Source: Candidatus Hodarchaeota archaeon (lineage in GTDB: Archaea > Asgardarchaeota > Heimdallarchaeia > Hodarchaeales > Hodarchaeaceae). From it: a DNA stretch of 41,922 nt. How positions within the stretch are numbered: position 1 is the stretch's first letter; the number at the start of each line of letters is the position of its first letter. The stretch covers positions 1 to 41,922 of the forward strand of contig JAEOTY010000323.1 in assembly GCA_016839625.1 (NCBI GenBank), given 5' to 3'. A program made the position numbers and the translations under genes. The notes beneath the pieces were generated by a model. The model had not been told where the DNA came from and made no database searches. It saw only the letters and a list, made by a program, of their open reading frames with translations. Positions 1-41,922 of the stretch are shown here, piece by piece.

Positions 1-2122
1 ACAATAGAGAATTAATATAGGGCTGAATGTAGATTGGAGCGTTAGTTAATACAGAAGAACTATCGGATTCAGACTCTATTCCATCGGACCAAACAGTGGT
101 ATCATATCCTTCTGTATCAAGCCAATCCAAAGCCAGTTCTATATTATAGCTATCAAAAGCTGTTGTTTCTCCTTCCTCTGGGATTGTGCCATCTGTTGCT
201 AATAATGATTGTTTATAAGTGATTAAATCTTCTTCAGGTAATGCTGCCCACGAGTTTTGGGGAAGTGGGGTATAAGCTGGACACGCTAATCCATTCAATA
301 AGTTCTCAACTATTGCTTGACGAGGGACGATGTGGGAAATCGCATGTCTTACTCCTTTCTTATTCAGGTGATAAATACCATTTTGTTCGAACTTTGGATT
401 AAAGTGCATTGCTTGCCACCCACTCTCTAATGTCAGAATAGGTCGAACTGTTGTTTCGGATTGGAGCTCGTCAAGAATGTTGGCCATTGTAAACTGGGGA
501 TCCATGACATTGACTCCACCAGTCTTCAAATCCGCGAGAGCAGAGTCCATAGTAGCAGTGATGACCTTAGCCTTGTTAGGCATTTTATTTAGATTGGCAA
601 TATTCCAGTGGTTGACAGTCGGATCTGCTACCCATGTACCACTAGCGTTATCCCATCTGGTTTGGTTGAATTTCTCAAGGGTAACATAAGCAGTAGTAGA
701 GTCGAAATCTTTAAAGATCATTTCTCCACAGCTAATGGGTCCAGGATAGCCACCTGGGTCAGTAGTTCGGCCTGTAGTGGTAGAGTGGTATTTCCAGTCG
801 GCAGGTTTACAAAGCCACGTATTATCGGGGTCAAAGTTCCCATTTGTATCGAAACCATGGTTGACTGGGTCGCCAAGAATATGTTCTGGGTAAAATGATT
901 GTCCTACATAGTCTGTCTCGAAAGGGGTAAAGGTTGTATTTAAGGTGATATTGATTCGCTCATAGTGACCATCGTCATTCGCGTCTGAGACTGTAAAGGA
1001 GTAATTACCATGCTTATTGGTTTTATCATCCTCACCAAATGGCACTCCTATGCGTGAGTGATAAAAAGCCACATCAGGAGTCATTGCTGCTTGGAAGCTC
1101 ATGGCGAGATCCCACATATCAGCCTTGTGTCCGTCATGGAAATAGATATCATCTCTCATATCAACTTGGTACGACAACCCGTCTGCAGAATAGTTACCCA
1201 TGCCTACTGCCATTCTTGGGTAAAGAGCTAGATAATCAGTGGTATTATAGTTGGTAGTCATCCAAGTAGCTCGATCTGTTCCTGTTGGGAGAACAACTTC
1301 TTCGGAAGGGGTGTTGCCATAAAGTCCATCAAAAGATTGGGCACTCATGTACTGATCATACACATCAGTAGCAATCATTGGGTTAAAGCAAGCGCCTGCA
1401 GTGCTTGCTGCTAGTACTACCTGGTCACCACCTTTATAATCAGATGTTGTCCACATATCTGGTATGGAAAGAAGTGGGTAGGGGTTAACAGGGTCGTATC
1501 CATAAAGGCCTGCACCAATGGCGTGCATCTCATACTGGTTATAGATTAATACACTAGGCATGACGTCATACCAAAGCTTTTGCCATTCGTATATGTTATC
1601 CTTCACCTCTGTGAGATTCCAATTATTATTGATCTCTTTGATAAGTTGATTTGATTCATTTGCCTGATAATTCATATAACTCCTTCCAATTGAATCTGTA
1701 CCAGGAGCCCAATACATAACATTAAATCCTGCTGGAGGGATTGCGTCTGCTCCATATACAGCCTGCATAGCTGCTCCAGGGTGCCCAATGGAGGTTCCTA
1801 GTGACATACCAAAGAAGCAGATATCATAACCACCTTCATCATATGTACCTACTTCTTGATCGGTTGCCCGGGGGCCCAATGCTGCCCAACTGATTAAATC
1901 CAACTCTGCATCAATACCAATTTTGGGAAATTCTTGTTCTATGAGTATTAGATATCGAAGTCGAGTACTAGATGTTGGTGCAAGTAGGTGAATTGAAAAA
2001 AAAGATTCTCGTTCAAAGGATTGACTTACAATTGAATATATTCGAGTCACTTTTGGTGCAAAGGGAGCCATCCCGATGATTATGACCAGAAGCACCCAAA
2101 TAGACCCTGAAACGACCCTCAA
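1..2122 (-). CDS. Family 5 solute-binding protein, tandem copy 1 (3' end outside window)
   Basis: This gene reads from a TTG at 2122 leftwards off the window edge, so it lacks only about 35 C-terminal residues compared with its neighbour at 2287-4518. I translated its first ~110 codons, a central stretch near 600-660 and the last ~40 codons; all are in the frame of the neighbour with no stop seen, and the total differs by two codons. It has the same start (MRVVSGS...), N-terminal membrane helix, and order of segments, with the C-lobe-type part first (EFPKIGIDAELDLISWAALG). It belongs to the SBP_bac_5 family, which binds oligopeptides or similar solutes outside the cell for ABC import. No permease or ATPase is adjacent. 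The TTG start is supported because both copies share it at the same distance from a TATA-like box. Substrate is unknown. Confidence 0.82.
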   Translation of the reverse strand, partial: MRVVSGSIWVLLVIIIGMAPFAPKVTRIYSIVSQSFERESFFSIHLLAPTSSTRLRYLILIEQEFPKIGIDAELDLISWAALGPRATDQEVGTYDEGGYDICFFGMSLGTSIGHPGAAMQAVYGADAIPPAGFNVMYWAPGTDSIGRSYMNYQANESNQLIKEINNNWNLTEVKDNIYEWQKLWYDVMPSVLIYNQYEMHAIGAGLYGYDPVNPYPLLSIPDMWTTSDYKGGDQVVLAASTAGACFNPMIATDVYDQYMSAQSFDGLYGNTPSEEVVLPTGTDRATWMTTNYNTTDYLALYPRMAVGMGNYSADGLSYQVDMRDDIYFHDGHKADMWDLAMSFQAAMTPDVAFYHSRIGVPFGEDDKTNKHGNYSFTVSDANDDGHYERINITLNTTFTPFETDYVGQSFYPEHILGDPVNHGFDTNGNFDPDNTWLCKPADWKYHSTTTGRTTDPGGYPGPISCGEMIFKDFDSTTAYVTLEKFNQTRWDNASGTWVADPTVNHWNIANLNKMPNKAKVITATMDSALADLKTGGVNVMDPQFTMANILDELQSETTVRPILTLESGWQAMHFNPKFEQNGIYHLNKKGVRHAISHIVPRQAIVENLLNGLACPAYTPLPQNSWAALPEEDLITYKQSLLATDGTIPEEGETTAFDSYNIELALDWLDTEGYDTTVWSDGIESESDSSSVLTNAPIYIQPYINSLL

Positions 2123-2153
2123 TTTTATGTCAATAATCTACGATTTCTTTCTG

Positions 2154-2161
2154 TTAAAAAG
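2154..2161 (-). promoter_or_regulatory. TATA-like box of solute-binding copy 1
   Basis: The minus strand reads CTTTTTAA here, 32 nt upstream of the TTG start. The equivalent box of copy 2 lies at exactly the same distance. That spacing would place transcription start a few bases before the TTG, implying a short-leader or leaderless mRNA. This is inference from spacing and conservation. Confidence 0.4.
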
Positions 2162-2257
2162 TTTGACTCCAATGCATTCTACTAGAAAAACCAGATGAAA
2201 TCAAAACAGTCTTAACCACTAAAAGTGTGAAATTAATTCACCTAAGGTTGGATATCG

Positions 2258-2281
2258 ATACATTACGGAATAGTTGGAATT
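2258..2281 (+). pseudogene. Remnant of the 5' end of the hydroxylase gene
   Basis: These eight codons (ATA CAT TAC GGA ATA GTT ...) align without gaps to the first eight codons of the molybdenum hydroxylase gene at 4654 (ATG CCT TAT CAA ATA GTT ...), with AATAGTTGGAA identical. The start codon has become ATA. The preceding ~130 bases are also similar to the sequence upstream of 4654. It is best read as a scar of the tandem duplication that produced the two solute-binding genes. It is non-coding now. Confidence 0.55.
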
Positions 2282-2286
2282 TTTCT

Positions 2287-4518
2287 TCAATCTAAAGACT
2301 TTTTGTGTCTTCTCTGATAGATTAAAATCGATATAATTCCCGTTAAAAGAATCCCCCCAAAGAAAACATTTGGATCACTTGATACTAATGACAATAGAGA
2401 ATTAATATAGGACTGAATGCTGATTGGAGTATAAGTTAATACAGAAAAACTATCGGATTCAGAATCCATTCCATCAGACCAAACAACAGTATCATATCCT
2501 TCCGTATCAAGCCAATCTAAAGCGAGTCTTATATTATAGCTGTCGTAAGCGGTCATTGCCTCCTTTTCTGGAGTAGAACCATCTGTAGCTGTAACAGTTT
2601 TCTTATAGGCTAGCATTTCTGTATCCAAAATAGCTCCCCATGAAGTGATTGGTACAGGTGTGTATGCTGGGAGAGCGAGACCGTTCATGAGGTTAGTGAT
2701 AATATCTTCACGGGGAACTATGTGAGAAATCGCATGGCGTACACCCTTCTTATTCAAGTGATAGACACCATCTTGTTCAAATTTTGGATTGAAATACATT
2801 GCTTGCCAACCAGTTTCGGGTGAGAGGATTGGTTGAATGGAGGCATCGGCTTGGAGTTCGTCCAGAATGTTTGCCATCGTGAACTGGGGATCCATAATGT
2901 TAACAACACCAGTCTTCATGTCCGCGATAGCTGAATCCATACTTGCAACGATGACCTTGGCAGTGTCAGGCATATCACCTAGATTGTTAATATTCCAGTG
3001 GTTAACAGTGGTATTTGTGACCCATGCACCAGTTGCATTATCCCATTTAATATTCTCAAATTTCTTGAGAGTAACTGTACTTGTCGTAGAATCAAAATTC
3101 TCAAAGATCATCGAACCACAACCAATGGGGCCTGGGTAGCCACCTGAATCAGTGGTTCGGCCTGTAGTAGTGGAATGGCTTCGCCAGTTGCCTGGTTTGC
3201 ATAACCAAGTCGTGTCTGGGTCAAAGTCCCCGCTTGTGTCGAATCCGTGGTTAACAGGATCGCCAAGAATATGCTCGGGGTAGAAATTCTGCCCTACATA
3301 GTCTCCCTCGAATGGAGTAAAGGTTGTAGCTAAGGATATATTGATTCGCTCATCGTGTCCATCGCCATTCGCGTCTGAAACTGTAAAGGAGTAATTCCCA
3401 TGTCTAGCGGTTTTGTTATCCGTACCAAAGGGTACTAATAAGTTCGAATAAACCCTACTAGCAACAGCGGGAGTCAAATGTGCTTGGAAGCTCATGGCAA
3501 GATCCCACATATCAGCTTGGTGTCCATCATGGAAATAGACATCATCTCTCATATCAACCTGGTACGTTAACCCGTCTGCAGAGTAATTACCCATTTTCGT
3601 TGCTATTCGTGGGCAAACGGCTAGAGGTTCTGTGGTACCATAGTTGTCAGTCATCCAGGTCTCTCGGTTTGTCCCTATTGGTAGAACAATTTCTTTGGAA
3701 GGAGTTCTGCCATAGAGTCCATCAAAAGATGTTTGACTCATGTACTGATCATACACATCAGTAGCGATCATTGGGTTAAACACTTGGCCTCCTGTGCTTG
3801 CTGCTAGTACTACCTGGTCACCACCTTTATAATCAGCCGTTGTCCACATATCCTCTATAGCTAGGAGAGGATAAGGATTAACTGGGTCGTATCCATAAAG
3901 GCCTGAACCGATGGCGTGTACTTCATATTGATTGTAGATGATAATATTGGGCATTACATCGTACCAGAGTTTTTGCCAAGTTTTCACGTCCTCTTTCACT
4001 TCTGTGAGATTCCAATTATTATTGATCTCTTTGATAAGTTGATTTGATTCATTTGCCCGATAATTCATATAACTCCTGCCAAAGGAATCTGTACCAGGAG
4101 CCCAATACATGACATTGAATCCTGCGGGAGGAATCCCCTCTGTTCCATATACAGCCTGCATAGCTGCTCCAGGGTGTCCAGTAGGAGTTCCCAGTGACAT
4201 ACCGAAGAAAGCTATGTCATATCCCCCTTCATCATATGTTCCCACTTCCGCATCAGTGCATCTAGGGCCTAAAGCTGCCCAACTAATTAGATCTAACTCT
4301 GCATTGATACCAATTTTAGGAAATTCATCTACTATTATCACTGAATGTTGCGTTCGGACAGAACCTGATGTTGGTGCTATTAGATGCACCGAAAAAAGAA
4401 ATTCGGAATGAGAAGAATCGCTTATCGCTGAGCAGGTTTGGATCATTCTTGGTATAAAGAGAGCTATTCCGATTATTCCGATCAAGAACACCCAATCATA
4501 CCCCGAAATAACTCTCAA
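2287..4518 (-). CDS. Family 5 solute-binding protein, tandem copy 2, circularly permuted order
   Basis: A 743-residue extracellular binding protein with a TTG start, an N-terminal hydrophobic helix (about 9-27) and a C-terminal helix (about 718-734) followed by a basic tail. Residues 40-230 resemble the last third of ordinary SBP_bac_5 proteins: a strand like those starting the C-lobe, then FPKIGINAEL, GGYDIAFFGMSLG, WQKLWYDVMPNIIIYNQYEV and LYGYDPVNPYPLL. Residues 235-676 follow with the normal beginning and middle: VFNPMIATDVYDQ, SFDGLYG, SADGLTYQVDMRDDVYFHDG, GVRHAISHIVPREDI, NGLALPA and finally LALDWLDTEGYD, where the usual C-lobe should begin but the anchor comes instead. The family binds peptides or comparable solutes for ABC import; the actual ligand is unknown. 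It is divergent from the hydroxylase genes at 4654. Confidence 0.88.
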   Translation of the reverse strand: MRVISGYDWVFLIGIIGIALFIPRMIQTCSAISDSSHSEFLFSVHLIAPTSGSVRTQHSVIIVDEFPKIGINAELDLISWAALGPRCTDAEVGTYDEGGYDIAFFGMSLGTPTGHPGAAMQAVYGTEGIPPAGFNVMYWAPGTDSFGRSYMNYRANESNQLIKEINNNWNLTEVKEDVKTWQKLWYDVMPNIIIYNQYEVHAIGSGLYGYDPVNPYPLLAIEDMWTTADYKGGDQVVLAASTGGQVFNPMIATDVYDQYMSQTSFDGLYGRTPSKEIVLPIGTNRETWMTDNYGTTEPLAVCPRIATKMGNYSADGLTYQVDMRDDVYFHDGHQADMWDLAMSFQAHLTPAVASRVYSNLLVPFGTDNKTARHGNYSFTVSDANGDGHDERINISLATTFTPFEGDYVGQNFYPEHILGDPVNHGFDTSGDFDPDTTWLCKPGNWRSHSTTTGRTTDSGGYPGPIGCGSMIFENFDSTTSTVTLKKFENIKWDNATGAWVTNTTVNHWNINNLGDMPDTAKVIVASMDSAIADMKTGVVNIMDPQFTMANILDELQADASIQPILSPETGWQAMYFNPKFEQDGVYHLNKKGVRHAISHIVPREDIITNLMNGLALPAYTPVPITSWGAILDTEMLAYKKTVTATDGSTPEKEAMTAYDSYNIRLALDWLDTEGYDTVVWSDGMDSESDSFSVLTYTPISIQSYINSLLSLVSSDPNVFFGGILLTGIISILIYQRRHKKSLD

Positions 4519-4549
4519 TTTTGAATCGGTTTTTCATGATTTTTTTCCA

Positions 4550-4557
4550 TTAAAAAG
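4550..4557 (-). promoter_or_regulatory. TATA-like box of solute-binding copy 2
   Basis: CTTTTTAA on the minus strand, 32 nt upstream of the TTG start at 4518, matching the box and spacing of copy 1 (2154-2161). It lies in an upstream block shared by both copies. Confidence 0.4.
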
Positions 4558-4653
4558 CTTGACTCCAATGCATTCTATTACAAAAACCAGATAGAATCAA
4601 AAAAGTCTTAACCCTCAAAAGAGTGAGATCAATTTACCTTAGGTTGGTTATAG

Positions 4654-6981
4654 ATGCCTTATCAAATAGTTGGAAAGTCAGTCCCTCGAGCAGATGCCAA
4701 GGAAAAAGTAACTGGAACAGCCCTCTATATTGATGATTTACGTTTTCCTCGAATGCTTTATCTTAAGGTTCTACGCGCTGGAGTTCCCCATGCAAAAATT
4801 TCATCAATTGATACAACATCAGCCGAATCGATGGAAGGAGTTTACAAAGTTATCAGTAGAGAAACCGAAGGAATCGACAAGACATTACTATTTGGGACAT
4901 GTATTTTTGACCAACCCCCAATAGCTTTTGATAAAGTCAGGCACGCAGGAGAAGTCGTAGCAGCAGTCATTGCTGAGAACGAAAAGATAGCATTAGAAGC
5001 AATCGACAAAATTCATGTAAATTTTGAGGAATTACCTTTCGTACTAGATCCTATCGAAGCCATGTCTTCTAATACTCCGCTTATTCATGAACGAAATGGG
5101 GAGTATTACCATTTACCAACATTTACCCCTGTTCCAAAATCAAATATTTTTTTCAAATATCATTTAAAGAAAGGCAACCATGAAGCAGTGTTCCAAGATG
5201 CGGAGGTAGTAGTTGAAGATGACTTTGAATATCCTCTGCTCAATCATGCTGCAATAGAACCTCATGGAGCGGTAGCCTATTGGGATCAGACTGGTGACCT
5301 TCACCTCTGGAGTAGTTCGCAAGCACCATTTATACTTCGCGAAGTTTTATCTAAAATGTTTAATTTGCCAATGAGCAAAATACACATCAACATCCCCTAT
5401 TTAGGTGGTGGGTTTGGAGGGAAATCCGATTTCACAATTGAACCTCTTCTAGCTTTTGTAGCACGTTTTATTCCTGGGTATCATGTAAAGTTCGTTTTAA
5501 CCCGTGAGGAGGTATTTATTGGCTCTGTGTTAGGACGCGGTATGAAAGGAAGCATGAAGATTGGTGCTAAGCAAGATGGTACTTTGGTAGGTATAGAAGC
5601 TCAATTATATTTCGCTGATGGCGCGTATGCAGATACTAGCTGCAATGTTGTTCTTGCAGCAGGTCATAATTGCGTTGGTCCTTACAATTTTCCTAATTGT
5701 AGCCTTAAATCTTATGGAATTTATACAAATTCTCCACTAGTAGGCGCTTTTCGCGGTTATGGTCACCCTGAAGGACAATTCATGATAGAAAGGCTTATAG
5801 AACAACTAGCACTTAAACTTGGAATTGACTCCAGCATTCTTCGAAAGAAAAATTTTCTCCAACCAGGTAATACTAATTCTCTTGGTCAGACGATCACTGA
5901 ACATAATGGAAATGTTTTGGAATGCTTTGAAAAGGTGTTGGAAGCTTTAGAAACAAATCCATTACCGTTTGAGGATGAAAATTATTTATATGGTCGAGGA
6001 GTGGCAGCATTTGTAAAATCACCTGCTCAAGCTGCGAACGCTTCTTCCTCAGTCTTTCTCAAATTTAATGAGGACTTATCAGTAAACATTTCTATTGGAG
6101 GAGTCGAAATGGGGCAGGGTTGCTTGACAGTTTTAGCTCAAATAGCTGCTGAGACATTAAAAATACCTGTCGATCGTGTGAGAATTAATTATGAAATTAA
6201 TTCCCAACTAACTCCGTATGAATGGCAAACAGTGGCGAGTATGACTACAATGCGTGTTGGAAATGCAATCATTTCGGCCAGTGAGAAAGCAATAACGAAA
6301 TTTAAAGCAAACGCAGCTTTAGTGTTCGATTGTGATCCCAGTGAATTAAAATATGATGGAAACACTGTTTCAAAAGGACCAGAAAAAATTCCTCTTAAAA
6401 ATCTAGTTCAAGGATATCAATATGAAGATGGTCACACCGTGGGTGATCCAATCTTAGCGACAGGATCTTCTGTTGTACGAGATGTAACTGTTCCAAATCT
6501 TGAAACAGGTCAATATCAGCCTTATGAGTGGACATTCGGATCACAAGGTTGTGACATTCAGATTAACAAGAATAATGGAGAAATTAAAGTTTTACATTTT
6601 GTTACTGCTATAGATGTGGGAAAGGTAATCAATCCAGAAACAGCTAAAGGTCAAATCATGGGAGGAGTTATGCAAGGAATCGGTGCAGCTCTCAAAGAGA
6701 AGATTCAATTTGATGAGAAAGGGGTCATGAAGACAATCAATTTACGGCGCTATAGAATTCCAACAATGGCGGACATGCCAGAAAAAGATACTTTCATTTT
6801 TGTTGAAAATCCTCAGCCTAATGGACCTTATGGAGCAAGACCCATTGCAGAACATCCAATAATAGGTCCTCCACCTGCCATTCTCAATGCTTTGCAAAAT
6901 GCAACTGGAGTGTCAATAACAAAATTACCAGTAACCCCTGACAAAGTTTTGGAAATTCTTGAGAAAAGGAGTGGAAAATAG
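4654..6981 (+). CDS. Xanthine dehydrogenase family, molybdopterin-binding large subunit
   Basis: A 775-residue catalytic subunit of the molybdenum hydroxylase (xanthine dehydrogenase/aldehyde oxidase) family. It has the N-terminal a/b-hammerhead domain (about 20-130) and the Mo-cofactor domain, with GGGFGGKSD at 251-259, GAFRGYGHPEGQF at 364-376, the VEMGQG loop, and the likely catalytic Glu733 in PYGARPIAEHP. The substrate-loop arginine motif of true CO dehydrogenase (VAYRCSFR) is absent; GAFRGYG is typical of the xanthine/aldehyde/nicotinate branch. Its TAG stop overlaps the GTG start of the iron-sulfur subunit by one base, so the two are one operon. No FAD-binding medium subunit occurs in the window. 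The substrate is not deducible. A weak AGGTTG lies about 8 nt before the ATG. Confidence 0.93.
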   Translation: MPYQIVGKSVPRADAKEKVTGTALYIDDLRFPRMLYLKVLRAGVPHAKISSIDTTSAESMEGVYKVISRETEGIDKTLLFGTCIFDQPPIAFDKVRHAGEVVAAVIAENEKIALEAIDKIHVNFEELPFVLDPIEAMSSNTPLIHERNGEYYHLPTFTPVPKSNIFFKYHLKKGNHEAVFQDAEVVVEDDFEYPLLNHAAIEPHGAVAYWDQTGDLHLWSSSQAPFILREVLSKMFNLPMSKIHINIPYLGGGFGGKSDFTIEPLLAFVARFIPGYHVKFVLTREEVFIGSVLGRGMKGSMKIGAKQDGTLVGIEAQLYFADGAYADTSCNVVLAAGHNCVGPYNFPNCSLKSYGIYTNSPLVGAFRGYGHPEGQFMIERLIEQLALKLGIDSSILRKKNFLQPGNTNSLGQTITEHNGNVLECFEKVLEALETNPLPFEDENYLYGRGVAAFVKSPAQAANASSSVFLKFNEDLSVNISIGGVEMGQGCLTVLAQIAAETLKIPVDRVRINYEINSQLTPYEWQTVASMTTMRVGNAIISASEKAITKFKANAALVFDCDPSELKYDGNTVSKGPEKIPLKNLVQGYQYEDGHTVGDPILATGSSVVRDVTVPNLETGQYQPYEWTFGSQGCDIQINKNNGEIKVLHFVTAIDVGKVINPETAKGQIMGGVMQGIGAALKEKIQFDEKGVMKTINLRRYRIPTMADMPEKDTFIFVENPQPNGPYGARPIAEHPIIGPPPAILNALQNATGVSITKLPVTPDKVLEILEKRSGK

Positions 6982-7460
6982 TGGAGATTAAACTTATTGT
7001 TAATGGAAGAAAATACACTTTGGACGTTGATCCAAAGGATTCATTGCTATTCATTCTTCGGGAATATCTTGGGTTAACTGGTACAAAGAATGGTTGCAAT
7101 CAGGGACATTGTGGTGCATGTACTGTTATCTTAAATGGAGAAGCGGTCAAAAGTTGTATTGTACGAGTAAAAAATCTTACAAAAAAGGACGAGGTTAAGA
7201 TAATTACAATTGAGGGTCTTGCTGATAATTATTCTCTTCATCCAATTCAACAAGCGTTCATCGATGCTACTGCTGTTCAATGTGGTTTTTGTACACCAGG
7301 TTATATCATGGAACTTTATGCACTTTATATGAAGAATCCTCATGCATCTGAGCAAGAGATCAAATCAGTGTTAGAAGGCCATTTATGTCGTTGTACAGGT
7401 TATCGGCCTATTTTAACTGCCGCTTTGCGTGCAAAAGAGTTATTGAATCAGAATGATTAA
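6981..7460 (+). CDS. Molybdenum hydroxylase 2Fe-2S subunit
   Basis: A 159-residue small subunit that carries electrons from the Mo centre. The N-terminal plant-ferredoxin-type cluster uses C39, C44, C47 and C59 (CNQGHCGAC...C). The C-terminal four-helix domain holds the second cluster with C101, C104, C136 and C138 (QCGFCTPGY and HLCRCTGYRPI). Length and motifs match the CoxS/XdhC-type stand-alone subunit. The GTG start uses the last base of the preceding stop codon, indicating translational coupling with the large subunit. Its usual electron partner, the FAD subunit, is not nearby, so it either comes from another locus or a different acceptor is used (inference). Confidence 0.95.
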   Translation: MEIKLIVNGRKYTLDVDPKDSLLFILREYLGLTGTKNGCNQGHCGACTVILNGEAVKSCIVRVKNLTKKDEVKIITIEGLADNYSLHPIQQAFIDATAVQCGFCTPGYIMELYALYMKNPHASEQEIKSVLEGHLCRCTGYRPILTAALRAKELLNQND

Positions 7461-7480
7461 GACAGACAATTCTCTGCAAT

Positions 7481-9394
7481 CTACTTCCGTTTTATAAATC
7501 CTAAAACCATTACTGCAACAATTGCAGCGAATAAACAGCAGAATCCTAAAAAGATCACAATTTCAGTAAGCGTATTAGTTTCATCAGCAAGTACTTGTAC
7601 CCACACGAGATCTCGGTAACTTTGGGCACCAGCTTGAATAACAAGTGTGAAATTGTGTTCACCAACTTTTAGTGTTTCTAATGACACTGTTACATTTGTA
7701 TCGATCTCTTCAAACATAAATGATGTTCCATCCAAAAATACAGAAACATGATTATTGTCATCTTTCAAAATTATCCAACTAAAAGTATTATTAACTTCTA
7801 ATTCTGCTTTTGTGCGAACCAGATCAACAGGATGAGTGCTACCGATTTTTACTTGTTGTTTAAGAAAGTTTAACGACAAAATCGGAGCATGATCTACTTC
7901 TACGTATTCTGTTGATACAATATAGAATGAATCACTGATTTGGTTGTAATCTTCGTCTTTCCCTGAATACTTATCCCAGTAATTCCCGAACAGACCATCA
8001 TCCCATCTGATGTCGTCAAGGAAATAATGATCTGATTCAAACGATGTATATCCAAGTGAGCAGTTAATGAATGCGTTTTTTATAAAAGAAGTAAATTGAA
8101 AATGAGCTAAGTATGAAATGAGAAATCCAGCACAGTATGATCCATAGATTCCATACCCCGCAGAATTGTTGATAAGGTTGCCAATAACCCATGATCTATT
8201 GTTAGAGTCTTCTCCACCTAAATTACCTGTAAAGGCCAACGCAGAAAAACCAATATTGGAAAACCAATTCTGTTCTATTCTAAAGAGCGTTGGATATTCG
8301 TAATTATCGATATTAATCCCATCTTGTCCGATGTTGGTGAAATTATTCTTCCTAATAATCACATTAGTAATCGAAGGTGCCATCCATTCCTCACCCTCGT
8401 ATGGAATATCTGAGGCTGCTGGTGTGGTTATCCCTCTCAGTAGCCCGATATATGTATTATTCTCGATCAGATAATTCTTTCCTCCTACATACGAGCCACT
8501 GTAAGTAAGATTCGAGAATTTGTTATTAATGATAGAGACATTTTTTCCAGCTATAGCTATACCATAATCTGAATCTTGAAATATGTTGCCTTCAAGCCAT
8601 AGATCATAAGTATCAAAATAATATAACCCTTGCATTTGTAAGCATTGTTCATCGATTTTTTCAAAAGTGGAACCATTTATAGAAACTCTATTGCAGGTAT
8701 CAATGTTAAAGCCTGTGCCATCAATACTTGCGAAAATACAATTACTCACTTTGATATTATTAGAATTAATGGCTAGAACTCCGTTCCCTGAAATATTTCG
8801 GAATCTACAATTAATAAGGATAACCTCGTTCGAATTTTCATAGTGAAGGCCTGTAAAGCCTGAGTCGAAAGTTGTATATTGTATGAAAATTTGACTATTT
8901 TCTATTAAGAGTCCGGGGTATGGATTGGAAATACCCATTCCAATGAATCTTGAGTCAAAAATCGCAACTTTTCCACCATAAAATTGAATATAACTGTTAC
9001 CGACAGCTGTTTCATTCAAAAAAAGAGTGGAATTTCTAATTTCCAGAAATGACTCAGCACCTATTGTTATATAAACACTGGACCTGGCCAATTCTGGATT
9101 AAATTCTACAATACTATTGTTGATCAAGAAATGTGTCGAGGCGTTTAGGAACAATGAGTCATTTAACACAATGTATGAGTTTTCCCAAGACATAGTATGA
9201 TTAAAATATTGTTGTGCGTTACAAATATGTCTGATTGATTTTGATATTCTTGGAATTGATTGATTTTTGGTTTCAAAGATATTTCCATTGTTCCTAGCTC
9301 CAGATAATAACACCAAATGATAATTGGGTACAATTAAGAATAAATATATCAATAAAATTGTAAAAACGATTTTACGTTTGTTATCTAAGGTCAT
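7481..9394 (-). CDS. NosD-like right-handed beta-helix surface protein, copy A
   Basis: A 637-residue exported protein: N-terminal signal/membrane segment (about 9-31), a long region of PbH1-type parallel beta-helix coils (about 60-440) with recurring short N-rich turns such as ENSNEVILINCRF and SNNIKVSNCIF, and a NosD-like end with GNYWDKYSG and VDHAPIL (about 465-510). An Ig-like domain and a C-terminal membrane helix with KRK tail follow. Many N-x-S/T sequons suggest a glycosylated cell-surface protein. The paralogue at 9406-11298 ends 11 bases upstream, so the two are co-transcribed. The beta-helix family includes polysaccharide-binding and metal-chaperone proteins; no catalytic residues can be assigned here. 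Stop is TAG. Confidence 0.85.
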   Translation of the reverse strand: MTLDNKRKIVFTILLIYLFLIVPNYHLVLLSGARNNGNIFETKNQSIPRISKSIRHICNAQQYFNHTMSWENSYIVLNDSLFLNASTHFLINNSIVEFNPELARSSVYITIGAESFLEIRNSTLFLNETAVGNSYIQFYGGKVAIFDSRFIGMGISNPYPGLLIENSQIFIQYTTFDSGFTGLHYENSNEVILINCRFRNISGNGVLAINSNNIKVSNCIFASIDGTGFNIDTCNRVSINGSTFEKIDEQCLQMQGLYYFDTYDLWLEGNIFQDSDYGIAIAGKNVSIINNKFSNLTYSGSYVGGKNYLIENNTYIGLLRGITTPAASDIPYEGEEWMAPSITNVIIRKNNFTNIGQDGINIDNYEYPTLFRIEQNWFSNIGFSALAFTGNLGGEDSNNRSWVIGNLINNSAGYGIYGSYCAGFLISYLAHFQFTSFIKNAFINCSLGYTSFESDHYFLDDIRWDDGLFGNYWDKYSGKDEDYNQISDSFYIVSTEYVEVDHAPILSLNFLKQQVKIGSTHPVDLVRTKAELEVNNTFSWIILKDDNNHVSVFLDGTSFMFEEIDTNVTVSLETLKVGEHNFTLVIQAGAQSYRDLVWVQVLADETNTLTEIVIFLGFCCLFAAIVAVMVLGFIKRK

Positions 9395-9405
9395 CGCTCT
9401 TCAAT

Positions 9406-11298
9406 CTAACGCTTCTTAATTCCTATAACTGCAACTGCAGCAATTGTTACAATAATGACTACAATTCCTACAGGAATAGCAAAATCGTTGAAAAAATCGC
9501 TTTCATCTGCAAAAACTTGTACCCATACAAGATCCTGGTAGATTTGATTGCTAACTTGAATGACAAGTGTGAAGTTATGCATACCTACTTTAAGTGTTCC
9601 CAGTGACACTGAAACATTGGAGCTACTCTCTTCATACGTCACAAGATCATTATTCAACCTGACAGATATATTAGCATTGTCGTTTACTAGAATTGTCCAA
9701 ATTAGAGTATTGTTAACCTTTAGTTCTGCTTCTGTTCGAACAAGATCAGAAGGATGAGTGCTACCGATTATTACCTCTTTTTCAAGAAAATCTAACGACA
9801 GAAGAGGTGCATGATCTACTTGAGCATATTCCACTGAAACAACATAGAATGAATCGCCTATAAGATTATGGTCTTCATCTGTGGTACTAAATTTATCCCA
9901 ATAATTTCCGATTAAACCATCATCCCATCTGATATCGTCAAGGAAATAATAGGTCGTCTGAAATGATGTATATTCTGAACAGTTGATAAATGCATTTCCG
10001 ATAAACGACGTAAATTTAAAGCGAGCTAGATTGTCAAAAGATTCACCAAAAATAGCAAAACCACTAGTGTTGTTAAAGACGTTGTTAATCACCCAGGATC
10101 TATTGGAAGAGCTTTCCCCGCCTAAATTACCTGTGAAAATCAATCCAATACCGAAATTGGAGAATTTATTATTGTTGATAGAGAAAACTGTTGGGAAGTC
10201 ATAATTAACGATCCAGATGCAAAATTCTTGAATGTCTACAAACTCATTATATTGTATAATTGCGTTGGAAATCGAAGAAAAGATTAAGTATGGGCCACTG
10301 GGGTCATTTAGAGAAGGCGGAGTGGTTATCCCCCAAATCAACCCACTAAATTTATTATGTTCTATTAATATATCCCTTCCTGCCACATATGAACCAATTG
10401 TTAAACTTAAGAAAGAATTGTTCACAATTGTGATATTTTTTCCTTCTATTCTAATTCCTTCATCCGAATCCTCGAACAAATTGCCCTCGATCCAGACATC
10501 GTCAACTTCACAATAACATTTATCAGGATATATGTCAATAGCTATTTCTGAAATTTGGTCAAACTGGGAATTTCTAATCGAGATTTTATTACATTCGTAT
10601 AGAATAAGACCACTTTGACATATTTTATCAAAATTGCAATCAACAATGGAAACATTACTTGAATATCTACCTTGAATTCCATAACTATCTTTATCTGTCA
10701 GGTTGTTAAAATCACAGGTTGAGATCGAAGCATTATTTACGTTTTCAAGGGTCAACCCTGAAAATCCTGAAGTGAATGTTGAATTTGTTATTGTGACTTG
10801 ACTGTCTCTCAAGTCAAATCCGTGGTATCCTCTCCTTGTCCCTAATCCTATAAATGTGGAATTGACAACAATGACTACTCCCCTATTAAAGCTTAGAGAA
10901 CCCATTCCCCCTGTGGTTGTATTAAGGAAAATAATTGAATTGTAAATTTCTAATAGAGAATCACTCTCTATGGTTAACACAATATGATAGCTAGAATTCT
11001 TGGGAGCAAGTTCAATCGAACTACTGTTGATAACGAGGTGAGATGATTTATTTAATGTCATTGACTCATTTAGGATTAAGTGTGTGTTTTCCCATGATAC
11101 TGTGTTATTAAATTGCTGTTTATCATTAATTTTAACTTTTTGTTCTTCCGATTCCACAAGAAAAGGCGCATCGTCAGAATACAGACTTGGATTAATTGAT
11201 GGTCTAGATGGGGGTGCTGTGGTGGTATTGAAAGATAGAGATATTACTAGGATTATAAGTAGAGAATAAGGAACATAGCCATCTTTCACTAGAATCAT
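9406..11298 (-). CDS. NosD-like right-handed beta-helix surface protein, copy B
   Basis: A 630-residue paralogue of the downstream gene with the same plan: signal segment (about 10-28), a Pro/Ser-rich spacer, beta-helix coils, the NosD-type segment IRWDDGLIGNYWDKF, a domain ending in the shared VKVGMHNFTLVIQ-like strand, and a C-terminal membrane helix ending KKR. Cysteines occur in several coils (for example CEVDDVW, NKCYC) but not in a metal-site pattern I recognise. It is first in a two-gene unit, about 190 bases downstream of the ABC transporter genes on the same strand, so the whole set 16138-7481 may work together in surface export or assembly (inference). Confidence 0.85.
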   Translation of the reverse strand: MILVKDGYVPYSLLIILVISLSFNTTTAPPSRPSINPSLYSDDAPFLVESEEQKVKINDKQQFNNTVSWENTHLILNESMTLNKSSHLVINSSSIELAPKNSSYHIVLTIESDSLLEIYNSIIFLNTTTGGMGSLSFNRGVVIVVNSTFIGLGTRRGYHGFDLRDSQVTITNSTFTSGFSGLTLENVNNASISTCDFNNLTDKDSYGIQGRYSSNVSIVDCNFDKICQSGLILYECNKISIRNSQFDQISEIAIDIYPDKCYCEVDDVWIEGNLFEDSDEGIRIEGKNITIVNNSFLSLTIGSYVAGRDILIEHNKFSGLIWGITTPPSLNDPSGPYLIFSSISNAIIQYNEFVDIQEFCIWIVNYDFPTVFSINNNKFSNFGIGLIFTGNLGGESSSNRSWVINNVFNNTSGFAIFGESFDNLARFKFTSFIGNAFINCSEYTSFQTTYYFLDDIRWDDGLIGNYWDKFSTTDEDHNLIGDSFYVVSVEYAQVDHAPLLSLDFLEKEVIIGSTHPSDLVRTEAELKVNNTLIWTILVNDNANISVRLNNDLVTYEESSSNVSVSLGTLKVGMHNFTLVIQVSNQIYQDLVWVQVFADESDFFNDFAIPVGIVVIIVTIAAVAVIGIKKR

Positions 11299-11349
11299 TT
11301 TATTACCATCGTAAAATTCGATGAAAGTGTTATGGGAGTAAATTCTATT

Positions 11350-11367
11350 TCTCTCTTTTTTGAGAGA
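11350..11367 (-). repeat. Short inverted repeat upstream of beta-helix genes
   Basis: TCTCTC and GAGAGA form a 6-bp stem around a six-base T loop, extendable by one wobble and one A-T pair. It sits about 50 bases before the start of the gene at 11298, in the 189-base gap after the ABC genes. It could be a terminator for the ABC operon, a 5' leader hairpin, or an operator. Confidence 0.35.
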
Positions 11368-11487
11368 GAGTAAATGTCAATCCCAAGAATTACATTTAGA
11401 TATTATTGTTTTTGATAAATATTTCTTATTAATTCAAAAAATGAAGTTTCTGACCCAATTTGACTTTAAGATATTTGCTATTGCAAA

Positions 11488-12201
11488 TTAAAGCTCAGAG
11501 ATCGTGCCTTGTCTTAATAGGAATACTTTATCAGCGAGTTGAGCTGCTTCTGGATCGTGCGTTACCATAATAATGCTTGTATCTCCCTGGTTGGCAATTC
11601 TCCGAAAGATACTTAAAATAGCTTTCCCTGTTTGTGAATCTAAATCACCTGTTGGCTCATCTAACAGGAGTAATGGATTTCTATTTACTAATGCTCTTGC
11701 TATTGCAGTTCTCTGCTTTTCACCTCCAGAAATCTCATCTGGGAAATGGTGGGAACGGTCTCCTAACCCGACTATTTCAATAGCAGCTAGTGTTCTTTCT
11801 TCCATTTCAGCCAAATCTATCTTTTCTCTGCTCCAAATAAATGGTAATTCAACATTCTCTTTAACGGTCATAGTTGGAACTAGATAATGGTTTTGGAATA
11901 CAATTCCAATTTTATTAGATCGAAGAGATGCTTTTTCATTAGATTTTAAGCCAAGAATGTCTGTACCTTCTAAGAAAATGTGTCCTTCATCTTCTTTATC
12001 TAACAGACCAATTAGATTCAGTAAGGTAGTTTTACCACTACCTGAGGGACCCATGATCGCTGCCCATTCACCGATTTTAATGTTAAAAGTTACATCTTTT
12101 AACACTTCAAGCCTATTTTTTCCCTCACCATAGCTTTTTCTAATATGTTTAACGGATAGAATAGCTTCTTGCTTATTTTGAGATATGGTTGCCGAATTCA
12201 T
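11488..12201 (-). CDS. ABC transporter ATPase, LolD/MacB type
   Basis: A 237-residue nucleotide-binding subunit of an export or lipoprotein-release-type ABC system. It shows Walker A GPSGSGKT (51-58), Q-loop Q103, signature ISGGE (157-161), Walker B LLLLDEPTG (177-185) and switch His215 in VTHDPE. It follows the ATPase gene at 12204 with a two-base gap and has a strong GGAGG ribosome site about 7 bases before the ATG, so it is the last gene of the operon permease-ATPase-ATPase. In this family (LolD, MacB, FtsE) the ATPase drives FtsX-type permeases that act on envelope substrates rather than importing solutes. Confidence 0.93.
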   Translation of the reverse strand: MNSATISQNKQEAILSVKHIRKSYGEGKNRLEVLKDVTFNIKIGEWAAIMGPSGSGKTTLLNLIGLLDKEDEGHIFLEGTDILGLKSNEKASLRSNKIGIVFQNHYLVPTMTVKENVELPFIWSREKIDLAEMEERTLAAIEIVGLGDRSHHFPDEISGGEKQRTAIARALVNRNPLLLLDEPTGDLDSQTGKAILSIFRRIANQGDTSIIMVTHDPEAAQLADKVFLLRQGTISEL

Positions 12202-12203
12202 AA

Positions 12204-13241
12204 TTATTCCTCCGCAAATAATCTAAAACGGGAGAGAAAGCTACCACAATTCTGACAGAAACGATTTCCTGATGTGTTGCCATGACCACATAGTTGGCAT
12301 GTAATTTCTTTTACGGTAAGATCTGACGACGAAGCAAGATCTTCTGCACTAGCAACGGAGTTTAAGACTAATTTCTCCTTAGTGACGTTTACTGAGAATC
12401 CCCAAGGTGATCCAAGAGTTTTCATTAGTTCATCAGGCAGAAAGATTCTATTCTGAGCGTCTGGTACTAAAATCCGTGAATGATCAAGGGCGTGTAGGTT
12501 AGCTAATGTGTGATGTCCAATCAACATCCCATCAGAGAGCTCGAGTATTCGTGGTGTTCTTTTAGCCACTTGTGGAGAGTGAGTAACAATGAAAAAAGCT
12601 GTACCAAGAGTCTTGTTAATTTCTTCTAGAAGATCCAGAAAGGCTCCACTAGTGTCAAAATCGAGATTTCCTGTCGGTTCATCAGCTAGAACTATAAGCG
12701 GACGATTGATTAATGCGCTTGCAAGCGCGACACGCTGAATCTCGCCACCAGAAAGTTTAGTTGGAGATGATTTAGCCCTGTCTTCCAATCCTACTCGTTC
12801 TAGAAGTTCTAGAGCATATCTTTTCAGTTTTCTTCCATTTTTTATCTTTTCATTTATCAATCCTGCAAACATCACATTCTTGAGAACAGATAATTGAGGT
12901 AAGAGGAAAGGATTCTGAGAAAGGTAACCTAAAAATTCGTTCCGAACATCAGCTAGCTGAGACGCAGTAAAACCCGAGACTGAAGATTTTAGTGGCTCCC
13001 AATACACTGTTCCTGCGGTAGGTAACATTAAACCGCCCAAAATCTTCAATAATGTAGTCTTTCCGCTTCCTGAAGGACCAATGCACCCAACTAGCTCGCT
13101 CTTGTGAATTGCGAGACTTATACCCCTCAAAGCAACATGTTCGATTTTCTCGGACTGATAAATCTTGTAGACATTAAACATTGCTACAATTAAATCACTT
13201 GGTAATTCTTCAGTCGGGTCGTAGATTAGTTTTCGTAACAT
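12204..13241 (-). CDS. ABC transporter ATPase with C-terminal zinc ribbon
   Basis: A 345-residue ATPase. The N-terminal ~240 residues are a LolD/MacB-type domain with Walker A GPSGSGKT (55-62), signature LSGGEIQ, Walker B VLADEPTGNLD and the switch histidine in VTHSPQ. A further ~100 residues end in a four-cysteine zinc ribbon: C315, C318, C329 and C332 (CQLC...CQNC). This extension is not part of ordinary LolD/MacB ATPases. It starts eight bases after the permease gene. Two different ATPases in one operon suggest that a heterodimer powers the single double-FtsX permease (inference). Confidence 0.92.
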   Translation of the reverse strand: MLRKLIYDPTEELPSDLIVAMFNVYKIYQSEKIEHVALRGISLAIHKSELVGCIGPSGSGKTTLLKILGGLMLPTAGTVYWEPLKSSVSGFTASQLADVRNEFLGYLSQNPFLLPQLSVLKNVMFAGLINEKIKNGRKLKRYALELLERVGLEDRAKSSPTKLSGGEIQRVALASALINRPLIVLADEPTGNLDFDTSGAFLDLLEEINKTLGTAFFIVTHSPQVAKRTPRILELSDGMLIGHHTLANLHALDHSRILVPDAQNRIFLPDELMKTLGSPWGFSVNVTKEKLVLNSVASAEDLASSSDLTVKEITCQLCGHGNTSGNRFCQNCGSFLSRFRLFAEE

Positions 13242-13249
13242 TTTAGACC

Positions 13250-16138
13250 TTACTCTCCTCTTAGTATGTTGGTTATTTGTAAACTATAAACTTTCTTCAA
13301 AGGAATGGCAGCTGCTATGATAATGACAAGAGTCACTATAGCTAGTGTTGACGCTAACACGATTGGATCTAATGTTAATTCCAATAAAAAGACATTATAA
13401 GGACCAACTGTAATGCTTCGTGTTAATATCAGGAATCCTAAAGCGAAAAAGATACCAGTCATCACTCCAAGGATTAATCCAAGTGCAATTAGAAAAAGCG
13501 ACTCAATAAAAGCCATATAGGAAATCCTTCGTTGAGTGGCTCCGAATGCCTGAAAAACAGCGAATTCATTTAACCGTTCAGCAACTAGGTATTGATAAAA
13601 AACCGCAATACCAATTAAACTAATTAAAATGGCCCCCAAAAAATTTAGTGACAGAATTCCCTGTACACCAGCTAATTTCAAAAAATTCTGTTGATATTCT
13701 AATACTGAATCTGAAGTATAAATTGTTCGTACAGAATCAATCTTTTTCAATTCAGTTGTTACAGAGGATAATTGATTAGGGCTGTTGACACGGACTAGGA
13801 AAGTATTTGCTTCCTCATTCCCAAATGAAGTCAAGAAATCTTCGTGTACTATTGCAAAACCGCCAAAAGTATATGTTCCCTTGCTTATCCCTCCCATGTA
13901 TAGGGGCCCTATTCCTGGGGCGCTGTCGATGATGGCTCTTATTGAAAAAGGATACATTGCATTATAACCTGGTAATATACCCAAGACATTTATAGTCTGT
14001 CCGACATCCCATTTGTATAAATCTGTTAGATATTGGTTCATAATTATGTTATGTTCCCAACCTGATGGTATGGATACGTTCTCATCCGCTTCGTTCAATG
14101 AATACCAAAGTCTATTAGATGGAGGTCCTTTGATAACAGATAGTGAATATAAACTAGAAATATTGAAGTACTTATTTGGGTTTACACCGATTAATCTAAA
14201 AGAATAATCTCCTACAGTTACGTCCCGATGAGGAAAACCGACACATACACTGACACCATTGATTGACTCGATCAGGTCAGTAAAGTTTCCTGAATTTACA
14301 CCACTTGTAATGACTTTGAGATCTCCCCCATTCACATAAGTCGCGTTTTTATTGTTATTCGCTTGAATAGTCTCAAAATAAACTAATGTAAACGATAATA
14401 GACTAATCGTAAGAGTCAATAGGGCCAAAAAACTCAGATACTGTCCTCTACGACGGAAGAGGTTTAACCAAGTGAGTCGTCTTCGAGGATTAGAAAATAT
14501 CTTTATTGACTCAAAAAAGGTTTGAATTACTTGTAAACAAAATTGAGGAGCGTAGAATGAGAAGAATATCCATATAAGTATTAAAACGATAGAAACTATT
14601 GGAACCAATTGAAGATTCAGTCCTGCAGTTCCAAATTCACTGAGAATAATTGGTCCAATTATCGTAAATAATAAATAGATCACTAATCCGCCTAGTAGAA
14701 TTTTGAGGGAACTTTTTCTGACTGAGGCACTGGTTATTACTCTGCTACTAGGAGTTACACCTTCTAATTGCTGTAATTGTCTAATTATTTTTCCAAATCT
14801 TGCTAGAACATATAAATAATTGAATAATACGACTATAATAACTCCTATAATCCATAATCCACTCTTAGTTTCAAATAATAAAGTTAATCCTGATCCAAGC
14901 TTGAAATTACTGAATTCTAAAAAGTCCCCTACTGCCAATAGAACGTCGAGGAATACAGTTCCTCCAATAAATCCAAATATAGTACCAACAACGGTTAAAA
15001 AACCGAACTCAACGCCTTGTATTGAGAAGATTTTTGTATCAGTTGTTCCACGTAATCTTAAATAATAAAATTCTTCGATTCTATTGTTTAGAAGATGAGG
15101 AATCAATGCTAGATAGAAAATCTCGGCAAGAATGAGAAAAGGCAATAAGAGTAGCAGCAAAACGACTCGTGATTGCTCGAAATAAAATAATACCGAGTGC
15201 ATTTCTTGAGCTTGGACATCGACATTTAAGCGACCCTGCAATTTAATTCGACTAGCTAGGTGATCTATCTGGGGGACTACTTGACTCGGACGTAATTGTG
15301 CAAGCTCACTCCTAGCCACTCGCACAAAAAGTGTGGGGAAAAAACCATTTTCCTCCATTGTAGGAACGAGTCCCTCGATGAGTAAATCATGCGAGACAAA
15401 TATCCCATCTCCTAAGGTTTCTTGATAGAATTCTAGACCAAAAGCAGATTGCGTTTGAGTCGGCGTTCGATCGAAAATTGCATTGATAGTCATACCTTCG
15501 AAAGCATATGGTTGAAGACCCCATAACGCGTCTACTAAATCTGGTAAAAATTGTGTTGCAATGGAAAAATCGATTGTAGATCCGATTTCATAGGTGTCAT
15601 TTGTCTTTTCCTCAATATGCTTCAGCATCCTCCGAGAAATGATTACTCCTGAATTGTCACTATTAAATGAGACTGTACTACCTTCCTCAAATTCCAGCAT
15701 TAATTGAATATTCTTTATGTAATCATTGGGGACGAAAAAAACCCCATCACTTAAATCGTCTCTACTTATATAGAAATCACTTTCACTAGCAGGTGGATCA
15801 ATAACACTCAAATTAGGGTTTCGACCTTCAAGATTGTAGAGGAACATACAACGGTGAATTATGCTTGCGCTTTCAACTAGTGGCTCTGTTTCTAGGTATT
15901 CTTGTAAGAGATTCAACTGATCTTCTTGATAATAGATTTCAGAGATTTTAATTTCAAATCCCCGTTTCTCAAAAGTAGAATCGATAACTATCTCTGGAGA
16001 TGCTTCTAACCATCCAAGCATCGCAACTGTTGCGCTTAAAATGAGAACAATAGAAAAAAGAACAGTCATTGAACGAAGAAAATTTGATCGAATACTATGA
16101 TATACGAATCCTGAGACAAACTTAAATGTCATCCACAT
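13250..16138 (-). CDS. FtsX/MacB-type ABC permease, double module
   Basis: A large permease of about 962 residues. After a first membrane helix there is a long external domain, then three helices (LLLLLLLPFLILAEIFY, GFLTVVGTIFGFIGG and WIIGVIIVVLFNYLY regions), two central helices, a second FtsX unit beginning QYLSFLALLTLTISLLS with its own external domain, and three closing helices. This is the two-unit arrangement of big MacB/LolC-like permeases. The frame is open to a TTG at 16252, but I prefer ATG 16138: GGAG lies 10 bases before it and the protein then begins MWMTFKFVSG, right at the first helix; the extra 38 residues are charged and precede no recognisable domain. Operon with both ATPases downstream. 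Confidence 0.88.
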   Translation of the reverse strand: MWMTFKFVSGFVYHSIRSNFLRSMTVLFSIVLILSATVAMLGWLEASPEIVIDSTFEKRGFEIKISEIYYQEDQLNLLQEYLETEPLVESASIIHRCMFLYNLEGRNPNLSVIDPPASESDFYISRDDLSDGVFFVPNDYIKNIQLMLEFEEGSTVSFNSDNSGVIISRRMLKHIEEKTNDTYEIGSTIDFSIATQFLPDLVDALWGLQPYAFEGMTINAIFDRTPTQTQSAFGLEFYQETLGDGIFVSHDLLIEGLVPTMEENGFFPTLFVRVARSELAQLRPSQVVPQIDHLASRIKLQGRLNVDVQAQEMHSVLFYFEQSRVVLLLLLLPFLILAEIFYLALIPHLLNNRIEEFYYLRLRGTTDTKIFSIQGVEFGFLTVVGTIFGFIGGTVFLDVLLAVGDFLEFSNFKLGSGLTLLFETKSGLWIIGVIIVVLFNYLYVLARFGKIIRQLQQLEGVTPSSRVITSASVRKSSLKILLGGLVIYLLFTIIGPIILSEFGTAGLNLQLVPIVSIVLILIWIFFSFYAPQFCLQVIQTFFESIKIFSNPRRRLTWLNLFRRRGQYLSFLALLTLTISLLSFTLVYFETIQANNNKNATYVNGGDLKVITSGVNSGNFTDLIESINGVSVCVGFPHRDVTVGDYSFRLIGVNPNKYFNISSLYSLSVIKGPPSNRLWYSLNEADENVSIPSGWEHNIIMNQYLTDLYKWDVGQTINVLGILPGYNAMYPFSIRAIIDSAPGIGPLYMGGISKGTYTFGGFAIVHEDFLTSFGNEEANTFLVRVNSPNQLSSVTTELKKIDSVRTIYTSDSVLEYQQNFLKLAGVQGILSLNFLGAILISLIGIAVFYQYLVAERLNEFAVFQAFGATQRRISYMAFIESLFLIALGLILGVMTGIFFALGFLILTRSITVGPYNVFLLELTLDPIVLASTLAIVTLVIIIAAAIPLKKVYSLQITNILRGE

Positions 16139-16342
16139 TTCATATTGACTCCATGTTTCTGAAATTGTTGAGGAGATAAGACTGATATCTTCCCAAGCGT
16201 TTTTTGCCTTTTTTCCTCTGCGTTTTATAAAAATGCTATGTTCCGTGCACAAAAAAACGGTGAGAATTTCATCGATTTTGCTTCAGTTTGTAGCTGAATT
16301 GTATGGATCCTTTCTTGAATGGACTACTTTTTAAATTTCTAT

Positions 16343-16840
16343 TTATTCAATGTCAACAAAACGATAATGAAATTTTGTGTTATTTATCTCTAAAAGTGCA
16401 ACCGTATTGCGAGGAGCAAAATATTTATCCGTTGGAGAACCTGGATTTATAAAAAGGATTTCATCCTCAACTTTCGCCATCGGTATGTGTGTATGCCCAC
16501 TCACAATTATTTCAGGTAGTAGATCATTTTTGAATTCATTTTTTACTCTTTGTAGATACCCCGAGAGCCCTCCACTACCATGAGTGAGGCCAATTAAGAT
16601 CTTTTCAACCTTAACTGTTAATTTCTTTGGAAACCGTGTTTTTACCTCTTTTTGACACATATTCCCACAAACTGCATGAAGAGGCGCGATTTCTTCAAGA
16701 ATAGAAGCAACTCCTAATTCTTCAAAGTCACCTGCATGTAGAATCATATCGACCTTTTCAAATGCAGAGATTACAGGTTGTGGAATAGTTTTACGACGAG
16801 AGGGAATATGTGTGTCGGATATCAAACCTAAAACTTTCAT
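16343..16840 (-). CDS. YfcE/MJ0936-type metallophosphoesterase
   Basis: A 165-residue phosphodiesterase of the calcineurin-like superfamily. The two-metal site is complete: D9 and H11 in SDTH, D38 in HAGDF, N60 in CGN, H87 in THGSG, and H116 and H118 in SGHTH. The size fits the small YfcE/MJ0936 group, whose members cleave model phosphodiesters with Mn or Ni; physiological substrates are generally unknown. It begins 14 bases after the EutA-type gene and is probably co-transcribed with it. Three cysteines near 58-62 (VCGNMC) are a local oddity where the family more often has GNCD. Confidence 0.92.
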   Translation of the reverse strand: MKVLGLISDTHIPSRRKTIPQPVISAFEKVDMILHAGDFEELGVASILEEIAPLHAVCGNMCQKEVKTRFPKKLTVKVEKILIGLTHGSGGLSGYLQRVKNEFKNDLLPEIIVSGHTHIPMAKVEDEILFINPGSPTDKYFAPRNTVALLEINNTKFHYRFVDIE

Positions 16841-16854
16841 AATTTAGACACCTC

Positions 16855-18303
16855 TTAACCATAGATCAAAGATTTAACTACTACAGGAAAAACTCTATCT
16901 CCAATAATAGGTTCTCCAATATCAATGAAGTCACCTTCTTTCAAATCAATTTCATCAATAGAGAGGATTCCATTTCTTATACGTGTTTCTCGAAACAGAA
17001 CATTTCCCACTGAATTACCAATGTCGGTATCAAATACTAGGATTAACGGTCTATCATTAGCTATAGTATTAGGTAAAGCATTAACCACTCCTTGAGAGAA
17101 AATAGTGAGTTTTTCATATACCGTACGAACGGGGTCATGAAATGCCAGAGCTATAGGTTCCTTCCCCTCAATAATATCAAGTCTTCTCAAAGCAGCTGTG
17201 ATTTGATCTGTAACATATTCTTTTGCAAGAAATTGTCTTTGAATTATTGGCGTAACTATTGGGAGATTTTTAATTGGTAGAATCTCTTCACGAGTGTCAG
17301 GTGACATAAATGTTGTGGATCCACTTACCTGAAGTGTGTATTCGCTTGCACCAATGACGGTAGCTCTAATCTTTTCTGGTACTTCTACTAAACGGCGTTT
17401 TGATTCCTTAAAATTTGATTTGATGCGAAAACCTACCTGTTCCCCAAGGTCATTATAGTTTTTATCATCTTTACTGTAAATAAACTCTGCAACTCCTCCA
17501 GAAAAACTCCACAGAGGATTTCCTGTAAAACTTTCCAGAGGTAATTGAGCTGTTATCATGAGTTTTTTGGAAAGCAATGACACTTTCTGTCCTGTAATAA
17601 CTTCTATTAAAGCGGATGCCAATTCATAAGCAATTTTATTCTTTTTTTGTTGAGTAACGGTATCTCCTAGATTTAAATTCAATTTACAATATTCTAATGT
17701 GATTTCTCCAGCAGGTTCTATTTTAATTATCTCATCTTTTTCATTAAAAACGAAAAGTCGTCCTCCTACATTAATACAAGCTGTTGTTGTTATCTCTCCG
17801 TTATTAATTACAGCAATATTTGAGGTTCCCCCTCCTACGTCAGTATGAATAACTTTACAAGAATGGTTTTTAGAATATTTTACTGCTCCTGATCCATGTG
17901 CAGAAATTATTGATTCAAAATTAGGTCCTGCACTGGCGGCTACAAATTTACCTGTCTCCTGAGCTAGAATTTCAATAATATGTTCGGCATTTTCTTTCTT
18001 GGCTGATTCTCCAGTGATTATAACAGCACCTGTATCAATTTCTGTAATGTCTTTACCAGCTTTTTCGTATTCTTTTAATAAATAATGGGTTAGTTCATCC
18101 AAATTAATCTCATTTTTATCTGTGAGTGGAGTGAAAAAGATTTTTCCGCGGTACTGAATATTTCTCTCTGCTACATGATATTTTTCTGTTCTTGAGGTTG
18201 GATCTTTCTTTAACACTAATTCTGAGAAAATTAAATGAGAGGTACTAGTTCCTATATCAATTCCAACGCTAGAAATTATCTTAACTCCTTTTGGTTGTTG
18301 CAT
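16855..18303 (-). CDS. eutA: EutA-type ethanolamine ammonia-lyase reactivating factor
   Basis: A 482-residue ASKHA-fold ATPase. The phosphate-1 loop is GIDIGTSTSHLIFSEL (13-28), the second phosphate loop is HTDVGGGTSNIAVI, and INVGGRLF follows, all as in EutA. E. coli EutA is 467 residues, so the length agrees. EutA reactivates ethanolamine ammonia-lyase by ATP-dependent exchange of inactivated adenosylcobalamin. No EutB, EutC or microcompartment genes occur in the window; the only operon partner is the phosphodiesterase downstream. It may serve an enzyme encoded elsewhere or another B12 enzyme (inference). A TnpB gene lies directly upstream on the same strand. Confidence 0.88.
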   Translation of the reverse strand: MQQPKGVKIISSVGIDIGTSTSHLIFSELVLKKDPTSRTEKYHVAERNIQYRGKIFFTPLTDKNEINLDELTHYLLKEYEKAGKDITEIDTGAVIITGESAKKENAEHIIEILAQETGKFVAASAGPNFESIISAHGSGAVKYSKNHSCKVIHTDVGGGTSNIAVINNGEITTTACINVGGRLFVFNEKDEIIKIEPAGEITLEYCKLNLNLGDTVTQQKKNKIAYELASALIEVITGQKVSLLSKKLMITAQLPLESFTGNPLWSFSGGVAEFIYSKDDKNYNDLGEQVGFRIKSNFKESKRRLVEVPEKIRATVIGASEYTLQVSGSTTFMSPDTREEILPIKNLPIVTPIIQRQFLAKEYVTDQITAALRRLDIIEGKEPIALAFHDPVRTVYEKLTIFSQGVVNALPNTIANDRPLILVFDTDIGNSVGNVLFRETRIRNGILSIDEIDLKEGDFIDIGEPIIGDRVFPVVVKSLIYG

Positions 18304-18445
18304 TAGTTAATCTACTTCCTAAGATGCACTCTATGGTGGATTCTGCAATATTTTGTGGAATTTGGAAACAAAACATAGTCAACGATTTTGTTTGGGAGAA
18401 AGTGAGCAATATCCTAAAAATAATTATTATGATTGGACGAATTAC

Positions 18446-18477
18446 GCACAAATGAATCAGTTGATTAAATGTTGTGC
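18446..18477 (-). ncRNA. Hairpin downstream of tnpB, possible omega/reRNA end
   Basis: GCACAA and TTGTGC enclose a second small stem AATC/GATT, forming a nested hairpin that starts about 16 bases after the tnpB stop. In IS605/IS1341-type elements the right end and the guide RNA of TnpB lie exactly there, overlapping the end of the gene. The RNA itself and the exact element boundary are not provable from sequence alone. Confidence 0.35.
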
Positions 18478-18493
18478 TGACATACACCACATG

Positions 18494-19537
18494 CTAAAGC
18501 AAGGAGGGTTCTATAGTTGCTGTCTCATTCCCAGCAGAGCCATTCGGGAGTATCAGTGCTTCCCTTTGATACATCTCTGTCTGTACCAAATTGACCGATG
18601 CCTGCTTTCGTTGAGCGATATTGAATGAGGCATTGACATCAGCATGGTCAACGTGTCCACATAGACACTTAAATTGCTTGGCCATTCGAGAGCCAATACG
18701 TCCACATCTACTACAGGTCTTAGAAGTATTTCGTGGATCAATATAAGCGATTGGTATTCCATGCAGCTTGGCTTTATAATCAATAAAGTTTTTTAATTGA
18801 TAGAACGACCAACTGTTCAACAAATACTTGAATGACTTATTTATTTTGGCTGTTTTACGAATATTCTTTAAATCTTCTAGCACTATTCCAGCATTGTTTT
18901 CTTTAGCTATTTCAATGATTTTTCGACTGATCTTATGATCCAAATCTTTGATAATACTCGATTCACGTCTTTTTACTTGTTTTAGTTGTAAATTTATTCC
19001 TTGTATCTGAAACATTCGTCTGATCTGCATATATTTTTTACGAATATGAAGTGCTTTTTTACCTAATTTATACACCTTACCGTTTGAAGGTACCCCAACG
19101 ACTGCACAATGACCAGTAGTATTCAAATCAACACCAATCCACTTATTATCATTATCGATTGGTATTGGTTCTAGCACTGTGACTGAAACAAAGATATATT
19201 GGTTATTAACCTCTATCTGATTGATTTTTCTGAAATTGTTTGGAAATTGATAATAAAAAGATAACTTCAGACATGGAATGCGAATGTTTCTTGCTTTCTT
19301 ATCAACCTTAATTCCTTGATTTGGTATGATTAGATTAACACTGCTAACCCTTTTCATCTTCTTATTTCGTCCGTATTTTCGTAGGATTTGATTGGCAATC
19401 ATGGATTTTAGTCCAAGGTGTTTAACATCTTTTGAGGAGAACGTACACTGTTTAAGTGTGAACTCTGCCACTTTTAGTGCTTTTACAAGTTCAGAAGAAT
19501 AATCCTTGTTATGCTTGACTTTATAGGTCAAAATCAT
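18494..19537 (-). CDS. tnpB: TnpB, RNA-guided nuclease of the IS605/IS1341 group
   Basis: A 347-residue TnpB with intact RuvC residues: D137 in GVDLN, E221 in IVLEDLKN and D300 in HADVNAS. The zinc finger (CSRC ... CLC) has C-x-C instead of C-x2-C in its second half. The open frame extends to a TTG at 19723, but ATG 19537 is preferred: AGGAG lies 11 bases before it and the protein then starts MILTYKVKHN, a usual TnpB N-terminus. No TnpA transposase is present, so this is an IS1341-type stand-alone gene. TnpB uses a guide RNA from the element's right end to cut DNA next to a short motif. Stop is TAG. Confidence 0.9.
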   Translation of the reverse strand: MILTYKVKHNKDYSSELVKALKVAEFTLKQCTFSSKDVKHLGLKSMIANQILRKYGRNKKMKRVSSVNLIIPNQGIKVDKKARNIRIPCLKLSFYYQFPNNFRKINQIEVNNQYIFVSVTVLEPIPIDNDNKWIGVDLNTTGHCAVVGVPSNGKVYKLGKKALHIRKKYMQIRRMFQIQGINLQLKQVKRRESSIIKDLDHKISRKIIEIAKENNAGIVLEDLKNIRKTAKINKSFKYLLNSWSFYQLKNFIDYKAKLHGIPIAYIDPRNTSKTCSRCGRIGSRMAKQFKCLCGHVDHADVNASFNIAQRKQASVNLVQTEMYQREALILPNGSAGNETATIEPSLL

Positions 19538-19540
19538 ACA

Positions 19541-20144
19541 TTCTTTTGCTCCTGTATATAGGACACTGGTATGGTACGTTAAAGGCTGCAACGTTTCTTT
19601 CGCTGTTGGACATACATGTGATAAATATTCAAGGTAGCGAAATTGTGTGAGTACACTAAACTTTGCAGATTGACGAGAAGCTTTTCTTGTTAATAAATTA
19701 GGAGACCTCGTTATCCAAATCAAACGGGGATATTTGCTAATACTATAGAGTGAGGACGTAGGTTAATCCTTTGTTTTATCCTTAATTTCATGAGAGCGGT
19801 CAACTATAAGGTTGTAAGGATGACCAGAGTTTTACAACCTCCTCTTTCATGATTCTGTATCCTTTCTCCACACATTCTCTTAGAATATTTACCCTTATTT
19901 GTCTATATTTGTCGATAAATTAGTTGGCTGTTAACAACCCCTCTTTCAAGGACGGTTAACTGAAAGATAATGAAAATATGACATTTTTCACAAAAATAGT
20001 TTATTATTTTCTTTTTATTTTCTTCAACCTTGTGGGAAGTAAAGATTTTTCTCAACAGAAAATTTTTTTAGAATTATTTATCGATTGTTACCCTTCTATG
20101 GAGAAACCCATAGGAAAAAATACTTCCAGAAAAAATAACCTTAA
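19541..20144. other. Gap between tnpB and cyclase gene; likely left end of the TnpB element
   Basis: No convincing gene. The part up to 19723 continues the tnpB frame without its motifs. Beyond it are a 9-bp inverted repeat (19809-19840), a second repeat pair of GTTAAC (19930-19935 and 19955-19960), and a near-identical direct repeat, ACAACCTCCTCTTTCA at 19834 versus the same with one T missing at 19934. From about 19960 the sequence becomes very A/T-rich and probably holds the promoter of the gene at 20145. Confidence 0.5.
19809..19840. repeat. Perfect 9-bp inverted repeat near TnpB left end
   Basis: AGGTTGTAA (19809-19817) and TTACAACCT (19832-19840) flank a 14-base loop. Subterminal hairpins mark the ends of IS200/IS605 elements, and this lies upstream of tnpB where a left end is expected. 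An operator or terminator is the alternative. Confidence 0.4.
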
Positions 20145-20954
20145 GTGATTAAAATGACTTTTCGAATAATTGATTTGACTCAAAGATTAAGTATTCATAC
20201 CCCCCCATGGCCATCTTATGTTCCCCTTCAATTACAGTATTTTAAGCGTATTGCTGGAGCTCATATGGGGCAAGGAGCCAACGGTCAGATATTAACTACA
20301 AGTAATCACGTCGGAACACATATTGATGGAGAAATCCATTTCTTTGCAGCTGGAAGAAGTATCGGACAGATGGATTTGGAAGAATTTTGTGGACCTGGAG
20401 TTGTTGTAGACCTCTCTGATATTTTAAACGATTATGATCTCTACTCCCCTGAAATGCTAATTGAAAGAGCAGATATTAGAAAAGGAGATATTCTCCTGAT
20501 AAAAACTGGATATCAACGATATTCTTGGGATCAACCTGAAAGCGACGAGCTAAGATATTTTGTTAAACATCCAGGGCCCGATAAAGATTTTCCCCATTGG
20601 GCCATGGATATGGATTTCAAATGGATTGGTGTGGACTGTGGCAGTGCTGACCATCCGATGAACACGATCATTCGTGATTGGCATCCTAAACCATTTAAAG
20701 AGGCAGAGAAAAAATTAATAGATAAGTATGGGGTGAAATCTTGGGACGACATGTTTCCCCCTGATAAATTCTATCAAATCATGCATATAGATTTATTCCC
20801 GAAAGGTGTGATTCATGCTGAGAATCTGTGGATCCCAGATGATCCGTTGCTGAAAAATAAAAGGATTTGGATCGGTTGTTTTCCCCTCCGAGGAATAGAA
20901 CTTGAATCATCTATGTGTCGTATCGTTGCTTTTCCTGATGTGCCTCTAGCCTAA
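20145..20954 (+). CDS. Cyclase-family (kynurenine-formamidase-like) metal hydrolase
   Basis: A 269-residue protein of the cyclase/KynB family, which hydrolyses amide or lactone bonds with bound Zn or Mn. The signature HVGTHIDGEIH supplies H55, H59, D61 and H65; typical flanking motifs are IDLTQRLS near the start, KGDILLIKTGY and GVDCGSADHP. A GTG at 20145 gives the longest frame; the ATG at 20154, three codons later, is an equally likely start since neither has a clear ribosome site. It stands alone, transcribed away from tnpB and convergent with the zinc-finger gene. The substrate is unknown; relatives include N-formylkynurenine formamidase and isatin hydrolase. Confidence 0.9.
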   Translation: MIKMTFRIIDLTQRLSIHTPPWPSYVPLQLQYFKRIAGAHMGQGANGQILTTSNHVGTHIDGEIHFFAAGRSIGQMDLEEFCGPGVVVDLSDILNDYDLYSPEMLIERADIRKGDILLIKTGYQRYSWDQPESDELRYFVKHPGPDKDFPHWAMDMDFKWIGVDCGSADHPMNTIIRDWHPKPFKEAEKKLIDKYGVKSWDDMFPPDKFYQIMHIDLFPKGVIHAENLWIPDDPLLKNKRIWIGCFPLRGIELESSMCRIVAFPDVPLA

Positions 20955-20992
20955 CTTTACTTTCTTTATATCTATTAAGAGGAATAAGAAAT

Positions 20993-21011
20993 AACCTACT
21001 CCTAGGTTTTT
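20993..21011 (+). terminator. Hairpin plus T-run after cyclase gene
   Basis: AACCTA and TAGGTT form a 6-bp stem with the loop CTCC, followed by a run of T (through 21011). It lies 39 bases after the cyclase stop and before a convergent gene, a good place for a terminator. Archaeal termination depends mainly on the T tract. Confidence 0.4.
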
Positions 21012-21150
21012 AATTGCTCTCCCATTTATTAACAGAGGTTCACAGATGGATCAAGCAAAGAAAATAGATATATTCATTATATGTTGTAAATCTATTCCGT
21101 TCAGATTGGTACATGCACTCTCTCGACTAACTAGCTCGTTTTCGATAGTA

Positions 21151-24100
21151 CTATTTGAAGAGAAAAGTGTAAACAGGCAGAGAGTTAACTTCTACTTCTT
21201 TTAATGTGACATTACAAACTGGACATCCTTTTTTAATCTTAATGCTCTCGAGTAAATGCTGTCGATGGAAAAAACTAGTACAATGGGGACACTGAATTAC
21301 CTCTTCTTCAATTTGTAATCGAACTACTGATCTACGACAAATAATACATGTAAGTCGTTGAGAGCAGAATCCACAATTTTTCTGTTTTTCGAGAACAGGA
21401 TTTCCACATTGTGGACATTGGCTTTGGTAAAGTGCATCAGGCTGTTTCATCCGGTTGTACACATCTTTAAGACCAGAAATCCAGATTTGCTGTAACGAGT
21501 AAGGTGATTGAATATTAAATCTTAATGAAAAGTTCTTTAAGGCTTTTTCATACTCTGATTTATACTTATCTTTTTCTGGGAGCTCCATAATCACAGATAG
21601 GTTTCGCCAAGAACAATGTTCTCCTAAAAGGGGTAAGAGGGCTCTTTGGACTTCGTCTTTTCCCTTAGCCTGGGTATAGAGTGAAAAAAAGTATTCTTCA
21701 GGTTTTTCTGGGGGATGTGATTCGAAGTGTGTGATTGCAGCCTTGATAATTCCGCCTTCAAGTGGATCAATAGGTGGATTAAGGAGAATCTCCTCAACAA
21801 TTTGTAGTGAGGTGTGACTAAAAAAGATTGGGCTAAGAAGAATTTGGTTACGAGGTTTTTCGTGAATAGTTGCGAAGATTGATAAATCATTTGTAGATGG
21901 CTCTTCTACAATCTTCATCACAAAATCTTTGAGGACACTCTCCCCGTGTGCTGTAAATTCTCTAGTCTCATACATTGAGCATAATTGATCTAATATGGAA
22001 ATATTTCCTTCTCTTCTCCTCAGTAAGAGTACTAGATGGTCAACAATTGTATCGATTAAGAGATTTGATTGTAAAGTAGGTAATATCGTTATTAGAAGGG
22101 TTTCCACTCTCTTGTGAGATAATGAAGTTAAGTATGCAGAAATAGAAGATACTAAAGAATTTAATTTATGAGAATCTACAATAATCAGAAATTCTTCTGG
22201 ATACTGTGTTAAGAGATTTTCAATAAGCCCAGAAACAAAATCTTCTATCTCTGGATCTAGAATCCTTTTTGAGCAGCGAACAAGGGCGATAATTAATAAA
22301 TCTTCAGGATTGAACCCGACAACTTTTAAAACTGTTCGCTGGATCACTTTTTCCTGGAGTTTTGATGTTAGTTGGAATGAAAAGAGAGAATACAGAATTT
22401 TAGATCCTAAAGATTTAAATTGAGGAAGAATATGCTCAATAAGAAATGACTGATGTTTTTCGGGCAATTGAGTAAGTATTTTGCCAATATTTGGAATGCT
22501 AATCTTAAAAGCGTGGGGTAGAATTGATTCTAGTTCAACAAAATTTTTTGCTGACATTGATTTAAAAAATACCCAAAATGAGGATGGTTCGAAATCTATT
22601 AACTTTTTTAAGAGGGGGATTAAATTTTTCTTCGATTTATCCTTTTTGGTTGAAAATTTGTTCAAAAGAACTGGTAAAGCATCTTTTGAACATGTTAAGA
22701 TAGTATCTTCCCAAAATAACAATAATTCTTTCTTCGATCCTATTGTATCTACAAGCGTCTTCAGGTGGATATCATTCATTATTGATGCAAAAGCAAGTTG
22801 TGGGAAAGTAATCTTCTTTCCCAATCTTGCGATATCTTCAAATCGCTCAGATACATGTTGCTGGAGAAGAGGTTCTAATTGAGCTTGGACGGTAATGGAT
22901 AATTTTTCTTTAGAAATTAAAGCAGATACGAATATCTCAAAGTCACGATACAAGAATAACAGTTTAGATATCCATAATTGGTCAATAATATATTTTCCGA
23001 CATTTTGTTTTGTTTTCTTGCTACAAGAAGAGAAAATTTCAAAAACTAGGGCGGGAATTGGGTGTATTAGGGTTTCAACGGTGGTATTAATCATTTTTTT
23101 CCATTGACGGTTTGCTACTTCCTGGAGGATAGGCAATAATAGTTGTTGATGAGACTCATATTCAATTGTGAGGTAGTATTTGACAATTGACTCTATTTTT
23201 TGAGGAGTATAAATCTTAAATTCGGCTTGAAAGAATTTTGAAAATTCTGGTGCTTGCGCTCCTAGCTTTTTAAGACTAGATACCAAAACCTCGGTAGATA
23301 TTTGCTCTTTGCTTGAATTCAACATTTCTAGGATTTCATGTGCAATAGAAAATTCCTTAAAGAACAAAACTGAGATAATAACGTCTACTGGTTGATAGAC
23401 TTTCTTTTGAATACCACTTACAAAAAATTTGGCGATAAAATATTGATTCTCATCAATTTTGCTTCTATTATAGAATTGTAGAATTTGCTTCTCTGATAGA
23501 TTTTGATTTAAAAGCCAATCTGTGAGTAATTCCTTTGATTCTTCATTGATTGAAGGCTGTGATTCAAAAAGATAGTTGATTTCATCTTCAGTGGGAGACA
23601 TCAATTGAAGAAGGTTTTGAAATTGACTTTTTAATATGTTAATATCTCCAAAAAAAACATGAACTCGCTGTTTTGGAGTGAGCTCCTTAAATAATGGATC
23701 TACACGTTTCGTTGGGGTTTTTAGATACAGTTTTAGGACGATGGGTAATATTTTTGTTCCCCATAGTTTCATAATTTCTAATAATTGGGAAATTGTTTGT
23801 TCTGATTTTTGCTTAGAAATTTCATGAAAAATCATTTCCACTAGATCAGGGTCCATTTGGGATAAGATTAATCGAATGGATTCTTGATTCAAACCAGAAT
23901 TCCAATTTCTAACTATCTGAGTCAATATGAATTCCTGATTCTCCCGATCTAAATTGAATATTTGAGTTAGAAATTCTGGGGTTGCCATAAGCTCGAAAAA
24001 AACCACAACTTCTTCCGAATTAAAATCCTCAAACGAAGAAAGAATCAATTGAAGGCTTGATGGAAGTAATTGCTCAAGTCCATATCTCATTCTGTTAAGA

Positions 24101-24246
24101 TCTTTTTTCTCTCTATAATTTCTAAAGAAAAGATCGAGAGCATGTTGTCGATCCTTTTTTATGAAATTCTTCACTTTTCTTTTCCATAAAATAGGTAGAT
24201 TGTCAATCCATTTCTTGCTTAATTCCGCACTACCTTGATAGGTCAT
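21151..24246 (-). CDS. Large HEAT-like helical protein with C-terminal zinc ribbon and RING/PHD-like finger
   Basis: A 1031-residue cytosolic protein with no signal or membrane segment. Residues about 1-930 are a run of amphipathic helices with repeated spacing and leucine-rich pairs, resembling HEAT/ARM-type scaffolds. The C-terminus holds two zinc modules: a ribbon at 944-961 (CPQC ... CGFC) and a finger at 967-1011 with ligands C-x2-C-x15-C-x2-C-x4-H-x2-H-x12-C-x2-C (CIIC, CPHC, FHRQH, CPVC). That order suits a cross-braced RING or PHD fold. Such fingers in Asgard archaea can belong to ubiquitin-like systems, but none is visible here, so ligase activity is speculation. A scaffold or trafficking role is equally possible. 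Stop is TAG. Confidence 0.8.
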   Translation of the reverse strand: MTYQGSAELSKKWIDNLPILWKRKVKNFIKKDRQHALDLFFRNYREKKDLNRMRYGLEQLLPSSLQLILSSFEDFNSEEVVVFFELMATPEFLTQIFNLDRENQEFILTQIVRNWNSGLNQESIRLILSQMDPDLVEMIFHEISKQKSEQTISQLLEIMKLWGTKILPIVLKLYLKTPTKRVDPLFKELTPKQRVHVFFGDINILKSQFQNLLQLMSPTEDEINYLFESQPSINEESKELLTDWLLNQNLSEKQILQFYNRSKIDENQYFIAKFFVSGIQKKVYQPVDVIISVLFFKEFSIAHEILEMLNSSKEQISTEVLVSSLKKLGAQAPEFSKFFQAEFKIYTPQKIESIVKYYLTIEYESHQQLLLPILQEVANRQWKKMINTTVETLIHPIPALVFEIFSSCSKKTKQNVGKYIIDQLWISKLLFLYRDFEIFVSALISKEKLSITVQAQLEPLLQQHVSERFEDIARLGKKITFPQLAFASIMNDIHLKTLVDTIGSKKELLLFWEDTILTCSKDALPVLLNKFSTKKDKSKKNLIPLLKKLIDFEPSSFWVFFKSMSAKNFVELESILPHAFKISIPNIGKILTQLPEKHQSFLIEHILPQFKSLGSKILYSLFSFQLTSKLQEKVIQRTVLKVVGFNPEDLLIIALVRCSKRILDPEIEDFVSGLIENLLTQYPEEFLIIVDSHKLNSLVSSISAYLTSLSHKRVETLLITILPTLQSNLLIDTIVDHLVLLLRRREGNISILDQLCSMYETREFTAHGESVLKDFVMKIVEEPSTNDLSIFATIHEKPRNQILLSPIFFSHTSLQIVEEILLNPPIDPLEGGIIKAAITHFESHPPEKPEEYFFSLYTQAKGKDEVQRALLPLLGEHCSWRNLSVIMELPEKDKYKSEYEKALKNFSLRFNIQSPYSLQQIWISGLKDVYNRMKQPDALYQSQCPQCGNPVLEKQKNCGFCSQRLTCIICRRSVVRLQIEEEVIQCPHCTSFFHRQHLLESIKIKKGCPVCNVTLKEVEVNSLPVYTFLFK

Positions 24247-24457
24247 AAAACAGAAAAGTCCTCCACAACAATCAAGAGATCAGATTCTCAAAAAGTTATC
24301 CATATCGGTTAGTCCTAAAATATTCTAAGTATTAAACTCATTCAGAAATCATTGGTCTGGTTAGCCACAGGAGCATTGGCTCAATTACGACAGGCATCGC
24401 TTTCATTACGATGTAATCAGCAATTTTACTACCCACACTGCAATGAGATGTGGAAAT

Positions 24458-26239
24458 CTAAGTTCTTTCCTCCACAATACTCCGAAATTCTTCCAAAAGA
24501 ATTCGCAGATAATCAAAACCAGCTTGCCAAAATTCGGGTTGGGAAATATCTAATCCAACAGAAGCAGCTAAATCAACAGGGAATTTTGATCCTCCTGCTT
24601 CGAGAATTTGTTTGAATTTCGGAACAAAAGTTTTTCCTTCCTCAAGATACTTTTGATATAAACCTAATACAAAAAGCATGCCAAAAGAATAAGCATAACA
24701 GTAAAAAACCCGTTTATCCAAGAAATGAGGGATGGTTGCCCAATTCCAACTTTGTTCTGGTAAAAACGCCACTGCATCACCATAAGCATCGTTTACGTGT
24801 TTGTCCCAGATATCTGACATCTTTTTTGCGGAAAGGTTTTCCTTTGCTCCTGATTCTTGACACTCTTTCTCCCAAATGACATACATAGTTTGTCTAGAAA
24901 TCGTTATGATTGCATCTTCCAACTGACTAGACAGGAGACGTAATTTTGCTTCCTTATCAGTCATGATTTTTAACAATTTATCAATAAGGATCTGTTCACC
25001 GAAAACGGAGGCAGTTTCTGCTGCAACTGTGGGAGGATTATAGTTCAATATGGTTTGTTTTCGCCCACTGAACATATCGTGAAGGCCGTGGCCTAATTCA
25101 TGTGCAAGAGTACTAATCCCATTTAATTTACCATCAAATGATTGGTGAATAACTGGATCTAGATCTGGAGATATACCCTGACAAAATGCCCCAGTCATTT
25201 TTGTTTTTCGGACTTCTGAATCTATAAGTTTCCGATCAAAGAAAGAGTTGGTCATTTCACCGACCTCCTCATCAAATTCGGTGTAAGCTTCAAGAACTAT
25301 TTTTTTTGCTTCATCCCAGGTATATTTCATGGTTTTACCTAAAGGTGCATAGAGATCTGATCCTTTAATTTTCTCTCCTTGCCCCATCAATCTTGCTTTT
25401 AATTTATAATAATCTTGGACAAATGAATAATTTTTCTTAATTACTTCAATCATCGTTTCAACGATTTTTTCATCAGTTTGATTTCTTATGTGAGCTGGAG
25501 TCATTGTTGTAGGAAACTTCCGTAGCTCAGTATCCTGACCACGATTCTTCCAAATATTATTGAATGCGTGACTTATTGCAATGGATTGATCAGCATATTT
25601 TTGATAATAAGCCTTGAAAACATTTTCTCGTGTTTCTGGGTTTGGATCATTAAAAAAGGGGTAGATTTCCCCATGTGACATAGTTTTCATTGCCCCTTCG
25701 ATTTCGACTTGATACTGAAATGAGGCTGTAAATTCATTGTAAAAATTATACCAAGCAAGTACACCGACCAATTCTTTCTGGGAAAGAACCTGTTCAACCT
25801 CTTCTGTAAGTATATAGGGTTTGGAAAGCCTTTGAACTCTAATATAATGATGATAATTCTCTAAGACCGGATCTGCTAAATATCTCTCTACCGTCTTATC
25901 AGACATTTCATTGATTTCAACTTTTATCCAGATTAGTTTATTTGAAACATCTACAGCTCGTGCCTCAACCTTACTATACAGGGCCTTATGATCGTCGTTC
26001 GTTGTTTCTTGAGCAAAGAGAAGAAATCCATATGCTTCTCCTCTATCAGCTAGGGTGTGGACTTTTTCTAACTGCTGGAAAAATTCAAGTAGTTCTTTAG
26101 ATGATAATTCTCCGCTTTTAATTTTACCACGGTAATTAGCTAAGTCATCCGCGAATTTTTCAGCTTGATCCATATCTTCTTCAATTTTTGGATCATCAAA
26201 TCCTTTGTAGATGAATGAAAGATCCCATTTTTCTGTCAA
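24458..26239 (-). CDS. pepF: M3-family oligoendopeptidase F, copy 1
   Basis: A 593-residue cytosolic zinc peptidase. HELGH at 380-384 gives two zinc histidines and the catalytic Glu381; Glu408 in AAETASVF is the third zinc ligand, 24 residues on, as in M3 peptidases. N-terminal helices (about 10-200) cover the typical PepF_N domain. The protein lacks a signal peptide. PepF enzymes cut oligopeptides of roughly 7-17 residues after uptake or proteolysis. The paralogue at 26280-28061 has the same length and lies 40 bases upstream on the same strand; both are probably one transcript. Stop is TAG. Confidence 0.95.
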   Translation of the reverse strand: MTEKWDLSFIYKGFDDPKIEEDMDQAEKFADDLANYRGKIKSGELSSKELLEFFQQLEKVHTLADRGEAYGFLLFAQETTNDDHKALYSKVEARAVDVSNKLIWIKVEINEMSDKTVERYLADPVLENYHHYIRVQRLSKPYILTEEVEQVLSQKELVGVLAWYNFYNEFTASFQYQVEIEGAMKTMSHGEIYPFFNDPNPETRENVFKAYYQKYADQSIAISHAFNNIWKNRGQDTELRKFPTTMTPAHIRNQTDEKIVETMIEVIKKNYSFVQDYYKLKARLMGQGEKIKGSDLYAPLGKTMKYTWDEAKKIVLEAYTEFDEEVGEMTNSFFDRKLIDSEVRKTKMTGAFCQGISPDLDPVIHQSFDGKLNGISTLAHELGHGLHDMFSGRKQTILNYNPPTVAAETASVFGEQILIDKLLKIMTDKEAKLRLLSSQLEDAIITISRQTMYVIWEKECQESGAKENLSAKKMSDIWDKHVNDAYGDAVAFLPEQSWNWATIPHFLDKRVFYCYAYSFGMLFVLGLYQKYLEEGKTFVPKFKQILEAGGSKFPVDLAASVGLDISQPEFWQAGFDYLRILLEEFRSIVEERT

Positions 26240-26279
26240 TGTTTACAATCTCCTTTTAATTCTCCATTAAAGTTTAATG

Positions 26280-28061
26280 CTATGTTCTTTCCTCAACAAT
26301 TCTTCGAAAATCTTCCAAGAGTTTCCGAAGATAATCAAAACCTGCTTGCCAAAAATCTGGTTTAGTTAAATCTAATCCAACAGAAGCAGCCAGATCAATA
26401 GGAAATTGTGATCCACCTGCTTCAAGAATTCTCTTGTACTTTGGGATAAATATTTGCCCTTCTTCACGATATTTTTGATAGAGGCCTAGAACGAATAGCA
26501 TTCCGAATGAGTAAGCATAACAATAAAACACGCGAGGATCTAAAAAATGTGGGATGGTGGCCCAATTCCAGCTCTGCTCTGGTAAAAAATCCACAGCGTC
26601 GCCATACGCGTCTTTAACGTGTTTATCCCAGATATCTGACATTTGCTTGGCAGACAGGTTCTCTTTTGCCCCTTTTTCATGACATTCTCTTTCAAAGAAA
26701 ACGTACATCGTTTGGCGGGAAATAGTCGCAATTGCATCTTCTAATTGGCTAGCAAGAAGTTTTAGCTTTGCTTCTTCGTCTTTCATGATTTTTAATAGTT
26801 TCTCAATGAGAATTTGCTGACCAAACACCGATGCGGTTTCTGCGGCCACAAGGGGCGGGTGAAAGTTGAATAAAGTCTGTTTTCGGCCACTAAACAGATC
26901 GTGGAGGCCATGGCCCAATTCATGAGCTAATGTACTGATCCCATCTGCTGTACCATCATAAGACATGTGAATGACAGGATCAAAATCAGGAGCGATACCT
27001 ACACAAAACGCACCAGTCCTTTTAGTTTTTCTCACTTCCGAGTCAACCAAGTTCCGCTGAAAAAATCCGTCTATTATATCACCAATCTCTGAATCAAATT
27101 CTTTGTAGGCATCTAAAACCATTTGTTTTGCTTCGTTCCAGGTGTACTTGATTACCTTCCCAAGAGGGGCATAGAGATCTGACCCTTTAATTTTCTCTCC
27201 TTGTCCCATTAATTGTGCTTTTAATTTGTAATAATCTTGTACAAGAGAATAATTGTTTTTAATTATCCTCATCATGGTTTGGACAATTTTCTCATCAGTT
27301 TGGTTTCTAATGTGAGCTGGAGTCATAGTAGTGGGATACTTTCTGAGATCAACATTTTGACCATGATTTTTCCAAATATTGTTAAAACAATGACTTATTG
27401 CTATAGAATTTTCAGCATATTTCTGATAATAAGTCTTGAAGACTTTTTCTCGTGTGTCAGGATTTGGATCACGGATTAGCGGATATATTTCTCCTGGTGA
27501 CAATGTTTTTATTTTCCCTTCGATTTCAACTTCGTATTGGAATGCTGCAGTGTATTCTTGATAAAATTTAAGCCAAGCTTCATTACCTACAAGTGATTTC
27601 TGTAATAGAACTTGTTCCACGGGTTCTGAGAGCAAATAAGGCTTTTGTAATCTCTGAACTTCTATAAAATGATGATAATTTGATAATAATGGATTTTTGA
27701 GATATTTTTCGACTAATTTTTCTTGAAGATCATTTAATTCTAATGTAATCCATATCAATTTATTTTGAATTTCAACCTCTTGCTGTTGCATTTTTGCATA
27801 AATTGCTTTATGATCTTCATTGGTTGTCTCTTGTACAAAAAGCAGAAATCCATATCCTTCTCCTTTTGAAACTAATGTTTGAACTTTTTCGGTTTGCTGG
27901 AAGAGTTCAAGCAACTCTTGCGCTGATAGTTCACCATTCTTCAATTTTCCACGATATTTATTCAATTCATCAGCGATTTCTTTGGCCTGATTCAAATCTT
28001 CATCAATCTCTGGATCATTAATTCCTTGGTACAAAAAGGAAAGATCCCATTTGCTAGTCAT
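26280..28061 (-). CDS. pepF: M3-family oligoendopeptidase F, copy 2
   Basis: A 593-residue tandem paralogue of the gene downstream, alignable end to end without a gap. The zinc site is the same: HELGH at 380-384 and Glu408 in AAETASVFGQQ. Differences cluster in surface-type positions of the N-terminal half (for example MQQQEVEIQN versus VEARAVDVSN), while the catalytic domain and the C-terminal CYAYSFGMLFVLGLY segment are nearly identical. This suggests duplication with changed substrate range or dosage. It is the first gene of the pair; the 429-base gap upstream would hold the promoter. Confidence 0.95.
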   Translation of the reverse strand: MTSKWDLSFLYQGINDPEIDEDLNQAKEIADELNKYRGKLKNGELSAQELLELFQQTEKVQTLVSKGEGYGFLLFVQETTNEDHKAIYAKMQQQEVEIQNKLIWITLELNDLQEKLVEKYLKNPLLSNYHHFIEVQRLQKPYLLSEPVEQVLLQKSLVGNEAWLKFYQEYTAAFQYEVEIEGKIKTLSPGEIYPLIRDPNPDTREKVFKTYYQKYAENSIAISHCFNNIWKNHGQNVDLRKYPTTMTPAHIRNQTDEKIVQTMMRIIKNNYSLVQDYYKLKAQLMGQGEKIKGSDLYAPLGKVIKYTWNEAKQMVLDAYKEFDSEIGDIIDGFFQRNLVDSEVRKTKRTGAFCVGIAPDFDPVIHMSYDGTADGISTLAHELGHGLHDLFSGRKQTLFNFHPPLVAAETASVFGQQILIEKLLKIMKDEEAKLKLLASQLEDAIATISRQTMYVFFERECHEKGAKENLSAKQMSDIWDKHVKDAYGDAVDFLPEQSWNWATIPHFLDPRVFYCYAYSFGMLFVLGLYQKYREEGQIFIPKYKRILEAGGSQFPIDLAASVGLDLTKPDFWQAGFDYLRKLLEDFRRIVEERT

Positions 28062-28490
28062 TGATTCTAAACTCCTAATTCTAGAACATATATGGTATTT
28101 GGTTGTAATGGGCGATCTTTGAATTGAATTATCTAAAATTTTTTATTCTGGCATTATAGAATTCTTTCCAAATTACCTGAATAATGTTTTTCACCAAGCA
28201 AGTTGTGAAAACCTTAGCTTGAATGGTAGATTCTTAGAACTTTAAAGAATTAGGACTTAAATTTTTTTACAGACAACGCCTATGGCAGAAATATTTCATC
28301 TGAAGACTACTATAAACAGCTACCAAGATATTCGAGTTTTTATTGATTTTTCTTCCTTAAGATACTACTTGTACTTAGTATTAATCGTTTTTGTACTTAA
28401 AATATCGGACTTAGGCTTTTTAAAATAAAAGATACAAAGAGGGTACTTGACTATTCAATTAAAATAAAAATAGCAAACAGGGTAAGAATC
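28062..28490. other. Divergent intergenic region, pepF / acyl-CoA dehydrogenase
   Basis: No gene seen. It separates two divergent genes and must carry both promoters. Its right half holds two copies of TTGTACTTA (28369-28377 and 28391-28399) and further related GACTTA and GTACTT words. TTTTAAAATAAAAG around 28417-28431 is a plausible TATA region for the dehydrogenase. Confidence 0.5.
28369..28399 (+). promoter_or_regulatory. Paired TTGTACTTA repeats upstream of acyl-CoA dehydrogenase
   Basis: Two identical 9-mers start 22 bases apart, about two helical turns, so a dimeric regulator could bind both on one face. They lie directly upstream of the TATA-like stretch of the gene at 28491. The first is embedded in the near-palindrome TACTTAGTA. 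The regulator is unknown. Confidence 0.35.
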
Positions 28491-29762
28491 ATGAAAACGC
28501 AACTAGTGGAAGACGAAATCCTAGATATGATGAAGTTAGAAAATCAATTTGGAGTATTTAACAACAATATGATGATGCTCCTAAGTGATGAAGATAAAGC
28601 TTATGTTGAAGAAATTCAAAGTCTATGTATTGAACAAGAAGAAAAAATTGGAAGAATCCGAGGGCATAATAACGATGATTATTACGATTGGTTTGAATGG
28701 GCAGGTAAACATGGTCTTATTAACCGTAGTAACGAATATCCCCATCGTTCTGATCTTCGAATAGGCATGAAAGCTGAGCTCCTCCGCTGTTGGACAATGG
28801 ATATATTTAATCCTCAATTTAACATGGCAATGGGAGCTTCTTCACTTTGCATTAATCCTATTGCTCATCATCATCAGAACAAAGAAAACTTAGTAAAAGA
28901 CCTTCAAGATTTGTTTGATGGTAAAAAAATCGGATGCATTGGGATCACTGAACCGAAGCAGGGTTCTGATGCTGTTAACATGAAAGTTAAGGCTGAAAAA
29001 GCTGATGGTGGTTACGTTGTTAATGGGATAAAATGTTATACAACTAATAGTCCAAAAGCTGACATGTGTGCGGTCTATGCAGTTCTAAACGAAGAAGATC
29101 CACGTAGTACTATGGTTCAGGGTATTTCTCATAAAGATTGGGATCGTGGATTCAAATCAGAAAGGATAGGGATCCCTTCAGTAACTAAAGTCCATATAGG
29201 GAAGACAACCTTTGAAGATGCTTTTATCCCAGAAGAATACATGACAGGCGGCCCTGGAGAAGGATATCATATCCTATTCGAGGGGCTTGTACCAGAAAGA
29301 ATTGGTATTGCTGCGACAAATGTAGGTCAAATGTGGGGTGCTTTTTCATTAGCCTCACTTTATTCAACTGTGAGACAGCAATTTAAGTCAAAAATATTAC
29401 TCCATCAAGCAATTGGTATGTCCGTTCTAGCGAAATACCATTCACGACTTACATCAATAACAATGGCTTTATTGAAACTAGCAGAAGCTTATGATGCTAA
29501 ACGAGATGAGCTTGAAGGTATTAGTCCGTTTATGAATCCTTTTGTTGCAATGGCCTCTCAAATGAAAGAACAAGCAGCATACCTTGTCCATGATTTAACA
29601 TATGAGTGTATGCACGTAATGGGTGGTACTGGTGTTACAGATCAAACAAAGATGCCAATTATTCAAGGAGTGTCTGAGATCGCTGAAGTCGTTGGTGGTA
29701 CAAGAAACGTTCAACTTCTTATCGGTAGTCGAACAATAAATACTATGGTAAAAATGATTTAA
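28491..29762 (+). CDS. Acyl-CoA dehydrogenase family protein
   Basis: A 423-residue flavoenzyme of the acyl-CoA dehydrogenase family, which introduces a 2,3-double bond into acyl-CoA. The flavin/substrate loop is GCIGITEPKQGSDA (148-161), and the C-terminal helix carries HVMGGTGVTDQ and VGGTRNVQ. The position that holds the catalytic glutamate in medium-chain enzymes (EGT) is Gly402 here. Instead Glu269 in GLVPERIG takes the place where isovaleryl-CoA and long-chain dehydrogenases keep their catalytic base. An active enzyme of that branch is therefore likely (inference). AACAGGGTAAGAATC upstream gives only a modest ribosome site. It stands alone; no ETF or thiolase genes are near. Confidence 0.92.
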   Translation: MKTQLVEDEILDMMKLENQFGVFNNNMMMLLSDEDKAYVEEIQSLCIEQEEKIGRIRGHNNDDYYDWFEWAGKHGLINRSNEYPHRSDLRIGMKAELLRCWTMDIFNPQFNMAMGASSLCINPIAHHHQNKENLVKDLQDLFDGKKIGCIGITEPKQGSDAVNMKVKAEKADGGYVVNGIKCYTTNSPKADMCAVYAVLNEEDPRSTMVQGISHKDWDRGFKSERIGIPSVTKVHIGKTTFEDAFIPEEYMTGGPGEGYHILFEGLVPERIGIAATNVGQMWGAFSLASLYSTVRQQFKSKILLHQAIGMSVLAKYHSRLTSITMALLKLAEAYDAKRDELEGISPFMNPFVAMASQMKEQAAYLVHDLTYECMHVMGGTGVTDQTKMPIIQGVSEIAEVVGGTRNVQLLIGSRTINTMVKMI

Positions 29763-29766
29763 ATTA

Positions 29767-29812
29767 CCATTTTTTCTTTTTTCCTTATTTTCTCCTCCTT
29801 TCTTTTCAAGTC
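29767..29812 (+). terminator. Pyrimidine-rich tract after acyl-CoA dehydrogenase
   Basis: Several T runs interrupted by C follow the stop codon within five bases. This is the kind of T-rich stretch at which archaeal RNA polymerase terminates. No hairpin is visible. Confidence 0.35.
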
Positions 29813-29985
29813 TAGAGTGAATACTTTATCTTTTTGATTTATTATTTCTGAATTGAAAATGAAAAATTCTTTGAAATTCGGAGGGATTGTTCAGGTGGTT
29901 TTTTTAAATTCATTTCTTAAATATAAACAAAAACATTCAGTTTTCCAAAGCTTAGTAATCTTAGCTATTAACAGGTGCTCTTTTA

Positions 29986-30873
29986 ATGACCCTTTTGTCT
30001 GTCAAAGTATTTGACATCAATAATAAAGAATTATACTCCAGTGTTTCAATTTCCAATGATCTTTGGTTTTATAATTTGATTCCATACCTTGGGAAATTGG
30101 CACGAGAATCTGAACGTGAACAGGTTCAAGCTTTAATATATAACAATTATTTGATCGCTTTCTTTAATATCCTTCCAGAAAATTCTTTATTAGTAGCAAT
30201 TGCCAGTGTTAATACTTCTCTTCGGAAGCTAGAACATTTTCTCGGACTTCTCAGTCACACAATGCAAAATTCCAAAAGATCATTGGAAAATTTTCAAGAT
30301 GTATGTGATTCAATTATTCGGACCGTTGATTCACACCAAGAAGTGAAAATCTCCCTACTTGGTCTTGAACGCTCTGGAAAGACGACTTTTGTGAACTCCT
30401 TCGCAAAAGACCGACCTCTTGCCGAATTTGAAGCATATTACCCTACTTCTCTTCTGAATATTGTTAGAATGGAGCACATTCATGATCTACCACCAATAAC
30501 CTTCTTTGACCTTGGTAAAGCCTTCAGTCAACAATGGTGGAGGTTTTCTTCTGAATCTGATGGTTATATTTATTTTGTGGATAGCTCAGATTCACATCGG
30601 ATGAAACAGGCTCAAGTATTATTACAAGAACTACGTAATTTCTGGGATCTCCCATTTGTTATTGCAGCAAACAAGATTGATGTCTGTAGAATAACAAACG
30701 TAAAGAAATATATTGGGCGAAAATTTCAAGTTTCTAGCCGAAAAGTCTATGAAATTAATACTTGGACAGGGACTGGTATTCTTCCTCTTCTAAAAGGACT
30801 TATTAATAATGAAATAGAAGGAACAAAAATATCTGTTTCCTTGGTTCATCCAACTGAAAAAATGACCGGATAA
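29986..30873 (+). CDS. Longin/roadblock-like domain fused to Arf-type small GTPase
   Basis: A 295-residue protein. Residues 1-115 form an alternating strand/helix domain resembling longin or roadblock folds. Residues about 118-280 are an Arf-family G domain: G1 GLERSGKT (126-133), switch-I PTSLLNIV with T154 like Arf PTIGFNVE, G3 DLGK (175-178), G4 NKID (229-232) and INTWTG as G5. The segment after DLG is one residue short and lacks the glutamine of Arf DVGGQ, so intrinsic GTP hydrolysis may be slow or need a partner. No N-terminal myristoylation-type glycine is present. Such fusions are characteristic of Asgard archaea, where GTPases with longin/roadblock modules are proposed to act in membrane organisation. 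Confidence 0.88.
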   Translation: MTLLSVKVFDINNKELYSSVSISNDLWFYNLIPYLGKLARESEREQVQALIYNNYLIAFFNILPENSLLVAIASVNTSLRKLEHFLGLLSHTMQNSKRSLENFQDVCDSIIRTVDSHQEVKISLLGLERSGKTTFVNSFAKDRPLAEFEAYYPTSLLNIVRMEHIHDLPPITFFDLGKAFSQQWWRFSSESDGYIYFVDSSDSHRMKQAQVLLQELRNFWDLPFVIAANKIDVCRITNVKKYIGRKFQVSSRKVYEINTWTGTGILPLLKGLINNEIEGTKISVSLVHPTEKMTG

Positions 30874-30951
30874 TTTAGGATATATTTCAAATTCTTAAGT
30901 CGGGAGGATTTATTCGAACAGATACGTTGAGTTTCTTCATTTCCTAAAGAA

Positions 30952-31590
30952 TTAAAATCCTAAAATTAATCCCAATAAGACCATAATATAGATAGAGATT
31001 AAGGAAATTATTCCTGCTCTTTCCATACGCACAAAAAACTGAATCGAAATAGCACGTGCTGCTAAAAGAATAACCCAAAGTTGAAGAGACACAACTATGG
31101 CTAGTGGGATAAAAGATCGAGTTAAATCAAATACATTGGATATAACCAGAACAGGGAAAATTCCCAATGGCAATAAAGCAATGCCTAAAAAGATAGCAAT
31201 AGTAACAATATCTTCAATAGTTTGTCTCTTGCGTAACAATTGGTTTGATAATACTAGTACCAATATGGTGAATGTAGCCCAAGAAAGAACAACACCTGCA
31301 AGACTAAACAGAATATCCTTCTTTGGATTTATACCAGAAAAAAAAACGAACACTAAGACTAAATCAGCTTGAGCAGTAATAAATGAGAACAATAAAATAA
31401 AAAGTATTTGCCAACCAACAAACAAGACAAGAGATTTTTTTATAAAGAAAAAAAGTCTAGGAGGAGCAATAACTCGAAAAAATAAAGAAAATAAGGAAGC
31501 TCGTTCTAAGTCCCCTCTTGAAAGGAACTCGTCTCGATCCTGACTTGATGTTAATAAATTATAGGCGAACCAACCTCGATCTGAGAGTAT
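30952..31590 (-). pseudogene. C-terminal part of split HTH-membrane protein (Yip1-like, five helices)
   Basis: Directly after the TAG at 31591-31593 the same frame stays open for 212 codons to a TAA. It first completes the winged helix (ILSDRGWFAYNLL), then a linker (FLSRGDLERASLF), an amphipathic stretch (RVIAPPRLFFFIKKS) and five hydrophobic segments, ending GLILGF. The helix pattern and the IAPPR lead-in resemble Yip1 domains; I am moderately sure. A TTG at 31425 could start a 157-residue membrane-only product, but this would cut off the lead-in and has no ribosome site. The part is well preserved, so the stop is recent, a sequencing or assembly error, or read through. Confidence 0.7.
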
Positions 31591-31830
31591 CTATGATTTT
31601 GACTTTTCATTTTGAGTTACGAGGTCTCCGAGTAATCCAATATGATGGTAAATTGTGCCAACTTGGACAGATTTAGTTCGATTCTGACTTCGGTTTAGTT
31701 CTTTCTGGAGAGCAGTGAAGCCTATTCCGTCAATCTGCCGATCAGCAAGAATTAGAATCATGTCCTGTCTCAACGGATGAGAAAGCGCCTTAAAAATTTC
31801 TGTACGGTTCTCATCTAGTTGCTTGGACAT
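31591..31830 (-). CDS. ArsR-like winged-helix protein, N-terminal part of a gene cut by TAG
   Basis: A 79-residue frame starting MSKQLDENRTEIFKALSHPL, a classic ArsR-type beginning (helix with ALSHPLRQ). It continues through the recognition helix region (VQVGTIYHHIGLLGDL) and stops with TAG in the middle of the wing, after QNEKSKS. The next codons in frame finish the wing, so the full protein would have 292 residues with the amber at position 80. As a 79-residue product it lacks the end of the DNA-binding fold and the membrane part. The complete protein would be a membrane-bound transcription regulator (inference). Confidence 0.7.
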   Translation of the reverse strand: MSKQLDENRTEIFKALSHPLRQDMILILADRQIDGIGFTALQKELNRSQNRTKSVQVGTIYHHIGLLGDLVTQNEKSKS

Positions 31831-31952
31831 AGTAATCTAGTGGAGATATGTTGTCCTATAAAAATAACGCTCTTATCGGAAGTGAATAAATCTCCATCAG
31901 AGTTAAATTTAATATTATTCTTTTTCTACGACAAAGAATCTCTGGGATTCGT

Positions 31953-31969
31953 AAAAAAGAAAAAAAAGG
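31953..31969 (-). terminator. T-rich tract after the surface protein gene
   Basis: On the minus strand this is a run of T broken by one C, 27 bases after the TAA of the surface protein gene. It fits an archaeal intrinsic terminator and separates that gene from the HTH gene downstream. Confidence 0.4.
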
Positions 31970-31995
31970 AGTAGGTGGAATAATAACATTTATTG

Positions 31996-34995
31996 TTATT
32001 TTTTCCTAGTGCGTCGGACTTCTCGAACACCCAAAACTACAATAGGAATGGCTAAAACAACAATCATGAGCCTCATATTCTCCTGTATGAAGCTTGTCAG
32101 GGTCGTAAAGCCATTCACACCGCCACTTGTAGTTACTGGTGTTGAACCATCTGAGGGTGTGACAGCTGCATAAGCTGCTAAGAGAGATGCACCGCTGTAA
32201 GACGTCCAACTCGAAGAACCAGAGTCTTCTGTTAGGATGCTGAACCTAATACTCGAGGTATCGGTTTTCATTCCTAGATTGGATGATACATCAGTGATAG
32301 ATGAACTGGATTCTCCATCACCGCTGCCAGCACCTTCCACGCCTGAAGCACCTGCCATAGGAAAGCGACTATCATATTTTACCTGAACTGGAGGAAGGAT
32401 AAAAGAATTTACGTCAGTTAAATTGACCTTGTAGTAAAAAACGATAGAAGCTTCTGGGGCTAAGTGTAGACCACCAACACCAGCAATACTAATCGGTAGT
32501 TCCCACCAATCAAAAGCAAATCCTTGGTCGTAATGTGTATCATCTAGGATGTTACCTGAGCCATCAGTGACTTTAAAAGTGTGTCCATCATAAGACCCAC
32601 TTATATTTAGGCTACCCATTCGTGTGGGGAAATATGAATGCATGATAATTGTCGTAGCTTCATCTCCAGTATTTCTTACCTTAGTTTTAATCTCAACGAT
32701 ATCACTGTTAGTCAAGTTACCACCGTTTTCATCAATCCAACTTACAGAGACATTCACCTCTGGTGCAGGATAACTTGGTTCATCTTCACCAGCTTTATCA
32801 GGTTTTGGTAGAACAAGAGCTACAATGAGATTGGAAGTAACATTGCCAACATCAGTGCGATTGAACGCTCCATCATAATCATCACTTTCCTCTGTTGTAT
32901 AATCGACTGTTACTCCAACAGGATGAATACCTAGGAAGGTGGTGACAGGTCGAATGAAGGTGTGATATTCTTTTTGACCAGGATTGATAGTTCCCGTACC
33001 TACAGTTTCTTCCCCAGAGAATTCTTTAGTATCTCTTATTTGCCAATCAGGTCCTAGTTGAGCGTGGAATCCCTGAACTTGAACGTTAGTTGCAGTTGCA
33101 TCACCAATATTTTCTATTGTAACATCAATTTGAGCAACTTGATCTATCTCATAAATCGTTGAATTAAGTGATACTACAGTTTTCAAAATAGCCTCGTCGT
33201 CATATAACTGGACTACAAGCCCATTTGACCAACCAAAGTATTCACGAGAGGCATTGTCAGCATATCGGAACATTACGCCTGGAATGAAGTAAGGATTAAG
33301 GGAAGGAAAGCGAAGGTCTACTCCTTGAGCAAGTTGCTCTTGAACAATATAATCTGCTAGATTATTACCCACACCATAAGCACTAGTATTATCGATAATT
33401 GTTATATTGTATTTAAAAGGTTGAGTTGAGTTATCCTCTGTAACGTTCCAACCTAAGATTAGGAAAGTATCATCCTGTGCAGGTAGATCCCCAATTGACC
33501 ACCAAAAATGTTCTGACGAACCATTTACCAGTTCATTGATTGTACCTTGTAGAGCGAAGTTTCCGTTTTCTAGAGTGGTTTCAATAAGATTATTTGAGTA
33601 ATTAAAGGTGAAAAAGGACTTGTTAATAAGAACTGACTGGTAGGTTTGGCCAAGGTCGACCATATATGCTTGAGGGGTAGTATCATTTATTGCCTCACTA
33701 ATTGGAGGAACAAGGGTGCCGTTAAGATAAGTAAACCATCCTTCGACGAGAATTTTCGCGTATTGGCCTTGGTAACTGTCATAAAACTTCCCATCTATCA
33801 TGTTGTAGTATTTTTTCACCGTTTTGTTGAATTTGTACTTCTCTGAGTCAAAAACTTGTATGTATTTAGGTGCAGGTTGGTCACCAAGATCCCAAGCGAA
33901 ACTAACATCATAGGCTGGTTCATCTCCAGTATTGGTCATATTTATTGTGTAGTTGAGCAGTGGATCAGTAGTAGAGCGTAATGCACTAACATCAACATCC
34001 ACTTCGGAAGTTATTTGTGGGAAAGATTTAAATTCTTCCACCGCCATGTCATAGGTGACAAAAATATCACTATAAGTCTTGTCAATCCACGTTCCTGCCT
34101 TTAATGTCCAATTAAAACCGCCTGTTAGTTCTGGGTAAAGATTATCAGTGTCAGGGTGTGAATCAAAGACATTAGCGACGTAAGGGAGTTTAAACTCGAT
34201 TCTGCTGTACTGTGATCCCGAAGCTGGTATAATTGATCCAGAATAATTAAATGCCGATCCAATAGACATATTATGAACATCATTTTTATCAATAGTTATT
34301 CCATTCTCAAGGATTATCGATGTAACTGCAAGTGGAATCCATTCGTCTGCTGGTTTAGTAAGACCTGTTGCTACAACGGATACAGGGGCTGATGCTATTA
34401 CTTCATCTGTAATGAAATTTGTATAACCACCCGAGCTAAAAATGTCATAGAACTCGTCGTAAATAAAGTCTGAATGGTTTTGAGGAGACATATACCCCCA
34501 GTAATAAAGGGTAGTAGTTTTAGTTTCATTAGCGTATCCTCCGTGTAGAATGTCTAATGTTGTACCCATCCAGGTATTTAACACTGGAATTATTGATGCA
34601 GCATCTGTTAATGATGCATCGAGCCCTTGAGAAAACTGAAATACAACAGTCGCACCATCACGGAATTCCATTATCGATCGGGGCCAATAGTTATGCCAAT
34701 TATTTTGATTGGAGCTGATGATGTACAGGGTATTGAGAGCTTTAAATGCTGGTTGACGATAGTCGAGTGGGAAGAATTTTTGTCCCCCCCATTGATAATA
34801 CTGAGCAATGAGAGCAGTATCTTCAGCAGCTACCAATTCAAGGCCTTCGCTAAATGGATCTGATCCTACTGGTGTGTCTGAAAGTATCTTTTCTGGCACC
34901 TGAGGAGTTGCATGAGTAATACCTGACTGGCTCATTACCAGCAGCGCAACGAGCACCAAACTAACAGCATAAAGCTGAATGTGTCTTTTTTTCAT
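31996..34995 (-). CDS. Large membrane-anchored surface protein with CARDB-like repeats
   Basis: A 999-residue exported protein: signal peptide (1-29, MKKRHIQLYAVSLVLVALLV...), a unique N-terminal region (about 35-330), then three related beta-sandwich modules whose strands read LLNYTINMTNTGDEPAYDV, AQIDVTIENIGDATATNVQ and VEIKTKVRNTGDEATTI. This N-T/I-G-D-(E/A) pattern is that of CARDB/NEW3-type domains. A Gly/Ser-rich stretch (GAGSGDGESSSS) and a C-terminal membrane helix with basic tail RRTRKK anchor it. It has very many N-x-S/T sequons. It is probably an abundant glycoprotein of the outer surface; the ligand is unknown. It begins with ATG at 34995 and faces the membrane protease gene divergently. 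Confidence 0.87.
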   Translation of the reverse strand: MKKRHIQLYAVSLVLVALLVMSQSGITHATPQVPEKILSDTPVGSDPFSEGLELVAAEDTALIAQYYQWGGQKFFPLDYRQPAFKALNTLYIISSNQNNWHNYWPRSIMEFRDGATVVFQFSQGLDASLTDAASIIPVLNTWMGTTLDILHGGYANETKTTTLYYWGYMSPQNHSDFIYDEFYDIFSSGGYTNFITDEVIASAPVSVVATGLTKPADEWIPLAVTSIILENGITIDKNDVHNMSIGSAFNYSGSIIPASGSQYSRIEFKLPYVANVFDSHPDTDNLYPELTGGFNWTLKAGTWIDKTYSDIFVTYDMAVEEFKSFPQITSEVDVDVSALRSTTDPLLNYTINMTNTGDEPAYDVSFAWDLGDQPAPKYIQVFDSEKYKFNKTVKKYYNMIDGKFYDSYQGQYAKILVEGWFTYLNGTLVPPISEAINDTTPQAYMVDLGQTYQSVLINKSFFTFNYSNNLIETTLENGNFALQGTINELVNGSSEHFWWSIGDLPAQDDTFLILGWNVTEDNSTQPFKYNITIIDNTSAYGVGNNLADYIVQEQLAQGVDLRFPSLNPYFIPGVMFRYADNASREYFGWSNGLVVQLYDDEAILKTVVSLNSTIYEIDQVAQIDVTIENIGDATATNVQVQGFHAQLGPDWQIRDTKEFSGEETVGTGTINPGQKEYHTFIRPVTTFLGIHPVGVTVDYTTEESDDYDGAFNRTDVGNVTSNLIVALVLPKPDKAGEDEPSYPAPEVNVSVSWIDENGGNLTNSDIVEIKTKVRNTGDEATTIIMHSYFPTRMGSLNISGSYDGHTFKVTDGSGNILDDTHYDQGFAFDWWELPISIAGVGGLHLAPEASIVFYYKVNLTDVNSFILPPVQVKYDSRFPMAGASGVEGAGSGDGESSSSITDVSSNLGMKTDTSSIRFSILTEDSGSSSWTSYSGASLLAAYAAVTPSDGSTPVTTSGGVNGFTTLTSFIQENMRLMIVVLAIPIVVLGVREVRRTRKK

Positions 34996-35036
34996 AATTA
35001 ATCACTTATTAAATCCTTTTTGATTGAGTTTTAAGC

Positions 35037-35058
35037 AAAGTAAGTTTTTTTTTACTTT
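35037..35058. repeat. Inverted repeat upstream of the surface protein gene
   Basis: AAAGTAA and TTACTTT, seven base pairs around a G plus T-run loop, lie about 42 bases before the start at 34995. TTTATAAA at 35103-35110 is a palindromic TATA-like word in the same divergent gap, which could serve the protease gene at 35195. Both are suggestions. Confidence 0.3.
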
Positions 35059-35194
35059 TAAAGTGTGATTAATATATCGGATGCCTTTCTTTTAAGTTAA
35101 CTTTTATAAATCCGTTGAAGAATAAATTTCAAGTTTTCTTGAAGAGTCTCAGAGTAGTCTCAATTCTTTAGAAAATTGGTTAAGATAATATTAG

Positions 35195-36526
35195 GTGATA
35201 TTGATTGTGATTGAGTCATTCGAAAGGTGGAAAACTATTCTAAAAACACGGGATTTTATTGTCGGAACATTTTTTCTCTTTTTACTTTTTTTAACCTTTT
35301 TCCTCCAAGATACAATTCTTTCAGGAGAACAGCTACTTTTTGGATCTCTCTTTCTATTCTTACTCGGGGGATTTTTTATGTATGTTTTTTCTCCACCATT
35401 AGTCACATTATTCCAAGCAATCCTCACATCAACAAAACGTTGTATTATCCCACCGTTTTTTGTCTTTGGTATATTTGCTTTTTATCGAATCATTGTACCT
35501 GTTTCCACAGATCCTATGGTAACGATTTTACAGATTTGTGTTAGTTTTGTTTTCATTTTGACTCCTAGTTTACTTTACTTGTTGTTTCATGAGCAAACTG
35601 AGGAAGGATTATCGTATATAGATATTTTTACCGGTTTATGGGTTTGGCTTCCTATAGAATTTGGTGTTGTAGATGATCTTCTAGGAAGTGTTGAATTAGG
35701 AGACATCCCCTTTGAGACACTTTTGGCATTATTCGCATTCATCTATGCATTGATATTTGTCCGTCATCATGATATGGGATTAACTTTTTCTATTCCTAGA
35801 GAGGATTTAATCACTGTTAGCCAAGTTATCGGTATGCTTTTATTGGCTATTCTTCCCTTGGGAATGTTTTCCTATTTCTTAGCTCCTCCTAATATAATAT
35901 TAGAGAATATTTTGACACTTGTGGTTGATATTCCAACATCCTTGGTCAATGTGGTTCTCACCTTTGTCCTTATTTTTCTTGGAACAGCATTAATAGAAGA
36001 AATATTCTTTCGAGGTTTTGTTTTTAATTTACTTAAAGAGACCTTTCAAAAAAGTCAATTATCTAGTAACTGGTGGTATGGAGGTATCATCGGCTTAGTT
36101 GGCTTAATTATTATCACACCATGGATCGATAACTTACTACAGATCATTAGTCAATGGTTTCCTCTATTTTCTCCTATACGAGATATTGTGGGTTCATTAT
36201 CAAAACCTCTGGGAGATTATGAAGGTCAAGCTTGGCCTCTCGTTCAATCCATTCCTTTAGAACTAATATATCTATTAGTTGCCGTCATCCTCGGAACAAT
36301 GGGAATTTTACTGATCTACAAATCCCAAAACCCGGTAATCGCGGCTTTGGTTCTCAGTTCGATCCTGTTCGGGTGGGCTCACTTCGAAGATGTCAGATAC
36401 ATCTTCTTTGCTAGTATTGCTGGATTTGGATATGGCTTAACTTATTGGAAAACAGAGAAAATCGTTCCCTCGGCCTTAGTTCATACAACAGTTAATACAA
36501 TCTGGGGAATGCTTTTGCTCTTTTGA
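35195..36526 (+). CDS. CPBP-family (CAAX-type) intramembrane metalloprotease
   Basis: A 443-residue polytopic membrane protein with about ten hydrophobic segments. The active-site motifs of the CPBP/Rce1 family are present: E268-E269-x3-R273 (EEIFFRG), H396 in FGWAHFED and the last motif HTTVNTIWG with H430. The metal is expected to be bound by the glutamate and histidines within the membrane. Relatives cut after prenylated cysteines or mature peptides. GTG 35195 gives the longest frame; GTG 35207 has GGTGA eight bases before it and is the better start. It lies divergent to the surface protein and convergent with the HAD gene, 24 bases apart. The insertion between motifs 1 and 2 is long. Confidence 0.9.
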   Translation: MILIVIESFERWKTILKTRDFIVGTFFLFLLFLTFFLQDTILSGEQLLFGSLFLFLLGGFFMYVFSPPLVTLFQAILTSTKRCIIPPFFVFGIFAFYRIIVPVSTDPMVTILQICVSFVFILTPSLLYLLFHEQTEEGLSYIDIFTGLWVWLPIEFGVVDDLLGSVELGDIPFETLLALFAFIYALIFVRHHDMGLTFSIPREDLITVSQVIGMLLLAILPLGMFSYFLAPPNIILENILTLVVDIPTSLVNVVLTFVLIFLGTALIEEIFFRGFVFNLLKETFQKSQLSSNWWYGGIIGLVGLIIITPWIDNLLQIISQWFPLFSPIRDIVGSLSKPLGDYEGQAWPLVQSIPLELIYLLVAVILGTMGILLIYKSQNPVIAALVLSSILFGWAHFEDVRYIFFASIAGFGYGLTYWKTEKIVPSALVHTTVNTIWGMLLLF

Positions 36527-36550
36527 ATTTTAAGTGTGAATCGAGGTAAA

Positions 36551-37333
36551 TCAGTCCATCAGTTCCTGAATAATAGGCATAAGGTCTGTTAAATCCTCGA
36601 TAATGGCAAAGCTTACATTCTTTGGTTCTATTATGGAAGTTGAATTTTTTCTCTTCACCATCACATAAGTCATTCCAAATTTTGTGGCAAGATTAGCTTC
36701 CTCTAAAGTATCTCCTACAAAAATTGAGTACTCTGGATTTGCTTTTACGAGTTGAAGCATTGTTTTGAAATAAATTCCCGAACTAGCTTTTTTAGGCGCT
36801 CTGACTGTATCATAGCCAATTAATCCCTGAAAAAAGTCACTAAGATTGTGGAGAATAACCGCTCCTTTCACGTGATGTGAGCTTGCAGAGGAGGCAACAT
36901 GCATTCTAAGGTTATCAAACTTTGTACATTCTCTTAGAACCGAAAGAACTTCAGGAAAAAGAATAGAATAAGGGCCGTCTGCTAGTGCTTCATATTCTAC
37001 TAGGGAAGTATTTAGAAGAGGTTTGATTGTATCTCTATGTTTCAACGGTACAATATTAAGAATCAAATTTTCCCAAATATTGTCAATTTGGTGATAATCT
37101 CTTAAGAATGAGTCCGAATCGAATACTCCGTCCTCTTGCTTATTGAAAAGATGTGTTATCCCCTTTAACCATCCTCTAAATGCTTTTTTATGAATATCCA
37201 TAACTTTATCTTGAGAGAAACCCGCTGGAACGAGTATTTTCTCCAAATAAGATTGATAATTCTTATTTACGGCGTTAACATCAGCTAAGACTCCATGTAG
37301 GTCGAAAAACAGATCCCAATGAGTTTGTGGCAA
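36551..37333 (-). CDS. HAD-superfamily hydrolase with altered catalytic motif
   Basis: A 260-residue haloacid-dehalogenase-like protein with an alpha-helical cap (about 20-95). Motif I is FDLHGVLAD, with the nucleophile Asp11, but the second aspartate (the general acid of phosphatases) is His13. Motif II is VASSASSHH, the motif III lysine is in APKKASSG, and motif IV is GDTLEEANLA, where Glu replaces the usual second Asp. Overall it resembles phosphoglycolate phosphatase or beta-phosphoglucomutase-like enzymes. The D-x-H change could alter chemistry or reduce phosphatase activity. It is convergent with the CPBP protease and divergent from the permease operon. Confidence 0.87.
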   Translation of the reverse strand: MPQTHWDLFFDLHGVLADVNAVNKNYQSYLEKILVPAGFSQDKVMDIHKKAFRGWLKGITHLFNKQEDGVFDSDSFLRDYHQIDNIWENLILNIVPLKHRDTIKPLLNTSLVEYEALADGPYSILFPEVLSVLRECTKFDNLRMHVASSASSHHVKGAVILHNLSDFFQGLIGYDTVRAPKKASSGIYFKTMLQLVKANPEYSIFVGDTLEEANLATKFGMTYVMVKRKNSTSIIEPKNVSFAIIEDLTDLMPIIQELMD

Positions 37334-37518
37334 AATAAATCATTCGTAAATCTATTTTTTTTGGTTTAAATTCTTTAAGTTAATGTCTATAATAGAGATA
37401 ATTTCAAAATATTGTGCTGGTTTGAAGCAGAATACATGAAGGACAAATCATTGGAATTTTATTTTTAATTAAACGGAGTTTAAGTCCATCATAATTAATA
37501 AAGGAATTGTAATAAAAT

Positions 37519-37549
37519 GATGTCATCTGATTTTTTCTTTGCTCAGATG
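37519..37549 (+). promoter_or_regulatory. Palindromes in the leader of the permease operon
   Basis: GATGTCATC (37519-37527) is a palindrome around a central T, and CATCTGA/TCAGATG (37524-37530 and 37543-37549) form a 7-bp inverted repeat with a T-rich loop. The two overlap, about 45 bases before the permease start, so they could be alternative operator or hairpin forms. Function is inferred from position only. Confidence 0.35.
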
Positions 37550-37588
37550 TGAAGATTCAAATAATCCCTAAATGTATAGACTAGTTGA

Positions 37589-38680
37589 TTGGTCATGGCT
37601 GATATTAGTGAATCCATCCCCCAAGTTGAATCTGACTTCCGTGATTTTCTTAAATTTGTAATTAAAAGAGCGTTTCGGGCAATACCAGTAATTTTAGGTA
37701 TTGTAACGATTGTTTTCATCCTATTTCGTGTTCTTCCTGGTGATGTTGCTAAAGAATTAGCGGGTAAATATCCTACTCCTGAGAAAATAGCAGCTATAGA
37801 GAGGAAATGGGGTTTAGATAAGCCTACATGGGAACAATACATTATATTCCTGCAAAAATTATTTTTTGAATTTGATATAGGTATATCCTATATTCATTCT
37901 ACTCCCGTAATGTATGAATTGGGTAATCGCTTCCCTGCTACTATTGAATTAACTTTGGTTTCAATGTTATTAGCAAGCATTATTGGCATACCAATAGGAA
38001 TTATTTCAGCATACAAACAACACACTAGAATAGATTATCTTACTATGATTATTGCTTTAGTCGGAGTAAGTATGCCAATTTACTGGTTGGGACTTATGCT
38101 TCAAGATATCTTTGCAAAAAATCTCGGATGGTTCATAGGCAGCGGAAGAATCAGTTCAGTATTAAGTGCCGATTTACATAAATATACAAATTTTTATCTT
38201 ATTGATTCCTTCATTGTAGGAATTACAGAAGGGAATTGGGTATTCTTCAATTCAACGGTTAACCAGCTTGTTTTACCATCGTTGGCTTTAGCTACGATCC
38301 CATTAGCCGTTATTGCTAGGATGATGCGCTCTTCTATGCTTGAAGAGCTAAGAAAAGATTATGTGCGAACTGCTCGTTCAAAAGGGCTAAAGGAACGGCT
38401 AGTCGTAATAAAGCATGTCACTAAAAATGCTATGATTCCAACAATAACTGTAATCGGGTTAAATTTAGGTGCTTTATTGGCTGGGGCGGTCTTAACTGAG
38501 ACAATTTTTTCATGGCCAGGTGTTGGCAAGTTTGTGTGGGAAAGTATCACTAAGAGAGATAGTCCAGTCATAATGGGCTTTGTTATGATAGTAGCTTTCA
38601 TTTTTGTGATTGCAAATATGATTACAGATATTATATACGCTTATTTGGATCCTAGAGTTCGATATCATAAAAGGGATTAA
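37589..38680 (+). CDS. dppB: Peptide/nickel-type ABC permease, DppB family
   Basis: A 363-residue inner permease of a peptide importer. After a cytosolic lead comes the first helix (AIPVILGIVTIVFILFRVLPGD, the classic DppB beginning), then the loop with PGDVAKELAG...WGLDKPTWEQY and five further helices. The EAA-type coupling loop is RTARSKGLKERLVVIKHVTKNAM. The end, ITDIIYAYLDPRVRY, is typical. TTG 37589 gives the longest frame; ATG 37595 two codons later is the more natural start. The downstream DppC gene begins two bases after the TAA. The ATPases of the system are not in the window. Confidence 0.95.
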   Translation: MVMADISESIPQVESDFRDFLKFVIKRAFRAIPVILGIVTIVFILFRVLPGDVAKELAGKYPTPEKIAAIERKWGLDKPTWEQYIIFLQKLFFEFDIGISYIHSTPVMYELGNRFPATIELTLVSMLLASIIGIPIGIISAYKQHTRIDYLTMIIALVGVSMPIYWLGLMLQDIFAKNLGWFIGSGRISSVLSADLHKYTNFYLIDSFIVGITEGNWVFFNSTVNQLVLPSLALATIPLAVIARMMRSSMLEELRKDYVRTARSKGLKERLVVIKHVTKNAMIPTITVIGLNLGALLAGAVLTETIFSWPGVGKFVWESITKRDSPVIMGFVMIVAFIFVIANMITDIIYAYLDPRVRYHKRD

Positions 38681-38682
38681 AA

Positions 38683-39618
38683 ATGAAAGAAGACAAAATA
38701 GCCGATGAGGGCTTAGATACTGTGGCAGAAGTTTCTGGAGCATCGACATGGCATATCATCATCAAAAGATTTCGTCGTAATCAGGCTTCCCTTGTTGGGC
38801 TTTCTATTTTAGGATTTTTCTTTATTTTAGCTCTCATTTCTTTTCTTGATGAGTTTCTGTACACTTATAATCTCCCTACAATTTTTGCCTTTGGACCAAA
38901 TGACATTTTTGCAGGAGGTGCTTCAAGTTTTGAACCACCTTCGAATAAACACATCTTCGGGACTGATAATGTTGGACGAGATATCTTTGTTCGTATAATA
39001 TATGGAGCTCGTATATCAATAACAGTGGGTTTCTTGGCTGTACTTGTCTCACTTTCAGTAGGAACATTTTTTGGGTTATTAGCAGGGTATTTTGGGGGAA
39101 TAATAGATTCGATGATTTCAATTGTCCTTGAAATATTACTTGCCTTTCCAGCAATTCTTTTAGCTCTTGCTATTTTAGTTATTTTAGGGAATAATCTCCA
39201 AAATGCAATGTTAGCCGTTGGAGTTGTTTACATTCCCTACTATGCTAGAATTGTAAGAGGACAGACCTTTGTTGAACGTGAGTTAACATATATTGAAGCT
39301 GCGAAGGTTTTAGGCGCAAAAACACCCCGAATTCTTTCAAAACACATTCTTCCTAATGTTCTTGGTGTATTAGTTATCTATACAACTTTAGGTATCGGAA
39401 CAGCAATATTAGAAGTAGCTGCTTTGAGTTTCCTTGGATTAGGCGCTTTACCCCCAACAGCTGAGTGGGGGTCAATGATAGGTGACGGACGGAAATATTT
39501 TGCTTCTGGTCCACACCTGGTTTTTTTTCCTGGAATGGCTATTTTGTTGACTGTTATATCATTTAATTTAGTCGGTGATGGTCTACGTGAAGCTTTAGAT
39601 CCTAGATTTAAGAGATAA
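38683..39618 (+). CDS. dppC: Peptide/nickel-type ABC permease, DppC family
   Basis: A 311-residue partner of the DppB-type permease. Family marks are FRRNQASLVGLSILGFF at the first helix, HIFGTDNVGRDIFVRIIYGARISI, the coupling loop YIEAAKVLGAKTPRILSKHILPN, and the closing ISFNLVGDGLREALDPR. Both permeases form the channel through which the solute-binding protein delivers peptides. A GGGAT ribosome-site-like sequence lies at the end of dppB. The gene is followed after 14 bases by a membrane protein of unknown function. The protein is standard length and complete. Confidence 0.96.
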   Translation: MKEDKIADEGLDTVAEVSGASTWHIIIKRFRRNQASLVGLSILGFFFILALISFLDEFLYTYNLPTIFAFGPNDIFAGGASSFEPPSNKHIFGTDNVGRDIFVRIIYGARISITVGFLAVLVSLSVGTFFGLLAGYFGGIIDSMISIVLEILLAFPAILLALAILVILGNNLQNAMLAVGVVYIPYYARIVRGQTFVERELTYIEAAKVLGAKTPRILSKHILPNVLGVLVIYTTLGIGTAILEVAALSFLGLGALPPTAEWGSMIGDGRKYFASGPHLVFFPGMAILLTVISFNLVGDGLREALDPRFKR

Positions 39619-39632
39619 AGAGAGGAATCACC

Positions 39633-40580
39633 ATGAATTCCCAACCAATACCTGAAGAATTACCAGACGAAACCTCGGAGATTACTCCTGATACATCACA
39701 CCAAGTTAAGCAACCAAAGAAGGAGATCATCATTCTTCAGAGCGTAAAGATTCTTTTTCTTATTTTAGGTGTGTTTTTTACCTATACTATATTAATAATT
39801 GCATATGGAGATGAGGCTCTGGTAAAATTTCTTAAAGGCATCTCTATCAAGAATTTTATTGAAATTTTAACTGATTTAAACCTTACGGAGCTAATAGTCT
39901 GGATTTATTTCGTAGTACTATTTGGAGTCTTTTATTACATCAATAATATTGGAAAACAAAAATTAATTTTTCCACATCTTAATATTAAACAACAAACAAT
40001 AGTCTCAGGTGCTATTAGGTATTTTCGTGAGGGTTCTTTTACACTTCCTTTTGTTGTCATGGTTGTATTTCCAATGGTGTTACAAGTAATTCTTCCTGGG
40101 CTAATTGATATAGTTGCGGTGGTAGAGCTGTTGATTCCCTTTATCTTTATTGGAGAACTTTATCGTATTTCTGAGGAAAATCTAAAAAAATTATTCAAAA
40201 ATCAAGACGGAATTAAGCAAGGACCACGGTTAATTCTAGAACGTCTTATCGGAGTAGTTCTCGCGTTTCCTCTCATTGTTTTTATCCTTATGGAGTCTGG
40301 TCTTGATCGTTTTCTAAATCTTGTTCATTATCTTTTCTTATGGCCAAATCCAAGAAGTCCAATTGCTTTAGCTTTTTGGGATGTACTTAACAGCGTTATT
40401 TCAATCAACACTTTCATTAGTTCTTTTTTTGAGATCAGCATTGGAAGTGTTGTACTGAAATACTATATAGTTACTTTTGTAATGTTAGTTATTACAAGCA
40501 AGCTGTATCTCATTCTTAAACGGATTATCAGAGTTCATAGCATTCGACAGATTGAGAGATTTGTATTGACCTATCAATGA
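39633..40580 (+). CDS. Multi-pass membrane protein of unknown function in the permease operon
   Basis: A 315-residue protein I do not recognise. The first 32 residues are acidic and polar, then six or seven hydrophobic segments follow (ILFLILGVFFTYTILIIAY, LIVWIYFVVLFGVFYYI, FVVMVVFPMVLQVILPGLI, VELLIPFIFIGEL, VVLAFPLIVFILM and YIVTFVMLVITSKLYLI). A conserved-looking amphipathic stretch RYFREGSFTLP lies after the second helix. There is no ATP-binding or catalytic motif. GAGAGG eight bases before the ATG and the 14-base gap after dppC indicate co-transcription, so it may be an accessory of the peptide transporter. Confidence 0.8.
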   Translation: MNSQPIPEELPDETSEITPDTSHQVKQPKKEIIILQSVKILFLILGVFFTYTILIIAYGDEALVKFLKGISIKNFIEILTDLNLTELIVWIYFVVLFGVFYYINNIGKQKLIFPHLNIKQQTIVSGAIRYFREGSFTLPFVVMVVFPMVLQVILPGLIDIVAVVELLIPFIFIGELYRISEENLKKLFKNQDGIKQGPRLILERLIGVVLAFPLIVFILMESGLDRFLNLVHYLFLWPNPRSPIALAFWDVLNSVISINTFISSFFEISIGSVVLKYYIVTFVMLVITSKLYLILKRIIRVHSIRQIERFVLTYQ

Positions 40581-40622
40581 AATTTCAGAAATTCTATTTT
40601 CAAGAAGGATCGAATGGAATCT

Positions 40623-40638
40623 AAAAATAAAAAAAAAA
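40623..40638 (-). terminator. T-tract after the right-hand solute-binding protein gene
   Basis: On the minus strand CCCCC is followed by ten T, A and five T, starting 20 bases after the TAA of the gene at 40658. It lies between convergent genes, as expected of a terminator. Confidence 0.45.
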
Positions 40639-40657
40639 GGGGGATAGGAAGAAGGAA

Positions 40658-41922
40658 TTATCTTCTCTTCTTTCGGTATAAAACAACTAAAACTGCGAAT
40701 CCACCAAAAGTAGTGACTAGCGCTGTTAAGGGGTCTGGTCCAGTTGCTCTTCCACCTTTAACTGAGTAACCTAGATCTTGTAGAATTTCTCGTGCATGAT
40801 CTTGGTCAAATGCATAATCCTCAATAGAGTCATTAAAACCCCAGAACGAGGGTGGAAGTGGATTTTTAGCTTGTATGGCACGTCCTTGATATACTTCTTC
40901 AATGATTTTGCTTCTATTAATAGCATAGTGGAATGCTCGTCGTACCAAAGAAGCATGAGTGGTTTTCCCACCGAAATCAGGATCATCTTCTTCAGTAGTG
41001 TCATTGAACGGATATCTTAGCGCATTCATGGCTAAATAACCGACATTCATACCAGCTTGAGAGACCAATGACACCCCAGTAGCGTCTTCAACAGCTTTAG
41101 CATCAGTTGCTGCAACATTGTCAACAATGTCGACTGTTGGAGTAGCAGCTGTTAACCTTGATATTCTTGTAGCTGCTTCTGTGATTACCTCGAATATGAG
41201 CTTATCCGACTTTGGTTGAGGGCCCCAATAATCTGGATTCGCTTCCAGTGTGATGGTTGCATCTGATACCCATTCTGTCATGTTATAAGGACCAGTACCA
41301 ACAGGATTAAGACCAAGGCGATCTATTTCTTGAGTTCCATTGTGTGCTTTGACATACTCTGGACTTACTATCGCAAAAACACCCATAGAAAGGCTAGCTA
41401 AGAAAGGAGCATATGGTTTAGCCATTGTGAATTTAACAGTGTATTCGTCAACTTCTGTTACTGAAAGACTAAGGCCACCGTAAATATAGTCATAATAACC
41501 AGCTTCAGGGGGAACCCAGCCGTTCTTTTTGTAGATAGACGTATTATCATCCCAATACTTAGCTCGCTCAAAACTGAATTTGACCGCTGAGGAATTAAAT
41601 TTAGAACCATCTTGGAATTTCACGCCTTCTTGAAGGGTAAAAGTCCATTCCAATCCGTTTGCCGATACAGTATAACCTGTTGCTAAAGCAGGTTCGGGAT
41701 CAAGTGAATCAGCAGGAAGGTTGTATAAACCATCGTAAATCTGACGTCCTACTTTCCATGATTGACCATCTGTCCATTCTGCAGGATCAAGAGTTACTGC
41801 GTCTCCACCACGAGCAACAATTAACGTTTGATTTGTCCCAGCCTTCGTGACATTGGCGTATACATTTGCACCTTGACCAGTAGGATTGGTTACATATCCA
41901 GTAATACCAGAAGCAACACCAG
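40658..41922 (-). CDS. Family 5 solute-binding protein, C-terminal part (5' end outside window)
   Basis: The frame is open to the right edge, giving at least 421 residues; the first TTG after the edge (41653) is internal. Visible parts: LIVARGGDAVTLDPAEWTDG, the normal mature start of peptide-binding proteins, EWTFTLQEGVKFQDGSKF, NPVGTGPYNMTEW, LEANPDYWGPQP, VRRAFHYAINRSKII and HAREILQDLGY. The chain then ends after a short linker with a membrane helix and KKRR, so the usual C-lobe segment of ~200 residues after the LGY point is missing. Before LIVARGG it reads ITGYVTNPTGQ, resembling the end of such a segment, so the same permuted order as at 2287 is possible. It converges on the permease operon and probably serves it. 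Confidence 0.9.
   Translation of the reverse strand, partial: GVASGITGYVTNPTGQGANVYANVTKAGTNQTLIVARGGDAVTLDPAEWTDGQSWKVGRQIYDGLYNLPADSLDPEPALATGYTVSANGLEWTFTLQEGVKFQDGSKFNSSAVKFSFERAKYWDDNTSIYKKNGWVPPEAGYYDYIYGGLSLSVTEVDEYTVKFTMAKPYAPFLASLSMGVFAIVSPEYVKAHNGTQEIDRLGLNPVGTGPYNMTEWVSDATITLEANPDYWGPQPKSDKLIFEVITEAATRISRLTAATPTVDIVDNVAATDAKAVEDATGVSLVSQAGMNVGYLAMNALRYPFNDTTEEDDPDFGGKTTHASLVRRAFHYAINRSKIIEEVYQGRAIQAKNPLPPSFWGFNDSIEDYAFDQDHAREILQDLGYSVKGGRATGPDPLTALVTTFGGFAVLVVLYRKKRR

Follow-up and report, generated by a model that had tools for sequence, protein, structure and literature searches.

Gene A, a 743-aa open reading frame (ORF) in the window (the whole stretch of 41,922 nucleotides that was analysed, from a Candidatus Hodarchaeota archaeon), encodes a family 5 solute-binding protein (SBP) of the DppA/OppA type (cluster C) whose chain is circularly permuted; very likely it is exported and would serve an importer as a flytrap. 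Family 5 SBPs are among the best-studied nutrient-capture proteins. The gene runs on the minus strand from a TTG start at 4518 to a stop at 2287-2289, and on the plus strand the frame is not open across this interval. The features of gene A and of its tandem neighbor, gene B, are listed below, with DppA positions here and throughout given in the numbering of the E. coli DppA precursor.

2287..4518, minus strand: gene A, circularly permuted family 5 SBP, 743 aa (ORF, PF00496, profile-profile comparison)
4417..4503, minus strand: gene A, hydrophobic helix at the N-terminus, aa 6-34, interpreted as a signal peptide (hydropathy and a helix in the model; signal peptide by reference to family members)
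3883..4383, minus strand: gene A, normal C-terminal part, placed first, aa 46-212, equivalent to DppA 380-521 (profile-profile E 3e-9, Pfam)
3823..3882, minus strand: gene A, joint of ~20 residues, aa 213-232, that connects the native C-end to the native N-end (gap between two profile matches)
2494..3822, minus strand: gene A, N-terminal and middle part of the normal order, now last, aa 233-675, equivalent to DppA 28-368 (profile-profile E 2e-23, Pfam model 4-279)
2293..2376, minus strand: gene A, membrane helix at the C-terminus, aa 715-742, with basic residues behind it, interpreted as an anchor (hydropathy, helix 716-742 in the model)
2..2122, minus strand: gene B, tandem copy of gene A, 74% identical, in the same permuted order and cut by the contig end (ORF, Pfam, alignment)

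Chain order and breakpoint of gene A

The PF00496 model matches gene A with 99.3 bits (cut-off 32.4). The match is divided between two regions of the protein, of which the first corresponds to the C-terminal part of the model; the canonical chain order is absent, and a single collinear match, which the sequence-only reading had named as the observation that would count against permutation, did not occur. When the C-terminal 509 aa are scanned alone, aa 303-676 match model positions 4-279 (E 2e-24); aa 44-116 scanned alone match positions 290-355, a match that is weak by itself (E 0.0038). A phmmer comparison of aa 46-212 with B. subtilis AppA is also weak (E 1.2). Comparison of a 10-sequence gene A profile with a profile of normal-order SBPs (E-values refer to this one comparison and not to a database) matched both DppA 28-368 and DppA 380-521, and both lobes are therefore complete, with the fold covered once and its order swapped. 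The chain of gene A ends at the equivalent of DppA ~368, after which the membrane helix follows. In the profile-profile comparisons, the breakpoint at DppA 368/369-380 is common to the gene A family, to Heimdallarchaeal SBPs and to the DppA-like type described below, and it falls where it had first been placed, at the strand after the LALDWLDTEGYD helix. The split Pfam match, the profile-profile comparison and the Asgard relatives agree with the original proposal of a complete family 5 fold in the wrong order. On sequence evidence, gene A is a permuted variant of a family 5 SBP rather than an ordinary member.

The AlphaFold model of gene A is of fair quality (pLDDT 77.5, pTM 0.76). Family 5 SBPs predominate among the PDB matches listed by Foldseek; the TM-scores of these matches are low, which is the expected outcome when a permuted chain is aligned sequentially. 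The predicted structure supports the fold family but not the chain order.

Proposed structure and tethering

We propose that the two lobes of gene A would fold as they do in DppA, with the flytrap kept. Both native termini of DppA lie in the same lobe, and a short joint of ~20 residues can therefore link them. The new termini would then lie in the C-lobe, where both the signal peptide and the anchor would attach, and the C-terminal membrane anchor would leave from the C-lobe instead of the N-lobe. The sequence-only reading had described a membrane helix at both ends and a binding domain tethered twice. Hydropathy bears out the helices (~aa 1-30 and 715-736), but the double tether is doubtful: the N-termini of relatives resemble cleavable signal peptides, with LPALAA before EE in L022 and VQA before SEK in L006, and a haloarchaeal relative (L194) has a lipoprotein-like signal (...GLAGCGG). 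Judged by these sequences, the N-terminal helix of gene A probably acts as a signal peptide rather than as a second anchor, and, because the relatives carry typical signal peptides, one C-terminal anchor appears likelier than a tether at both ends. The protein would be exported via this signal peptide, close on its solute and pass it to a DppBC-type importer.

Evidence on the proposed importer role

No dpp permease or ATPase genes were found adjoining genes A and B, and we infer the importer function of gene A by analogy with its relatives. One of these relatives lies in the window itself, in the following locus.

40658..41920, minus strand: N-lobe part and C-terminal anchor of a second, DppA-like permuted SBP (Pfam, profile)
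37589..38680, plus strand: DppB-like permease (phmmer 2e-86)
38683..39618, plus strand: DppC-like permease (phmmer 1e-70)
39633-40580, plus strand: predicted membrane protein, 315 aa, between dppC and the DppA-like SBP, without a Pfam match

This second SBP is permuted at the same residue as gene A. Its first part (the normal C-terminal part) lies at the end of contig C115, which overlaps the end of the window exactly over 111 bases. When the window and C115 are joined, the locus reads dppF, dppD, SBP, dppC, dppB, an arrangement that the own genome has in common with L117 and that, read from gene order, is the best evidence for permuted SBPs serving importers. Full-length relatives from the same genus (L069) and from Ca. 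Hodarchaeum mangrovi (L022) run from DppA ~371-526 to ~29-368 (E 4e-77 for L022), are 35% identical to DppA over ~490 residues once de-permuted, and keep both R383 and D436, the dipeptide-binding residues of E. coli DppA (PMC12136057). The substrates of the DppA-like permuted protein of the window are very probably dipeptides or short peptides. Among the solved homologues listed, matches to a protein of this type cover halves of it, and none runs end to end. The end part of another DppA-like permuted SBP lies at L182:8738-9838 (minus strand, G000:C114); in it, repeated Ig-like segments separate the SBP part from the C-terminal helix.

Importer genes accompany permuted SBPs in other genomes as well. 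Two loci of G031 (L126, L127) are complete operons in which SBP, B, C, D and F follow each other in one direction with the permuted SBP first, and permuted SBPs are located opposite dppBC or dppBCDF in G005 and G047 (L128, L129).

In the alignment, the gene A family has no counterparts of R383 and D436, with a gap and other residues in their places, and gene A may bind something other than a dipeptide. The gene A family could also be permuted but serve no importer, having expanded as a surface receptor, adhesin or sensor. The absence of the dipeptide-binding residues and the lack of a permease beside genes A and B would fit such a role, as would the long C-terminal additions of some family members (e.g., L009, a protein of 1083 aa) and the presence of at least 11 family loci against ~five DppB-like permeases in the own genome (a draft MAG, 83% complete). 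We nevertheless consider this role unlikely. Several SBPs can share one permease: in P. aeruginosa, five DppA-type SBPs serve one dppBCDF (PMC4206461). Moreover, related permuted SBPs of other lineages are located in importer loci. An importer-serving SBP thus remains our preferred reading of gene A.

Elsewhere on the minus strand of the window, two tandem genes (24458-26239 and 26280-28061) encode peptidase-like proteins of 593 aa each, which have an HELGH motif and resemble oligoendopeptidase F; they are consistent with peptide use, though not a test of it. The window also encodes a TnpB-like protein (18494-19723, minus strand; PF07282 Cas12f1-like TNB domain), probably derived from an IS605-type element, and an Arf-family small GTPase domain (29986-30873, plus strand; PF00025) behind an N-terminal extension of ~110 residues, which is notable as an Asgard GTPase.

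Origin of the two halves and distribution among Asgard archaea

A fusion of unrelated or separately inherited domains, in which a new N-terminal domain was joined to a truncated SBP, is a very improbable source of gene A. The N-terminal part alone has only the weak Pfam match given above, which speaks for such a fusion, but by profile it matches the C-terminal part of normal SBPs. In addition, the N-part and the C-part of the DppA-like type, placed in separate trees, each cluster with bacterial DppA (support 88 and 98), and therefore both halves of this type come from one gene; these half trees rejected a fusion of unrelated halves.

The swapped order is shared widely. The PF00496 match to gene B is split as in gene A, with the end of the model leading, and six other full-length loci in the own genome have the swapped order and can be aligned with gene A over the entire length. 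The order extends across Heimdallarchaeia, including the closed genome of Ca. Heimdallarchaeum endolithica PR6 (L027, CP084167). A look for the same order in other Asgard genomes, which the sequence-only reading had proposed, identified 57 ORFs in up to 34 Asgard genomes or records with both parts, the swapped order and the breakpoint of gene A, a count of sampled loci rather than a census, in which some loci overlap and a few genomes stand under two labels. Because the tandem neighbor, the six loci in the own genome and the Heimdallarchaeal relatives share the order, it is not an assembly error in gene A. Although tandem SBP genes and normal-order tandem fusions do occur in Asgard genomes and could in principle be misread through mis-assembly, a frameshift or a misplaced start, we regard this as the least credible explanation, since many genomes, the closed one among them, contain single frames of one SBP length that have a signal-like N-terminal helix and, in most cases, a C-terminal anchor, as do complete plasmids of cultured strains.

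The same order outside Asgard archaea

Outside Asgard archaea, our sample consisted of plasmids, which we searched for matches spanning the junction and checked with profiles. The search rejected a restriction of the order to Asgard archaea. Swapped order was found in Haloarchaea (Halobaculum, Halomarina, Halalkalicoccus jeotgali, Natrinema and Natrononativus) and in Alphaproteobacteria (Roseomonas, Neorhizobium, Ketogulonicigenium and Nitratireductor). A Maritalea protein, whose N-lobe part begins at aa 203, also appears to belong here, an assignment made by the N-lobe part only. When the Roseomonas protein was used as query, at least 80% of it was found in one place in 52 plasmid records, and nearly all of the matches listed among these are in one piece. 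Four one-piece matches of the junction-spanning search (L195, L197, L198 and L199) turned out on checking to be normal-order proteins. The permuted SBPs of Halalkalicoccus, Ketogulonicigenium, Natrononativus and Natrinema lie within complete ABC operons (SBP, two permeases, ATPases), and the haloarchaeal and alphaproteobacterial proteins are annotated merely as "ABC transporter substrate-binding protein." The permuted SBP of Ketogulonicigenium vulgare is encoded at L205, 4893-6569, and that of Halalkalicoccus jeotgali at L203, 3887-5536. The first reading of gene A as a permuted member of its family holds but is too narrow, given the second permuted SBP in the window and those of Haloarchaea and Alphaproteobacteria.

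Other breakpoints, tandem fusions and number of origins

Different breakpoints occur in other permuted SBPs. The chains of a second permuted group start at DppA ~225 and end at ~228 (profile matches E 1e-34 and 5e-19), and full-length members of this group occur in many Asgard genomes, including two from the same genus as the window. Its members comprise L129:1850-3730 (plus strand) and L134-L153, some of them inside ORFs of 1258-2597 aa. A third breakpoint, at DppA ~301/305 by profile-profile comparison, is found in L057:556-2583 (minus strand, G145), a close copy of which in G145:C156 is split into two ORFs. An OppA-like protein on Subdoligranulum plasmid OY725879.1 (L193:903-2690, plus strand) is apparently permuted near OppA ~158/160; no second plasmid record among the matches listed has this order in one piece.

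Normal-order tandem SBP fusions (N-C-N-C in one ORF), with a short linker or none, are present in other Asgard lineages (L100, L101, L102, L073 and L110). Tandem fused SBPs reach 1817 aa (e.g., L101:286-5274, minus strand, and L102:992-6442, plus strand) and carry a C-terminal remainder matched to nothing named. Since such fusions exist in Asgard relatives, duplication is by analogy a plausible origin of the permuted order: the order of gene A probably arose through tandem duplication, after which new start and stop sites came into use. A direct trace of this duplication had been seen in the similarity of the two ends of gene A. That similarity is at the level of chance (shuffle P = 0.40), is equalled in score by 24 of 80 internal windows and is missing in most paralogues. 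In L098 the two profile matches overlap by 10 positions, but the similarity of its ends is not significant either (P = 0.23).

All trees came from quick searches and have long branches and a root that is not known. In one tree of de-permuted sequences, most permuted SBPs, whatever their breakpoint, lie on one side of a branch with support of 98, and the DppA-like type, L098 and L193 fall outside. Four normal-order Heimdallarchaeal proteins (L059, L064, L115 and L116) are nested inside the permuted group, and a tree that excludes them from it is rejected (AU test, P = 5e-6); the order has therefore either reverted or changed more than once. The separate grouping of both parts of the DppA-like type with bacterial DppA suggests that this type was permuted independently, at the site also used by the large group. 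A tree that joins the two was rejected with one data set (P = 0.0008) and not with a larger one (P = 0.085). The permuted order of Asgard archaea, salt-loving archaea and some bacteria probably arose more than once. We hypothesize, at roughly even odds, a history in which family 5 changed its order repeatedly. One lineage shared by Asgard archaea, Haloarchaea and Alphaproteobacteria would have been permuted, then re-permuted at DppA ~228 and ~303, and would have become canonical again in some Heimdallarchaea; the DppA-like type would represent a second permutation event at the same residue. Tandem arrays or fusions would act as the switch, and the tether would move from lobe to lobe.

Comparison with known systems

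Artificial circular permutation is a standard tool for making sensors from binding proteins. A naturally permuted lineage would allow a direct test of how far docking and import depend on chain order, termini and tether site, and permuted SBPs exist not only in Asgard archaea but also in cultured Haloarchaea and Alphaproteobacteria. It also provides a natural case of seemingly recurrent permutation, with tandem fused copies still present in relatives. Annotation is affected as well: family models match permuted SBPs in halves and may label them truncated. Of the seven permuted proteins tested, none reached the cut-off of the NCBIfam equivalogs (DppA, OppA, NikA, GsiB, SapA and Opp4A), and no NCBIfam model for permuted family 5 SBPs was found.

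Compared with E. coli DppA and the other cluster C family 5 proteins (PF00496: DppA, OppA, AppA and NikA), the permuted SBPs are homologous over nearly the whole length, and the DppA-like members share R383, D436 and the dppBCDF neighborhood; the difference is the circularly permuted chain, broken at DppA ~368/369-380. As anticipated, no description of a natural permuted family 5 SBP was found in the literature searched, which lay mostly outside subscription journals. Natural permutation among SBPs is already known from structures of the glycine-betaine SBPs OpuAC and ProX, which are circularly permuted relative to each other (PMC2395249). These resemble the present case in that respect but are smaller proteins of another SBP cluster, outside family 5. 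For permutation by duplication, as in saposin/swaposin and DNA methyltransferases, tandem fused copies are predicted as functional intermediates (PMC3320104). Asgard relatives likewise have tandem SBP fusions, in normal order; unlike the intermediates of that model, the fused forms found are not direct ancestors of the gene A family. Against these systems, what is new is a family 5 case that we did not find described and that is wider than first thought, and its most interesting part is the likely recurrence of the permutation.
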